Shown here one piece after another: positions 1 through 64,000 of a stretch of DNA of 64,000 nt. Position 1 is the first letter of the stretch. Each line of letters opens with the position of its first letter. A program made the position numbers and the translations under genes. The DNA is from Kaistella sp. (lineage in GTDB: Bacteria > Bacteroidota > Bacteroidia > Flavobacteriales > Weeksellaceae): the NCBI GenBank assembly GCA_019459085.1, contig JAIBEW010000032.1, positions 1 through 64,000 of the forward strand, written 5' to 3'. The notes below the pieces were generated by a model. The model made no database searches and had not been told where the DNA came from. It saw nothing but the letters and a program-made list of their open reading frames with translations.

Positions 1-1
1 T

Positions 2-247
2 CACATCAACCATCAGATTATCTTTGACGAGAATTCCGGCGAAATGCTGCAGAACCGTCCGCACCAAACAAAGGACTTTGGACAGAAGTACGTAGCTGCA
101 AACTACGACATCCATGTCGGTGCAATATGGGGAATTTGGGGAAAGATCCTGGCCTTTATCGTAAGCCTCGCCTGTGCTTCCTTGCCGGTGACCGGATTTC
201 TGGTATGGTGGGGCCGGAGGAACAAAGCGAAAAGAACTCCGGTTTAA
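2..247 (+). CDS. C-terminal end of PepSY-associated transmembrane protein (truncated by window edge)
   Basis: Frame open from the left edge: HINHQIIFDENSGEMLQNRPHQTKDFGQKYVAANYDIHVGAIWGIWGKILAFIVSLACASLPVTGFLVWWGRR; the 'hDiHvG...GFLvWwgRrnk' ending is typical of PepSY TM proteins. Confidence 0.8.
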   Translation, partial: HINHQIIFDENSGEMLQNRPHQTKDFGQKYVAANYDIHVGAIWGIWGKILAFIVSLACASLPVTGFLVWWGRRNKAKRTPV

Positions 248-487
248 TCCGAATCCTTGGACTCAACATCAAAGCCTAAAAAATTTCAGCGGTCACCCTT
301 TTTATGCTGAGCCTGCAGAAGTAAGGGTAGGGAGTAAAAACCGCTGAAATTTTTCCCAACCGACTCCCTTTAAGAGTAGGATTAGTCTATAGGTGTACTC
401 CGTAGCCATCTGCGGCAGAACTGTGTGAACAGAAGAACAGTTTGATGAACCGGTACACACTGCGTTTTTTAATCATAGTGAACATTG

Positions 488-880
488 TCACAATAATGAT
501 TTTTTTATCAACCTCTGGATATAGGCTTCATTTAAAGCATTTGCAATCTTTTCGATATAGATTTTGTCTTCAGAAACAAGGCTGTCGGATTCACCAACAT
601 TGGTGCTTATTCTTATGGCATATTCATTTTTTATAGAAATGAACCAGCAAATTCCTAGGAGAATCATAAGGAGACCGACAAAAAATAGATCTCCCGCAAA
701 CAAAAATGGGAAACCAAGAAGGGTGATAACTACCGCCTTTAGCCTGCTCTTGGAAATTTCACAAACATAAACCGACGAGACATTTTTCATGGAATAGGTC
801 CTGGAGGGCGTAACATACCGTACTGGCGTTACGGTAACATTCGTATCATGATAAAAAACAGTTTCATTTTGAATTGCCAT
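488..880 (-). CDS. DUF6232-like small membrane protein
   Basis: 130 aa; MAIQNETVFYHDTNVTVTPVRYVTPSRTYSMKNVSSV then two TM segments. Confidence 0.65.
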   Translation of the reverse strand: MAIQNETVFYHDTNVTVTPVRYVTPSRTYSMKNVSSVYVCEISKSRLKAVVITLLGFPFLFAGDLFFVGLLMILLGICWFISIKNEYAIRISTNVGESDSLVSEDKIYIEKIANALNEAYIQRLIKKSLL

Positions 881-1038
881 TTTTGAGGTATTTTAATAGT
901 TAATTCTGTGATCTTCTAAATATTTATACGTCAAAAATAATAGTATTCTTTCTCTTCACCTTACGGAAAACCGTAAAGCAAATAATTTTTATGGAAAAAA
1001 TCCTTTCAAAACTTTAAAAGGATAGAAATACTGGTGTT

Positions 1039-1701
1039 TTAGAGAATACCCAGGTCCTTGCACAGGACGATCAATTCAATATTGTTTTTGGCGTCAAGGG
1101 TTTCCCTTAATTCGTTTAGCCTTTTTTCGATGGCGCTCTGGCTGTCGGGTTTGATCTGCTTCTCCTTGAAAAGCATTTCTATTTCTTTCTGCCTCCGTCC
1201 TTGGGCCAAACACTTGAGGAGGTAAATATCATAATCGGTAACGGCTTGCGAATTGTTCCGGATAGCACCGACGATTTCCCGGGGAATCACAGTTTCGCCG
1301 GCAAACACTTTCTTGATAACGGTCGTGAGCTCTTTGCCATCATTCCGTCCTTTGCTTACAAAGCCGTTCACATAAAAATTTTTAAATAAATCATCAATAA
1401 TCATCGGTTTCTTTTCAATAGAAAACACGATGATTTTGAGGTTGGGCTGAAGTATACGTACTGCTCGGATAAGTTCCTGGCCGGTGGTAATGGCCTGATT
1501 TCTGTGGTCTGCAACAAATCCTAAATCAGTGATCAGCAGTTCATAAGGATTATTTTCGGCAACTCCCTGTTTAATTTTATAATAGGCATCGTCACAGTAA
1601 CTTACAAATTCATAATCCTGAATCTGCAATCCTTTGAGGGTATTAATGAGGCCTAAGTTTTCAATTTCGTGATCTTCGGCACTGATAATCTTTTTGAACA
1701 T
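1039..1701 (-). CDS. Response regulator with receiver domain and C-terminal LuxR/NarL-like HTH
   Basis: 220 aa; receiver-like N-terminus (ISAEDHEIENLG..LLITDLGF), HTH-like C-terminus (LLKCLAQGRRQKEIEMLF); adjacent to histidine kinase. Confidence 0.8.
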   Translation of the reverse strand: MFKKIISAEDHEIENLGLINTLKGLQIQDYEFVSYCDDAYYKIKQGVAENNPYELLITDLGFVADHRNQAITTGQELIRAVRILQPNLKIIVFSIEKKPMIIDDLFKNFYVNGFVSKGRNDGKELTTVIKKVFAGETVIPREIVGAIRNNSQAVTDYDIYLLKCLAQGRRQKEIEMLFKEKQIKPDSQSAIEKRLNELRETLDAKNNIELIVLCKDLGIL

Positions 1702-1704
1702 AAT

Positions 1705-3345
1705 TTAAAAAATTGGAATAGAGAAATGAACGATAAGTCCTCCTTTAGGATTGGGTTCAAAATGAATGGTTCCCCCAATGGTTTTAATACGGTTTTCCAT
1801 ATTGTGAATTCCTGATCTCTTTTTCTGGTGTAGATCAGGAATTCCCAGTCCGTTGTCTGTGTATTTTACTTGCAGATTTTTTGCAGTTCTTTGTATGACA
1901 ACAGAAGCAAATTTCCCCTTACTGTGTTTTTTCATATTCACCATCAGTTCCCGCATTACATAATAAATCTCAGTCTGTACAGCGCTGGGAATGTATTGCC
2001 ATGTCGCAGTATTATTACCAACGATCAGGACTTTTTGGGTATTAGAGGAATAGGAGGAAAGCATCTGCTGTAAACGGAGTGGAAAATCTTGGTTCTCAAA
2101 TTCTACCAGATCGTCACGCGCAATATCTCTTGATTCTTCATACATCTTTTCGATACTGTTCAGGATATTTTCTTTGTTGAGTTCAGGAGTATTCTGAATT
2201 TCAACCATCGTATGGTACAGACCGTTTGCAATTACATCATGTACTTTTTTGGAATATTTCAATTGGGTGTTCTTTACCTCCAGCTCTTTTTCATAAGCAT
2301 CCTGTTTTCGCCTCTTGAGGTACCAGAAAAGTCCGAAAAAGAGACTGGCAATAAGGCTGAAAATGGAAACACGCTGTTTTAAAATCTGATTTCGTGACAC
2401 CAGAATGTCGGCCTTGTTTTTTTCAGTTTCATAAATAACAGAAGCAAACTGGTTTCTGGAATTGTTTTTAACCTGCTGTACACTGTCACTGAGGGTTTGG
2501 TATTCTACAAAAAGTGTCTGCACGTTTTGGCCGTCGTCAGTATTGATCATTTTTCTTAAGGCATCAAGCTGGTCATCTGCACTTCCCGTCTTTTTTGCAT
2601 TCTCATACATAGCACTGGCAAAGCGTAGCGCCTGTTGCGGATCTTTTTTGCGGTAGAAATCCGCAAGATGAGAAAAACTCGCCGTCATTCCGTACAGATC
2701 ACCGCGTTTGGTTCTGCTCTTTAAAATGGTATGCATTGGCACGTCCGCTTTATATTGCGGGTCTTCCAGAAATTTTGCATAGGCCAGATTATCGGAAACC
2801 CTGTTCCGGAATTCGATACTGTCCCGAATGAGCGGATCCGTGGCAACACCTTCGAAAAGCCGTTTTGCGTCAGAATACTTTCCTATTTTTAGATAGGAAA
2901 TTCCCATATTGTTTTGGATGGTTAAATCCGAATAATCATCATGGTTAAACTGCAAAGCTTTATTATAGCAGTAAAGGGCTTCCTTATTATTTTTGAGAGC
3001 ATTGTGGTTGATGGCAAACTGATTATAGATGGACGTGAGCATAGATTGATCGCGAGCCGCAAGTTTTGCGGCTTTTCTGAGATTTTCATTGCTTCCAAGG
3101 AAATCTCCTTTTTCTGTTTGAATAATTGCCAGAAAAATCAATGAATTGGCTGCGTTTGCATCATCATTTGCGGCAATATATGCCTCATAAGCCTGATAAA
3201 AGTGGGTAAAGGAATCGTTGTATTTTCCCTGATAATATAAATATTCTCCTTTATCATAAGAACTGTCGGCTGCCGACAGTTCTTTTTTGTTCCCGCAGGA
3301 AAAGAAAAACAGAAGAAAAAGTAAAAACAGGGAATGTTTTTTCAT
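1705..3345 (-). CDS. Tetratricopeptide-repeat sensor histidine kinase (HisKA_3/HATPase type)
   Basis: 546 aa; lipoprotein-like N-terminus (FLLFFFSCGN), TPRs, TM (VSIFSLIASLFFGLFWYL), VHDVIANGLYHTM H-box, YTDNGLGIPD and GIHNMENRIKTIGG ATPase motifs. Confidence 0.88.
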   Translation of the reverse strand: MKKHSLFLLFLLFFFSCGNKKELSAADSSYDKGEYLYYQGKYNDSFTHFYQAYEAYIAANDDANAANSLIFLAIIQTEKGDFLGSNENLRKAAKLAARDQSMLTSIYNQFAINHNALKNNKEALYCYNKALQFNHDDYSDLTIQNNMGISYLKIGKYSDAKRLFEGVATDPLIRDSIEFRNRVSDNLAYAKFLEDPQYKADVPMHTILKSRTKRGDLYGMTASFSHLADFYRKKDPQQALRFASAMYENAKKTGSADDQLDALRKMINTDDGQNVQTLFVEYQTLSDSVQQVKNNSRNQFASVIYETEKNKADILVSRNQILKQRVSIFSLIASLFFGLFWYLKRRKQDAYEKELEVKNTQLKYSKKVHDVIANGLYHTMVEIQNTPELNKENILNSIEKMYEESRDIARDDLVEFENQDFPLRLQQMLSSYSSNTQKVLIVGNNTATWQYIPSAVQTEIYYVMRELMVNMKKHSKGKFASVVIQRTAKNLQVKYTDNGLGIPDLHQKKRSGIHNMENRIKTIGGTIHFEPNPKGGLIVHFSIPIF

Positions 3346-3367
3346 TCCCCTAAATTAATGAAATTAT

Positions 3368-3535
3368 TTATCTTTTTGGTGGGATGGGTTGTGTTTCTCC
3401 TCCTGTATCAATTGGGTTCTGATTTACAGGCGGGTTGGTGATTTCAATTACTGGGGTAGTACTCCCTGTATCATTTAAGGTGGCGGTGGTATTGGTAAAG
3501 TTTAATCCTAGAAGGATGAGTAATAATTCTAACAT
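3368..3535 (-). CDS. Small 55-aa peptide with hydrophobic N-terminus and Thr/Pro-rich tail
   Basis: Read directly from the minus strand; below the ORF-track cutoff: MLELLLILLGLNFTNTTATLNDTGSTTPVIEITNPPVNQNPIDTGGETQPIPPKR*; preceded by an A/T-rich leader (TTAAATTTTAAAAATCATG) like the ssb leader in this window. Confidence 0.5.
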   Translation of the reverse strand: MLELLLILLGLNFTNTTATLNDTGSTTPVIEITNPPVNQNPIDTGGETQPIPPKR

Positions 3536-3930
3536 GATTTTTAAAATTTAAGATTGATTAAGTTTCATTCCCGCTCAGAACACAGGTTCTGAGCAGAAGA
3601 CATGACTGAAAATTGAAATGCTTCTTATAAATTTGAAGGGAAGTAGGGGTACATCATACAGTTGCGATAATCCGCTTCCCTAAACCGGATGAACTCAGAT
3701 GCATGTTGTACTGTTTTTGGAAATCAGTTTTGTAACTTTGTTTTTTTTGAGGTTTCTGTACGCATTGATTTCTGAGTCAAAGTAACGCCATTAGGAAGCT
3801 TTTTTTAGAGACAGTGGAGAGACAGAAGAAAGACATCTGAAAGAAACTTGTTTATGGGAAACCTTTTTTTTTGTTCGACAGTAAATAGTCTATTTTGGAC
3901 ACACATTTTTAATTTTTCACAATAATTGAT

Positions 3931-4620
3931 ATGCAGAAAAAGAGAGCACTCATAAAAATGGTGTTTGATAAAGCCAGAAAAGAAGTCCCCAATCCAAGCA
4001 CATCTTCTCTTGCTGCTTATTTAAGTGCTTTGTTTCAGGAAAAATTTGAATTTGCGAAAGGAGAAAAAACCTTTTCCCGGTATCATAAGAAACTCATCGA
4101 TGAAAATACAGATTATAATATTGACGCAATCACCCTCGATCAGTTAAGCACTTACATTGGATTCGAAAATTTCAGTGCATTTTGCGAAAATTATAAAGAT
4201 GAAAACGTTCAGCAGTACGGCGCAGTAAAGATCACTGTCTCAGATCAGGCAGCGGATAATAACGTATCGGGTACGGTATCGGGAATAGTAATCAATATCA
4301 CCAATTCGCCTACATTCAATATTCCTGAATTCTTTACCCAGAATAAGAACAGTTTTGCATTTTTGGGGCTGGTAATGGTGTTGGGGTTCTTCTTGAACAG
4401 GTCTGGGTTTTTTGAAAAGAATAGAGACCATATTGTCGTAGAAGTATGGAATCCAGCGGTGCCCGTTACGGAACAGAATGGTTCCGCAGTACAGAAACTC
4501 CGGATTTATATCATTGAGAAACCGGATCCGGAAACAGCGGTCGAAATAATTACAGAAAAGGAAGAAGAGTGTATGTACTGGAATGGGGATCATTACGAAG
4601 CGGCATTTTGTGATGATTAG
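3931..4620 (+). CDS. Hypothetical membrane protein with conserved cytoplasmic N-terminal domain (C-terminus probably truncated by frameshift)
   Basis: 229 aa; one TM (FAFLGLVMVLGFFLNRSGFF); coding-like sequence continues in other frames after the stop. Confidence 0.6.
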   Translation: MQKKRALIKMVFDKARKEVPNPSTSSLAAYLSALFQEKFEFAKGEKTFSRYHKKLIDENTDYNIDAITLDQLSTYIGFENFSAFCENYKDENVQQYGAVKITVSDQAADNNVSGTVSGIVINITNSPTFNIPEFFTQNKNSFAFLGLVMVLGFFLNRSGFFEKNRDHIVVEVWNPAVPVTEQNGSAVQKLRIYIIEKPDPETAVEIITEKEEECMYWNGDHYEAAFCDD

Positions 4621-4843
4621 ATAGTCGTGGTGTCCATGTGATTTCATTTGATGAGGATCAGTGCGGACGTTTGAAAAAATCACCGTGCCCGACACTCTTA
4701 CCGCAGATAATGCAACAGGAAAAGTACGGTACGGTAAATCCGGAAATTAGTGTGAATACTCCACCCATTTTGGAATCCATCCGGCCACCGGCAAAACATT
4801 GAAGCCTGTTTCGGAACATATCATTGAGAGCTATATCAAGTAG
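4621..4843 (+). pseudogene. Frameshifted C-terminal remnant of the preceding gene
   Basis: After FCDD* the frame starting at 4620 reads DSRGVHVISFDEDQ, then the frame at 4670 reads FEKITVPDTLTADNATGKVRYGKSGN*CEYSTHFGIHPATGKTLKPVSEHIIESYIK*. Confidence 0.5.
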
Positions 4844-5171
4844 GTTCATTTCTATTGTGTCTTTTCTGAACTCAGCGAAAATGTTCTTACACACCATAAT
4901 TGACCTTTCACAGTCATTGCGGACTGGCGACCGCCGACTGATCAACCTCAAAACCATAAACCGCATCCAAATCCATTATCCAACACCTAGCATCTCACTG
5001 CCTTATTCTTTACTCTTTTTCCGAACCACGCAACCTCCATCTCATCGACTTAACGACTTAAACTTTTCTTTTGCGTCCCTCTAATTTCTTTACCCTCTAC
5101 TGCACAACACTCATTCTGGCTGTGTACTTCCGCATATCATTTCAAGAATAAAAATATTCACTGCTACTGAT

Positions 5172-5214
5172 AAAATAAAAAGATCCTTTTCCATGAAAAG
5201 GATCTTTTTATTTT
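5172..5214 (-). terminator. Strong intrinsic terminator hairpin
   Basis: Perfect 20-bp inverted repeat AAAATAAAAAGATCCTTTTC-CAT-GAAAAGGATCTTTTTATTTT at the 3' end of the FG-GAP gene. Confidence 0.85.
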
Positions 5215-8200
5215 ATTTTCTTATTACTTTCGAAGTATGAACGTTGTTGCCACTTTCAACAGTTACGATGTACACACCCGTTGGTAAATGTGACAAGTCA
5301 ATTTCCGGCTGATTTTCATTTCGCAGAACTTGCTGTCCAATTGCATTCTGAACGGTAATTTTCTTAATTTTTTCAGATGATTTTATATACACCATACCTG
5401 TGGTGGGATTTGGATATATAGTAAACTCCGTAATAGAAGCAGAAGCGGTAGAGAGAACCTGATTTACAATTTCAGTATGTACTGTATTGGTTACTATTGC
5501 AGGATTGTAATCGAAGAATATTTCTGCAGTGTTGGTAAAAATATCTCCCACTACAACGTTTGATTTTGGTTTGATTTTATAAGCAATATAGCCGTGGGAA
5601 TTTGGTTCGTCATTGGTTCCCGGAAGATAAATGGCATCAAAAATAAATTCTACATTATTGCCGTTCGTAACAACCGCTCTGTTTGGATGGCTGTACGATT
5701 CTAATGTAAGGGTAGACCAATCCAAATGAGCATCTAAAATATTTTTTACCCTTACTCTTTGTGCATGATAATTTCCTGTATTTTGAAACCTGATCACATA
5801 ATGCAAATAATCATCTTTCTGCGACAATAAAATCTGCGGACCTTCCAAAACCTGTATTTCATTTGGATCATAAGAACCTACAACATTTTGCTTAAGAACA
5901 AAGGTATTGTCAGCCGGGGTAATATCTTGCGGAACTTGTGCCGTTGCGGTAAACTCAAGTACATCGCCAATATTGGTCGTAGGTATAGTATGCATGAGCA
6001 ATTTTAGCTCAATTGTTTTCGAATGAAAAGGTGACAAATCTGTATAATTGAAATACAGATTGCCTGTAGATTGAGAATCTGGAGCCGTGTTAGACGAAAC
6101 GAAATTCATCTTTGAATAATTAAAGTTGAAAACAATTTGTCCGCTTACCTTTTGAGATCCCTTATTGGAAATCACAATTTTGTACGAAGTTGCAAAACCT
6201 GGTCTGGCCACATCTAAAGGGTAAATAGAAACTTCCAGGTTTTTGAAAACCGAATTTGGAATCAAACAAAAATCGGCATTCTGAGTTTCCCCCAAAGATG
6301 TAAAATTCTGAACCTGACTTTGAGGTGAAACGGTATAATCAGGTAAAGGAGATGAAACTGATGTGGTAAATTGACTTTGATTTGCCACCAGCGAATATGC
6401 TCCCAGAGCGTTAGTAAAAGTAGCATAAGAATGTTGTGCATTCTGTGTTTTCACCATCACCATTGAAGCTCCGATATCGGCTGGGCTGCACCCATTATTA
6501 TCTTCATCAAAACGTACTTTTCCAGAAATATTGTTTTGATAGGCAGCACCCGTTTCGAACCAAACAATCATATTGGTTTCGTTGCCATCTTCGCCAACAT
6601 CCGATCCTGCGGCAAAGTCTGGTTTTCCATCGCCATTGTAATCAGCAATGGTAAAATCTCTTACCCGTCCTATATTATTGGTCACCAATTGTGCAGTTCC
6701 AAGATTTCCGGAACCAAGATTTTTATACCATCTTAATTTAGGCTGCGGAAAAGTGTTGGTGACAATATCTTTAAGTCCGTCTCCGTCGATATCGTATGCA
6801 ATGATGGATCGGGGATGATTTACAGTTCCCGGAACTAACCTTTTGGTGTAGGTTCCGTTTCCGTTATTCTGAAACCAACCTGCCTCATTGTGAAAATAAT
6901 TTACAAATAAAACGTCTACATCTCCGTCTCCGTCAACATCTGCGTTGGTTGCATCTGTAGGATAATGCATTTGGGTAACAACAATGTGGTTCGTAGAAAA
7001 ATTTCCCAATCCATCAGTGTTTTCATACCACTCGATTTCTTTATTGTTGTAGGTCGCCAGAACATCATAATCTCCGTCATTATCCATATCCAGGGTTTTT
7101 AATGACAGCGGATATTTATTGGCTATTGAGAAAAAACTGGTAGGTGAAGAAAAATTCCCTGACCCATTGTTCACAAATTTCATTAATGAAGTTTCTTGAT
7201 ATGCAGCAACCAAATCGGAATCTCCATCGTTATCAATATCGGCAACTGCTAACCCAATAACGTCTTTAGGCAAAGTATTTGCAAGTATTTGTTCGGTAAA
7301 ATTGCCGGAACCGTCATTTTTAAATATTGAAATTCTGTAATACGTTACATAATTAACCTCATATTGATATTTTACTACAAAATCGTTATCCCCATCGTTA
7401 TCCGAATCCAACAATTGTGCATACATCGGATAAATGGTACTGTCGTTAATCACGATTTGAGGGCCGCTAAATGTACCAAGTCCATCGGTATTTTGGTACC
7501 AACTCATTTTGCTGTCTCCGTTTGAAGTAGATAGAATGTCAATGTCGCCATCTCCGTCGATATCTCCACTGGCAATGGAATTAAGAAAATTAACGCCGTA
7601 AGTAAGTGCTTTTTGTAATCCAAAATTTCCTGCGCCTAAATTTTGATACCAGGAAATTTTGGAATCTAATGTAGATAAAGAGTATACATCCGGTTTCCCA
7701 TCCTGATCAAAATCTGCAAAATTGAAATCCAGGCTTCCTTTTGCACGATCAGTAATGATTTGATCCGTTCCAAAAGTTGCGTTTCCTAAATTTTTTCTCC
7801 ATACCACGTTATTCAGCCAGAAAACACGATATACGATATCTTCTTTACCATCCATATCCACATCAAACATTTTGATGCCATGTCGGTCTACATTATATGC
7901 GAATCCGTTGGGATTTCCAGGCGCATTTGAAATGATAGCCATTGCCGAAAAATTTCCTAATGCATCGGTATTTCGATACCATCGGAATTGCACCGTATTG
8001 CCATTTTCGTAATAAAAAAGGAGGTCCTGATCTCCATCACCATCAATATCACCGACTTCAATTTTTTCTCCGATTGCACTGCTTTCTACAGTTTCTTTTA
8101 GAGTAAAAACCCCGGTACCGTCATTTTTATACCATCTTATAAAATAACCAGCTTTAGTAACAAGATCCATCTTATTATCGCCATCCAAATCCTTAAAAAT

Positions 8201-8761
8201 AGCGATAGATGGTCCGCCTGTCGCGGTTGTAAAAATGGTAATGGTAGCTGGAAAAGTTCCGGTTCCACTATTTTTTTTCCATCCCGCTACTAATTGGCTT
8301 TGGAAATAGATATCCAGAAAGCCATCAGAATCTACATCCAAAATTTGAAATTGCGTGTAGGTTCCTGAATTCATTTGAATTGGCGCTGAAAATGTCCCTA
8401 AATTTCCACTTCCGGTCATCATAAAAATTCCAGTAGACGTTCTGAAAATGATATCCTTAAAACCATCATAATTTAAATCTGCACTTTTTACGTCTAAAAC
8501 TTCAGAGGTATGGGTATAAATACTCTGTATTGGTGAAAAGCTGTGTTGTTGGGTAGAAACATTTCTCATCCAAAAAATCTTTCTATAGTCAGCAGCCAGA
8601 ATGTCGGCTCTTGAATCATTATCGAGGTCCACATGAGTGGCAACACTTACAGAAGGAGCATTATAAGAGTCATCGATAACAATATTTTGTGGAAATGAGT
8701 TTTGCGCCCAAGTAGAAATACCGCAAATTAATAAACTAAAGAAAAATAGATTTTTTATCAT
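5213..8761 (-). CDS. FG-GAP/VCBS-repeat secreted protein with T9SS type A C-terminal sorting domain
   Basis: ORF track opens at 8854, but the signal peptide MIKNLFFFSLLICGISTWAQ begins at 8761; many DxDxDGxxD repeats; C-terminus ITEFTIYPNPTTGMVYIKSSE...GVYIVTVESGNNVHTSKVIRK. Confidence 0.9.
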   Translation of the reverse strand: MIKNLFFFSLLICGISTWAQNSFPQNIVIDDSYNAPSVSVATHVDLDNDSRADILAADYRKIFWMRNVSTQQHSFSPIQSIYTHTSEVLDVKSADLNYDGFKDIIFRTSTGIFMMTGSGNLGTFSAPIQMNSGTYTQFQILDVDSDGFLDIYFQSQLVAGWKKNSGTGTFPATITIFTTATGGPSIAIFKDLDGDNKMDLVTKAGYFIRWYKNDGTGVFTLKETVESSAIGEKIEVGDIDGDGDQDLLFYYENGNTVQFRWYRNTDALGNFSAMAIISNAPGNPNGFAYNVDRHGIKMFDVDMDGKEDIVYRVFWLNNVVWRKNLGNATFGTDQIITDRAKGSLDFNFADFDQDGKPDVYSLSTLDSKISWYQNLGAGNFGLQKALTYGVNFLNSIASGDIDGDGDIDILSTSNGDSKMSWYQNTDGLGTFSGPQIVINDSTIYPMYAQLLDSDNDGDNDFVVKYQYEVNYVTYYRISIFKNDGSGNFTEQILANTLPKDVIGLAVADIDNDGDSDLVAAYQETSLMKFVNNGSGNFSSPTSFFSIANKYPLSLKTLDMDNDGDYDVLATYNNKEIEWYENTDGLGNFSTNHIVVTQMHYPTDATNADVDGDGDVDVLFVNYFHNEAGWFQNNGNGTYTKRLVPGTVNHPRSIIAYDIDGDGLKDIVTNTFPQPKLRWYKNLGSGNLGTAQLVTNNIGRVRDFTIADYNGDGKPDFAAGSDVGEDGNETNMIVWFETGAAYQNNISGKVRFDEDNNGCSPADIGASMVMVKTQNAQHSYATFTNALGAYSLVANQSQFTTSVSSPLPDYTVSPQSQVQNFTSLGETQNADFCLIPNSVFKNLEVSIYPLDVARPGFATSYKIVISNKGSQKVSGQIVFNFNYSKMNFVSSNTAPDSQSTGNLYFNYTDLSPFHSKTIELKLLMHTIPTTNIGDVLEFTATAQVPQDITPADNTFVLKQNVVGSYDPNEIQVLEGPQILLSQKDDYLHYVIRFQNTGNYHAQRVRVKNILDAHLDWSTLTLESYSHPNRAVVTNGNNVEFIFDAIYLPGTNDEPNSHGYIAYKIKPKSNVVVGDIFTNTAEIFFDYNPAIVTNTVHTEIVNQVLSTASASITEFTIYPNPTTGMVYIKSSEKIKKITVQNAIGQQVLRNENQPEIDLSHLPTGVYIVTVESGNNVHTSKVIRK

Positions 8762-9150
8762 ATAATTGATTGATATTAATAGTTTTAAAGGCGCAAAAAT
8801 AATAAAAAAATAATAAAAAAAAACCAACAACCTTTCCTCATCCATCGTCCACAACTAAACAACTCCAACCCCTCCCTCCCTGATGCTTGCATGCAAAGAG
8901 CAGGATACCCCGGGGATACTTCACCCCAACTGCTCTCTGAAAACAGACATACAGAGCAAATACGGACAAAGGGGCTTTTTTCGGATTAATAGACATATCC
9001 CAGACAAAAGTGCGCTTGCGGACAAAACTTCGCAGAACGAACATACCTCTTGCATGCTTCATTTTTTCATCCAAATTTGCTCAGTGATCACAAAAGGTTT
9101 TAACGGATATACCTCAACATCTGAATGTTAATTTTTTAAAAATGTAATAA

Positions 9151-9420
9151 AAGCTTGGACAAAAAGCATCATTATGCTGGCAGGGACAATGGGTCCGGCA
9201 TAAGATAGTTGCTCAGCAGGGAACCACTCACTTCAAGCTGGTGTCAGCAGGCGTTGACGTCAACTTCGCAGCAGACCAGGCGGGTGCCGCCTTAAGCGCA
9301 ACGGGCATTCTGCAGCTGACGAATGTCCCTACGCTCACCATTACAATCGATAATCAACTGGAACCGGCCTCAGCGAATTCGATCTTCCTCCTTTTCGCGA
9401 TCAATTTTACCAGGAAGTAA
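9151..9420 (+). pseudogene. Open fragment without start codon, probable gene remnant
   Basis: Coding-like composition: KLGQKASLCWQGQWVRHKIVAQQGTTHFKLVSAGVDVNFAADQAGAALSATGILQLTNVPTLTITIDNQLEPASANSIFLLFAINFTRK*; the frame is opened by a stop, not by ATG. Confidence 0.4.
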
Positions 9421-9606
9421 TGACATCTTTTATCTGCTGAAAGATGGGGATTTCAATGCATCGCTGATCATCAGGGTTTCAGGAATACCATACGATCCTC
9501 GTGATGAAAACCACCCTGCTGCAGGGTAATGGTAATTTCCCCTTTACCTTCATCGCGAGACCTCCTCCACGGCGGCGTCGTCCGCACCCCTGATATTCAT
9601 AGCCGG

Positions 9607-9654
9607 CGGTCACCTCGATTAGTCGAAGTGCGGTCACTGAGTGAAGCCGAAGTG
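9607..9654 (+). repeat. Two tandem 24-bp imperfect repeat units
   Basis: CGGTCACCTCGATTAGTCGAAGTG followed directly by CGGTCACTGAGTGAAGCCGAAGTG. Confidence 0.7.
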
Positions 9655-9732
9655 TTGCGTCTCCATCTTTACTCTAGCTCCAATCCATACCCCGCAGCCC
9701 CTAACTTTTTAAAAAATAATGTAAATTGCAGC

Positions 9733-11055
9733 ATGAGTAATTTCCTGTACCATTTATTCAACCTGCAGAAAGGGGAGGACAACAAACAGAAAACGCTTGA
9801 AAATGTAAAGATCAATATTTCTTTTTCAGGTGCAAACCTTTGGATTCTCGCATGTGCAATAATAATTGCTTCGGTAGGTTTAAACGTCAACTCTACCGCA
9901 GTAATTATCGGGGCGATGCTGATCTCGCCTTTAATGGGCCCAATAGTGGGTGCAGGTTTTGCCCTTGGTATGTTTGATTTTCCGTTGCTGAAACGGTCAC
10001 TGAAAAATTTGCTCATCGCTACAGTCGCGGGGCTTTTAGTCTCTACCCTGTATTTTTTTCTCAGCCCTTTCAAAGAAGCGCAGTCCGAAATTTTGGCGCG
10101 GATTTCTCCCAATATCTATGATGTTATGATCGCTTTTTTTGGAGGTCTTGTCGGTGTAATCGCGATAACCCGGGTCGAGAAAGGAAATCCAATTCCCGGA
10201 GTTGCCATTGCCACGGCACTGATGCCGCCGCTCTGTACCGCCGGCTTTGGTCTAGCGACCGGAAATTTCAGGTTTTTTTTCGGAGCCATGTTTTTGTATA
10301 CGATTAACTGTGTGTTTATAGGGATTGCAACATTCATTATTGTAAAGTACCTCAAATATCCGGCAGTAAAGTTTGTAAACCGCAGGGAGGAGAATAAGAT
10401 CCAAAACATTATTTACCTCATCACGTTGTTGATTCTGCTTCCGAGCATCTATTTCGCTGTTTCACTGTATCGCGAGCAGACCTTTAAGCAGTTGACTGAA
10501 AAATTTATCGATGAAGAATTCCTGAAGAAGGGCAATACGCTGATTTACAAGAAATCAAATTACAATACGAACCCTAAAAAAATTGAATTGGCATTTCTGC
10601 ACAGGACTTATACTGCTGGTGAGATCAGAGAGGTAAATAGTAAACTGGCACCATTTGGACTTACCAACACGCAGTTGATCATCAAACAGAACGCAGCAGG
10701 CAGCCTCCAGGAACTTCGAAACGATATACTAAACGAAGTCGGTAAGAACGGTATCAGCGCAGCGGCTCAGGAAGAGAAAATTACCAATCTGGAACTGCAG
10801 GTGGCCGCAAATAATTTTGATACCCGCCAGATATTTGTAGAAGCTGCAGCCTTCATGCCCCAGGTCAAAGCCATGGGTATTTCAAATCATAAAACAGTAA
10901 GCACCGATACGGTGGTCATCGGAACCTCCGTGATTGTAGATATAGAAAATAGGTTATCGGATACGGACCGCGATAGGCTTTTACGGTGGCTTAAAGCCCG
11001 CTTAAATACAAAAGACATTTTTTTAACGGCCCGGGAGGTAAATTCTCGAAATTGA
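9733..11055 (+). CDS. DUF389 / TIGR00341-type membrane protein
   Basis: Start revised from ORF-track 9529 to MSNFLYHLF; VGLNVNSTAVIIGAMLISPLMGPIVGAGFALGMFD, GVAIATALMPPLCTAGFGLA are DUF389 signatures. Confidence 0.88.
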   Translation: MSNFLYHLFNLQKGEDNKQKTLENVKINISFSGANLWILACAIIIASVGLNVNSTAVIIGAMLISPLMGPIVGAGFALGMFDFPLLKRSLKNLLIATVAGLLVSTLYFFLSPFKEAQSEILARISPNIYDVMIAFFGGLVGVIAITRVEKGNPIPGVAIATALMPPLCTAGFGLATGNFRFFFGAMFLYTINCVFIGIATFIIVKYLKYPAVKFVNRREENKIQNIIYLITLLILLPSIYFAVSLYREQTFKQLTEKFIDEEFLKKGNTLIYKKSNYNTNPKKIELAFLHRTYTAGEIREVNSKLAPFGLTNTQLIIKQNAAGSLQELRNDILNEVGKNGISAAAQEEKITNLELQVAANNFDTRQIFVEAAAFMPQVKAMGISNHKTVSTDTVVIGTSVIVDIENRLSDTDRDRLLRWLKARLNTKDIFLTAREVNSRN

Positions 11056-11056
11056 G

Positions 11057-12448
11057 GTGTTGATGGAGTACAGATATAAACGCCGTTTGGTTGCTGCAAA
11101 AAATAGAAGAGAGGTTAAATGGGTAATGGCGTATCTGAAGAATACGTATGACAGGACGGTAGAAGCCAATTCCTACTTACGGAAACAGTTTCTGCAGTTT
11201 CTGCCCTTCCTCCTGGCTTCTTTCATTACCGGGTTGGTGGCCTACCTGTATTCATTAATCTTTACGTTTTCCGAAGGAGTCTCGCATTGGGTACTTGCAG
11301 AAAACAGATATTTTATATTTGTACTGACTCCGCTCAGTTTTTTAGGGTCCTGGTATCTGGTGCACCGCTTTGCGAAATACTCCTCGGGCAGCGGGATTCC
11401 TCAGGTTATGGCCTCGGTGGAACTTTCTAAACACAGTACGAATCATCTGGTTAAAAATTTTCTGAGCTTAAAAATTATTGTTGTTAAAATCCTGGCAAGT
11501 GTCGTAAAGGTGCTCGGAGGTGGTATTGCAGGTAGGGAGGGCCCGACCATTCAGATTGCAGCATCCATTTTTGTGGTGGTCCACCGTCTGTTACCAAAAT
11601 GGTGGATGCCAGTATCCCAGAAAAATATTATGATTGCCGGTGCGGCATCGGGTTTGGCAGCAGCTTTCAATACGCCGTTAGGTGGAATTATTTTTGCGAT
11701 AGAGGAACTTTCTAAATTCCACATCAAGTACATAAAATCCCCGCTGTTCATTGCGGTAATCATTGCAGGGTTAACTGCCCAGGGTTTTGGCGGCAGTTAT
11801 CTCTACCTCGGCTATCCCAAGACTGAGCACCACGGATTGCTGGTTATTGTTGGTATAATTATTACTGCTGTGGTTTCAGGATACTTTGGAAGTAGGATGT
11901 GTACGGTCATTATAGCCGTCATGAATTTTTTCGACAAATTCCGCAAAATCTCCCATCAGGTAATCGTGGTACTGTTAGCAGGGGTTTTCGTTGCCTTTTT
12001 CATCTTTCACTTCGGAACAGAAGCGATGGGATCCGGCAAGGAAGTCATGGAAAGATTGCTGTTCTCTGATAACAAGACGGTGGAGTGGTATCTGCCGTTT
12101 TTAAGAATGAACGGCCTTATCGCCTCTTTCAGTTTTGGAGGTGCGGGTGGTGTTTTCGCACCCTCTTTGAGTTCCGGCGCAGCCTTTGGTGGCTTTATCG
12201 CCCAGTTGCTGGATCTGACAGGCCAAAACGCCAATATCCTCATATTAATAGGAATGACCGCTTTCCTGACCGGTGTCACAAGAGCCCCGTTTACCTCAGC
12301 CATTATTATATTAGAAATGACGGACCGTCACAGTATTGTATTTCTCTTGCTTCTGGGCGCCGTACTGGCGAACATCGTGGCATCTTTGGTAAGCAGAAAG
12401 GGCTTCTACGATATGCTGAAAGAAAAATATATAAAAAGGGTAACCTGA
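11057..12448 (+). CDS. ClC-family chloride channel/transporter, no CBS domains
   Basis: GSGIPQV, GREGPTIQ, GGVFAPSLSSGAAFGG selectivity-filter motifs; multiple TM helices. Confidence 0.92.
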   Translation: MLMEYRYKRRLVAAKNRREVKWVMAYLKNTYDRTVEANSYLRKQFLQFLPFLLASFITGLVAYLYSLIFTFSEGVSHWVLAENRYFIFVLTPLSFLGSWYLVHRFAKYSSGSGIPQVMASVELSKHSTNHLVKNFLSLKIIVVKILASVVKVLGGGIAGREGPTIQIAASIFVVVHRLLPKWWMPVSQKNIMIAGAASGLAAAFNTPLGGIIFAIEELSKFHIKYIKSPLFIAVIIAGLTAQGFGGSYLYLGYPKTEHHGLLVIVGIIITAVVSGYFGSRMCTVIIAVMNFFDKFRKISHQVIVVLLAGVFVAFFIFHFGTEAMGSGKEVMERLLFSDNKTVEWYLPFLRMNGLIASFSFGGAGGVFAPSLSSGAAFGGFIAQLLDLTGQNANILILIGMTAFLTGVTRAPFTSAIIILEMTDRHSIVFLLLLGAVLANIVASLVSRKGFYDMLKEKYIKRVT

Positions 12449-12460
12449 CAGGCATTTTGC

Positions 12461-12515
12461 CATCCATATCCAGCATCCCAGTTCGTCATACTAACTTACC
12501 ACTTAATCTTTTTTC
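12461..12515. repeat. Degenerate heptamer intergenic tract (moderate example)
   Basis: CATCCATATCCAGCATCCCAGTTCGTCATACTAACTTACCACTTAATC, spacing mostly 7 bp. Confidence 0.4.
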
Positions 12516-12699
12516 TTTCTTCTCTCCTCCTGAAACACGAAAGAACATCCCACCTCGAACATTTCATCAAATTTCCCTCTCCAAACCTGCCTTTTGGTTC
12601 AAATATTGATACCGTAAAAATGTCGCATTATGTTTCAGGATTCTCCTTTGCGTGACATAAAAAATCTCCAAACCCATTACATAAACTAAATATTTTAAC

Positions 12700-13266
12700 A
12701 TGGAAAAGAAAAAATCCAACACAGAAAAAAAAGCGGAAAACGGTGGAGCAATGACATTGCGTGACCTGTTTACCGATGGTCTGAAAGACATTTATTATGC
12801 CGAAAACGCTTTGCTAAAAGCACTTCCGGAAATGTATGAGAAGGCAGCAGATCAGAAACTGAAAACCGCAATAAAAGATCATTTTGCACAGACGGAACAG
12901 CAGGTGATTCGTTTGGAAAAGGCATTTGAATCGATGGGGATGAAAGCGGAAGGCAAAAAATGTCCAGCCATCGAGGGGATTCTTGAAGAAGGCCGGGAAA
13001 CAGTGGGAAATGCGCCTGAAGGACCTGTGCGCGATACGGCCATTATCGGAAGCTCCCAGAAAGTGGAACATTATGAAATTGCTTCGTACGGAACATTGGC
13101 AGCTTACGCAAAAGTACTGAATGAACGGGACGCTCTGGATCTGCTCCTTCGTACTCTAGGCGAAGAAAAGAAAGCCGACTGTCTGCTCTCCATCATTGCC
13201 GATACCAATCTGAATTCTCAGGCCGCCGCAGGCAAACACAAGTCGAAAGACGTAAATGCCGTATAA
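12700..13266 (+). CDS. Ferritin-like DUF892 (YciE/YciF family) protein
   Basis: LRDLFTDGLKDIYYAENALLKALPEMYEKA...DHFAQTEQQVIRLEKAFESMG...VEHYEIASYGTL. Confidence 0.92.
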   Translation: MEKKKSNTEKKAENGGAMTLRDLFTDGLKDIYYAENALLKALPEMYEKAADQKLKTAIKDHFAQTEQQVIRLEKAFESMGMKAEGKKCPAIEGILEEGRETVGNAPEGPVRDTAIIGSSQKVEHYEIASYGTLAAYAKVLNERDALDLLLRTLGEEKKADCLLSIIADTNLNSQAAAGKHKSKDVNAV

Positions 13267-13293
13267 AACACACCACATTAATTCTAAAACATT

Positions 13294-15429
13294 ATGAAAG
13301 TTAACGAACAGGAACCCTTTGAAAACGGGGCCAATCCCAAGCTCGAACAGCTAGGAAAATATAAAGTGGATGATCATGGCGAATTCATGACCACCAATCA
13401 GGGACTTAAAGTGAACGATGATCAGAATTCACTGAAAGCCGGTGAACGCGGACCTTCGCTCTTGGAAGATTTTATTTTCCGCGAAAAAATGACGCATTTC
13501 GACCACGAAAGGATTCCGGAAAGGATTGTACACGCCCGCGGATCAGGCGCTCACGGAGAGTTTCAACTCTACAAACCAATGGGAAAATACACGAAAGCCA
13601 AATTCCTGAATGATACTTCAGTAAAAACGCCTGTTTTTGTGCGGTTTTCTACGGTTCAGGGAAGCCGTGGTTCCACGGATTTACCGCGCGACATCCGCGG
13701 ATTTGCCGTGAAATTTTATACTCAGGAAGGGAATTATGATCTGGTAGGAAACAATACCCCCGTATTTTTCATTCAGGATGCAATGAAATTCCCGGATCTG
13801 GTGCATGCAGTGAAACCGGAACCCGACAATGAAATTCCTCAGGCAGCTTCCGCACACGATACGTTCTGGGATTTTATCTCCCTGATGCCGGAAGCCATGC
13901 ACAACATCATGTGGCTGATGAGCGACCGCGGAATTCCGCGAACTTTGCGATCTATGGAAGGTTTTGGGATTCATACCTTCAGATTCATCAACGATGAAGG
14001 CAAATCTCATTTTGTGAAATTCCACTGGAAACCGCTTCAGGGCGTTCTGGGTCTTGCCTGGGACGAAGCACAGCGTTTGGCAGGTAAAGATACTGATTAC
14101 CACCGCCGTGATCTGTGGGACTCCATCGAAAATGGTCTTTATCCTGAATGGGAACTGGGCGTGCAGATTGTTCCGCAGGAAGACGAACACAAATTTCCTT
14201 TCGACCTTCTCGATCCAACAAAAATGATCCCTGAGGAAATGGTTCCGGTAGAAATCATCGGTAAAATGACATTGAATCGTAATCCGGACAACTTTTTTGC
14301 GGAAACCGAGCAGGTGGCATTCCATCCCGGTCATGTAGTTCCCGGAATTGATTTCACGAACGATCCGTTGTTGCAGGGAAGACTCTTCTCGTATACAGAC
14401 ACCCAGCTTTCAAGATTGGGCGGTCCCAATTTCCATGAAATTCCGATCAACAGATCCATTCCGGATGTGACGAATAACCAGCGCGACGGGATTCACAGGA
14501 TGCAGATTCCGAAAGGGAAAGTATCGTACCACCCGAACTCAATGGCGCAGGGTTGTCCGTTTCAGGCCATGATGACCGAAGGCGGCTTCACTTCATTCGA
14601 AGAGCGCGTAGACTCAAGCAAAATCAGAAAAAGAAGCCAGAGTTTCTTCGATCATTTCAGTCAGCCAACGCTGTTCTACAACAGCATGAGTGTTCACGAA
14701 AAACGCCACATCCAGAATGCATTTTCATTTGAACTCGGGAAGGTACAGCGCGTTCCGATCCGCAAGAGGATTGTTGATATGCTTTTGGAAGTAGATGAAG
14801 AACTGGCAAAAAAAGTGGGAGATCATCTAGGCCTTGTTCCGGAACGTTTGCCGCAGCCGATCACCGGAAGTATTCCTGCCGACGGAGATCCTGCCGAACA
14901 TCATTCAGTAAAAGTGGAACTTCCGCTTTCCGAAGCACCTTCTGTAAGTATGGCGAACAAACTTCCCGACAATATCAGGGCGAGAAGAATTGCCATCCTT
15001 ACTGCCGACGGCGTAAATGATGAAGCGTTTACAAGAATGAAAAAAGAACTGGCTGAAATGGGCGCAATCGTACAGATCATTGCTCCGCGCCACGGATTTG
15101 TAACAACGAAAGCCGGTGACCAGTATCCGGTAGATGACAGTCTGCTGACGACAGCTTCTGTAATTTTCGATGCGATTTATGTTCCGGGCGGAGAAGGCGT
15201 GAATACTTTACTCGAACATTCAGGAGCCATTCATTTCATTAGTGAAGCATATAAACACTGCAAACCGATTGCTGCTGATGAAAACGGCGTGGAACTGCTG
15301 AAGAAATCCATTCCTCAGTTGGCTATTCCCGAAGATGGTATAGTCATTGACGGTGAGGTACAGGAATTTGCGGGAGCGATCATGCTGCACCGTTTCTGGG
15401 ACAGGGAAATGAACCCAATTCCGGCTTAA
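13294..15429 (+). CDS. katE: Large-subunit catalase with C-terminal GATase1-like domain (HPII type)
   Basis: 711 aa; [52 protein letters not shown]-1/GATase-like C-terminus [14 protein letters not shown]. Confidence 0.95.
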
Positions 15430-15450
15430 TAAATATTAAAATATCTTTAT

Positions 15451-15486
15451 AAAAAAAGAGGCTTCCGGAAGGAGGCCTCTTTTTTT
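15451..15486 (+). terminator. Intrinsic terminator downstream of katE
   Basis: AAAAAAAGAGGC-TTCCGGAAGGAG-GCCTCTTTTTT inverted repeat with T run. Confidence 0.85.
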
Positions 15487-15525
15487 GAATTAAAATCACG
15501 AAACTTATCATTCTTCTTTTTCACT

Positions 15526-15560
15526 TTCGTAATTCGCACTTCGCACTCCGTAATTCTCCC
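15526..15560. repeat. Degenerate heptamer array, 5 units
   Basis: TTCGTAA|TTCGCAC|TTCGCAC|TCCGTAA|TTCTCCC. Confidence 0.7.
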
Positions 15561-15991
15561 TATTCAATCTTAATCTCCTTGATTTCCTTTTTCTCCGACG
15601 GAAGTTTATGCATGCCGATGTTTAAAATTCCGTCCTGATAATTCGCTTTGATCTGCTCGTCCGTAATATTGTCCGGCAAACGGAAACTGCGGGTGAAAGA
15701 GGAAGTGCTGAATTCTTTTCTGAGGTAATTTTTCTTCTCTTCTTTGGTTTCACTACTCGTTTCAGCGCTGATGGTGAGAAGTCCGTTATCGATGGCCACT
15801 TTAAAATCATCTTTCTTAAAGCCGGGCGCCGAAACGGTTAGTTCATAAGTGTCGTCTTTGTCGATGATGTTAACGGTCGGATACATGCTTTTACCCAAAA
15901 GGGATGGGTTAGGGAAGCCGTCGGCATTCCAGAAATCTTCAATAAGCGATTTGAAGCTCGGGAACGGGTTGATTTTTTCTAAAGTTTTCAT
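15560..15991 (-). CDS. Hsp20/alpha-crystallin small heat shock protein
   Basis: 143 aa; YELTVSAPGFKKDDFKVAIDNGLLTISAE, FRLPDNITDEQIKANYQDGILNIGMHK. Confidence 0.93.
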   Translation of the reverse strand: MKTLEKINPFPSFKSLIEDFWNADGFPNPSLLGKSMYPTVNIIDKDDTYELTVSAPGFKKDDFKVAIDNGLLTISAETSSETKEEKKNYLRKEFSTSSFTRSFRLPDNITDEQIKANYQDGILNIGMHKLPSEKKEIKEIKIE

Positions 15992-16056
15992 AATATTTCT
16001 TTTTTGATTGGTACTTCAAAGGTAAAGTAGAGCACACTTCCAGGATATGACCGAGA

Positions 16057-16437
16057 TTAAGGATGCGGGTGATCTCCATCATCAGTCTCTACGGCATCCA
16101 GAATTTCAATGATCCGCAAGGCTGCAGATTTCGAATCTGCACAGTGCACCGCAATATTTTTGAGACCGACATCTGTAAAGCGGGAGAAATCGGTAGAAAC
16201 AATTGCGGTGGACGGCAGAATGACATACAGGATTCCGACGGCTGAAAGATTACCGAGAAGGTCTGCGGGAATCGGTTGCTGCTGATTCATGAGAATAACG
16301 GCGTTTTTTCCTTCCGCAAAACGCACTGTATCATCACTGAGGGGCGATGCCATAATCGTAATCCGGTGTTTTTTATGATTGGCCAGCGCAAGATATTCCT
16401 TATCTTCCTGACTGATGCTGTATGCGATGACTTTCAT
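16057..16437 (-). CDS. Stand-alone D-lactate dehydrogenase (2-hydroxyacid DH) N-terminal-like domain protein
   Basis: MKVIAYSISQEDKEYLALANHKKHRITIMASPLSDDTVRFAEGKNAVILMN..DLLGNLSAVGILYVILPSTAIVSTDFSRFTDVGLKNIAV resembles the LdhA N-terminus; no GxGxxG Rossmann domain follows. Confidence 0.55.
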   Translation of the reverse strand: MKVIAYSISQEDKEYLALANHKKHRITIMASPLSDDTVRFAEGKNAVILMNQQQPIPADLLGNLSAVGILYVILPSTAIVSTDFSRFTDVGLKNIAVHCADSKSAALRIIEILDAVETDDGDHPHP

Positions 16438-16569
16438 ATTTACCTGTTCATGCAACAAAGGTAAGACAGCGAATAAAGCAGGTGAATGCAGGAAATCATG
16501 TAAAAAAGTGATTGAGGTTAATCTTTACGAAGTCGGGATGTAATAGATATGAAAATGTCTCTAAATTTT

Positions 16570-17517
16570 CTAAAGGGCCTCATGGTTCCCCCGCATTTCC
16601 TGAAACAGACGATCTGCATTTTTCTTCGTAAAAAGTCCTGTCCCTTTCGCCATGGTCGTGGCTGTACCACAGGCGATTCCCTTCAGAAGGATTTCCCGGG
16701 CGTTTCCTCCGCTCACGAGAACCGAAACCATTCCGGCCACCATGCTGTCGCCGGCTCCAACGGTGCTTTGGACTTTTACAGGAGGCGCCGCGAGTTGGAT
16801 TTTTTCATTTTTCGAATATAAAACGGCTCCCTTCGAACCCAGAGATACCACAACAAGTTCCGCTTTACCTTTTGAAATCAGCTGTTGCGCTGCCTGCGCA
16901 ATATCGGTTTCATTGAGGCGATCTTTTCCTGCTAAAGCAGCCAGTTCCCCGATATTAGGTTTCACGAGGAATATTCCTTCTTCTACTGTCGCTTGAAGAG
17001 CTGCTCCAGACGTATCTACAATGACCTGACTGCCTTTCGACTTGCAGACCCTAATAATCTGACTCAAAAAGTCAGGGTCGGTTCCTGCCGGCAGACTGCC
17101 GCTGATCACTGTAAAATTGGGAAACGGCGCTTTCAAATTGAGAATTGACAAGATTTCCTTTTGTTCTTCGTCTGCAAGCATTTCCCCAGGAAATCCAAAC
17201 CGGTATTGTGTGTTATTGGAGGTATCCGTAACGGTGAAATTTTCGCGCGTTTCTGCCCGGACTTTTATTGGAAGAGTATGGATTCGCTCAGCATCCAGCA
17301 AAGATTCAAGCAGAGAGCCCGTTCTTCCACCGGAAGTAAACAAAGCCTCTGACGAACTCTCCAGTCTTTTTAAGGCTCTCGAAACATTGATGCCTCCGCC
17401 GCCAGCCTCATAAACAGGAGCATTACAGCGCAGTTTTTTTTCCGGAATAATATTTTCAACACTGCTGCTTTTATCAACGGATGGGTTCAGGGTTATGGTA
17501 AGAACAGATTTTTTCAT
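16570..17517 (-). CDS. 1-phosphofructokinase family hexose kinase (PfkB)
   Basis: LNPSVDKSSSVENIIPEKKLRCNAPVYEAGGGGINVSRALKRL; VQSTVGAGDSMVAGMV. Confidence 0.92.
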   Translation of the reverse strand: MKKSVLTITLNPSVDKSSSVENIIPEKKLRCNAPVYEAGGGGINVSRALKRLESSSEALFTSGGRTGSLLESLLDAERIHTLPIKVRAETRENFTVTDTSNNTQYRFGFPGEMLADEEQKEILSILNLKAPFPNFTVISGSLPAGTDPDFLSQIIRVCKSKGSQVIVDTSGAALQATVEEGIFLVKPNIGELAALAGKDRLNETDIAQAAQQLISKGKAELVVVSLGSKGAVLYSKNEKIQLAAPPVKVQSTVGAGDSMVAGMVSVLVSGGNAREILLKGIACGTATTMAKGTGLFTKKNADRLFQEMRGNHEAL

Positions 17518-17623
17518 AAACAGTTTTTTCTCATTCGAAAATGACTGGCAATTTGTATTCCAGAATGGTTAGTATAAAACCGTCAAAACAGAAAATAAAA
17601 AGAACAAAAAGACGAAAAGCCAA

Positions 17624-18667
17624 TCAGTTTTTCATTTTTTGAAGCCTTACAACATCCAGAATGATTATTTTACCGGCGGTGCGGTCGATTAAACCTTCCT
17701 CTTTAAAGTCACTCAGGATCCTGCTGACGGTTTCACTGGCCATTCCGGCCATGGCCGCCAGGTTTTCCCGGGAAACTTCAAAACTCGGGCTGTCAGGATT
17801 TCTGGAATGAAGCTTGAGCAGTACTTCTGCCATTCTTTTTCTGACGGAAAAATACGCCATTTGCAACAACTGCTCCTCGTAGTCGATGACGTGATGGGCC
17901 ATCATTTTTGTGAATTTTTCTGCAATCTCCGGGTAGTTTTTGAGCAGCCTTTCTATTTCCTCCTTCGGCACCGAGCGCACGGTACAGTCTTCCAGAACCT
18001 CTGCAGTTTCTTTGTATTCGTTTCCTGCAATCAGCGATGATACACCGAAATAATCGTCCGGCCCAAATACCCCGGTCATCAGTTCTTTACCGTCCGCCGT
18101 CATTTTTGCAGTCTTTACCGAACCGGAAAGGATGAGATATACCGCATTTGCAGAGTCTCCTTCATAATAAATAATCTGCTTTTTCCTGAAGGATTTTATT
18201 TTCCTTTCCTCAAAGGTTTTCTGCAATGCTTCGAGCCCGTCTGTAATGTCGTGTTGCGTCGTCAGACCGCTGCCATACAGGGTTTTTTGCCGCTCTGCCT
18301 TTTTGAGCCGGCTTTCAATAGCGCTGAGCAGTTCCAGATCGTTAAAGGGTTTCGTGAGATAATCGTCTGCGCCCATCTCGATTCCTCTCCGAACTTCCGC
18401 ACGGTCAGTTTTTGCGGAAATAAAAATAAACGGAATCAGCGCGGTGTCTTCTCTTTTGCTCAGAAGGTGCAGTACGCCGTAACCGTCGAGTTCCGGCATC
18501 ATAATGTCGCAAAGGATGAGATCCGGGATTTGTTTGATGGCCAGTTCCACCCCTTTTTTACCGTCGGAGGCCTGAAATACTTTGTACTCGGCCAACTCCA
18601 GAATTTCTGAAGTGCTTTCGCGGATATCGTCGTGATCGTCGATAATCAGGATACGTATTTGTTTCAT
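17624..18667 (-). CDS. Response regulator fused to Crp/Fnr-type cyclic-nucleotide-binding and HTH domains
   Basis: Receiver ILIIDDHDDIRESTSEIL..DLILCDIMMPELDGYG..FISAKTD; cNMP domain YYEGDSANAVYLILSGSVKTAK; Crp HTH SRENLAAMAGMASETVSRILSDFKEEGLI. Confidence 0.93.
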   Translation of the reverse strand: MKQIRILIIDDHDDIRESTSEILELAEYKVFQASDGKKGVELAIKQIPDLILCDIMMPELDGYGVLHLLSKREDTALIPFIFISAKTDRAEVRRGIEMGADDYLTKPFNDLELLSAIESRLKKAERQKTLYGSGLTTQHDITDGLEALQKTFEERKIKSFRKKQIIYYEGDSANAVYLILSGSVKTAKMTADGKELMTGVFGPDDYFGVSSLIAGNEYKETAEVLEDCTVRSVPKEEIERLLKNYPEIAEKFTKMMAHHVIDYEEQLLQMAYFSVRKRMAEVLLKLHSRNPDSPSFEVSRENLAAMAGMASETVSRILSDFKEEGLIDRTAGKIIILDVVRLQKMKN

Positions 18668-18670
18668 GGG

Positions 18671-19870
18671 TCATGAGTTTTCAGTTTTTGTTGGAAAGGT
18701 CAGGACAAACCGGGTGCCGCGCTGCGGATGGCTTTCAAAATGAACAGTACCGTCCATTAGGTTTACATAACGCAGGACAATATTGAGTCCGAGGCCGGTT
18801 CCCGAGATATTTCCGGTATTGTGCGCCCGGAAAAAAGGCTGGAAAAGGGCCCCCTGATCTTCTTCCGGAATCCCGATACCGTTGTCTTTTACGGTGAAAA
18901 TGTAATGCTCCTCATTAATTTCAGTCGAAAATTCAATTAAGGTATGTTCTCCTGAATATTTAATGGCATTGCTGATGAGGTTGATCAGACAGTTCCGCAA
19001 AAGGTTCTGGTCAAGGTTGATCTCACTTTCGGAACCCGTATGCTGGTAAATAATCATTTGGTCCTCTTTCGTGATAAGCTGCATTTCCTCCGTAAGTTCT
19101 TCCGAAAACGGCACAACATCGAAGGTCTGGTAATTTGGCCGGACAACCCCGGCCTCCAGCTTTTCCAAAGACAGAAAATCGTTGAGAATGGCAGTAAGGC
19201 TGCCGATGGCATTTTTGATTTTATGAAGATGTTTGTTGATGGGCGCCGGATCCTGCAGTTCCAGATATTTTTCAATCAGTACAACCGAGAGCTGCATTGA
19301 ACTCAGCGGGGTCCTGAATTCATGGGAAGCCATGGAAACGAAACGGCTTTTCATCCGGTTCAGTTCCCGTTCTTTTTCCAGAGATACGCTGGCCTCTTCC
19401 TTGGCTTCGGCCAGTTCAGTGAGCATTTGCTGAAGCGATAGCGTGCGGTTTTCAACAAGCCCTTCCAGCTCCGACGTGTACTTTTTTAGAAGTTCTTCTG
19501 CTTCTTTTTCTTTCGAAAGGTCATGTACAAAGCCGGTATAAATGATTCGGTCCTCATACTGTACCTCGCTTACGGCAAGCCTGAATGGAAACTGGGTGCC
19601 GTCTTTTCTTAATCCTTTTACTTCCCGGCCTTTGCCGATGATTTTTTTCTGGCCTGTAGTCTGGTAATGAAGGAGGTAACCGTCGTGTTTACTTTTGTCT
19701 GGCTCCGGCATTAACATCGAAATATTTTTACCGGTAAGTTCATCTTCCTGATAACCGAATATCTTCAGAGCAGACGGGTTCAGGCTTTCAATTTTGCCGG
19801 TAGTATCAATGGTAATAATACCATCCATCGCGGTTTCAATAATGGCACGTAAAAGTTTGGCGCTTTCCAT
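18671..19870 (-). CDS. PAS-domain sensor histidine kinase
   Basis: PAS AIIETAMDGIITIDTTGKIESLNPSALKIFGY; HisKA FVSMASHEFRTPLSSMQLS; HATPase NLISNAIKYS, DNGIGIPEEDQ, GTGLGLNIV. Confidence 0.95.
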   Translation of the reverse strand: MESAKLLRAIIETAMDGIITIDTTGKIESLNPSALKIFGYQEDELTGKNISMLMPEPDKSKHDGYLLHYQTTGQKKIIGKGREVKGLRKDGTQFPFRLAVSEVQYEDRIIYTGFVHDLSKEKEAEELLKKYTSELEGLVENRTLSLQQMLTELAEAKEEASVSLEKERELNRMKSRFVSMASHEFRTPLSSMQLSVVLIEKYLELQDPAPINKHLHKIKNAIGSLTAILNDFLSLEKLEAGVVRPNYQTFDVVPFSEELTEEMQLITKEDQMIIYQHTGSESEINLDQNLLRNCLINLISNAIKYSGEHTLIEFSTEINEEHYIFTVKDNGIGIPEEDQGALFQPFFRAHNTGNISGTGLGLNIVLRYVNLMDGTVHFESHPQRGTRFVLTFPTKTENS

Positions 19871-19986
19871 ATAAAACTGTTAACGGAACTCACCACTAAA
19901 GATATGAATTTTTTGAAGATATATACGGATAAGAAAAAATACAAAGTTTTTAAAACAATCCTGGTTTATAAGTTATAATGGAATCA

Positions 19987-20859
19987 TCAGAAGTTAATAT
20001 GACTTCCTTCGGGAATGATGAGCAGCGGAAGTTCCGGATGCAGCGCCTGTCGGGAGGCGTGGCTGCCGGGAGTCAGCCGCTCGAAAAAACTGCGGTGATG
20101 ATGTCCCATCACAAGCATATCAATGTCTTTACCTTTCAGAAGATCCAATCCGGTGTCGATATTGTCGCTTTCAATATAACGGTACGATACTTTATGGTAA
20201 AGGGGTTGCAGGAAAAGATTTTTTTTATCATTATAAGCCTCCTCATCAATAAGGTCGCTGAAATCGGTGATGTGGGTGATAAGAAGTTCAGCATTGAAAT
20301 AATGGGCAAATTTAATGAGCCATTGGGCTGTTTTGATGTCTTTTTTATTCAGATCGGTCGCGAAAGCAATTTTTTTCAACTGGTGAAACCGGCGTCCCGC
20401 CGGGATAAAAAGCAGTGGATGTTTTGCAGCATCAATCATTTTAACGCTGTTGCTGCCGAGAATAAACCGCTCCAGTGCCCCCTCTCCAGTCAGTGCCATG
20501 ACGATGAGAAGTGCTTTGGTTTTCGTAGCGGCTGCGGTAATCACCTCCACGGGATCGCCTTTTTCTAACGTATAAGATACTGACGGGTGGAAAGTGGAAG
20601 AATCATCGTCCGTTAAAACATTTTCTTTCTCTTCCAGGTCCCGTACAAGCTTTTCGAGGGCTTTACCATTTTCTTTCTCAAGATCAGGCTGCTCATAAAG
20701 TGCCCAGGATACCTGTCCAAGCAGAGGGCTTTCCGCAGGAACAGAATAAGCATGACATAATTCAACATCGGCTTCAAGAGCAATGGCCAGGTTCAGTGCG
20801 TAATAGGCTGCATTTTTGGATGGTTTCGAAAAATCGGTAGCAGCAAGGATGGTTCTCAT
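19987..20859 (-). CDS. Universal stress protein (two Usp domains)
   Basis: MRTILAATDFSKPSKNAAYYALNLA; LVMALTGEGALERFILGSNSVKMI; second half KKIAFATDLNKKDIKTAQWL..LVMGHHHRSFFE. Confidence 0.93.
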   Translation of the reverse strand: MRTILAATDFSKPSKNAAYYALNLAIALEADVELCHAYSVPAESPLLGQVSWALYEQPDLEKENGKALEKLVRDLEEKENVLTDDDSSTFHPSVSYTLEKGDPVEVITAAATKTKALLIVMALTGEGALERFILGSNSVKMIDAAKHPLLFIPAGRRFHQLKKIAFATDLNKKDIKTAQWLIKFAHYFNAELLITHITDFSDLIDEEAYNDKKNLFLQPLYHKVSYRYIESDNIDTGLDLLKGKDIDMLVMGHHHRSFFERLTPGSHASRQALHPELPLLIIPEGSHINF

Positions 20860-20870
20860 GATAATAGTAT

Positions 20871-22232
20871 TTATAATGTTTCGGTATTAAATTGGGCTTC
20901 CAGACCGGCATCAAGATGATAGATATCCTCGTAAAACGTAGGCGTTCCCTCCTGGATGACGAACGTGAGATAAGTGATAATGATCGGAAGAGGTCTCTTT
21001 AAAGCAAAGTCTTTTCGGATATAGTAAGTGGCAGCATCTTCCAAATCAGGGATCTGTTCCACAGCGCCGTCTTCTCTGAGCAGGAGCTTGGCCAGTTCCT
21101 GTGCACGTTCTAACCGGATGCAGCCGTGGCTGAAAGCCCTTTCCGACTGGTCAAACAGCGCTTTTGTGGGAGTATCGTGCAGATAAACGCTATACGGGTT
21201 GGAAAATCTGAAAACTACCGCCCCGAGCGAATTGTGAGGCCCTGAAGATTGCCTGATGGAATACTTATGAGGATTTCTGCGGATTTCTTTGAGTGCAGTT
21301 GCGTGGATTTTTACCGCCTGTCCTTTCCTGTTGTATACGGTATAATGATGGTCTGCCAGATAGCGCCTGTTTCGAATAATATTCGGCAGAATTTCCCGGG
21401 TAAAGATGCTTTGTGGAACGATCCATTCGGGTGCGGTGGTAAAATATCCGACAGTGCTTTTTAGAACCGGGGTAGGACTTGCAGGTTTTCCCACAATGAT
21501 TTTGAAATGCTGTATCTGTTCATTCTGATGAAATGCAAGCATAAACGAAGGGATATTGATGTGAAGATAGGTTGGGCTGTCTGTACTGGTCCATCGCAAA
21601 CGTTCCATATTGATCACGGTTTTTTTGATGGCCTGCTCAGTCAGCGTTGGTTCACCGTACGTATAAAATCGGGTTAAATAATTTTGATATTCGCGGTACG
21701 CCCTCATTTTTGGTCCTGTTTCCAGAATCGCGGCCCGGAAATCTACTTGCATGTAAGCAGACAGGAGTATTTCATCGGCGAGGAATCCGTCAGCAGCGCT
21801 GCTATCAAGTTCAGATGCAGGATAAAATGGATTGAATTTTCCGAAATGAAGATGATTCATAAAGGTAATGACCGCATCGGTAATCATGATATCGAACTGC
21901 GCATTTTCGCGCGGGTCTGCAAGAGAATCCATCACCGCTTGTAAGGTTTCGGAGGATAGGTATTTAGGGTGATAATCCGCGAAGTTCAGGCCGAACTGTG
22001 GGGCGCAGTTCATCAGAAGCATGGCAGTCCAGAGCTGATCGGTGTTTCCTGAGGGGTTCGCCCATGCATAAGTGTACTCGTTTTCACTGTAAAACCGCGA
22101 TACCGATTTCGGATAATGAAGTTGCTGACGCAGATTCGTGGAATCACTGAGAAAATGCATGATATCCCTGTTTTGCCCCTGCAGAAGGATAAAGCTGGAG
22201 AAAATAAACAGGAAATTCAAAACAGTTTTCAT
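20871..22232 (-). CDS. L,D-transpeptidase (YcbB/YkuD family)
   Basis: Start revised to MKTVLNFLFIFSSFILLQGQ signal peptide; catalytic SVYLHDTPTKALFDQSERAFSHGCIRLE. Confidence 0.9.
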   Translation of the reverse strand: MKTVLNFLFIFSSFILLQGQNRDIMHFLSDSTNLRQQLHYPKSVSRFYSENEYTYAWANPSGNTDQLWTAMLLMNCAPQFGLNFADYHPKYLSSETLQAVMDSLADPRENAQFDIMITDAVITFMNHLHFGKFNPFYPASELDSSAADGFLADEILLSAYMQVDFRAAILETGPKMRAYREYQNYLTRFYTYGEPTLTEQAIKKTVINMERLRWTSTDSPTYLHINIPSFMLAFHQNEQIQHFKIIVGKPASPTPVLKSTVGYFTTAPEWIVPQSIFTREILPNIIRNRRYLADHHYTVYNRKGQAVKIHATALKEIRRNPHKYSIRQSSGPHNSLGAVVFRFSNPYSVYLHDTPTKALFDQSERAFSHGCIRLERAQELAKLLLREDGAVEQIPDLEDAATYYIRKDFALKRPLPIIITYLTFVIQEGTPTFYEDIYHLDAGLEAQFNTETL

Positions 22233-22477
22233 GATCGGGATTTTGTTTTGGTAAAGGTCTGCATTGGAGCGGTCAGAAATAATGATACCGGTCATGTAAA
22301 TTAATGATGGCAATGTTTAACCCAGAAAGCACTTTAAAATCATAGAAAATATCGCATTACGCATGTATCGAGGTGGTCTGATGCAGATCATGCTTCGGGA
22401 TGACAGCCGTCACCGGTTTTGTGCTCCGGTTTCCTGAACTTTGAACAAGTCCATTTTAGATAACTAAAATTAACACG

Positions 22478-23095
22478 ATGAAAACACTGAACTTCAGACT
22501 CCTGCTCATTCTTTTAATGCTATTTCTGAATTCCTGCACGTCCACGCAGATCGTCAGCAGTTGGCGGGATCCCGACAGCCATCTTCATTCCGGGGATTGG
22601 AAGAAAGTGCTGGTATTGGCCTTGCTTCGAAACGAAACCGACCGCCGCCGCACCGAAGACGAAATGGTAAAATACCTGCAGGGAAAAGGGGTAACTTCCT
22701 ACAGCTACCTCGGCGAAAGTTTTAATATTAAAAATGAGGAAGTTCTGCGGAGCAGATTAAAAAACGACGGTTTTGATGCTGCCGTAACAATGCGTTTGAT
22801 TGATATAGACAGAGAAAAAATCTTCATACCTGGTCAACAATACAACTATCCGGTATACTACGATAACTTCAGCAGATACTATCACAGAAACTGGCCTTAT
22901 TACAATACCCCCGGATATTATACTGAAACAAAGAAGTTCATTATCGAAACCGTCATCTATTCGATTCCCGGCGATAAAATAATCTGGTCCGGTGTTACCG
23001 AAACCTACGATCCGGCAGGATCAGAAAAGTTAACCGCTGAAATTGCCGGCACCATTCGCCAAAAAATGCTGCAGGAAGGCTTCATTGAAAAATAA
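22478..23095 (+). CDS. DUF4136-like lipoprotein
   Basis: Lipobox LLILLMLFLNSCTSTQIVSSWRDPD; C-terminal W(S)GVTETYDPAGSEKL. Confidence 0.65.
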   Translation: MKTLNFRLLLILLMLFLNSCTSTQIVSSWRDPDSHLHSGDWKKVLVLALLRNETDRRRTEDEMVKYLQGKGVTSYSYLGESFNIKNEEVLRSRLKNDGFDAAVTMRLIDIDREKIFIPGQQYNYPVYYDNFSRYYHRNWPYYNTPGYYTETKKFIIETVIYSIPGDKIIWSGVTETYDPAGSEKLTAEIAGTIRQKMLQEGFIEK

Positions 23096-23109
23096 TTGTA
23101 AAAAAAGCC

Positions 23110-24147
23110 ATGGTCCGTGTAAAAAGAGAAGGCATTATCCTCGAAAAAACCGCTTTGGGTTTTGAATGCTCAGGAGTTTTGAATCCCGCCGTCTTAAGCG
23201 AAGAGGGTTTGGTTCATATGTTTTATAGGGCCCTCGGAAAAGACAATTACTCAAGTATTGGGTATTGCAGGATAAAGGATCAGTTAAAAGTGGAGAGCCG
23301 CATGGAAATTCCGCTTCTTTACCCTCAGTACGAATACGAGAAAAAGGGCATCGAAGATCCGCGCATTGTTAAAATAGAGGATACTTATTACCTGACGTAC
23401 ACGGCCTTCGACGGCGTAAATGCGATGGGTGCACTGGCGACCTCAAAAGATTTGGTCACCTGGGAAAAAAGAGGTCTCATCGTTCCTCAATATTCCTACG
23501 AAGAATTCAAACATCTGGCGGAGTCAAGAGGGGAACTGAATGAAAAATATTTCCGCTTCAACGGACAGTATATCGTTCCTAAAAAAGACCGCAAAAAAGT
23601 TCTGCTTTGGGACAAAAATATATTGCTCTTTCCACGGCGTATTAACGGAAGATTGTATTTTTTGCACCGGATAAAACCGGATATTCAGGTTGTTACAGTA
23701 CAGGATCTCAGTGAACTGACGCACAGTTTTTGGGATACATTCCTGCTTACATTCAGCGATCATATCCTGATTTCACCGAAATATGACCATGAAGTCAGTT
23801 ATCTCGGTGGTGGCTGTCCGCCCATAGAAACGGAAGCTGGTTGGCTGCTGATTTACCATGGCGTTCACGACACTGTGGAAGGATATGTCTACTGTGTTTG
23901 TGCAGCCTTGCTGGATCTGGAGGATCCGACGCATGAAATAGCCCGCTTGCCGTATCCGCTCTTCAGTCCTGAATTTAATTATGAGCAGCATGGATTGGTG
24001 AATAATGTATGTTTTCCCACCGGAACAGCAATCAGTGACGATACCTTGTATATCTACTACGGAGCTGCAGACGAACATATTGCCTGTGCCTCACTAGATC
24101 TTTCGGAATTATTAAATGAATTGGACGCTTTAAAACTAATGCAATGA
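23110..24147 (+). CDS. GH130-family glycoside phosphorylase/hydrolase-like protein
   Basis: FECSGVLNPAVLSEEGLVHMFYRALGKDNYSSIGYCRI; KKGIEDPRIVKIEDTYYLTYTAFDG; GGGCPPIETEAGWLLIYHG. Confidence 0.85.
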   Translation: MVRVKREGIILEKTALGFECSGVLNPAVLSEEGLVHMFYRALGKDNYSSIGYCRIKDQLKVESRMEIPLLYPQYEYEKKGIEDPRIVKIEDTYYLTYTAFDGVNAMGALATSKDLVTWEKRGLIVPQYSYEEFKHLAESRGELNEKYFRFNGQYIVPKKDRKKVLLWDKNILLFPRRINGRLYFLHRIKPDIQVVTVQDLSELTHSFWDTFLLTFSDHILISPKYDHEVSYLGGGCPPIETEAGWLLIYHGVHDTVEGYVYCVCAALLDLEDPTHEIARLPYPLFSPEFNYEQHGLVNNVCFPTGTAISDDTLYIYYGAADEHIACASLDLSELLNELDALKLMQ

Positions 24148-26477
24148 AAGAGCAACCGCACAGATGGAGGAGAGGGCCCGGCGATACCGCCCGGCGCTGT
24201 TTGACCGCAAAAAAATTACCGCAGTGGCTCTTTTTAAGCACATTTCCTCCCAGAGAATGCGGCATTGCGACCTATACGCAGGATTTGATAAAAGCAATGA
24301 ATGATAAATTCACCCAGTCCTTCGAGATCAAAGTGGCTGCACTTGAAAGTGGCCATCACCACCGGTACGGTACGGAAGTCTTAAATGTGCTGCAGACCAG
24401 GAATCCTTCCTCGTACCGTAAATTGGCGCAAAAGATAAGCAGTTCAGACCAGATAGAACTGGTGGTGCTGCAGCACGAGTTTGGACTGTTCCGGAGCAAT
24501 GAAAGGGACCTGTTAAAACTCCTGCACTACATCAGAAAGCCTTTGGTTGTGGTCTTTCATACGGTTTTGCCGAAACCCGATGGTGGAACCCAGCAATACA
24601 TTAGGGAAATTGCAGAAATTTCGGATGCATTGATAGTGATGACCGATGATGCTGGCAAAATTTTACAGCTCAACTATCTGATTGAAAAAGAAAAGATCAG
24701 CGTGATTCCGCACGGAACCCATCTGGTAAAACATCTGGATAAGGACACATTAAAGGAAAAATATGGATTCCGCGGCCGCAAAATACTCTCCACTTTCGGT
24801 TTGTTGAGTTCCGGCAAGAGTATCGAAACTACATTGAAGGCTTTACCTGAAGTTAAGAAGCAGCATCCCGATGTACTGTTTCTGATCATAGGAAAAACAC
24901 ATCCTACAGTCGTACAGCACGAAGGTGAAAAATACAGGAAAGGGCTGGAACAGTTGGTTGAAGATCTTCACTTGAACGAAAATGTGCAGTTCATCAACGA
25001 ATATGTGGCACTGGATACTTTGCTCGAGTACCTGCAGCTTACCGATATTTATCTTTTTACATCAAGCGATCCCAATCAGGCAGTGAGCGGTACTTTTTCC
25101 TACGCCGTAAGCTGCGGCTGCCCCATCATCTCTACGCCTATTCCGCACGCCTGCGAAGTGCTGAAGAAAGAATGCGGAATCATAATAGATTTTAATGATT
25201 CTTCTGAGCTTGCAAGGCAGGCAATAAAACTGCTGGACGATGAGGCCTTGCGCAACCGCATCAGCCTGAACGGTCTTCACCGGATGGCTCCTACAGCCTG
25301 GGAGAATTCAGCAATCACCCATGTACAGTTATTTAAAAAGGTGTTGAACGGTCGGCCTGAAATTCACTATAAAATCCCTGAAATTAACCTCGATCATCTT
25401 CACAGACTGACGACTGATTTTGGCATTATTCAGTTTGCGGTCATCAACCAACCCGACATCAATTCCGGTTACACTTTGGATGATAATGCAAGGGCGCTGA
25501 TCGCCATGTGCCGCCATTACAGACTTTTCAGAACAGAGGCCGATGTAGAGCAGATCAGGCTTTACTTCAACTTCATTTCGTATTGTTATCAGAAGAATGG
25601 AGGATTTTTGAATTATGTGGATGTACAAAAACACTTTACTGCACAGAATGAGGAAGATAACCTCGATGATGCTGCGGGCAGGGCAATATGGGCATTGGGA
25701 TACCTGCTTTCTTTGCAGGATATTCTCCCTGCTCAACTGATCTCCGAAACCCGTAAATTATTCGACACAGCTGTGGAGCAAAGCACGGGAATTCATTCTA
25801 CGCGCGCAATGGCGTTTATGATCAAAGGTCTGTATTATGCCAACATCAACAGCACTTCTTTACATCAGATTCGCAGACTGGAATTGTTTGCCGACCGTTT
25901 GGTGCAGATGTACCGCCACGAAGCCGATGAAAACTGGCAGTGGTATGAAAGTTATTTAACCTATGCCAACAGTTTGCTCCCCGAAGCTTTGCTTTTTGCA
26001 TGGCGACTTACCCATAAAGAAATATACCGTGAAATTGCTGCTGATTCCTTCCGTTTTCTGATTAGTAAAATCTTTACCGAAGACAGGATCAAAGTCATCT
26101 CGAACAGAGGCTGGCTGCACAACGGCCAGGAAATAAATGACTCAGACCAAGGCGGCGAACAGGCCATTGATGTGGCTTATACCGTAATGGCCTTAAGCGA
26201 ATTTTACACAACGTTTAAAGTGAAGGAGTACAGGGATAAAATGTTCACAGCCTTCACGTGGTTTCTCGGCAATAATCACTTGAACCGGATTGTGTACAAC
26301 CCTTGCACGGGCGGCTGTTACGACGGAGTAGAAGAGGATTATATCAACCTGAATCAGGGTGCCGAATCCACGGTAAGCTATCTCATGGCCAGATTAACCG
26401 TGGAAGAATATGTGGTAAAGAGAAAAATACCTGATCCATGGCCGGAAACAGAAAATTCCCTGCCTTTAATTTCCTGA
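24144..26477 (+). CDS. GT4-family glycosyltransferase fused to a C-terminal alpha-helical (glycoside-hydrolase-like) domain
   Basis: FLSTFPPRECGIATYTQDLIKAM, STFGLLSSGKSIETTLKALPEVKKQHPDVLFLIIGKTHP; long C-terminal region with LDDNARALIAMCRHY, LDDAAGRAIWALGYL; overlaps the upstream stop by 4 nt (ATGA). Confidence 0.85.
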   Translation: MKEQPHRWRRGPGDTARRCLTAKKLPQWLFLSTFPPRECGIATYTQDLIKAMNDKFTQSFEIKVAALESGHHHRYGTEVLNVLQTRNPSSYRKLAQKISSSDQIELVVLQHEFGLFRSNERDLLKLLHYIRKPLVVVFHTVLPKPDGGTQQYIREIAEISDALIVMTDDAGKILQLNYLIEKEKISVIPHGTHLVKHLDKDTLKEKYGFRGRKILSTFGLLSSGKSIETTLKALPEVKKQHPDVLFLIIGKTHPTVVQHEGEKYRKGLEQLVEDLHLNENVQFINEYVALDTLLEYLQLTDIYLFTSSDPNQAVSGTFSYAVSCGCPIISTPIPHACEVLKKECGIIIDFNDSSELARQAIKLLDDEALRNRISLNGLHRMAPTAWENSAITHVQLFKKVLNGRPEIHYKIPEINLDHLHRLTTDFGIIQFAVINQPDINSGYTLDDNARALIAMCRHYRLFRTEADVEQIRLYFNFISYCYQKNGGFLNYVDVQKHFTAQNEEDNLDDAAGRAIWALGYLLSLQDILPAQLISETRKLFDTAVEQSTGIHSTRAMAFMIKGLYYANINSTSLHQIRRLELFADRLVQMYRHEADENWQWYESYLTYANSLLPEALLFAWRLTHKEIYREIAADSFRFLISKIFTEDRIKVISNRGWLHNGQEINDSDQGGEQAIDVAYTVMALSEFYTTFKVKEYRDKMFTAFTWFLGNNHLNRIVYNPCTGGCYDGVEEDYINLNQGAESTVSYLMARLTVEEYVVKRKIPDPWPETENSLPLIS

Positions 26478-26493
26478 ATTTAGACAAGTTTTA

Positions 26494-26577
26494 CATCCCA
26501 CATCCGTCATCCCACATCCCACATCCAACACCCAACAGATCGCATCTCGTAATTTGCACTTCCCACGTCGTAATTTA
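26494..26577. repeat. Degenerate heptamer array, 12 consecutive in-phase units
   Basis: CATCCCA|CATCCGT|CATCCCA|CATCCCA|CATCCAA|CACCCAA|CAGATCG|CATCTCG|TAATTTG|CACTTCC|CACGTCG|TAATTTA. Confidence 0.85.
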
Positions 26578-26755
26578 AAGGGTTTTCCCAAAAACCAGCT
26601 TTTTAGAATACATATTCGTAATAATAATGCATTACGTCGCCATTAGGTACATCGTTTGATACCCGTTACAACAAACGAATCACTTTCGTTGACCTGAGCG
26701 GTAGTGTTCTGTCGCTTTTTTCTTTTTAAATCAAATCACATTAAAATAAATTATT

Positions 26756-27922
26756 ATGAAAGCAGCAGTATTTCACGCACCGGGTAAAATTACCTGTGAC
26801 ACGATAGAAGATCCGAAAATTGAAGACCAGTCGGATATCATCTTAAAAGTAACCTCCACCGCTATCTGCGGAAGTGACCTCCACATGTATTCCGGCGGGA
26901 TTCCGCAGGCCCGGCCAATGGTCATGGGCCATGAATTCATGGGAATTGTAGAAGACGTTGGTACTAACATTACGCATTTAAAAGTAGGCGACAGAGTGGT
27001 AGTACCTTTTCCGATTGCTTGTGGCGGATGTTTTTTCTGCGACCATGACCTTCCGGGAGGATGCGAAAACAGCAATCCCGAGAATTATGGACCGGAAGGA
27101 GGGATCCTCACCGAAAAAGGCGGAGGAATGTTTGGTTACTCGGATCTTTATGGCGGCTACAACGGCGGTCAGGCGCAGTATGTGAGGGTGCCTTACGCAA
27201 CTCACGGTCCGCGCAAAGTTCCGGAAGGAATGAAGGATGACCAGGTCCTGTTCCTCACCGATATTTTTCCGACCGGTTATACAGGGGTGATGTGGGGCGA
27301 ACTGAAAGGCGGTGAAACGGTAGCAATCTTTGGAGCAGGTCCGGTTGGGATTATGGCAGCGAAAAGTGCGGCACTCTTCAGCCCGAAGAAAATAATCGTG
27401 GTCGATACATTGCAGTACCGTCTGGATCTTGTGAAAAAACTGACCGGCTGCGAAACCGTACTCTGGAAAAACGGAAAAGACACCGTAGAGGAAATCCGCC
27501 AGATGACTGAAGGTCGAGGAGCAGATCTGTGTATTGAGGCAGTGGGATTTGAGCCGGAAAGGGATTTGATCGACCGTGCGAAAGCCGTTGTTAATTTCGA
27601 AAAAGGTTCCATAAAAGTTCTTGAGGCATGCATGAGTGCTGCCAGAAGAGGAGGAAGGATCTCAATTCTTGGAGTATACCCGGTAAATTACGACAATTTT
27701 AAACTGGGTCAGATTTTTGATAAAGGACTGACGATCAAAGCGGGTCAGGCTCCTGTTCATGCCATCATCGACAAACTGATGAACCACGTTGTAGCTGGAG
27801 AGGTGATTTTGGATGATTTGATCACCCACAAACTTTCTCTGGATGAGGTCAGCAAAGGTTATGAAATGTTCGACAAAAAACAGGATGGCTGCGTGAAAGT
27901 GGTGTTGGATCCCTGGAAATAG
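26756..27922 (+). CDS. Zinc-dependent alcohol dehydrogenase (glutathione-independent formaldehyde dehydrogenase-like)
   Basis: STAICGSDLHMYSGGIPQARPMVMGHEFMGIVEDVG; cysteine cluster CGGCFFCDHDLPGGCENS; GAGPVGIMAAKSA. Confidence 0.93.
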   Translation: MKAAVFHAPGKITCDTIEDPKIEDQSDIILKVTSTAICGSDLHMYSGGIPQARPMVMGHEFMGIVEDVGTNITHLKVGDRVVVPFPIACGGCFFCDHDLPGGCENSNPENYGPEGGILTEKGGGMFGYSDLYGGYNGGQAQYVRVPYATHGPRKVPEGMKDDQVLFLTDIFPTGYTGVMWGELKGGETVAIFGAGPVGIMAAKSAALFSPKKIIVVDTLQYRLDLVKKLTGCETVLWKNGKDTVEEIRQMTEGRGADLCIEAVGFEPERDLIDRAKAVVNFEKGSIKVLEACMSAARRGGRISILGVYPVNYDNFKLGQIFDKGLTIKAGQAPVHAIIDKLMNHVVAGEVILDDLITHKLSLDEVSKGYEMFDKKQDGCVKVVLDPWK

Positions 27923-27966
27923 AATGAAGGAAATAGTTTTTAGGTGAAATAGTTAAATCTAAATAC

Positions 27967-27996
27967 AAAAGAGAATCAGGATACTGGTTCTCTTTT
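27967..27996 (+). terminator. Intrinsic terminator downstream of Zn-ADH
   Basis: AAAAGAGAA...TTCTCTTTTT inverted repeat. Confidence 0.7.
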
Positions 27997-28026
27997 TATT
28001 TCGAAAAAATTGGATTGCGTCGTTCG

Positions 28027-28054
28027 TAATTCGTCATCCTCACCTCGCATCCTA
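28027..28054. repeat. Degenerate heptamer array
   Basis: TAATTCG|TCATCCT|CACCTCG|CATCCTA. Confidence 0.55.
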
Positions 28055-28076
28055 TTCATTGGACTATTCTGCACAG

Positions 28077-28120
28077 TTCGAATTCGTACTTCCCTCTTCC
28101 CCTTCGTAATTCAGAATTCC
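28077..28120. repeat. Degenerate heptamer-like array
   Basis: TTC recurs at 28077, 28083, 28090, 28097, 28103, 28110, 28117 (spacing 6,7,7,6,7,7). Confidence 0.55.
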
Positions 28121-28182
28121 GTATTTTTGTTCTAAGGATTTCAAATCGCCACAAAAAAGGAGTCAGAAAAACTGAACTTCTA

Positions 28183-28217
28183 TTTGCACTTCGTAATTCC
28201 CACTTCACAATTCGTAC
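28183..28217. repeat. Degenerate heptamer array, 5 units
   Basis: TTTGCAC|TTCGTAA|TTCCCAC|TTCACAA|TTCGTAC, ends about 9 bp before the methyltransferase ATG. Confidence 0.75.
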
Positions 28218-28225
28218 TTTAAAAC

Positions 28226-28930
28226 ATGACAGATTTACCCGGCCTCGCCATCCATGATTATTATTTCAGTAAAAACACAGAGGAACTGTTTGTCGAAGAC
28301 CACTTTGGACCTGAAGTCGAAATGCCGGTCGCCGTTTATTTTAGAACCGCCGAAGAAATGCCGGAACTGGAACGGCTTGCTTTGGAAAAATGCCAGGGCA
28401 GAGTCCTGGACATTGGCGCAGGCGCAGGCTCACATGCTTTGGAACTGGAAAAAATGGGTCTTGACGTCACTGCACTGGAAATATCTCCGAAAGCGTGTGA
28501 AGTCATGAAGCAGAGGGGTTTGAAAAAGGTAATGCTTCAGGATTTCTTTCTGCTCGAAGATGAAAAGTTTGATACGCTGCTGCTCCTCATGAACGGAGTA
28601 GGAATCTCTTCCACGCTCTCAGGATTCCGGGATTTTCTGAAAAAATGCGGAGAACTCCTCAATCCGTCAGGAATTTTGATTTTTGACTCGTGTGATATTG
28701 CTTACATGTATGAAGACCTCGAACTTCCTCAAAATTATTATGGCGAAGTGGAATGTCGCTACCATTATGGAACACCTGTTACCGACTGGTTTAAGTGGCT
28801 CTACATCGATCCGCAAACAATGAAAAAGATTGCCGGAGAAGAAGGTTGGTCGGTGGAAATCGTGTATACGGATGAAAATGACCAGTACCTTGCACAATTG
28901 AAAAAATTAATGCCTGAAGGATCGTATTAA
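28226..28930 (+). CDS. Class I SAM-dependent methyltransferase
   Basis: GRVLDIGAGAGSHALELEKMGLDVTALEISPKACEVMKQRG. Confidence 0.92.
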   Translation: MTDLPGLAIHDYYFSKNTEELFVEDHFGPEVEMPVAVYFRTAEEMPELERLALEKCQGRVLDIGAGAGSHALELEKMGLDVTALEISPKACEVMKQRGLKKVMLQDFFLLEDEKFDTLLLLMNGVGISSTLSGFRDFLKKCGELLNPSGILIFDSCDIAYMYEDLELPQNYYGEVECRYHYGTPVTDWFKWLYIDPQTMKKIAGEEGWSVEIVYTDENDQYLAQLKKLMPEGSY

Positions 28931-29325
28931 AGATGTAATATTTCTCAAAGTTGATGTGTTGTAATGAATGTACACTTTTCGGTGAATGCTGATGTTGGTA
29001 CAAAGCGGTTAAACGAAAGTGCTTTTAGAGAGATTATTACTTATAGTTGATCGTAGATAACTGTATGTAATAATTCATATAGCATATTAAATATTTTTAA
29101 CTCTACCAAAGCTTGATACGATGATTACCCTTATTTTTAAACTGCTGCTCAATCTGGTCGATTGGCTGCTCTCGGTTTTCTGATAGAAATTTACGCTTTT
29201 CGGAAAATTATTACGTAGTATAAATGGATTCTGGCAAGGCTAAAAATATTCACCGGCGTTATCCTTTGTCTCTCGTATATTAACCGCGTTATGGAATTTT
29301 GTGTTATCTTGATGAAAATTTTACA

Positions 29326-30174
29326 ATGAAAATTTTCTTTTTGCTGTTTCTCCTTGTCGGCGTTTTCTCAAGCGCACAAAACCAAAGGTTCCTCTACGAA
29401 TACCGTTTTATACTGGATTCAACCGACAGGGACTCTGCCAAAAAAGAAATGATGGTTCTGGATGTGTCCCCTGAAGGCTCCAAATTTTTAAGCATCGACA
29501 GAATGAAATCAGATTCGGTAATGGCGGAGCGAATGAAAACCAATCCGGGTAATTTTGATTTCAAGGGAATAAAATTCGGACAGATCACTACGGTGGTTGA
29601 AAAACGGTATCCCAATTTCAGCGTCACTTTTTTTGACCAAATCGGCATGAATGAGTATCAGGTGAATGACGACAGAAAAATAAACTGGGAAATCCTGCCC
29701 GAAAAAGAGATGATCGGAGAATTCAGCGCTCAGAAAGCAACGCTTAAACTTTTCGGCAGAAACTGGACTGCCTGGTTTACCACTGAAATTCCGATTCAGG
29801 ACGGACCATACAAATTTCACGGTCTTCCCGGCCTTATTTTGAAAATTACAGATGATAAAAACACCCATGTATTTGAAATAAAATCCGTTACAAAACTCCC
29901 AGAAGAGATGAAATGGAGCTTCGAGGCAGATAAAACTCATATACAACCTCTCATAAAAGTAAATGCAGCCGCCTATAAAAAGCTGTTCATGGTAAACCGT
30001 GAAAATCCTTCGCAGGAGATCCGCCAACTCATGACATCCGGAAGAAAAGTGACTATGACCGATGAAACGGGCAAGGTATTGGACATTGAAAAAGTTTTAC
30101 GCGACAGGGATCGTAATCAGAAAGTAGAAAATCAGAAAAATAATAACATTCTGGAACTGGATCTACTCAAATAA
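29326..30174 (+). CDS. GLPGLI family protein
   Basis: Start revised to MKIFFLLFLLVGVFSSAQ; contains IQDGPYKFHGLPGLILKITDD. Confidence 0.93.
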   Translation: MKIFFLLFLLVGVFSSAQNQRFLYEYRFILDSTDRDSAKKEMMVLDVSPEGSKFLSIDRMKSDSVMAERMKTNPGNFDFKGIKFGQITTVVEKRYPNFSVTFFDQIGMNEYQVNDDRKINWEILPEKEMIGEFSAQKATLKLFGRNWTAWFTTEIPIQDGPYKFHGLPGLILKITDDKNTHVFEIKSVTKLPEEMKWSFEADKTHIQPLIKVNAAAYKKLFMVNRENPSQEIRQLMTSGRKVTMTDETGKVLDIEKVLRDRDRNQKVENQKNNNILELDLLK

Positions 30175-30192
30175 ATTAGTTGGCAATAAAAT

Positions 30193-30220
30193 TCCGGCGA
30201 ATTTTAACAGCCGGATTTTT
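30193..30220 (+). terminator. Intrinsic terminator
   Basis: TCCGGC-N11-GCCGGA followed by TTTTTT. Confidence 0.75.
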
Positions 30221-30243
30221 TACAATTCATTTATTGATAAAAC

Positions 30244-30277
30244 ACAAAATCCTGAACAGCATTGTTCAGGATTTTGT
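30244..30277. terminator. Bidirectional intrinsic terminator between convergent genes
   Basis: 15-bp perfect stem ACAAAATCCTGAACA-GCAT-TGTTCAGGATTTTGT. Confidence 0.85.
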
Positions 30278-30295
30278 ATAATATTGATGAGCTGC

Positions 30296-30949
30296 CTACG
30301 ATAGCTTCTTGGCATCCGCCACAAACTGCGCCAAACCGCTGTCCGTTAAAGGATGCCTAAGCAGACTCAGTATTGAGGAAAGTGGCGATGTGATCACGTC
30401 AGCGCCTACTTTTGCACAGTTGATGATATGCATCGGCGAACGGATGGAGGCCGCAAGAATTTCGGTGCTGAAATAATAATTGTCATATATCATGCGGATT
30501 TCTTCAATCAGGTTCATGCCGTCAACAGAAATATCATCGAGTCGGCCCAGAAACGGCGACACATAATTGGCGCCGGCTTTGGCTGCCAAAAGGGCCTGTC
30601 CTGCAGAAAAAATCAGGGTACAGTTGGTTTTGATCCCCTTGTCGGAAAAATATTTCAACGCTTTGATCCCGTCTTTAATCATCGGGATTTTCACCACTAT
30701 ATTCGGGTGGATCGCTGCCAGTTCGTCACCTTCCTTAATCATTTCTTCATACGTGGTCGAAAGCACTTCTGCAGAAATATCGCCGTCCGCAATTTCGCAG
30801 ATGGTTTTGTAATGCTGCATAATGGCCTGAGTTCCGCTGATGCCTTCTTTCGCCATCAGCGACGGATTGGTCGTAACGCCGTCCAGAATCCCAAGATCCT
30901 GCGCTTCCCGGATCTGATCCAGATTTGCAGTGTCAATAAAAAATTTCAT
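30296..30949 (-). CDS. fsa: Fructose-6-phosphate aldolase / transaldolase family
   Basis: Start revised to [66 protein letters not shown]. Confidence 0.95.
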
Positions 30950-31106
30950 GTTTCTTTTTTTTAGATTGGCACAAAGATAATTCAATTATTCAGGAGCAAC
31001 AAGCGAAGGATTGTATCATGTGCAGTCCGGCTTTCCGTTACAATCCTTTTTTCGGGCTAAAACCGGCGCAGAATTTCTTCCCACCACCAAAATTTTCTAA
31101 TTTTAC

Positions 31107-31139
31107 ACCTCTAACCTCTAACCTCTAACCTCTAACCTC
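31107..31139. repeat. Heptanucleotide tandem repeat (ACCTCTA)4 plus partial unit
   Basis: ACCTCTA x4 then ACCTC, just upstream of the pepE start. Confidence 0.95.
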
Positions 31140-31147
31140 CAATACGA

Positions 31148-31843
31148 ATGAACCTTCTCCTCGCATCCACCTCCACGCTTTTCGGCGGAAATTACCTTGA
31201 ATACCTGCGCTCTGAAATCACCACTCTTTTTCCTGGTATCGATGAAATCATATTTATTCCTTTCGCAAGGCCGGGCGGAATTTCCCATGAAGAATATACG
31301 GCAAAAGCGGCGGAATTTTTTGCGACAATTGGCATCGGTGTGCGCGGACTGCACGAATTTGAGGATAAAAAAGCAACGGTTGAAAGCGCTCAGGGGTTTT
31401 TTACCGGCGGCGGAAATACCTTTCTTCTCGTAAAGACGCTTCACGAAGAAAACCTTATGCAGATTCTTAAAGAAAATATAAAAAAAGGCAAACCGTATCT
31501 GGGGGCCAGCGCCGGTTCCAACATTGGCGGACTCAATATGAAAACCACGAACGACATGCCGATTGTCTATCCGCCGAGTTTTGAGACGATGGGGCTGGTT
31601 CCTTTCAACCTCAATCCGCATTATCTGGACCCAAATCCGGATTTAAAACACAACGGTGAAACCCGCGAAACAAGAATTAGGGAATTTTTAACGCAGAACG
31701 ACACCAAAGTGATTGGTTTGCGCGAAGGAAACTGGATCCGCCGGATTGGCGACCGCATCACGGTGGAAGGTTCGGAAAAAACCCGCATTTTCGAAAAAGG
31801 TTTGGAACCGTACGAAATCGAACCGGGAAGCGCGCTCAACTAG
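31148..31843 (+). CDS. pepE: Dipeptidase E (peptidase S51)
   Basis: FTGGGNTFLLVKTLHE, YLGASAGSNIGGLNMKTTNDMPIVYPPSFETMGLVPFNLNPHYLDP. Confidence 0.94.
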   Translation: MNLLLASTSTLFGGNYLEYLRSEITTLFPGIDEIIFIPFARPGGISHEEYTAKAAEFFATIGIGVRGLHEFEDKKATVESAQGFFTGGGNTFLLVKTLHEENLMQILKENIKKGKPYLGASAGSNIGGLNMKTTNDMPIVYPPSFETMGLVPFNLNPHYLDPNPDLKHNGETRETRIREFLTQNDTKVIGLREGNWIRRIGDRITVEGSEKTRIFEKGLEPYEIEPGSALN

Positions 31844-31884
31844 CATTACAATCTTTTCATTATATTTGACTATAAATAGACTGA

Positions 31885-33258
31885 ATGAAAAAGATTTTTG
31901 CCGCCCTTTTGTTATGTTCCCAACTCATATTTGCTCAGGATATTGCCCGGAAACTGGATACAGCTACCAAAAATTTCCTCAGTTCTGCCCCGGCTTATTC
32001 GTCGTCGCTATCAGTGTATGTTTCTGATGATTCCGGAAATTTCATTTACGAATACCAGGGAAACAGAGGTCTTTCAACGGCTTCTACACAGAAAATTTTT
32101 ACGGCCGCCTGCGCACTCGAATCTTTGGGGAGCAGCCACACCTTCAAAACAACTTCCTCTTTTTCCGGAACAGTGGAAAACGGCAGTCTGAACGGCAATC
32201 TTTTTATTGTTTCCACCGGCGACCCAACTCTGGGAAGCTGGCGTTTCGATGGGTACAAACCCGAAAATTTCAAACAGAAATTAATGGAAGCCCTTAAAAA
32301 TAAAGGAATTTCCAAGATTTCCGGCGATCTGATCATCGATGATTCTTATTTTGACTTTCAGACGGTTCCCGGCGGCTGGCCCTGGAACGATATGGGGAAT
32401 TATTACGGAGCCGGAGTTTGGGGTGTCAACTGGCGCGAAAACCAGTTCGATATCAATATGAACGGTAATGATATCAGAAGTTTCAATGTGGATTTGCCCG
32501 GTGTACAATGGGTAAACGAAGCCAAAACCGCCGGAAGTTCTGATCAGAGTCTGATTTTTACTGCCCCGCATTCCGGAGTGGCCTACATCAATGGAACACT
32601 TCCTGCAAAATCCATCACTGTTTCAGGCGCTACTCCTGATCCGCCACTGACTTTGGGTAATGAAATTAAAATATGGCTGCAGGAATCGGGCATTGAATTG
32701 TCGGGCAAAGTAACTACAGCGAGTCAGCAGAAAATCAATGGCGAAAAAATTCAGACCCCACCGAAAGACAACATCATTTTGGAATACAAATCCCCTTCGC
32801 TTGACAAAATCATCTACTGGTTCATGCGCAAAAGCGTAAATCTCTACGGTGAAACACTTATCAAGACCCTTGGAAAAGAGAAAAAAAATATTGGAAGTTT
32901 TGATGCCGGCATCGATTTCATGAAAGATTTCTGGAAAAGCAAAGGCATTAATGCGGCGATGATCAATTTTGCTGATGGCAGCGGGCTTTCGCCTCAGAAT
33001 TATGTTTCGGCAAGAGCGGAAGTTCAGGCCTTGCTGTATGCAAAAAAACAACCGTGGTTCAATGATTTTCATGAAGGATTCCCGACTCAGACCAACGGCA
33101 TGACCATGAAAAGCGGCACGATGAAGGATACAAAATCGTTCGCAGGCTATCACACCGCCGCCAACGGAAAAAAATATGTTTTTGCCGCCATCATCAACAA
33201 TTATCAGGGTGGCGACATCAGCGGCGCGCTGTATAAAATACTGAACGAATTAAAATAG
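31885..33258 (+). CDS. dacB: D-alanyl-D-alanine carboxypeptidase/endopeptidase (PBP4, S13)
   Basis: Signal peptide; STASTQKIFTAACALESLG (SxxK), DGSGLSPQNYVSA (SxN-like), MKSGTM (KTG-like). Confidence 0.88.
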   Translation: MKKIFAALLLCSQLIFAQDIARKLDTATKNFLSSAPAYSSSLSVYVSDDSGNFIYEYQGNRGLSTASTQKIFTAACALESLGSSHTFKTTSSFSGTVENGSLNGNLFIVSTGDPTLGSWRFDGYKPENFKQKLMEALKNKGISKISGDLIIDDSYFDFQTVPGGWPWNDMGNYYGAGVWGVNWRENQFDINMNGNDIRSFNVDLPGVQWVNEAKTAGSSDQSLIFTAPHSGVAYINGTLPAKSITVSGATPDPPLTLGNEIKIWLQESGIELSGKVTTASQQKINGEKIQTPPKDNIILEYKSPSLDKIIYWFMRKSVNLYGETLIKTLGKEKKNIGSFDAGIDFMKDFWKSKGINAAMINFADGSGLSPQNYVSARAEVQALLYAKKQPWFNDFHEGFPTQTNGMTMKSGTMKDTKSFAGYHTAANGKKYVFAAIINNYQGGDISGALYKILNELK

Positions 33259-34413
33259 ATGAGACGGAGAAACTTTTTTTCAAGATTCAACAACTGGTTG
33301 GTGTTTATCCTCTTCACCGTCGTGGTCACGACGCTGGTTTTTGCACTGACCATCCTCATCAATTACCTTAGAAAAGAGGAGATTAAAAGGATTGATTTAT
33401 TGGCTAACGCCATCAAATATCAGCAGGATGTTGTAGCACCTGATCCTCGGGTTCAGGATTTAGTGCTCGAAATATACAGTTCCAACAAAACGATCCCAGT
33501 GATTCTTACTGATGAAAAAGGCATCCCGATACAGCACAAAAACCTTCCAAAAACCATACAGGATGACCCCATAAAGATACAGGAACTTGCAGTTAAAATG
33601 TCCCGAACCTATCCGCCAATTGAACTGAAATTTCCGAGTGGGAACAATCAGTTTGTGTATTTTGACAATTCCCCGCTGCTGAATAATCTACGTTACTCGC
33701 CATATGTTTTGGGGGTTTTGATTTTTCTGTATCTGATTTTTTCCTTCTGGTTTCTTCGGACCGTGAAAAAAACCGACGAAGGCTACGTTTGGGCCGGCCT
33801 CGCCAAAGAAACGGCTCACCAGATCGGCACTCCGCTTTCTTCGATGATCGGCTGGATCGAAATCCTGAGAATGGAAAACGAGAACAGCGAAGGCGTGAAG
33901 GAAATAGAAAAGGACATCAACCGCCTGCGCACGATTTCCGAAAGGTTTTCAAAAATCGGTTCGGTTCCGGAACTGAATGACCTGAACCTGAATGAAACCA
34001 TTCAGCAGAATTTCAATTACCTGAAAACAAGAATTTCCTCAAAAGTACAGTTCACGCTGCAGATGCCAAAAGGAGAGATCCTGATCCCGCACAACAGGAT
34101 TCTGCTGAGCTGGGTCATCGAAAATCTCGTGAAAAATGCTGTGGATGCAATGAAAGGGCTCGGCAAACTTGAAATTCAGATGTACGAAAAGAACAGTAAC
34201 GTCATTATCGATTTCCGGGATACCGGTTCCGGAATGACGGGTTCACAGGCGCGAAACGTCTTTAAACCGGGATTTTCAACGAAGAAACGCGGATGGGGTC
34301 TTGGCCTGTCTTTGGCGAAAAGGGTAATGAACGAATACCACAAAGGCGATATAAAAATTGCCCAAACCGAAGTGGGTAAGGGTACTGTTTTCAGAATCAC
34401 AATGAAATCCTGA
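33259..34413 (+). CDS. Membrane sensor histidine kinase
   Basis: ETAHQIGTPLSSMIGWIEIL H-box; NLVKNAVDAM, FRDTGSGM, KRGWGLGLSLAKRV. Confidence 0.93.
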   Translation: MRRRNFFSRFNNWLVFILFTVVVTTLVFALTILINYLRKEEIKRIDLLANAIKYQQDVVAPDPRVQDLVLEIYSSNKTIPVILTDEKGIPIQHKNLPKTIQDDPIKIQELAVKMSRTYPPIELKFPSGNNQFVYFDNSPLLNNLRYSPYVLGVLIFLYLIFSFWFLRTVKKTDEGYVWAGLAKETAHQIGTPLSSMIGWIEILRMENENSEGVKEIEKDINRLRTISERFSKIGSVPELNDLNLNETIQQNFNYLKTRISSKVQFTLQMPKGEILIPHNRILLSWVIENLVKNAVDAMKGLGKLEIQMYEKNSNVIIDFRDTGSGMTGSQARNVFKPGFSTKKRGWGLGLSLAKRVMNEYHKGDIKIAQTEVGKGTVFRITMKS

Positions 34414-34415
34414 AT

Positions 34416-36038
34416 TTAATATTTCTTTTGGTAGACCTGACTGTAAAGAACGTAATAGTTTGGATCAAAATCTACGGGTTTTCCGCCGGAGATTTTTACA
34501 GTCTGCCTTTCTGTGGTCGGATAAATGGTCTGGTTATTCCTGAGTCTTAGCGGGATTTTGAATCCTTCCACAACATTGTCGTACCAGAATTCCAGCGTGT
34601 CACCGGTTTGGCTATAAAGCAGCTGGGGAATTTGTGTAGTTCTCAAATACTGGTTGAAAACCGGAGAAAAATCAATTCCCGATTTTTTGGAAATATAAGC
34701 TTCTACCTGCTGCGTGGTCACCGTTTGATGATAAAAATCCTTACTCAACCCTCTGAGAATCTGTCTGAATTTTTCATCATCGTTAATGACCTGTCGAATC
34801 GTGTGAAGCAAATTCGCACCTTTGAAATACATGTCGCCGCTGCCTTCGTTGCGAACACCGTATTGTCCGATAATTGGCTCATCATTCTGGATATTGAGTC
34901 GGATGCCCTGAACATAGCGTTCTGCAGCATCTTTATCCATGAAATTTTCGATGAAAAGCGTTTCAGAATAATCGGTGAAACCTTCGTGAATCCACATATC
35001 TGCCTGGTCTTTTGCGGTAATGCTGTTGGCGAACCATTCGTGGCCGCTTTCGTGGATGATGATATAATCCCAGTTCATTCCGACTCCGGTTCCCGACATA
35101 TCTCTGCCTAAATACCCGTTCATATACTGGTTGCCGTACGCGATATTGCTTTGGTGTTCCATGCCGAGGTAAGGACTTTCGACCAGTTTATAGGAATCTT
35201 CATAAAAAGGATACGGACCAAACCAGTATTCAAATGCTTTGAGCATCGGCTTCACCTGAGTGAACTGTTTTTTAGCTTTTTCGAGCTGATAATCCAGAAC
35301 CCAGTAATCAAGATCGAGTTTCCCTTTTTCTCCTTCGTAGGTATCTTTAAAGTTGACATATTTCCCGATATTGGGAACAATGGAGTAAGCGTTGATGGGG
35401 TTTTTAACTTCCCACGTGAAAATATTTTTGTCCTTTTCGGTGGTTTTCGAAATCAGTCTTCCGTTGCCGACTCCGGTTAAATCTTTTGGGGTAATGATCT
35501 TCATCACGATGCCGTCGTCGGGCTCATCGCTCCAGAGATCTTTCAAAGGCAGCCATACCGACGCACCAATTCCTTCCTGCGCCACACTCATAAAGGGATT
35601 GCCGTTTTGGTCTTTTTCAAAAACCCAGCCTCCGTCCCACGGAGCATTTTTTGCCACCCGTGGATTCCCTGAAAACTGAATCGTGAAAGAATGCACCTCG
35701 CCTTTTTTATAGGATTGCTCAGTTTCGATGTAAATGAAATCCCCTTCGCGTCTGGAAGAGAGTTTGTTTCCGCCTCCAACAATTTTGTATTCCATGGGTT
35801 GCTGAAGGTCGATCTGGAACACAGGCCGGCTGATGTTCTTCGTGATCTCAAAAGTAATGGTATTCGTACCCGAAACCGACCTTTTCTGAAAATCAGGTTC
35901 CACCGAAAGTGCATACTTTTTCACATCCCAAAAGTTCCGGAATTTTGTGTCAGAGCCTTTCAGCGAATCTTCTTTCGTGAAATTTTGGGCAAACATCCCC
36001 GACGAAACGGCTAAAAATAAAATGGAAAATCTGTTCAT
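34416..36038 (-). CDS. M1 family metallopeptidase (secreted aminopeptidase)
   Basis: HESGHEWFANSITAKDQADMWIHEGFTDYSE zinc motif (HExxH..E); signal peptide ending FAQN. Confidence 0.94.
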   Translation of the reverse strand: MNRFSILFLAVSSGMFAQNFTKEDSLKGSDTKFRNFWDVKKYALSVEPDFQKRSVSGTNTITFEITKNISRPVFQIDLQQPMEYKIVGGGNKLSSRREGDFIYIETEQSYKKGEVHSFTIQFSGNPRVAKNAPWDGGWVFEKDQNGNPFMSVAQEGIGASVWLPLKDLWSDEPDDGIVMKIITPKDLTGVGNGRLISKTTEKDKNIFTWEVKNPINAYSIVPNIGKYVNFKDTYEGEKGKLDLDYWVLDYQLEKAKKQFTQVKPMLKAFEYWFGPYPFYEDSYKLVESPYLGMEHQSNIAYGNQYMNGYLGRDMSGTGVGMNWDYIIIHESGHEWFANSITAKDQADMWIHEGFTDYSETLFIENFMDKDAAERYVQGIRLNIQNDEPIIGQYGVRNEGSGDMYFKGANLLHTIRQVINDDEKFRQILRGLSKDFYHQTVTTQQVEAYISKKSGIDFSPVFNQYLRTTQIPQLLYSQTGDTLEFWYDNVVEGFKIPLRLRNNQTIYPTTERQTVKISGGKPVDFDPNYYVLYSQVYQKKY

Positions 36039-36090
36039 TTTAAAGAATTGAATATCAAATATAGAATTTTTTAAAACACGCAGTTCTTTT

Positions 36091-36927
36091 TTATCCTTCC
36101 GGAGGAGTAGTAACTGCGGGCAAAGGATCTTTTTTCTGAAGCCTTCTGTAGGTATATCCGCTCATAATAATGCTGAATTCATAGAGCAGAAGCAAAGGAA
36201 GCGCGGCCATCATCATGCTGAGCACATCGGCCGGAGTAATAATTGCGGCTACGACCATGATCAGAATAATGGCATGACGACGGTAGGTTTTCATAAAAAC
36301 TGGCGTCAGAACCCCGATATTGGTCAGAAAATATACGATTACCGGGAAAAGAAAAATCACGCCCATGCCCAACACGACCTGCAGGAACAGGGTAGTATAG
36401 TCGGAAAGGTCATAAAGCGGCACAATAATGTCTGAAATTTTGAAAATCACCCCGAAATTGATCGCAAAAGGCAGGATCATATAGTAACCCACGAGGATTC
36501 CTGCTAAAAAGAGGATCCAAACGAAATTAATCATGAATACAGAACTTCTTCTTTCTTTCGGATGCAGTGCAGGAGAAATAAAACGCCAGAGTTCCCAAAC
36601 CATATAAGGAAAAGCGAGGACCATTCCACCAAAAAGCGAAACCGCCATCATGACATTGAACTGCTGATACAGTTTCTGAACCCGAACCGGAAACTCTTTC
36701 GGAAGCGTGATGCTGTCTTCGCCCATAATCTGTCGGGAAATTTGATTGACGATGCGGAAAGTTGGAAAATCGTTCCGGGTGGGCCCGAAAAAAACAACGT
36801 CCATGATCCAGTTAATGTTGTAACCGATCAGGACTGCAGCTGCGATAATCGCAATAATAGAACGGATCAGGTGTCCTCTCAGTTCTCCGATGTGTCCCCA
36901 AAAAGACATTTCTTTTACCTCTTTCAC
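36091..36927 (-). CDS. tatC: Twin-arginine translocase subunit TatC
   Basis: MSFWGHIGELRGHLIRSI, FPYMVWELWRFISPALHPKERR, AIITPADVLSMMMAALPLLLLYE. Confidence 0.95.
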   Translation of the reverse strand: MKEVKEMSFWGHIGELRGHLIRSIIAIIAAAVLIGYNINWIMDVVFFGPTRNDFPTFRIVNQISRQIMGEDSITLPKEFPVRVQKLYQQFNVMMAVSLFGGMVLAFPYMVWELWRFISPALHPKERRSSVFMINFVWILFLAGILVGYYMILPFAINFGVIFKISDIIVPLYDLSDYTTLFLQVVLGMGVIFLFPVIVYFLTNIGVLTPVFMKTYRRHAIILIMVVAAIITPADVLSMMMAALPLLLLYEFSIIMSGYTYRRLQKKDPLPAVTTPPEG

Positions 36928-37062
36928 AAATTTTCTGTTTTATAGTTGATCTTCTGCCGCTCTTCAGCTGGCGAAATTAAATAAAATATCCTCACTTTTC
37001 TTACTAACCAACGATTCTTATCATCCAGCAATTTTAATTTGAAACCACAACCGAACTTTTTA

Positions 37063-37160
37063 TTTCCCAATTCCCAATTCGCCCTTCGTACTTTTTAACT
37101 CATCCCTCATCCTTCTTCCTTCCCACTTTTTACTTGTCTCTTTTGCCTTGTCTCTTTATT
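37063..37160. repeat. Degenerate heptamer array, 14 consecutive in-phase units
   Basis: TTTCCCA|ATTCCCA|ATTCGCC|CTTCGTA|CTTTTTA|ACTCATC|CCTCATC|CTTCTTC|CTTCCCA|CTTTTTA|CTTGTCT|CTTTTGC|CTTGTCT|CTTTATT. Confidence 0.85.
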
Positions 37161-37165
37161 TTGCC

Positions 37166-38125
37166 TTACCCAATTCCTTCATCCAGCAACCGGTGAATAT
37201 CAATGATCCCGAAATACTTCCCATGTTCCGTAACAACCAGCTGACCGATATTTCTTTCTTTTAGGATCTGCATGGCTTCTTTGGCCAGCGTATTTTTATC
37301 CACACTTTTCGGGTGATGGCTCATGATGTCTTTTGCGGTAATTTTTGACACATCTTTTTCACTCATGAGCATTCTTCGCAGATCGCCGTCGGTGATGACG
37401 CCTGTAATATTTTCTGAATCAGTCACTACGGTAATCCCATGCGTAGACGCGCTCACCGAAATAATAATATCGCGGATTCCGGCACTTTCGGGCACCTGTG
37501 GTTTTTGGGATGATAGAAACTGACCCACTTTTGCCGTCAGGTTTTTGCCAAGGTTGCCGCCTGGATGAAATTTCGCGAAATCATTTTCCTGAAAGCCGTT
37601 CAGTTCCATCAGGCAAACCGCGAGAGCGTCTCCGAGCGCCATTTGAACGGTCGTTGAACTGGTTGGAGCCAGTTTGATGGGACATGCTTCTTTTTCCACC
37701 GAACTGTTGAGGACAACATCTGAAAATTCGGCCAATTTCGACTGTAAATTGCCGGTCATGCCGATCAATGCTGAGGAATAATCCTTTAAAAAGGGCAGAA
37801 GCGTTACGATTTCCGGTGAATTTCCCGAGTTCGAGATACAGAGCACTACATCTGTTTTCTGAATGACTCCCAGATCACCATGAATCGCTTCTGAGGCATG
37901 AAGAAACTGCGAAGGCGTTCCCGTGGAGTTTAAAGTAGCCACGATCTTGTTTCCAACATGAGCAGATTTGCCAATGCCTACGATAATCAGTTTCCCTTTT
38001 GATGAATGAATAATCTCCACGGCTTTAAGAAAATGTTCGTCGAGACGGTTTCTGAGGTTTTCAAGTTCAGTAATTTCAATGGAAACAGCGTTTTTGGCAA
38101 TCTGCAGAAGGTTGGGTCTGTTCAT
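37166..38125 (-). CDS. kdsD: KpsF/GutQ family sugar-phosphate isomerase (SIS + CBS pair)
   Basis: GKLIIVGIGKSAHVGNKIVATLNSTGTPSQFLHASEAIHGDLGVI; CBS repeats HGITVVTDSENITGVITDGDLRRML. Confidence 0.94.
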   Translation of the reverse strand: MNRPNLLQIAKNAVSIEITELENLRNRLDEHFLKAVEIIHSSKGKLIIVGIGKSAHVGNKIVATLNSTGTPSQFLHASEAIHGDLGVIQKTDVVLCISNSGNSPEIVTLLPFLKDYSSALIGMTGNLQSKLAEFSDVVLNSSVEKEACPIKLAPTSSTTVQMALGDALAVCLMELNGFQENDFAKFHPGGNLGKNLTAKVGQFLSSQKPQVPESAGIRDIIISVSASTHGITVVTDSENITGVITDGDLRRMLMSEKDVSKITAKDIMSHHPKSVDKNTLAKEAMQILKERNIGQLVVTEHGKYFGIIDIHRLLDEGIG

Positions 38126-38351
38126 TTTTGTGGTTTGGAAATGAGGGGCTTATTTTTATAAGTTACGTTAATCTTTTCTTTTAATCATCATCAAAATAAA
38201 AGTGGATATTTTCTGTTTCAACTTTTATTTTTTAACTTTGATTAATATGCAAATTTAGCAAACAATTTCAGATGCGGAACGGTCACCTTAATTTTTTGGG
38301 GTCGCCGGAAACCCATCGGTCACCAGTGCTGAATCAATTGAAAAATTACAG

Positions 38352-40556
38352 ATGAAAACAAAAACCGCCGATTTATCGAAGGAACTAAAAAAATATTTCG
38401 GCTTCTCTACATTTAAAGGACATCAGGAAGAGATTATAAAGGATTTACTGGAAGGCAAAGATATCTTTGTCCTCATGCCAACCGGGGGTGGAAAATCCCT
38501 TTGTTATCAGCTTCCTGCACTTATTTCTGAAGGCACGGCAATCGTTGTTTCGCCATTAATTGCCCTTATGAAAAATCAGGTCGATGCCGTGAACGGTCTT
38601 TCGTCAAATGAAGGAGTGGCACACGTGCTGAATTCTTCTCTTAATAAAACACAGACCAAACAGGTTTTTGATGATATAAAGGCCGGGAGAACAAAATTGC
38701 TCTACGTCGCTCCCGAATCTTTAATCAAGGAAGAATATCTCGAATTTCTGAAAGACGTTAAAATTTCTTTCGTCGCTATTGATGAGGCACACTGCATCTC
38801 GGAGTGGGGCCACGATTTCCGGCCGGAATACCGGAACCTGAAACTCATCATCGATAAAATTGCTGATGTTCCGGTGATTGCCTTAACAGCCACCGCAACA
38901 CCGAAAGTACAGGACGATATTCAGAAAACACTCGGAATGTCCAACGCACTGGTGTTCAAGGAAAGTTTCAACAGAGCAAATCTGTTCTACGAAATGAGGC
39001 CGAAGGTGAATGTCGACCGCGAAATCGTAAAATTCATCAATCAGCATAAAGGAAAATCCGGAATTGTATATTGCCTGAGCCGCAGAAAAGTCGAGGAATT
39101 TGCCCAGCTTCTGCAGGTGAACGGAATCAATGCGCTGCCGTATCACGCCGGTCTGGACCAAAAAACCCGCGTTGCAAATCAGGATAAATTTTTGATGGAA
39201 GAAGCCGATGTAATAGTTGCAACCATCGCATTTGGAATGGGAATCGACAAGCCTGATGTGCGTTTTGTGATCCATTACGACATTCCCAAATCGCTCGAAA
39301 GCTATTATCAGGAAACGGGAAGAGCAGGAAGAGATGGCGGTGAAGGCATTTGTGTCGCTTTTTATGACCCGAAAGATATTGAAAAACTTGAAAAATTTCT
39401 GGCGCAGAAACCCGTTTCGGAACGCGAAATCGGTCTTCAGCTGCTGAACGAAGTAGTGGGATATGCCGAAACTTCGATGAGCAGAAGGCAATATTTGCTC
39501 AACTATTTTGGGGAGCAGTTCGATCCGGTAAAAGGTGCAGGTGCGCTCATGTGCGACAATTCCGTAAATCCTCCGGCTTTAAAAGATGCAACAAAAGAAC
39601 TGAAGCTCGTTTTAAGTCTTGTGAAAGATCTGGAAGAGAAATTCCGTACTAAAGACCTGATTGCAGTGATTTCCGGAAAGGAAAACTCCGTAACGAAATC
39701 CTATAAACTGGAAACCACAAAGCATTTCGGCATCGGAAAAAACCAGGTGGAGAATTTCTGGAAATCCATCATCCGTCAGGCGACAGTGCAGAATTTTTTA
39801 CAGAAAGACATTGAAACCTACGGCGTTTTAAAGCTTACAGAAAACGGCCATAAAGTAATTGACGGCAAAGACAAAACGCCTTTCCTTATTGCCGAAGACC
39901 GAGAATACGATCTGGCGCAGACCAAAGCAGATTCCGATCAGGTGCAGGTTCAGGCCAGCGGCGCACTGGATCAGGTGCTGTTTGGGCAGTTGAAGGAACT
40001 TCAGAAGAAAGTGGCTAAAAAACATGGGATTCCGCCTTACACGGTGTTTATGGAACCGAGCTTGGAAGACATGACGGTTCAGTATCCGGTTACCGTAGAG
40101 GAAATCGGGAAGATTTACGGCGTGGGCGAAGGCAAGGCTAAAAAATATGGTAAAGAATTTGCGGAGTTCATTAAAAAATATGTTGAGGAAAACAATATTG
40201 AGCGTACCCAGGACATGGTCCTCAAACAGGTGGCCAATAAATCCAGCCATAAGGTGTTCATTATACAGAATACCGATAAAAAAATTGACCTCGAAGACAT
40301 CGCGAAAGCAAAAAATCTTTCAATGGATGATCTCCTGAAGGAAATGGAAAGGATTGTCTACCAGGGAACCAAACTCAATATTGATTATTATATTGATGAA
40401 AATTTTGATGAAGATATCGTTGAAGAATTCATGGAATTTATGGGCGAATCTGAAAGCGACAGCATGAAAGTCCTGTTGGCGGAATTTGGCGATGAACTCA
40501 GTGATGAAGAAGTTCGCATGCTGCGGATTAAATTCATTTCCGATGTGGCCAATTAA
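38352..40556 (+). CDS. recQ: ATP-dependent DNA helicase RecQ
   Basis: [68 protein letters not shown]-like C-terminus. Confidence 0.96.
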
Positions 40557-40716
40557 TATAGATTAGATTTAAAACGCAATTTCAGGAATTTTTAGTAAGC
40601 CTGTCATCTTTACTGAGGGTATATTTTTCATTTTAAAACCTCCGGATACTGTTCAATTTTCGTCTTTTTAGGGATAAAATCTGACCGATACGTGCATTCT
40701 GACGGCAATTTTTTCG

Positions 40717-40724
40717 TAATTTTG
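40717..40724 (+). promoter_or_regulatory. Candidate Bacteroidota -7 element (TAnnTTTG) upstream of lpd
   Basis: TAATTTTG followed by TGCC, 38 bp before ATG; -33 element not clear. Confidence 0.4.
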
Positions 40725-40761
40725 TGCCACTTTAATTTTTAATAAATCAAACAAAATAAAG

Positions 40762-42165
40762 ATGAGTCAATTCGATGTTACCGTAATCGGTTCCGGTCCC
40801 GGAGGTTATGTAGCGGCAATCCGCTGCGCACAGTTAGGTTTCAAAACAGCCATTATTGAAAAATATCCTGTTATGGGCGGAACATGCCTGAACGTGGGAT
40901 GTATTCCTTCCAAAGCGCTTCTGGACAGTTCTGAACATTTCGAAAACGCCAAACATAATTTTGCAGATCACGGAATCATCATCAATGAACCTAAAGCCGA
41001 TCTGGCAAGAATGGTGGCAAGAAAGAATGAAGTGGTGGAACATACGACGAAAGGAATTAGCTTTTTGATGGACAAAAACAAAATCACCGTTTTTGAAGGC
41101 GTTGGAAGCTTCGAATCTTCAACTCAGGTAAAAGTGACCAAAAACGACGGTTCTACCGAAACCATCGACTCAAAATATATCATCATCGCAACGGGTTCAA
41201 AGCCAAGCTCTCTGCCTTTCATCACTTTGGATAAAGAAAGAGTGATGACTTCTACAGAAGCATTAAATCTCAAAGAGATTCCAAAACATCTAATCGTTAT
41301 CGGTGGCGGTGTCATCGGTCTCGAACTGGGTTCTGTATATAAAAGATTGGGTTCAGAAGTAACCGTCGTAGAATTTATGGATAAAATCATCCCAACCATG
41401 GACGGATCTTTATCAAAGGAACTCAATAAAGTTTTAAGAAAACAAGGCATGAAATTCATGCTTTCAACGGCTGTTCAGGCAGTGGAAAGAAACGGCGACA
41501 CGGTAAAAGTAACCGCGAAAGACAAGAAAGGAGCAGAAGTAATCGTGGAAGGCGATTATGTGTTGGTTTCCGTAGGAAGACAACCTTTTACCGACGGACT
41601 TGCTGTTGAAAAAGCAGGTGTTGATCTTGATGAAAGAGGAAGAGTGAAAACGAATGAACATTTACAGACGAACGTTTCAAATATTTACGCAGTCGGTGAT
41701 GTGGTTGCAGGCGCAATGTTGGCGCACAAGGCTTCTGAAGAAGGGGTTTTGGTGGCAGAACAGATCGCTGGTCAGAAACCGCACATCAATTATAATTTAA
41801 TTCCGGGCGTTGTGTATACCTGGCCTGAAGTTGCTGCAGTTGGAAAAACTGAGGAGCAGTTGAAAGCTGAAGGCGTAGCCATTAAAGTTGGGAATTTCCC
41901 AATGAGAGCCTTAGGAAGAAGCCGTGCTTCAGGGGATCTGGACGGATTTGTAAAAATCATTGCCGATGAAAAAACTGATGAGGTTTTAGGCGTTCACATG
42001 ATCGGCGCCAGAGCCGCAGATCTTATTGCAGAAGCCGTAACCGCCATGGAATACAGAGCCAGCGCGGAAGATATTGCCAGAATGTCTCACGCGCACCCGA
42101 CTTTTGCAGAAGCGATGAAGGAAGCAGCTTTGGACGCGACTGGAAAAATCGCGCTTCATATGTAA
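40762..42165 (+). CDS. lpdA: Dihydrolipoyl dehydrogenase
   Basis: VIGSGPGGYVAAIRCAQLGFKTAIIEKYPVMGGTCLNVGCIPSKALL; HAHPTFAEAMKEAA. Confidence 0.97.
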   Translation: MSQFDVTVIGSGPGGYVAAIRCAQLGFKTAIIEKYPVMGGTCLNVGCIPSKALLDSSEHFENAKHNFADHGIIINEPKADLARMVARKNEVVEHTTKGISFLMDKNKITVFEGVGSFESSTQVKVTKNDGSTETIDSKYIIIATGSKPSSLPFITLDKERVMTSTEALNLKEIPKHLIVIGGGVIGLELGSVYKRLGSEVTVVEFMDKIIPTMDGSLSKELNKVLRKQGMKFMLSTAVQAVERNGDTVKVTAKDKKGAEVIVEGDYVLVSVGRQPFTDGLAVEKAGVDLDERGRVKTNEHLQTNVSNIYAVGDVVAGAMLAHKASEEGVLVAEQIAGQKPHINYNLIPGVVYTWPEVAAVGKTEEQLKAEGVAIKVGNFPMRALGRSRASGDLDGFVKIIADEKTDEVLGVHMIGARAADLIAEAVTAMEYRASAEDIARMSHAHPTFAEAMKEAALDATGKIALHM

Positions 42166-42226
42166 ATCAACGTCGGACAATTCGTGAGTTGTCCTGTCCA
42201 AAAACCAATCGGTTTCAATAGATTAT

Positions 42227-42254
42227 AAAGAGAAGTTTCGGCTTCTCTTTTTTT
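42227..42254 (+). terminator. Intrinsic terminator downstream of lpd
   Basis: AAAGAGAAG-TTTCGG-CTTCTCTTT plus T run. Confidence 0.85.
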
Positions 42255-42265
42255 TGTATGATCAA

Positions 42266-42463
42266 TTATTCCTTTTTCTGATACCGGTAAAAAGGTTTGA
42301 TATTTTTGTGCAGAAAAACGCCTTTCGAATAAGCCGCTCTGAATTCATCAAAAACAACCTGTGGTACCTCAAAATAGTCATAAACCGACCCCGAAACATA
42401 AATGATCGTCAGAATTTCCTGTTCCGGATGGTAAAAATACTTTTTGATGACTGTTGATGGCAT
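42266..42463 (-). CDS. KTSC domain protein
   Basis: 65 aa; YHPEQEILTIIYVSGSVYDYFEVPQVVFDEFRAAYSKGVFLHKNIKPFYRYQK. Confidence 0.85.
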   Translation of the reverse strand: MPSTVIKKYFYHPEQEILTIIYVSGSVYDYFEVPQVVFDEFRAAYSKGVFLHKNIKPFYRYQKKE

Positions 42464-42500
42464 GCAGCATTTTCAGCAATATTCGTTCCTTTAGTTTTCT

Positions 42501-42508
42501 TACCTTTG
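42501..42508 (+). promoter_or_regulatory. Candidate -7 element (TAnnTTTG) upstream of cvfB-like gene
   Basis: TACCTTTG followed by CA, 21 bp before ATG at 42529. Confidence 0.45.
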
Positions 42509-42528
42509 CATTCAATTATTACTTACCT

Positions 42529-43365
42529 ATGGACCTCGGCAAAACTCAGCTTTTAAAAATCGCAGAAAAAAATTTTTCCGGACTGTTTCTGGAAGATGAA
42601 AACGGTGAAAGAGCATTTCTTCCCAAAATTTTCGCTTCCGAAGATGCAGAAGTCGGCAGTGAAATGGAAGTTTTCGTATATCAGGACGATGATAAACTGA
42701 AAGCCACCACTGAAAAACCTAACGCTGAAGTCGGCGAATTTGCCGTCATGAACTGTGTGCAGAGTCTGCCGACGGGCGCCTTCATGGATTGGGGAATCAT
42801 TAAGGATCTTTTCGTGCCATACAAACAGCAGAAACTGAAAATTATTGAAGGAAAACGCTACCTCGTTCATGTTTATGTGGATGAATTTCTCGGTTTAATC
42901 ACCGGAACAACGCGTTTCAAAAGAAATCCGCAGTACGAGGATCTGCCTTTCCGCAAAGGCGATAAGGTGAATCTGATCATCATGGGTGAAGGTGAACTGG
43001 GCTGGAATGTGGTCGTGAACAAAGAATATATCGGACTGATTTACGCTTCCGATGTGTATACAAAACTTTTTCCTTTATCGGAAGAAACAGGTTTCATCAA
43101 AACCATCCGCGAGGACGGTAAAATCGACGTTTCCCTGCAGCCCGAAGGTTATGATAATAACGATGAGTTCCAGCAGGTCATTCTGGAGAAACTGAACTTA
43201 AACCACGGTTTGCTGTTCCTTTCAGATAAGTCCGAACCCGAAGAAATCAAACAGGAACTGCAGATGAGCAAAAAGAATTTCAAAAAAGCCATTGGCGGCC
43301 TGTACCGCGATAAAAAAATTGAGATTCTGGAGGATAAAATCCGCTTGATTGATCAGGGGGAATAA
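42529..43365 (+). CDS. CvfB/YitL-type S1-like RNA-binding protein
   Basis: Start revised to MDLGKTQLLKIAEKNFSGLFLEDENGERAFLPK; GAFMDWGIIKDLFVPYKQQ; EDGKIDVSLQPEGY. Confidence 0.88.
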   Translation: MDLGKTQLLKIAEKNFSGLFLEDENGERAFLPKIFASEDAEVGSEMEVFVYQDDDKLKATTEKPNAEVGEFAVMNCVQSLPTGAFMDWGIIKDLFVPYKQQKLKIIEGKRYLVHVYVDEFLGLITGTTRFKRNPQYEDLPFRKGDKVNLIIMGEGELGWNVVVNKEYIGLIYASDVYTKLFPLSEETGFIKTIREDGKIDVSLQPEGYDNNDEFQQVILEKLNLNHGLLFLSDKSEPEEIKQELQMSKKNFKKAIGGLYRDKKIEILEDKIRLIDQGE

Positions 43366-43395
43366 ACCAGAATTAAAATAATAGAAATATATACA

Positions 43396-43414
43396 GCGGG
43401 CTTAGCCCGCTTTT
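43396..43414. terminator. Terminator-like hairpin
   Basis: GCGGGC-TTA-GCCCGC-TTTT. Confidence 0.7.
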
Positions 43415-43440
43415 CGTTTTTTATGATAGACTTAAGTCGA

Positions 43441-43462
43441 AACTTATGTTTTCGCATAAGTT
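43441..43462 (-). terminator. Hairpin at the end of the minus-strand gene
   Basis: AACTTATG-TTTTCG-CATAAGTT. Confidence 0.6.
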
Positions 43463-43467
43463 AAAAA

Positions 43468-43815
43468 TTATTCCTTTTTCACAAGCAAAATCCAGTCTTC
43501 TTCAAGCAGTTTGTATCCGATATCATATACAAACCGGTATTCCGCGCCGTTTTTATAAACTTTCAGACCTGTGAAATACTCAAAATCAAAACCTTCGGAG
43601 GCCAGTTTATTGCGCGTGGTTTTGGCTTTTCCTTCGGTAAACTTCTGGTCCGCAAGAATACGGTGGTTTTTGCGCAGCCGGTTGTTGATGTTGCGCATCA
43701 GATTCGATGAATCTTTGTTCTGCTTATTGTTGTGGGCATTGCGACAGCCGTCTGAACAGAACTTTTTATCGGACCGGCCGTGGATGGTTTCGCCGCATTC
43801 AAGACAGTTATTCAT
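43468..43815 (-). CDS. Small zinc-ribbon protein (DUF2116-like)
   Basis: MNNCLECGETIHGRSDKKFCSDGCRNAHNNKQN (CxxC..CxxxC). Confidence 0.75.
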   Translation of the reverse strand: MNNCLECGETIHGRSDKKFCSDGCRNAHNNKQNKDSSNLMRNINNRLRKNHRILADQKFTEGKAKTTRNKLASEGFDFEYFTGLKVYKNGAEYRFVYDIGYKLLEEDWILLVKKE

Positions 43816-44212
43816 GGTTTTTAATTTTAGTCGCAAACACAATGATATGGCCGTCCGGATCTGAAAAATAAAATGCCCGGTCGCCCCAGTTTCTTGTTAA
43901 TAGAGGACTGATGATTTCAACATTCAGGTCTGTTGCGTTCTGATATTCCGATTCCGCATCATCAACATACAGGTAGATTTCACACCGTGGAATTCCCGTA
44001 CCGGTGGCGGGATGGGGTGCTTTATCCTCGAAAATTTTTACAATACCGCTGTTCGGCATAAGACCTAAGACAAAATCCGCAGTAAGTTCAAATTCCGTCA
44101 TTCCGGGAACATGAAGGATCGCCTTGGTTCGGAAAATCTTTTCGTAGAAATCTCTGCTTTTTTCCTGATCTTCTACATAAAGTATCGTGTGGATTTTTGA
44201 AAACCGGTTCAT
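43808..44212 (-). CDS. VOC/glyoxalase superfamily protein
   Basis: KIHTILYVEDQEKSRDFYEKIF..GDRAFYFSDPDGHIIVFA. Confidence 0.9.
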   Translation of the reverse strand: MNRFSKIHTILYVEDQEKSRDFYEKIFRTKAILHVPGMTEFELTADFVLGLMPNSGIVKIFEDKAPHPATGTGIPRCEIYLYVDDAESEYQNATDLNVEIISPLLTRNWGDRAFYFSDPDGHIIVFATKIKNHE

Positions 44213-44514
44213 GGGGATGTTAACGTATTCAAATATAACAAATTATCCGTTTCCAAATGGCTTTTTACATAAAAAATTCTGCGCGATCTTTCGTGTTCTT
44301 TCGGTTCTTATTTGATATTATTTGCCACAACTAAAAAATGATGGAAGCTAATGTTCATCGAATGATACTGCAGCTTAAATGATTTTAAACGACAACAAAC
44401 GAAAATAATTATTTTTTTACCGAATAAAATTCACGAACCGTTGAATCTTTGCATCAGAGATTTGAGAAAAAACAGTGCGTCTCATTTCTAATGTTTAATT
44501 AAAATTTTAAAATC

Positions 44515-44844
44515 ATGTCACTAAGAAACAAAGTAACCTTAATCGGTCACACAGGCAAAGAAGTTGAAACCGTGAACTTCGAAAACGGGAAACTCGCAAA
44601 AGTAACCCTCGCAACCAACGATTATTACACCAACGGACTTGGTGAGAAAGTAGAGGAAACACAATGGCACAACCTCGTAGCCAGCGGAAAATTAGCCGAT
44701 ATTATGGAAAAGTATGTACAGAAAGGAAAAGAAATTGCCGTGGAAGGCAAAATCGTTTACCGAACTTTTGATGATAAGGCAGGCGTGAAACATTACATCA
44801 CCGAAATTCGTGTGGAAGAGATTGTGCTCTTGGGAAGCAAATAA
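44515..44844 (+). CDS. ssb: Single-stranded DNA-binding protein
   Basis: MSLRNKVTLIGHTGKEVETVNFENGKLAKVTLATNDYY..TQWHNLVASGKLADIMEKYVQKGKEIAVEGKIVYR. Confidence 0.95.
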   Translation: MSLRNKVTLIGHTGKEVETVNFENGKLAKVTLATNDYYTNGLGEKVEETQWHNLVASGKLADIMEKYVQKGKEIAVEGKIVYRTFDDKAGVKHYITEIRVEEIVLLGSK

Positions 44845-44913
44845 AATCAATTGGGGAAAGCCGGAACTCCGGTCGGGGCTTCGGCTTTTATCCTAACTCT
44901 TAAATTCAACAAG

Positions 44914-45363
44914 ATGAAAGTAAAATTTTTCAAAATCAGATTATCGGATGAGTTTATTTATTCCGACCAAAAAGTTCTCGACCGGTTTTTAGCCGGACAC
45001 AGCATCCTGAAATATGAATCGGCTTTCGTTAAGGAAGAAGAAAGCTACTGGAGCGTCATCATTTATTATGAAGACTTAAAACTTGTTTTAAACGAAGAAA
45101 AAGCAGAAAAATATACCGCAGAAAATGATACTGCGCTCAGTCCGGATGAAATCAGGATTCTGGAATCACTGAAAATTTGGCGCACCGAAAAAGCGAAGGA
45201 TCAGAGTCTCCCTGTTTATTTTATTGCCACAAACAAAGAACTGCTTTCCCTTGCCAGATATCGACCCGGAAAAAAGGAAGAACTGTTGGACATCAAAGGT
45301 TTCGGCAAGCATAAAATTGAAAACTACGGCGAAGAGATCATTGAGATTTTAGAAAACGTGTGA
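44914..45363 (+). CDS. HRDC domain-containing protein
   Basis: Start revised to MKVKFFKIRLSDEFI; C-terminal LPVYFIATNKELLSLARYRPGKKEELLDIKGFGKHKIENYGEEIIEIL. Confidence 0.88.
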   Translation: MKVKFFKIRLSDEFIYSDQKVLDRFLAGHSILKYESAFVKEEESYWSVIIYYEDLKLVLNEEKAEKYTAENDTALSPDEIRILESLKIWRTEKAKDQSLPVYFIATNKELLSLARYRPGKKEELLDIKGFGKHKIENYGEEIIEILENV

Positions 45364-45475
45364 TCGCGTGAGGTGTTTTTTCAGTTGAGATGAGGATAAA
45401 TTCCATAACGACAATGCTCTTGATGGGTAGCGGGGAATTCTTCAGTTGCTCCTGATGAAAATCCTTTTAATTCCT

Positions 45476-45483
45476 TATTTTTG
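45476..45483 (+). promoter_or_regulatory. Candidate -7 element (TAnnTTTG) upstream of hisS
   Basis: TATTTTTG followed by CA, 36 bp before ATG. Confidence 0.4.
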
Positions 45484-45518
45484 CATTCAGAAGTAAGAAA
45501 TATACATCACGCAACAGT

Positions 45519-46868
45519 ATGAAGCCAAGTTTAGCCAAAGGAACCCGCGATTTCACCTCAACAGAAATCGCTAACAGAAGATTGATCATCAATACCCTCC
45601 AGAAAAATTTTGAATTGTTTGGTTTCCAGCCTTTGGAGACCCCAAGTTTCGAAAATCTTTCCACTTTAACCGGAAAATATGGTGAAGAAGGCGACCGGCT
45701 GATTTTTAAAATCCTGAATTCCGGTGATTATGCTTCCAAAACAAATGAAGAAGACTGGACCACTAAAAACTCCCAGAAACTGATCTCCCAGATTTCTGAA
45801 AAAGCACTCCGTTACGATTTAACAGTTCCTTTCGCCCGTTTCGTGGCAATGAACTACGGACAGATGGTTTTTCCGTTTAAGCGTTACCAGATTCAGCCGG
45901 TTTGGAGAGCCGACCGTCCGCAGAAAGGACGGTTCAGGGAATTCTACCAGTGTGATGCCGATGTTGTCGGTTCAGAAAGTCTGTGGCAGGAAGTGGACCT
46001 TGTTCAGTTGTATCTGAAATCTTTTTCGGATTTAAAAATTCCTGTTTCGCTTCATCTGAATAACCGGAAAATACTGTCAGGTTTAGCGGAATTTGCGGGA
46101 ATTTCTGAACAGCTGATCGACTTTACCGTTGCGCTTGACAAACTGGATAAAATAGGAAAAGACGGAGTTGTTAAAGAGTTGCTCGAGAAAAATATTGCAC
46201 AGGAATCAATTGATAAGCTCGATTTTCTCTTCAGCCAAAGTGAAAATGCAATCGAAAATGTTCTAAAACTTAAAGAAAAGTTTGCAGGCAATGAAATAGG
46301 AACGAAAGGCGTAGAAGAATTGGAATTTGTCCTTACAAAATGTCTGGACCTTGGAATTTCTGCTGAAAGCCTTAAATTCGATATTACTTTAGCTCGAGGA
46401 CTGGATTATTATACAGGAGCTATTTTCGAAGTGAAAGCGAATAATGTAGAAATGGGCTCTATCGGCGGCGGCGGCAGATACGACAATCTTACGGAAGTTT
46501 TCGGAGTAAAAAATATTCCCGGGATCGGGATTTCCTTTGGTCTCGACCGGATTTACCTCGTGATGGAAGAACTCGGACTGTTCCCAGAGAACTCGGATCA
46601 TTCAGTGCAGTTTCTTTTTGTGAATTACGGGGAAGAGGAGTCACTTGAAGCTTTAAAACTCATTGCAAAACTGCGCGACCAGGGAATTTCGGCAGAACTT
46701 TATCCCGAATCATCAAAACTGAAAAAGCAGTTCTCATACGCTGAAAAAAAGAGGATTCCCCATCTTGTGTTTTTCGGTGAAGAGGAAATATCCGCAGGCA
46801 AAATTACAGTGAAAGATCTTGAAAAGGGAGAACAGCAAACCCTGTCTATCGAGGAATTTTTGACATAA
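45519..46868 (+). CDS. hisS: Histidine--tRNA ligase
   Basis: [65 protein letters not shown]. Confidence 0.97.
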
Positions 46869-46930
46869 TTTCTAAAGATTAACTGATTCCACGTAATTTT
46901 ACATAGAACAAAGATTCTAAAAATATTGCC

Positions 46931-47728
46931 ATGGAAAACTATCTGGATATCAATCGCAATTCTTGGAACAAAAAAGTGGAACCGCACCTGAAATCTGATT
47001 TCTATTTTGTGGAGGAATTTTTAAAGGGCCGTACATCACTAAACTCCATTGAACTTGGACTTTTGGGCGACATAAAAGATCAGGAAGTCCTGCATCTGCA
47101 GTGTCATTTCGGTCAGGATTCCATATCGCTGTCCAGAATGGGTGCGAAAGTTACCGGAGTTGACCTGTCGGATAAAGCGATCGAAGCTGCCGAAAATTTA
47201 GCCGAAAAATGTGGAGCAGACACCGAGTTCTTAATCTCGGATGTATATGAACTTCCAAATATCCTCAACAAAAAATTTGATATCGTTTATAGCAGTTACG
47301 GAACCATTGGCTGGCTCCCGGATTTGGAAAAGTGGGCAAAGGTGGTGTCGCATTTCCTGAAGCCTGCCGGAAGATTTGTTTTTGTTGAATTCCATCCTTT
47401 TGTATGGATGTACGATGATGACTTCACCCACCTGAAATACAGCTATTTTAACGATGAAACCATTGTTGAAAATGAAGAGGGAACTTATGCCGACCAAAAT
47501 GCAGAAATCAGTTTGAAAACGGTCACCTGGAATCATCCTACTTCCGAGGTACTCAATGCGTTGATTAAAAATGGTCTGGAAATTAATGTCTTTAATGAAT
47601 ACAACTGGTCACCTTACGACTGTTTCAAACATAACGAAAAAATTGGTGAAAAACAGTTCCGGATTCCGCAGCTGGGCTCCAAAGTTCCACATGTTTTTTC
47701 ACTTACGGCCACAAAAAAATCCGGCTAA
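46931..47728 (+). CDS. Class I SAM-dependent methyltransferase
   Basis: EVLHLQCHFGQDSISLSRMGAKVTGVDLSDKAIEAAENLA. Confidence 0.92.
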   Translation: MENYLDINRNSWNKKVEPHLKSDFYFVEEFLKGRTSLNSIELGLLGDIKDQEVLHLQCHFGQDSISLSRMGAKVTGVDLSDKAIEAAENLAEKCGADTEFLISDVYELPNILNKKFDIVYSSYGTIGWLPDLEKWAKVVSHFLKPAGRFVFVEFHPFVWMYDDDFTHLKYSYFNDETIVENEEGTYADQNAEISLKTVTWNHPTSEVLNALIKNGLEINVFNEYNWSPYDCFKHNEKIGEKQFRIPQLGSKVPHVFSLTATKKSG

Positions 47729-47764
47729 TCTTGTTGATCTGCCGGATTAAATGGTATTTAAGAA

Positions 47765-48031
47765 TTAATTAAAATTCTGCTTTGCTTCAGTTTTAACTTC
47801 TTCAGCTGCTTTTTCACCTTTGTGGGCGAATTCAGAAGCTTTATTTTGAACCTGTGATGCAACGTCAGAAGCTTTAGTTTTTAAATCGCTTCCGAACTTG
47901 TTCAGATTGTCTTTCGCAGTGTTGATTTTATCTTTTACTACTTGCTGCTCTTCAGGTGTGGAACTTTTATATTTCCACCAAGCCAATGCACCTAATCCAA
48001 GTAAAGCCAATAGACCGTTTCTCTTTTTCAT
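47765..48031 (-). CDS. YtxH/LEA-like small membrane-anchored amphipathic protein
   Basis: 88 aa; GLLALLGLGALAWWKYK anchor then Lys/Ala/Glu-rich helix. Confidence 0.65.
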   Translation of the reverse strand: MKKRNGLLALLGLGALAWWKYKSSTPEEQQVVKDKINTAKDNLNKFGSDLKTKASDVASQVQNKASEFAHKGEKAAEEVKTEAKQNFN

Positions 48032-48133
48032 AATCTTAATTTTTAAGTTGTTGATATTAATGTTATAACATTGATTGTAAAATCTATGCCAAAGCCAACT
48101 TAATTCTTTTAAAGTTATGTTAAAATACGAATG

Positions 48134-48976
48134 CTAGTTAAAAACGCTGAAATGATGACCGTCAAAACTGGCAAAAACCATCGTAGGGTGGGAGTCCTGA
48201 TGAAAGATATTGCCTTCATGATCTATGCCGATTGCCCCCGCAAAACCGTCAATTTCTTTCAGTTCGGTAAATGTTTTTTCAAAAGCTTTTTCAATGCTTA
48301 ATCCATCGGTAACGCGGGTCACAATTTTCGAAGCTGTTGCATTGCTCACAATATCTTCGCCCACGCCGGTACAGCTCACTGCGCAATATTTGTTTGCGTA
48401 ATTTCCCGCAACCGTTGCAGAATCTGAAACCCTGCCTACAAGTTCAAATCCTTTTCCGCCGGTAGAAGTGGCAGCGGCAAGTCTCCCGTTTTGGTCGATG
48501 GCAACGCAACCTACAGTTCCTTTTCCGCCATTCCTGAGTTTATCTTCATATTCTTTTCGGCGCTGCGGAATTTCTGTAGAAAATTCCGGAATATCATGTT
48601 CCAGAGCATATTTTTTGGCTCCGTTTCCTCCTAAAACACGGTCCTCTTCCTGCATCAGGATTTTGGCGAGTTCGATTGGATTTTTCACATTTTGAATATT
48701 GATGACACCTGAGAATTTCTGATTTTCACCGTTCATTAACGAGGCACTCATTCGGATCTTTCCGTCGCTCTGAATTTGCGATCCCGTTCCGGCATTGAAA
48801 AGTTCATTGTCTTCCAGTAGAGAAACTGCATATACCACAGTTTCTTCCGCAGTATGGTCTTTTAAATATTCAAAAGATCTGGAAACAATATCCTTCAGCG
48901 CAGTCTGTTTTGCCACTTTTACTTCGTTGCTTTGATCGCTTTCGGAAAAAAATCCACCGTGGATAATTAATTTCAT
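48134..48976 (-). CDS. Isoaspartyl peptidase / L-asparaginase (Ntn-hydrolase)
   Basis: MKLIIHGGFF; nucleophile region GGKGTVGCVAIDQNGRLAAATSTGGK. Confidence 0.93.
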   Translation of the reverse strand: MKLIIHGGFFSESDQSNEVKVAKQTALKDIVSRSFEYLKDHTAEETVVYAVSLLEDNELFNAGTGSQIQSDGKIRMSASLMNGENQKFSGVINIQNVKNPIELAKILMQEEDRVLGGNGAKKYALEHDIPEFSTEIPQRRKEYEDKLRNGGKGTVGCVAIDQNGRLAAATSTGGKGFELVGRVSDSATVAGNYANKYCAVSCTGVGEDIVSNATASKIVTRVTDGLSIEKAFEKTFTELKEIDGFAGAIGIDHEGNIFHQDSHPTMVFASFDGHHFSVFN

Positions 48977-49019
48977 GTCTTGGATTTTGGAGTGAATGGA
49001 AATCCGGAAATTTTCCGGA

Positions 49020-49916
49020 TTAAATATCCTGCGGGATAGGATTGTACTGCGAATTTTCGATCGTGAGTTCTTTCGTTTTCAGATTATAGTGATCGTTTAC
49101 CGACATCACGTGCACAATTAAATTATCAATGGAAATAGGATCTCCGAGCTCAATATTGGTCAGGTTGGTGTCTTTTATAAATCTGCCGTCGACAAGGATT
49201 ACAAGACCCGACCCAATTGCCGTCATTTTATCGTCATAAATGAAGAGGCCGGTGTCTTCACCCAAACCGATTCCGAGCGTTCTCGGATTGTTGACCACGG
49301 CCTGAAAGAGTCTTCCTATTCTTCCGCGCTGCACAAAATGCGTGTCGATAATTACGTTCTCCATGAATCCAAGACCTTGAGTGGTTTTGATTTCCCCTTT
49401 CAAAAGAGCTTCGTGACTGGATCCCTGATAAATCATATTCTCCGAGGCCGCAGCGGCTCCGGCCGACGTTCCGGCATAAATAAAATCCTGTTCCTGATAT
49501 TTCAAAAGAATGGCTTCATGGAAACGGGTTCCGCCTAAAATGGAAGTCAGGCGCAGCTGGTCTCCACCGGTAAAAATCACGACATCAGCAGCATTTGCTC
49601 TGGCGACCATCGCATCGCTGTTGGCCTGTTCACGGTTTTGGATATCCAAAACATTGACGGTTTTTGAACCGAGGAATTCGAAAGCTTTTTTATATTCGGG
49701 ACCAACAATTTGTGGAATCTGGGAAGCAGTGGTGATGACTTCGATGACCGAATCCTCCTTCAGACGCGATTCGTTGATGATTTTTCTTAAGATTCCTCTT
49801 TCAAAGAAGTTAAGGTTTCTCTCAATGTTCTGATCGTATTCCGTCTCGGCAAAACTCCCTTTATTCACGGCGCCACCGATAATCATTAATTTTCCAACTG
49901 GTATCATACCGTGCAA
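49020..49916 (-). CDS. cphB: Cyanophycinase (peptidase S51)
   Basis: GKLMIIGGAVNKG, VIFTGGDQLRLTSILGGT, YAGTSAGAAAASENMIYQG. Confidence 0.95.
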   Translation of the reverse strand: MHGMIPVGKLMIIGGAVNKGSFAETEYDQNIERNLNFFERGILRKIINESRLKEDSVIEVITTASQIPQIVGPEYKKAFEFLGSKTVNVLDIQNREQANSDAMVARANAADVVIFTGGDQLRLTSILGGTRFHEAILLKYQEQDFIYAGTSAGAAAASENMIYQGSSHEALLKGEIKTTQGLGFMENVIIDTHFVQRGRIGRLFQAVVNNPRTLGIGLGEDTGLFIYDDKMTAIGSGLVILVDGRFIKDTNLTNIELGDPISIDNLIVHVMSVNDHYNLKTKELTIENSQYNPIPQDI

Positions 49917-50105
49917 ATTTAAAAAAATAATTACATCATACTGAATACTTTAGTAAAAATATTCCTCTGAAATATAATCGCTGTTTTTTAAAATTATGAT
50001 GAAAATAGTCTGCTTATTTTTAAAATTATTTTAAATTATTGGGCAATTCTTCTATCTTTGATAATCATTAAAGAATAAACAGCAGAAAATACCGATAATT
50101 AGACT

Positions 50106-52733
50106 ATGAAAATTGAAAAAATACAGGTTTTAAAAGGCCCGAATATCTGGAGCATCCGAAGAAAAAAACTTATTCAGATGCGTTTGGATCTTGAAGAAGT
50201 GGAGCAGTTGCCTACCAATAAAATTGACGGTTTCCGCGAAAGACTGGAACTCCTGATGCCTTCTATGATTTCTCACCGCTGTTCCGAAGGGGTTGAAGGC
50301 GGATTTTTTCAGCGGGTCGAAATGGGAACATGGATGGGTCATGTCATTGAACATATTGCTCTCGAGATCCAGACCTTAGCAGGAATGGAAGCCGGTTTCG
50401 GACGTACGCGAGAAACCAAAACTCCGGGCATTTATAATGTTGTTTTCAGTTATATAGAGGAAAATTGCGGCGTTTATGCGGCTCAACAGGCGGTACAGAT
50501 TGCCGAATTCTTAATGGACGGCAGAGATTATGATCTGGAAGCCTGTATTCTGACCCTGAAAGAACTTCGGGAAAAAGAACGCCTCGGTCCTTCCACAGGA
50601 AGTATTGTTGAAGAAGCAGTTGCGCGGAATATTCCGTGGATCAGGTTGGGTAAAAACTCTCTTGTCCAGTTAGGTTATGGAGTCAACCAGCAACGTTTTC
50701 AGGCGACGATTACGGGAAAGACAAGTTCTATCGCTGTAGATATCGCCTGCAACAAAGAACTGACAAAAAAAATGCTCGATGATGCCGCCATTCCGGTTCC
50801 GATTGGAGATCTGGTGAGTGAAGTGGATGAACTGAAAAGAGTCATCGACAAAATCGGTTATCCGGTTGTTCTGAAACCTTTAAGCGGGAATCACGGACGT
50901 GGACAAACCATCAACGTCACCGACTGGGAAGTGGCCAAAGAAGGCCTCGTACACGCACAGAAGGTGTCCCCGAAAGTAATTGTTGAAAAATTTGTGACCG
51001 GTTTCGATTTCCGCGTACTGGTCATCAACCATAAGCTCGTGGCGGCAGCGAGAAGAGTTCCCGCCCATATCGTTGGCGACGGCGAACTGAATATTCAGCA
51101 ACTCATCGACAAAGAAAACCAGGACCCAAGAAGAGGGTATGGACATGAAAATGTACTGACCGAGATTCTGGTTGACAAAGACACGAATGAACTCCTCGAT
51201 AAATTAAGTTATACCCTTGAAACGGTTCCTAAAAAAGGGGAAATCGTTTACCTGAAATCCACGGCAAACCTTTCTACAGGTGGAACTTCTATTGATGTGA
51301 CCGATATGGTGCATCCGGAAAATGTAACGATGTGCGAAAGGATCTCAAGAATTATAGGTCTTGATGTCTGCGGTGTGGATATTATGGCTGAAAACCTTAC
51401 CCAGCCTTTGAAAGAGAGTGGCGGTGCCATCCTTGAAGTGAATGCTGCGCCCGGTTTCAGGATGCATCTTGCACCGAGTGAAGGACTGCCGAGAAACGTT
51501 GCGGCTCCTGTCGTGGATATGCTGTATCCGCCCGGAAAACCTTTCAGGATTCCGATTATTGCCGTAACCGGAACAAACGGAAAAACGACTACAACAAGAC
51601 TTATCGCCCATATCGTAAAAAACAACGGCTACAGAGTTGGTTTCACGACTTCAGACGGTATTTACATTCAGAATACCATGCTTACGAAAGGCGATACCAC
51701 CGGTCCGATTTCAGCCGAATTTGTGCTGAAAGATCCTACCGTGGAATTTGCCGTTCTGGAAACCGCGAGAGGCGGAATTCTTCGCTCAGGTTTAGGTTTT
51801 AACAGCTGCGACATTGGGGTTCTGACGAATATCAAAGAGGATCACCTCGGCGTGAACGATATCCATAATCTGAAAGATCTTACCCGCGTAAAAAGAGTTG
51901 TGCTGGATGCCGTGAAAAAAGACGGTTGGTGCGTGCTGAATGCTGACGACGAATATTCCATGAGGATTATCAATGACCTCGATTCCAAGGTGGCCATTTT
52001 CAGTCTCGACGAGAACAATCCCCATATCCGCAAGTTTGCGAAAGAAGGGAAGATCACCTGCGTGTACGAAGAAGGCTTCATCACCATTAAAAAAGGAGAC
52101 TGGAAAATACGCATTGCCAAAGCCATCAATATTCCGATCACGATGGAAGGCAAGGCAAGATTTATGATCTCGAACGCGCTGGCGGCAAGTTTAGCCACGT
52201 ATTTATACGGATTCGAGATTGAAGACATCGCCAATTCATTGAGAACATTCATTCCGAGTGCACAACTGACACCCGGAAGACTGAATATCTTTAAATTCAA
52301 GAAATTCAACGTGCTTATTGATTTTGCGCATAACCCTGCAGGTTACGAAGCCATTGAGGATTTCCTGAAAAACGTAGACGCTACGAAGAAAATCGGAATT
52401 ATTTCCGGAGTCGGAGACCGACGCGATGAAGACATCCGGGAATGCGGTAAAATTGCCGGAAGGATGTTCGATTATATCATCATCAGAAACGAAAAGCACC
52501 TGCGCGGAAGAACCGAAGAAGAGATCAACGGTCTCATCATTACGGGGATTCAAGAGTCGGGTAGAGATGTGAGCTACGAAAGCATCCCTAAAGAAATCGA
52601 AGCCCTAAAACATGCCATGAGCATGGCCGAAGAAGGAACCTTTATCACCGCCTTAAGCGATGTGGTTTCCAATGCCATCGATCTGGTTCAGGAATACCAA
52701 AACAAGGAGATCTTAGAGGAAGGACTGCACTGA
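50106..52733 (+). CDS. cphA: Cyanophycin synthetase
   Basis: 875 aa; GPNIWSIRRKKLIQMRLDLEEVEQLPTNKI, ATP-grasp KPLSGNHGRGQTINV, Mur-ligase GTNGKTTTTRLIAHIV. Confidence 0.97.
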   Translation: MKIEKIQVLKGPNIWSIRRKKLIQMRLDLEEVEQLPTNKIDGFRERLELLMPSMISHRCSEGVEGGFFQRVEMGTWMGHVIEHIALEIQTLAGMEAGFGRTRETKTPGIYNVVFSYIEENCGVYAAQQAVQIAEFLMDGRDYDLEACILTLKELREKERLGPSTGSIVEEAVARNIPWIRLGKNSLVQLGYGVNQQRFQATITGKTSSIAVDIACNKELTKKMLDDAAIPVPIGDLVSEVDELKRVIDKIGYPVVLKPLSGNHGRGQTINVTDWEVAKEGLVHAQKVSPKVIVEKFVTGFDFRVLVINHKLVAAARRVPAHIVGDGELNIQQLIDKENQDPRRGYGHENVLTEILVDKDTNELLDKLSYTLETVPKKGEIVYLKSTANLSTGGTSIDVTDMVHPENVTMCERISRIIGLDVCGVDIMAENLTQPLKESGGAILEVNAAPGFRMHLAPSEGLPRNVAAPVVDMLYPPGKPFRIPIIAVTGTNGKTTTTRLIAHIVKNNGYRVGFTTSDGIYIQNTMLTKGDTTGPISAEFVLKDPTVEFAVLETARGGILRSGLGFNSCDIGVLTNIKEDHLGVNDIHNLKDLTRVKRVVLDAVKKDGWCVLNADDEYSMRIINDLDSKVAIFSLDENNPHIRKFAKEGKITCVYEEGFITIKKGDWKIRIAKAINIPITMEGKARFMISNALAASLATYLYGFEIEDIANSLRTFIPSAQLTPGRLNIFKFKKFNVLIDFAHNPAGYEAIEDFLKNVDATKKIGIISGVGDRRDEDIRECGKIAGRMFDYIIIRNEKHLRGRTEEEINGLIITGIQESGRDVSYESIPKEIEALKHAMSMAEEGTFITALSDVVSNAIDLVQEYQNKEILEEGLH

Positions 52734-52757
52734 ACAGCTTCTTTTTGACATAATAAA

Positions 52758-52787
52758 GTCCCGGTGGAAGCCGGGATTTTTTTCTGC
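52758..52787 (+). terminator. Intrinsic terminator downstream of cphA
   Basis: TCCCGG-TGGAAG-CCGGGA-TTTTTTT. Confidence 0.85.
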
Positions 52788-52940
52788 ATTAAATTTCCGA
52801 TCTCAAAAAAATGTATCCTGTCATTCTGAACGCAGCGCAGCATAGTGAAGAATCTTTCGATAGGTCGTGATATTTGTTCCTCTTAAAGAGAGAGATTGAC
52901 TTCGTCGAATCAATTCGTCAGGGTTCTATCGAAGATTTAG

Positions 52941-53156
52941 TTAGGTAGGAACCTCAGGGTTTTCCGGCGGCTCCCCCTGTCTGTTTGCTAACAAGATCTT
53001 GTAATGATCTGTTAAGGCATTCAACCGATTAATGAGTGTGATATCTGCGTTGCGGAGTTTGGTTAATTCAATAGCATTCATAGCATTTGTGCTTTGGCTA
53101 AATGAATTACTGAGTGAAAAAACTGTTTTCCTGTATACTTTTACCCGAAAGTTCAA
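52941..53156 (-). other. Short ORF resembling the C-terminal end of a DUF6261-like Bacteroidota protein; possible remnant
   Basis: MNAIELTKLRNADITLINRLNALTDHYKILLANRQGEPPENPEVPT; the upstream part of the ORF is made of repeat sequence. Confidence 0.3.
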
Positions 53157-53312
53157 AGCACGTGTGCGACAACCCTTCTGGTGCTCCCGAAAGTCTCTTG
53201 CACTGGTGTATAGACCTTTCGGGTGTTCCCGAAAACCTCAAACACGATATAATGACTTTTCGGGAAGACCTGAAAGCTCAAAGCACGCGTGCGAAAACCT
53301 TTCAGGAAATTG
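53144..53312. repeat. Four tandem degenerate units of about 42 bp, two with internal TTTCGGG / CCCGAAA inverted symmetry
   Basis: Unit starts at 53144, 53186, 53228, 53269: CCCGAAAGTTCAAAGCACGTG.. / CCCGAAAGTCTCTTGCACTGG..CTTTCGGGTGTT / CCCGAAAACCTCAAACACG..CTTTTCGGGAAGA / CCTGAAAGCTCAAAGCACGCG..CCTTTCAGG. Confidence 0.8.
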
Positions 53313-53517
53313 GGAAGCACTGCCATCATTTTATGCTAAAAATAAGTTGCATCGGGATGCACTTCTTCTCTTTTTGAGTGCTTGAACAGACTGTACTGCT
53401 TCCGGTTATCCAAATCAAAATTATAAAATAATTCTAATACGTTGGAGGTTAGATGGTTAATTTTTTTTGGAAAATTTTAGAAAAGCCTGGAGAAAGGTTT
53501 AAGCGCAAGCGGGGGAA

Positions 53518-53787
53518 TTAAAAAGTATTTAAATTGAAATTAAATTCTCCCATGTAGAGATGGTTGATCCTCATATATAAATAGACCAACGCAAAAACTA
53601 AAAGATAGATAAGTATAACAAAAAAATACTTGACTTTTTCATTTTTCGCTTTTGGATCATTTTGAATCTCAATGGTTGTATAAATCATATTCACCACAAA
53701 TATTAATAGTATGACAATCGTTATGGGAATAAATTTACACCAAAATAAAGTCAGGATGCCAAGTGAGATCAAAATATTCCTAATCAT
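53518..53787 (-). CDS. Hypothetical small membrane protein
   Basis: 89 aa, two to three TM helices; AT-rich. Confidence 0.6.
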   Translation of the reverse strand: MIRNILISLGILTLFWCKFIPITIVILLIFVVNMIYTTIEIQNDPKAKNEKVKYFFVILIYLLVFALVYLYMRINHLYMGEFNFNLNTF

Positions 53788-53908
53788 TTTTTAATTTTTT
53801 ATATCTAATAATTCTTTTAATAAAAAGTTGCAGCGGTGTTTGATCAAAGATAGATATTTTTTAAAATGGTGCAAAGTCGTGTGGCTTTGGCAGCGAGGGA
53901 GCAATACT

Positions 53909-54316
53909 TCATAGATGTACAAAAAAAGACCCTACATTCTCATTATTTTCATATCTCTCAAACTCAATATTAAATAAATTTTCAAGACTATCTTCAATTA
54001 TCATTTCCTCCCATCCTTTGTTTTTAAAGTTTTCAATCAATTCACCTTCAGTAATTTTAATTATATCAGAATAATACAAATTATTATCTAATATATATTT
54101 TAGTAAATCAATCAAATTTATTATTTGTGATGTTTTTAATTGGACTTCCCATTTAAAATAAACTTCTTCGTCATCTTCATCAGAATCATTCCAAATTATT
54201 TGTCCAAACAGTTTATTGTTTTCAAATTTTATAAATTTTATTTCATCTGCCTTATAGATAGTCAAAAATAGAGTTGCAAACTCAAATACTAATTTATCAT
54301 AATTACTTTGTTGCAT
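53909..54316 (-). CDS. Hypothetical acidic protein
   Basis: 135-aa ORF in an AT-rich accessory segment. Confidence 0.55.
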   Translation of the reverse strand: MQQSNYDKLVFEFATLFLTIYKADEIKFIKFENNKLFGQIIWNDSDEDDEEVYFKWEVQLKTSQIINLIDLLKYILDNNLYYSDIIKITEGELIENFKNKGWEEMIIEDSLENLFNIEFERYENNENVGSFFVHL

Positions 54317-54450
54317 TTTAAAGAATTTTACGGCTTTATCAGTTAATTGAATATGTTTTGAATCTATTGCGCAAAGTATCTATTTTTTAGGTGGCGCAAA
54401 GTCGAAAGGCTATGCGCAGCTTGATAACTCTCGGAAATTATAGTACTGCT

Positions 54451-55122
54451 TTACTTTATATACACTTTTAATTCAATACTTTTTTTTCGATCAATATTAG
54501 GCTGATCAGTTACAAGTTTGATTTTATCAATCACAACACTGTCTCCTTTTGTAAGATTAAGAATTTGTTCTTTTGCAAAATGACCAAATTCAGCACCTTC
54601 ATTTATTATCCAATCGTGTTTATTAATTTTATATTCAAAGCTTTCTACCTCCGATAATGCTATAACCAATTGTGGAATATGAATTTTTATTTTTGAGGCG
54701 GCAAGTTCTTCTTTTGATAATCTGACATTCCCATAATCCTCATGGATACTGACATAAGATTTCTGAATATTTAAAATCCGAAACTCCCTCCTGTCGGTAA
54801 ATTGTTTTCCATTATGATAACCTGTTACCAATATCTCAGTTGTAAGACCCAGTGTTGGAGCAATATAATATTCATTTTCACCTACTTTATGAATATCCCT
54901 TCCTGTGACCTTAATACTGTCCATGTTGGGCATATAAATCGTTAATCGATTTCTAATCCCCCGATAAACGATATTTAACATTTTATTTTCAATGATGGAT
55001 TTTACTTCGGTTTTTCCGTCTGGTTTAACAGATTGTCCTATTGTACATTGAATACAACAGATTAATATAATAAGAAGAAGTGCTTTTCTCATAAAACTGA
55101 ATTGTTTAAGTGAACGTTTCAT
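54451..55122 (-). CDS. Secreted protein with GldM C-terminal-like domain
   Basis: Signal peptide LLIILICCIQCTIGQ; LNIVYRGIRNRLTIYMPNMDSIKVTG resembles the GldM C-terminal repeat. Confidence 0.55.
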   Translation of the reverse strand: MKRSLKQFSFMRKALLLIILICCIQCTIGQSVKPDGKTEVKSIIENKMLNIVYRGIRNRLTIYMPNMDSIKVTGRDIHKVGENEYYIAPTLGLTTEILVTGYHNGKQFTDRREFRILNIQKSYVSIHEDYGNVRLSKEELAASKIKIHIPQLVIALSEVESFEYKINKHDWIINEGAEFGHFAKEQILNLTKGDSVVIDKIKLVTDQPNIDRKKSIELKVYIK

Positions 55123-55133
55123 GATATTAAAAT

Positions 55134-55460
55134 TTAATTAATATTGTTGCAGAGAATATTTTCTACATCGTCTACTATTTCTTTGTTTTCTGATTTGTTG
55201 ATTATAAGGGAAAAAACACCTCTCCCTCTCAATATTTTCGCAACTAAATCACCATTTTTTTCAACTCTGATTTCATCCTTTGATAAAATATAAAACTTAT
55301 AGTTTTTTGCAATAACTGAATCCTTATTTGCATTTACTTTATTGTAAAACCTTTCAAAATTAATACTGTTAAAGCAAGATAAGGCATTTTCTTGTTTATT
55401 CTTATTACAAGAAGCATTTAGAAAAAACATTAAAATGAGTATTACTATTTTAGCATTCAT
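55134..55460 (-). CDS. Hypothetical lipoprotein
   Basis: 108 aa; MNAKIVILILMFFLNASCNKNK lipobox. Confidence 0.6.
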   Translation of the reverse strand: MNAKIVILILMFFLNASCNKNKQENALSCFNSINFERFYNKVNANKDSVIAKNYKFYILSKDEIRVEKNGDLVAKILRGRGVFSLIINKSENKEIVDDVENILCNNIN

Positions 55461-55549
55461 AATTTGTAATCTCCTGATTTTATCCTTTGAAATACTGCCG
55501 ACCCATTTAGCATTGCACCTTCATTTTTACAAATGTCTCTGGTTTCAAA

Positions 55550-56497
55550 TTATTCTTTTCTCTTAAATGTCTTTACTATATTCTTTATGTCAGTAACTGC
55601 ATTTTCACTTCCTGTTGCATAAGTTCCAACGAAAAGGTAATACCCTCCATTGTCATCAAATAAAATGACCTGATACATTTCTTCGTCATCCTTGTCATTG
55701 TTTTTTGCAAAAAGCTCAAACCCCTTAAGGTGGTTAATTTCAATTTCGTTAATTCCTTTGCTTGGAATTACAGAGTAGTCATCGGGATATTTTTTTAATC
55801 TTGAAATACAAAACAATTTTTTGTTTGCAATTTCGACTTTTGAGAATGATTTGTCAGTCAGTAAACTTGCTTTGTCAACGCTTTCAGTAGGTGTTTTCAA
55901 ATCTCTGTTAAATATCATCCCATTTCCAATTACTGCTTTGAATTTTAAAAAACCAGCATTTTCGTCTAAAGAATAGTTCAAAGCTTCTCTTGGATTTGTT
56001 TTTAAGTCAGATTGAACAATGGTTGTTAATATACTTTGCTTAATTTTCTCTCCTAATTGCAATGAATCTTTTAAATAAACTCCGTTTATTAATGTAGTTG
56101 ACTTTTCGTTTCCGTAAATTAAGATGTGTTTCGAAAATAACATTCCATTGGCTTGGTGGTCTAATTCAACTAGTAATCCATTAAATTCAGCTACTTTGAT
56201 TTCCTTTTTAGTCTTTAATACCATTCCTCTTGTTTTCAGCATTTCGGAATTAAAGCCTTTGGTGATTTCTGAATATGGTCCAGGAATTTCAACTGACATA
56301 ATCATAGAAGTTTGATCAACTGGATTTTGAAATCCTTTAAAATTGTCGGATTGTTCAAATGAAACTGGCGGAATAATAAAAATGTTTGTTCCACTGATTT
56401 GTTGATGTTTTTCGGTTTTTTGTTTTGGTAATTCCTGTCCAAATCCAATTATTGAAATTGCAAGAAACAGGGTCGTTATTCTAAGTTTTATTGTCAT
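55550..56497 (-). CDS. Hypothetical secreted protein
   Basis: Start revised to MTIKLRITTLFLAISIIGFGQ signal peptide. Confidence 0.65.
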   Translation of the reverse strand: MTIKLRITTLFLAISIIGFGQELPKQKTEKHQQISGTNIFIIPPVSFEQSDNFKGFQNPVDQTSMIMSVEIPGPYSEITKGFNSEMLKTRGMVLKTKKEIKVAEFNGLLVELDHQANGMLFSKHILIYGNEKSTTLINGVYLKDSLQLGEKIKQSILTTIVQSDLKTNPREALNYSLDENAGFLKFKAVIGNGMIFNRDLKTPTESVDKASLLTDKSFSKVEIANKKLFCISRLKKYPDDYSVIPSKGINEIEINHLKGFELFAKNNDKDDEEMYQVILFDDNGGYYLFVGTYATGSENAVTDIKNIVKTFKRKE

Positions 56498-56574
56498 TTC
56501 ATTTTGTTTAATTGCACACAACTAGCAAATATTTGCGATTGCTATATGTTGTAATTTATCTTAACGAGCAAGCC

Positions 56575-56991
56575 TTAATTTCCAATTTTAATCTCAATAA
56601 GCTGCAGAAGATCTTCAAAACCGGAGCGGTCTTTTACGTCAATGCGTATTCCGCGGCCTTCGGCATAAGGTTTTGCAGCCTGCAATTCGTTTTTAATGGT
56701 CTCTGAAATGGTACTTGTCATAATCTGATCCATCGCTTTCTGCCCAAAGACAAAGGCTGCTTTGAAATACCCGTCCCGCGGCAGCAGGTAAATCAGGACC
56801 CGTTTTTTGTCTTTGATGCGGTAACTCCATCCGAATTTTTCTCCGGAAAAGTTCCATTCGGCAAGCGTAAATGGCGCCGTTTCCTTCGTAAAGTTTTCCA
56901 GATCCTGCCAGATTGGATAGGTTGCTCCGAGGGCTTTTTCGAGTTCGGCGGAAGTGGGCGTGAGGGTTTTATCGGTGAAGATGCTTTTCAT
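56575..56991 (-). CDS. DUF3788 family protein
   Basis: LGATYPIWQDLENF...EWNFSGEKFGWSYRIKDKKRVLIYLLPRDGYFKAAFVFG. Confidence 0.85.
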   Translation of the reverse strand: MKSIFTDKTLTPTSAELEKALGATYPIWQDLENFTKETAPFTLAEWNFSGEKFGWSYRIKDKKRVLIYLLPRDGYFKAAFVFGQKAMDQIMTSTISETIKNELQAAKPYAEGRGIRIDVKDRSGFEDLLQLIEIKIGN

Positions 56992-57014
56992 GGCTATTTG
57001 ATGTAAGGTCAGCT

Positions 57015-57581
57015 TTATTCCGCTGGTGCCGAGGGATGATCGATGACTCCGCGTTTTTTAAAACGCAGGTAAAGTACAATACCAAAAAGAAGTTCAATCA
57101 TTCCGCCTGAGAGTGCAGAGGTGAAGGCGTCTGACTGAAGGGTGAAGAGGGCGTAGGCAGCCAGGCCTAAAATGCCACCCAGAATCCAGTACATGCGCTG
57201 GCCGTAGAGACTCGCAAAGGTGAGGTAACGGCCGCCAATGATGAGCAGCATTCCCTGAAAGAACCATTCCGGTTTCACGAAAGACAAACCGTACGCGAGC
57301 GGAATGCACATGATCATCCAAACGGTTGCTTCCATGGCGGCTTTCCCGAGGGGATTGCTTTTATCATGTTTTCCGGTAACGCCTACGATTTTGCCGATCA
57401 AAGTACTGAGTGGAAAGATCATCATTCCTCCGATGATTAAAGCCCACATGCCGGTATGGGAGCCGTAGAGGTTCACCGCAAGGGCGGAAGCGCTCCAGAC
57501 CAGTCCGGAGACAAAGACCCCGACGGAACCATCCCCATATCCAGTTCTCATATTATTTTGGGCGTGGTGAAAATTATTCAT
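57015..57581 (-). CDS. DUF7010-like integral membrane protein
   Basis: 188 aa, five or six TM segments. Confidence 0.55.
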   Translation of the reverse strand: MNNFHHAQNNMRTGYGDGSVGVFVSGLVWSASALAVNLYGSHTGMWALIIGGMMIFPLSTLIGKIVGVTGKHDKSNPLGKAAMEATVWMIMCIPLAYGLSFVKPEWFFQGMLLIIGGRYLTFASLYGQRMYWILGGILGLAAYALFTLQSDAFTSALSGGMIELLFGIVLYLRFKKRGVIDHPSAPAE

Positions 57582-57655
57582 AAGTTGTTTTTAGTTTTTC
57601 TGTAATTGGTTCCCACCAGTAGATGCATTGATAATAGAATATTGCGAAATGTTTG

Positions 57656-58312
57656 TTATTTAATCTTTCTTGAATTCATTTCTGAATACAGTTTATATTC
57701 AATTTTTGGAAACTTTGCATATACCTGGTCATATAATATCTTAGCTTCTTTGTATTTTCCCATTTCGTCATAAAGTAATGATAACATATAAACAGATTCC
57801 ATTTGATCAGGTTCATTTTTTAGTATTTCTTTGTACATCCTTTCCGCTTCCACATATTTATTGTTTGCAAAATTCCAATTGGCCATTTCCCAATAATCAT
57901 TTATATTTTGTGATTCCTTGAATTTTTGAGAGAGCGAATCTAAACTAATGCTTTCATACTCTTTCTTAAATGTATTTATTCCGATTTTTTTGAGGTCTTC
58001 CAAATGAAAATAGAATGCATCACATTTTCTGATGAGTCGAATCATAAGGTCTTTCATGAAATCCTGACCATGTTCAATTCCTTTTTGGAAGTTGTCCTGC
58101 TGCTCATCTAATATATAAAGTTCTTCTAAATCTTTTTGATAGTTGGGAATTACTTTTTCAGAGCAATCTTCAAAAGTTTTGTCGGTATAATTTGTTTCTT
58201 TAGATACACAATCACAGAATTCGTTATCAAGTTTATTGATGAATTCTTGTGCAGATAACTTGCAAATTATTGAAGTTGAAATGAGGAAAGTTAAAAGTAG
58301 TATTGTTTTCAT
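57656..58312 (-). CDS. Secreted TPR-containing protein
   Basis: Start revised to MKTILLLTFLISTSIICKLSAQ; TPR-like C-terminus NKYVEAERMYKEILKNEPDQMESVYMLSLLYDEMGKYKEAKILYDQ. Confidence 0.65.
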   Translation of the reverse strand: MKTILLLTFLISTSIICKLSAQEFINKLDNEFCDCVSKETNYTDKTFEDCSEKVIPNYQKDLEELYILDEQQDNFQKGIEHGQDFMKDLMIRLIRKCDAFYFHLEDLKKIGINTFKKEYESISLDSLSQKFKESQNINDYWEMANWNFANNKYVEAERMYKEILKNEPDQMESVYMLSLLYDEMGKYKEAKILYDQVYAKFPKIEYKLYSEMNSRKIK

Positions 58313-58486
58313 TTTTGAAGTAGAATTGTCATAATATTCCCTAGTAAACAATTGGGGTGTATTCTATACTAATATAATTTAAAAATGTCATACTGCAATA
58401 CCGCAGCATATCTGCTTTACTAATTGCACCATTACGGGTATTGTTATATAATAGATTACGGTTTTAAGGTGTAGATACTTTAAGCG

Positions 58487-59668
58487 CTATTCCGCAAAGA
58501 ACGCCGTAGAACCCCCAATCCAGATCGCGTCTTTTTTGTTGAAATCCACGTTGACCATATCGGCTTTCGTCATTCTTACGAGGTGTTCCATGAGTTTCGG
58601 GCGGTCTTCATCCTCAAACCAGATGTAGAGCAGCCGGATTTCAGCCTTCGAATAGTCACCGTTGGGATCTTTAAACAGCGGGGCATACCGTACTTTTTTC
58701 TGGAGGATGTAATTTTCTTTGTCATCAATCGCCGCGGTGATCTCTTTTGTCGGATGCAGGTTCACCCCGCTTCCCGCAAAGGAGAATAGAGGTTTCAGGA
58801 CGAAGTTCTCCAGATTTTCGGTGTCGGGGAATTCATGCAGGAAGTAGCTTTTCGGCACATAGGCATGATCCAGTTTCGGGAGCAGAAATTTGGAGATCTT
58901 GAAGAACCAGTTCGGATGTGTGATCCATTTCACATCCACATCTTCCCGGAAGTCGAATTCCGTTTTCAGGTCTTCAATACGGTCGAGTTCATCGAAAATG
59001 ACGCGGTTGTAGATGCGTTTGATTTCAATGAGTTTTCCGTTGTCTCCATAATAAAGTTTCCGGTCTTTTTTAAGGATTTCAGTGAGGCAAACCGGTTTGA
59101 TGCCGAGTTTTTTCTCGGTGATATAAAAATCGATATTGGTTTTCTGGCGGTGCGGTTCAATTTCAAGAAGGATGACGTTCTCCGGATTCTCGTCACCGAT
59201 CAGCAGCCTGCGGAGGTCGCCGTAGTATTCTTCATCGGTTGTTGGGGGTTTCAGTTCGTTCAGGAAAGGATAGACTTCGCAGTACGTGTTCTGAAGTTCG
59301 CGCTGGAAGCCGTAAAGCGTCGGAAATGCCTGAAGTTCGATGAGTTGGGGTTCCACTTCACCGCCTTCATTTTCGCAGATGCCGAAATCTATGGTAAAGA
59401 AATGAGGCTGTTTTGTGTCATTCGGCACCTTGCAGTTGTCCGGAATGGCTTTGGAAAGTTCTTCGGGCGACATCTTTTTAATCTGAGTGATAATGCTGTC
59501 GCAAGCTCCGTAAAGTTTGGCCTGGAAATCTTTTGTTAAAAAAACCGGACTTTCCGATACCCGGAATAAAGGCTCGGTTCCGCCTTTCTGTTTAAGACTG
59601 TCGAGAATTTCACGGTATTTCTCTGTGCTGAATTCACTGTTGAACCGGTCTCTGTATGTAGGAATCAT
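58487..59668 (-). CDS. Divergent ATP-grasp-fold protein
   Basis: 393 aa; NFVLKPLFSFAGSGVNLHPTKE, KAEIRLLYIWFED; located in an amidoligase cluster. Confidence 0.65.
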   Translation of the reverse strand: MIPTYRDRFNSEFSTEKYREILDSLKQKGGTEPLFRVSESPVFLTKDFQAKLYGACDSIITQIKKMSPEELSKAIPDNCKVPNDTKQPHFFTIDFGICENEGGEVEPQLIELQAFPTLYGFQRELQNTYCEVYPFLNELKPPTTDEEYYGDLRRLLIGDENPENVILLEIEPHRQKTNIDFYITEKKLGIKPVCLTEILKKDRKLYYGDNGKLIEIKRIYNRVIFDELDRIEDLKTEFDFREDVDVKWITHPNWFFKISKFLLPKLDHAYVPKSYFLHEFPDTENLENFVLKPLFSFAGSGVNLHPTKEITAAIDDKENYILQKKVRYAPLFKDPNGDYSKAEIRLLYIWFEDEDRPKLMEHLVRMTKADMVNVDFNKKDAIWIGGSTAFFAE

Positions 59669-59722
59669 TCGTCGGGGTTTAATGATTAAATGTAAGGAAT
59701 TTCCGGGTACTGTCCATAAAAA

Positions 59723-59744
59723 AAATCGGGAACGGTCCCGATTT
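59723..59744 (-). terminator. Terminator-like hairpin inside the amidoligase cluster
   Basis: AAATCGGGA-ACGG-TCCCGATTT; minus-strand T run on the 3' side. Confidence 0.75.
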
Positions 59745-59765
59745 AATGATTTTTATGTGGTGTGC

Positions 59766-60617
59766 TTAAGCAATCTCACATTCTTTCAGAATCTGTTCAG
59801 ATGCATGCTGCAGGAAGCGCGGCAGGATCTGCGAACGGGTGAAGAGGATTTTATCCGGATCATCCATCCGGTCGACGGTTTCGAGGAATTTCTCTTTGCC
59901 GTAACTTTCAATCATGGCTTCGCGGTTCTTTTCGTCTTTCAGGTTTTCGATCATTCCCTGAGGGTCGGCTTCCGGATGAAACTGGGTACCGAAGATTTCG
60001 TCTGAAAAACGTATTGCCATCACCGCTCTTTCGAGATGGATGTGAGGCCTTACTTTTTCCAGGGCCACGATTTTCATTCCCAATTCTTCAAATTTTTCGA
60101 GATCCGGCTCTATGAACTGGTATGCTCTGGAATCCACGCCGTAAAAAGGTTCAGCAAGGTTTTTCATGAGCATATCGTCTTCGCCTTCCCACGTTTTATG
60201 AATCGGCATCACCCCAAAAGAATAGGATTTCCTTTTGCAGATGTTGCCGAGCTTCCAGTGGATGCTTGCCAGCTGAAACGAGTGGCAGATGAGGAAAAGG
60301 TATTTTTTGTTTTCCGAGTTTTTGTTGTGTTCCCAGATCTGATTCAGGAAATCTGCAAATTTTTCTTCCCATTCCATCCCTTCACGGTGCGGATTTCCAG
60401 GACCGCCTGAAGAAATAAAGATGTCAAAATCTTCAATCGCGGGCATTTCGTTCTCATATCTGACTTCAAATACTTCGACGTTTACAGCGGTTGCAGCATC
60501 TTCCTTAAAAGCCTGTGAAATTTCTTTTATATTACGCATGCCCTGATTTGCATGTCGGTTGTTCATATCAAGCAGCGCAAGTTTTATCTCTTTCATTAAA
60601 TTCTGTTTACGGTGCAA
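59766..60617 (-). CDS. Class I glutamine amidotransferase (GMP-synthase-like GATase1)
   Basis: FLICHSFQLASIHWKLG nucleophile elbow, FGTQFHPEADPQGM His-Glu. Confidence 0.88.
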   Translation of the reverse strand: MHRKQNLMKEIKLALLDMNNRHANQGMRNIKEISQAFKEDAATAVNVEVFEVRYENEMPAIEDFDIFISSGGPGNPHREGMEWEEKFADFLNQIWEHNKNSENKKYLFLICHSFQLASIHWKLGNICKRKSYSFGVMPIHKTWEGEDDMLMKNLAEPFYGVDSRAYQFIEPDLEKFEELGMKIVALEKVRPHIHLERAVMAIRFSDEIFGTQFHPEADPQGMIENLKDEKNREAMIESYGKEKFLETVDRMDDPDKILFTRSQILPRFLQHASEQILKECEIA

Positions 60618-60635
60618 AATTAAGCAATAAAAAAC

Positions 60636-61742
60636 TTAGTCGTCAGTAAGTCCGGATTCTGTCTCCGAAATCATATAATCAACCACGGCTTTTAAATCCC
60701 CTGTGGCTTCATAAACCGCGAGTTGACGGTCGGCGCCGGTACCGTTTCTCATAATTTCCCATGCATATTCCACCTCTTTTCTGCAGCCGAGTTCATCTAC
60801 CACATCATCAATGAAATCAAGCAGTTCTTTCAGCAGTTCACTGTAAGGAACGCTGGTTTCCTTGCCAAAATCGATGAGGTGTGCATGAATGCCGTCCTTG
60901 GAGGCGCGCCATTTGTTTTCGTTCAGCAGTAGTCGGCGGTAGCTTCTGAAACTCATATTCTGCTGATGCAGTTTATAGATTTTCGCCACGAGACACTGCA
61001 TGATGGCAGCCAGACAGACCGTTTCCTCCACTTTTAGCGGCATGTCGCATATGCGGAATTCAATGGTCGGGTAGAAAGGGTGAACCCTTAAATCCCACCA
61101 TATTTTCTTGGCATTATCGATCGTGCCTGTTTTGATCATTAAACTGATATACGCATCGAATTCCGCTGCAGAACTGAAATAACTCGGGATTCCTGTTCTC
61201 GGGAATTTTACAAACACTTCCTGTCGGTAAGATTTGAAACCGGTATTTCTTCCGATCCAAAAAGGAGAATTTACAGAAAGTGCATACACGTGCGGAAGAA
61301 AATAGCGCATCACATTCTGGATTCTGATGCCTTCTTCACGATCCGGGATTCCGATATGCACGTGAAGCCCGAAGATCAGATTCGACCGCGCAACATCGCC
61401 CAGATCGACGAGGAGTTTGTCGTAACGGTCGTCTTTGGTAATGTGATTGTCCTGCCATCTCGAAAAGGGATGGGTGCCGCCGCCGGAAACCCGAAGGTTA
61501 TTGTCGTGCGCCACTTTTATAAGCCTTCTCCGGAGATCCATGAGCTCCGCTTTTACTTCCTGAATATTCTGGCAGATGCCCGTTTCCATCTCAATGACGG
61601 ATTCGTGCATTTCGTGCTTTAAATTCTCGTGTAAGGTTGCTCTTCCGCCCTCGATGATCTTGGATACGTGGGAAACCAAATCACGGCTTTCCACATCAAT
61701 GATCTGATATTCTTCTTCGACGCCGATGGTAAACTGATGCAT
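60636..61742 (-). CDS. Carboxylate-amine ligase, YbdK/GCS2 family
   Basis: MHQFTIGVEEEYQIID, SGGGTHPFSRWQDN, LIFGLHVHIGIPDREEGIRI, FRICDMPLKVEETV. Confidence 0.93.
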   Translation of the reverse strand: MHQFTIGVEEEYQIIDVESRDLVSHVSKIIEGGRATLHENLKHEMHESVIEMETGICQNIQEVKAELMDLRRRLIKVAHDNNLRVSGGGTHPFSRWQDNHITKDDRYDKLLVDLGDVARSNLIFGLHVHIGIPDREEGIRIQNVMRYFLPHVYALSVNSPFWIGRNTGFKSYRQEVFVKFPRTGIPSYFSSAAEFDAYISLMIKTGTIDNAKKIWWDLRVHPFYPTIEFRICDMPLKVEETVCLAAIMQCLVAKIYKLHQQNMSFRSYRRLLLNENKWRASKDGIHAHLIDFGKETSVPYSELLKELLDFIDDVVDELGCRKEVEYAWEIMRNGTGADRQLAVYEATGDLKAVVDYMISETESGLTDD

Positions 61743-61781
61743 GGTTCTTATTTTTTAATTGAATAATGTCAAAAAGAAAAA

Positions 61782-61820
61782 AAACAGCGAACGTTCAATA
61801 TAACCGAACGGTTGCTGTTT
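61782..61820 (-). terminator. Terminator-like hairpin inside the amidoligase cluster
   Basis: AAACAGCGAACGTTC...GAACGGTTGCTGTTT near-perfect stem; minus-strand T run. Confidence 0.6.
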
Positions 61821-61834
61821 CTTCTGAATTGATT

Positions 61835-62785
61835 TTAAATGGAGTCTTTTACAAATTTACCCCACGAAATATTGGGTGTCCCGGGAACAAATTCCTGTGC
61901 TTTTTCAATGGCCAGTTTTGCTGCGTGTTCCACGATCCAGGCAAAATTTTCTTCACCCACTGAATTCACATCGGCATCGGGAGCAGGGTTGCAGAAATCG
62001 ATGGCGTAAGGTATTCCGTCTCTTACCGCAAATTCAACCGTATTGAAGTCATAACCCAGCGCTTCGTTCATGGTAATGGTATAGTCATGAATCACTTTCA
62101 GCAGTTTCTCCAGTTCTTTTCCTTCGGTCTGATGTGTGGTTGCATAACGCAAATGATGCGGATTACGCGGCTCGTACGGCATTATGTGGACGTATTTCTT
62201 ACCCAAACAGTAAACGCGGTAATAATCGTGGAAAACGATTTCTTCCTGAAGCATCATCACGAGCTGTTCAGTTTCGTTCAGTTTTTCCCACATATCTTCG
62301 GGGCTTTCTACGCGGTAAACGCTTTTCCAGCCGCCGCCGTCATGCGGTTTCATATAAGCCGGGAAACCGATATAATTGAAAATATAATCCCAGTCGTGCG
62401 GGAATTTAAGGTTTCTGAAAGAAGTTTCGGTGGTATTCGAGGGGCGTTCGTTGGAAGGAAGCAAAACTGTTTTCGGAAGCGGGATTCCCAACTTCGACAT
62501 CAATGCATTGTTGAAAAATTTTTCATCTGCACTCCACCAAAATGGATTGTTGATGACATACGTTCCGTTCAGTGCTGCATTTTTAAGATATGCTCTGTAA
62601 AAAGGTACATCCTGAGAAATCCGGTCGATGATGACGGCATATCCGTAATCTGCACCCTGTTCAAGTTTATCGATCATTACTGGTTCAGCAACTACTTCGC
62701 CTTTGCCCAGTTCATTTACTTTTTTTATAAATTCCCATGGAAACGTATCTTCCATGCCGAATAATATTCCTACTTTTTTTGCCAT
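61835..62785 (-). CDS. ATP-grasp ligase (RimK/D-Ala-D-Ala ligase-like)
   Basis: AYMKPHDGGGWKSVYRVESPEDMW, YRVYCLGKKYVHIMPYEP, DFNTVEFAVRDGIPYAIDFCNPAPD. Confidence 0.88.
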   Translation of the reverse strand: MAKKVGILFGMEDTFPWEFIKKVNELGKGEVVAEPVMIDKLEQGADYGYAVIIDRISQDVPFYRAYLKNAALNGTYVINNPFWWSADEKFFNNALMSKLGIPLPKTVLLPSNERPSNTTETSFRNLKFPHDWDYIFNYIGFPAYMKPHDGGGWKSVYRVESPEDMWEKLNETEQLVMMLQEEIVFHDYYRVYCLGKKYVHIMPYEPRNPHHLRYATTHQTEGKELEKLLKVIHDYTITMNEALGYDFNTVEFAVRDGIPYAIDFCNPAPDADVNSVGEENFAWIVEHAAKLAIEKAQEFVPGTPNISWGKFVKDSI

Positions 62786-62823
62786 AATATTTTAATGTTG
62801 ATTTTAATGTTTAATGCGGATTT

Positions 62824-63537
62824 CTAAGAGAAAAACCTTCCTATAAATTTGGGAAAGACCATCCTCCATAGCGGCCAGTCGTGGCTGATCCATTTCTGTT
62901 CATCGTACCAGTGACTGATTCCCTTTGCAGAGAGAATCGCCGCCATTTCCTTTGTCTGGTCGAGGCAGATGTCTTCGTCTGAAGTACTCAGAACAATATG
63001 CATGTGTTTGTATTTCCAGGCTTCGTCATTCATTACAAATTCCCGCGGACAGTTGAAATACACGAGTTCACTGCTGTAACCGTCCATGAAATTTCTGATT
63101 GAAAATGCTCCGGAAAGACAGAACAGGTGCGAAACCACATCCGGAAACCTAAATGCGAAATTGGCTGCATGATAACCGCCAAAACTGGCTCCTGCTACTG
63201 CAACACGGTGTTCTGCATGTTTTTTCTGAATGTAAGGAACAAATTCCTGAATCAGAAACTGTACATACAGTTCATAATTCCTGATGCGTTCAGCGGGATG
63301 TATGGTTTTATCGTAAAAACTTAATTTATCAATGGTTTCCACATTATAGAGGATTACTTTCCCCTGATCGGTAAACCAGTTGATGCTGTCGTTTAATTTA
63401 AAATCGTGATTTTGTGTGTACTGTCCCTGAGACGTGGGAAACATGATGATCGGGAAACCGTAATGACCGGTCACTTCCACCTTTAAACTCATGCCCAGAA
63501 GGTGTGAATAAAAGTCTGTATGTTGAATTTTCGGCAT
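62824..63537 (-). CDS. Alpha/beta-hydrolase esterase
   Basis: VAVAGASFGGYHAANFAFRFPD (GxSxG), SHDWPLW. Confidence 0.88.
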   Translation of the reverse strand: MPKIQHTDFYSHLLGMSLKVEVTGHYGFPIIMFPTSQGQYTQNHDFKLNDSINWFTDQGKVILYNVETIDKLSFYDKTIHPAERIRNYELYVQFLIQEFVPYIQKKHAEHRVAVAGASFGGYHAANFAFRFPDVVSHLFCLSGAFSIRNFMDGYSSELVYFNCPREFVMNDEAWKYKHMHIVLSTSDEDICLDQTKEMAAILSAKGISHWYDEQKWISHDWPLWRMVFPKFIGRFFS

Positions 63538-63626
63538 AAATTATTTTTTGGAAATTTTAAAGTTGATTCGGTGTAAGATACGCCTTTAAGACCGGCAATG
63601 ATCTTTTGCTTTTAATAAAAGGTTGA

Positions 63627-64000
63627 TTATGAACTCGGTTTAGCCCGTGGCGGAATGATATTCAGAAAATCGCTTGTAATTCTTCTCGCCGCTTCATCCA
63701 GCCTTTCCTGGATTTTTTCCTTGCTGTCGGATTTATAAACAATTCCTACATGATATTCGATTGGAAGAAATTTTACCACTTCCTCACATTCGAACGCTTC
63801 ATAATCCGGAGTTTGGTGTTTCGCGAGTGCGATGATGAGACCCGAAGAAAATCCTGTGGGTTTTGACACTTCGTATTTCGAATGGTTTAAAAGGGCGGTT
63901 TCAATTTTTGCCCATTCACGCCAGAGATTGATTCCGCTGGAAGCTTCCACCAAATCGGGAATATGTGCGCCGCCAACGCGTGAAGAAGTTTCCAGAAAAT
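63627..64000 (-). CDS. ATP-grasp domain protein, C-terminal part (truncated by window edge)
   Basis: Frame stays open to the edge: FLETSSRVGGAHIPDLVEASSGINLWREWAKIE..., typical of an ATP-grasp C-terminal lobe; the ORF-track start at 63953 is an internal TTG. Confidence 0.82.
   Translation of the reverse strand, partial: FLETSSRVGGAHIPDLVEASSGINLWREWAKIETALLNHSKYEVSKPTGFSSGLIIALAKHQTPDYEAFECEEVVKFLPIEYHVGIVYKSDSKEKIQERLDEAARRITSDFLNIIPPRAKPSS

Follow-up and report, generated by a model that had tools for sequence, protein, structure and literature searches.

The genes described here form a real, conserved functional unit in Bacteroidota, linked far beyond chance, and what is new is that its parts behave as exchangeable slots: the interchangeable modules include two permuted ATP-grasps and two unrelated hydrolases, each pair filling the same slot. 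Our preferred reading, on which we are evenly divided, is that the unit encodes an intracellular non-ribosomal route that would build, cap and recycle a short peptide or amide, likely a gamma-glutamyl one. To our knowledge, the cluster has no characterised counterpart or product. A literature search, outside which Iyer et al. 2009 lay, returned no description of this gene combination. The amidoligase pathways predicted by Iyer, Aravind and colleagues (2009), as far as they are summarised in PMC4431377, are similar in that a single operon links ligases that differ in fold.

Gene content and conservation

The window (the whole 64,000-nucleotide stretch of Kaistella sp. DNA that was analysed) holds six consecutive minus-strand open reading frames at 58487-64000, the first of which, AG1, is cut at the window edge. 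These six genes and their motifs had been described in an earlier, sequence-only reading, and all were confirmed in the reading frames and translations. Reading past position 64000 on the same contig (C3) completed AG1 and added an M17 gene and a second esterase gene, EstB, beyond which a divergent glgB borders the cluster. The complete set comprises eight genes in the order EstB-M17-AG1-EstA-AG2-GCS2-GAT-AG3.

58487..59668, minus strand: AG3, 393 aa, predicted permuted ATP-grasp of the glutathione synthetase / glutathionylspermidine synthase / YgiC-YjfC fold group
59723..59744, minus strand: terminator-like hairpin in the GAT/AG3 gap, -11.3 kcal/mol, z -2.9
59766..60596, minus strand: GAT, 276 aa, class-I glutamine-amidotransferase fold (PF00117, E=5e-9)
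60636..61742, minus strand: GCS2, 368 aa, YbdK-type carboxylate-amine ligase (gamma-glutamyl-ligase family)
61773..61826, minus strand: strong terminator-like hairpin in the AG2/GCS2 gap, -19.7 kcal/mol, z -5.6
61835..62785, minus strand: AG2, 316 aa, predicted unpermuted ATP-grasp of the Ddl/LysX-ArgX/RimK group
62824..63537, minus strand: EstA, 237 aa, alpha/beta hydrolase of the PF00756 esterase family
63627..64000, minus strand: AG1, of which the window holds the C-terminal part; the full gene (403 aa) spans contig C3 63627-64838
contig C3 64980-66401, past the window edge: M17 leucyl-aminopeptidase-like gene
contig C3 66430-67563, past the window edge: EstB, second PF00756 esterase

The GAT start is an ATG, and an alternative TTG at 60617 is possible. 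Because two terminator-like hairpins lie in the block, the genes may form two or three transcription units in this genome instead of a single operon. No Rfam element and no match to the Bacteroidetes-type promoter consensus was found at the locus. Gaps within the window core measure 39-97 bp, and the median gaps across 71-78 loci are 10-123 bp, too short in most loci to encode a precursor peptide; no precursor-peptide gene was seen at the cluster, and a RiPP/graspetide cluster was rejected.

We scored co-occurrence in a sample of 399 genomes of the phylum. AG2, the most conserved cluster member with identity between orders of roughly 65% or more, was present in 134 of the 399, about a third. 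It accompanied AG3 in 110 of 114 AG3-positive genomes (odds ratio ~300) and GAT in 84 of 86 GAT-positive genomes (odds ratio ~220), with p-values that overstate independence because the sampled genomes are related. AG1 was found in 32 of 60 genomes with AG2 versus 0 of 20 without it, and a GCS2 of this type in 34 of 36 AG3-positive genomes versus 0 of 20 lacking AG2.

The cluster gene order was found again in dozens of genomes, and the five-gene core recurred, in many genera, in most of the 80 loci that ranked best among at least 561. Gene order is kept in Flavobacteriales, Cytophagales and Saprospirales, and the flanking genes differ. Within one genus the distribution was patchy (14 of 36 genomes). 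The strong neighbourhood co-occurrence bears out the earlier grouping of these genes as one system. No transporter or regulator recurred beside the core in the loci read, and no fusions between components were found (one long AG2 frame was checked, and its extra part had no match to EstA). A tblastn search of PLSDB with AG2 and AG3 gave no plasmid matches. Anti-phage defence or a phage origin was also rejected, with 0 matches in PADLOC (eight proteins) and 0 in PHROGs (four proteins).

The ligases and the permuted ATP-grasp slot

Profile searches supported the families previously assigned to GCS2, GAT, the esterase and AG1. AG2 and AG3 had no Pfam match above cut-off; their putative ATP-grasp identity rests on an NCBIfam RimK match and on predicted structures. 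AG1 matched ATP-grasp_4 (PF13535, E=4e-8), and its profile matched solved L-amino acid ligases (4wd3, E=4.6e-23; 3vot, 5e-13). It thus resembles an L-amino acid ligase, a dipeptide-ligase-like ATP-grasp, and matches enzymes of this type (4wd3, BL00235 3vot, BacD) over much of its length; unlike them, it sits among an M17 aminopeptidase and the remaining cluster genes.

AG2 matched the RimK family at E=8e-8 and 32 bits, far below the cut-off of 143.4 bits. Its AF2 model (pLDDT 83) returned Ddl, ArgX, LysX and RimK in Foldseek, and K146, E181, R190, E251, D263 and N266 were invariant in 25 sequences. AG2 therefore shares a predicted fold and RimK-family sequence similarity with RimK and LysX-ArgX, but it falls under the RimK cut-off and no carrier-protein gene was recognised near it.

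GCS2, the sole GCS2 match in the genome, aligned to PF04107 over the whole domain (E=2e-62, 211 bits, cut-off 21) and exceeded the cut-offs of NF010039 PRK13515 (536 bits, cut-off 371) and TIGR02050 (307 bits, cut-off 176). Its profile matched YbdK (1r8g, E=2.5e-65), with 28% identity to the E. coli protein, and E9, E11, E44, H129 and R230 were invariant in 31 sequences. GCS2 had no match in 2 of 36 AG3-positive genomes and in half of the variants with the replacement permuted ATP-grasp described below, so formation of a gamma-glutamyl bond may not be universal among the clusters.

AG3 is predicted to fold like eukaryotic glutathione synthetase, glutathionylspermidine synthase (GspS) and YjfC. 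Its AF2 model (pLDDT 90.8) matched this fold group over most of its length, with 32 Foldseek matches at E <= 0.001, led by yeast and human glutathione synthetase (1m0w, 1.9e-15) and followed by GspS, YjfC and Cp1B, with query TM of about 0.5-0.63. The closest sequence relative in the PDB was YgiC (7uk8, E=0.0023); AG3 has a similar length to YgiC and YjfC, and its K-loop region can be aligned with theirs. D94, E111, Q113, R222, K292, E343 and R345 were invariant in 31 sequences. Compared with the R-x-D ... E-x-N motif of YgiC, YjfC and Gss, matched by motif and by eye since the profile alignment spans residues 215-318 only, AG3 has D94 and E111-x-Q113, with no Arg at position 92, which is T, A, C, G or Q among homologues. 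Its substrate may therefore differ from a plain peptide carboxylate. AG3 adjoins two or three more ligases, unlike ygiC and yjfC, which adjoin DUF1190 genes. Judged from sequence alignment and predicted folds, the active-site residues are invariant and the ligase active sites intact, so the loss of catalytic residues that would have counted against the sequence-only reading was not seen.

A different permuted ATP-grasp (PF14403), with little sequence similarity to AG3, was present in 16 genomes, precisely those with AG2 and GAT but no AG3, and in 0 of 64 others searched. Its nearest solved relative is a putative GspS (3n6x).

These relatives bring polyamines into consideration. AG3 or its replacement might join a short gamma-glutamyl peptide to spermidine or homospermidine, with the peptidases reversing the step; such conjugation would be a special case of our proposed pathway. 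YgiC and YjfC are annotated in RefSeq as peptide-spermidine ligases, and Pederick et al. 2023, as cited in PMC12568646, describe them in the same way. That YgiC is the best solved sequence relative of AG3, that GspS, trypanothione synthetase and YjfC are among its neighbours in fold, and that the replacement also points to a GspS all favour conjugation. We nevertheless regard it as unlikely, if worth keeping in view: better E-values go to glutathione synthetases, whose added unit is an amino acid, Cp1B, which shares the fold, links epoxysuccinate to an amino acid, the Arg of R-x-D is missing from AG3, and no recognisable polyamine gene lies nearby.

The hydrolases and what they say about the product

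GAT has a Cys-His-Glu triad (C104, H207, E209) that is invariant in 31 sequences, as are S106 and Q108. The sequence-only reading assigned it the supply of ammonia, and the product would then be an amidated peptide, for example an osmolyte like N-acetylglutaminylglutamine amide. The retained triad with a Gln at C+4 is consistent with that, as is the pairing of a ligase with an aminopeptidase, which also occurs in the osmolyte dipeptide systems of the NAGGN genes. Three observations make ammonia supply improbable. An M29 peptidase-like protein takes the GAT gene slot in other genomes, and it occurred in 8 genomes only, all with AG2 and AG3 and without GAT, which argues that GAT is a hydrolase instead of an ammonia supplier. 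The nucleophile elbow is non-canonical, reading ICHSFQ (mostly IC(H/Y)SFQ in homologues) and keeping only the C and the Q of GxCxGxQ. Finally, no ammonia-using synthase could be recognised in the cluster. GAT is probably a gamma-glutamyl or peptide hydrolase. The M29 protein was also absent from 34 of the 42 genomes with AG2 and AG3 and without GAT; some clusters therefore have no recognised protein in the peptidase slot. Of the earlier amide or peptide ligase proposal, the multi-ligase pathway with conserved co-occurrence is supported and the ammonia source is not. The likeness of AG1 to L-amino acid ligases, the glutathione-synthetase/YgiC-type fold predicted for AG3, the M17 peptidase and EstB lay beyond what that reading had to go on.

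EstA matched PF00756 (E=1e-9), has a complete Ser-Asp-His triad (S118, D189 and H219, invariant in 28 sequences) and is closest among solved structures to esterases, including feruloyl/CE1 types. It is not obvious what EstA and EstB would do in a pathway confined to peptides.

S-formylglutathione hydrolase belongs to PF00756, and a eukaryotic-type glutathione synthetase fold stands here side by side with a plant/YbdK-type gamma-glutamate ligase. The cluster could on this basis make a glutathione-like thiol, with GCS2 forming gamma-glutamylcysteine, AG3 the tripeptide, EstA acting as a thioester hydrolase and GAT and M17 degrading conjugates. The structural alignments with the glutathione synthetase system show only ~13% identity, and the cluster differs from that system in its peptidases, esterases and extra ATP-grasps. 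We find the thiol reading hard to credit. A tripeptide would leave two further ATP-grasps unexplained, and the bacillithiol synthase BshC was present in 30 of 30 genomes tested, among them this one and others both carrying and lacking the cluster; organisms that already make bacillithiol are unlikely to need a substitute thiol. Replacement of bacillithiol was rejected, since BshC shows no anticorrelation with the cluster in these 30 genomes.

Protein tagging or polyglutamylation, as by RimK and RimB on ribosomal protein S6, is likewise doubtful. AG2 falls in the RimK/LysX/ArgX group, whose members include protein-directed ligases, the cluster holds peptidases that could reverse a tag, and RimK-RimB offers a precedent (PMC12239564). 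However, nothing that might serve as an acceptor protein recurs near the cluster, the usual substrates of L-amino acid ligases, GCS2 and GSS-type enzymes are small molecules, and patchy presence within a genus poorly fits a core protein target. That the cluster is a chance or merely historical adjacency of unrelated ligases, as the two hairpins dividing the block in this genome might suggest, is next to negligible in view of odds ratios near 300 and 220, an order conserved amid changing flanks and mutually exclusive slot replacements.

Proposed pathway and its meaning

In the non-ribosomal route that we prefer, AG1, AG2 and GCS2 would each activate a carboxylate as an acyl-phosphate and couple it to an amine, with GCS2 the expected maker of the gamma-glutamyl bond. 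The final amine or amino acid would then be attached at the carboxylate of the peptide, a step assigned to AG3 or the permuted ATP-grasp that replaces it; among related enzymes, glutathione synthetase adds glycine, and GspS, YgiC and YjfC add spermidine. Trimming or recycling of the product would fall to peptidase action of the GATase-fold protein (or M29) and of M17, and EstA and EstB may cleave off an acyl or ester group or pass it on. A core so strongly conserved, and with no transporter next to it, suggests a generally useful metabolite inside the cell.

The exchange of slots offers a practical entry to the mechanism: it predicts one step that any GSS/GspS-like permuted ATP-grasp can perform and a second step that one of several hydrolases can perform. 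The cluster is carried by culturable species, for example of Chryseobacterium and Dyadobacter, so that its product is directly testable. It is about an even chance that this uncharacterised, widespread Bacteroidota pathway would yield intracellular metabolites of a new class, gamma-glutamyl or peptidyl-amine in kind and assembled from interchangeable ligase and peptidase modules.

Gene order and transcription signals

The six consecutive minus-strand genes placed at 58487-64000 by the sequence-only reading were borne out by gene calls and translations. They encode an ATP-grasp ligase (AG1), a PF00756 esterase (EstA), a second ATP-grasp ligase (AG2), a YbdK-type carboxylate-amine ligase (GCS2), a class-I glutamine-amidotransferase-fold protein (GAT) and a third ATP-grasp ligase (AG3). 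The window boundary falls within AG1, and its remainder lies on the same contig (C3). Followed past 64000, as had been advised, the block continues with a leucyl-aminopeptidase-like gene (M17) and a second PF00756 esterase (EstB), beyond which lie divergent glycogen genes. Most of the Chryseobacterium, Soonwooa and Halpernia loci also have these genes, divergently, next to the cluster; those of Elizabethkingia and Epilithonimonas, and three of Kaistella, do not.

Features flanking or interrupting the gene block
Contig C3, about 67778-72856 (locus L002, 10779-15857), divergent to the cluster: glgB, glgA, glgC, named by reading translations
Window 61773-61826: terminator-like hairpin between AG2 and GCS2 (terminator scan and folding)
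Window 59723-59744: terminator-like hairpin between GAT and AG3 (terminator scan and folding)

Gaps between the core genes of the window were 39-97 bp; elsewhere the gap from GAT to AG3 had a median of about 10 bp. The AG2/GCS2 hairpin carries a U-run (fold -19.7 kcal/mol, z -5.6). Both hairpins may act as attenuators or mark where separate transcription units end; because of them, transcription of the block may be split in this genome.

Conservation and exchangeable slots

We compared 80 loci from named genomes, the best 80 of at least 561. Within these 80, the order EstA-AG2-GCS2-GAT-AG3, whose conservation had been left to be checked, was kept across five families (Weeksellaceae, Flavobacteriaceae, Spirosomataceae, Cyclobacteriaceae and Saprospiraceae), the flanking genes differed, and an EstB-type esterase, divergent or linked, was found with most. 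In Weeksellaceae throughout, and in some other loci, AG1 and M17 were part of the block. Two Saprospiraceae loci (L059, L104) had a reduced form, with AG2 and GAT and no GCS2 between them. In several Cyclobacteriaceae-type loci (L081, L084, L085, L087, L092, L093) a further gene, alpha/beta-hydrolase-like and about 310 aa long, separated EstA from AG2. In Cytophagales loci L061, L065-L067, L069-L071, L073, L075, L078, L080, L094 and L101 the cluster was followed by a co-directional class-III aminotransferase-like gene, which may be a pathway member or local synteny. The cluster of Chryseobacterium sp. E1 (L052) had several of its genes in pieces, probably through assembly or base-calling errors.

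Across 399 genomes of the phylum, AG2 occurred in 134, AG3 in 114 and GAT in 86. AG3 was found without AG2 in only 4 genomes (odds ratio 299) and GAT without AG2 in 2 (odds ratio 221); the p-values overstate independence because the sampled species are related, and the pattern nevertheless covers many families. Of 36 genomes from the window's genus, this one included, 14 carried AG2, and gain or loss is therefore frequent there.

Sixteen genomes had AG2 and GAT without AG3. All 16 encoded a PF14403 permuted ATP-grasp ligase, directly between AG2 and GAT in 15, and this ligase was found in 0 of the 64 other genomes searched for it. Its closest solved relative, the putative glutathionylspermidine synthase 3n6x, is also among the best fold matches of AG3. 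This exchange indicates that one slot requires some permuted ligase resembling glutathione synthetase (GSS) or glutathionylspermidine synthase (GspS). Conversely, 42 genomes had AG2 and AG3 without GAT. Eight of these encoded a peptidase family M29 protein, the only ones found among the 399 genomes; by coordinates it was beside AG3 in 7 of the 8 and, wherever its position could be fixed, between GCS2 and AG3, which is GAT's place in the window. The other 34 had no recognised GAT substitute. A second slot is thus open to either GAT or a peptidase and, since M29 can fill it, we infer that GAT cleaves a gamma-glutamyl or peptide bond.

Every enzyme of the cluster is within, or bordering on, a known family, and linked-amidoligase clusters are a known predicted kind (PMC4431377). 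We found no description of this particular phylum-wide modular system with its exchangeable slots in the literature searched, outside which lay the 2009 amidoligase survey, where an earlier listing is possible; novelty is accordingly claimed for a variant only.

Enzymes and proposed pathway

Family and profile searches identified GCS2 as a clear YbdK/PRK13515 carboxylate-amine ligase, the sole GCS2 match in the genome, and a profile search placed AG1 nearest to L-amino acid (dipeptide) ligases. AG2 had no match in a Pfam search; its AF2 model (pLDDT 83) matched D-Ala ligases, LysX/ArgX and RimK in fold, with the metal-binding part and lysine loop in the usual order. AG3 gave nothing above the Pfam cut-off. 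Its model (pLDDT 90.8) matched eukaryotic glutathione synthetases, glutathionylspermidine synthase, YjfC and the E-64 ligase Cp1B, and its order is permuted, with the lysine loop (K292) coming after a stretch that putatively binds metal (D94, E111, Q113). The Ser-Asp-His triad of EstA is complete, and GAT keeps Cys-His-Glu but has an unusual nucleophile elbow (ICHSFQ). The active-site residues of AG2, AG3, EstA and GAT did not vary across 25-31 aligned homologues from several orders.

ATP-grasp and GCS enzymes act through acyl-phosphate intermediates, as would be expected of every ligase here. In a likely logic, with a presumed order of steps, AG1 and AG2 would make or lengthen a short peptide, to which GCS2 would contribute a gamma-glutamyl bond; a terminal amine or amino acid would be attached by AG3 or its substitute, and GAT, M29 or M17 with the esterases would remodel or recycle the product. 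By analogy, a polyamine is plausible as the final amine: YgiC, the closest solved relative of AG3 by sequence, is named with YjfC as a peptide-spermidine ligase in RefSeq, in agreement with Pederick et al. 2023 as far as that work is cited in PMC12568646, and GspS offers the same precedent. However, AG3 lacks the Arg of the R-x-D motif of YgiC and GspS. A substitute thiol is unlikely as the product, since bacillithiol synthase was present whether or not the genomes tested had the cluster. No transporter, regulator or carrier-protein gene recurred beside the cluster in the loci compared, which favours an intracellular small molecule as its product.
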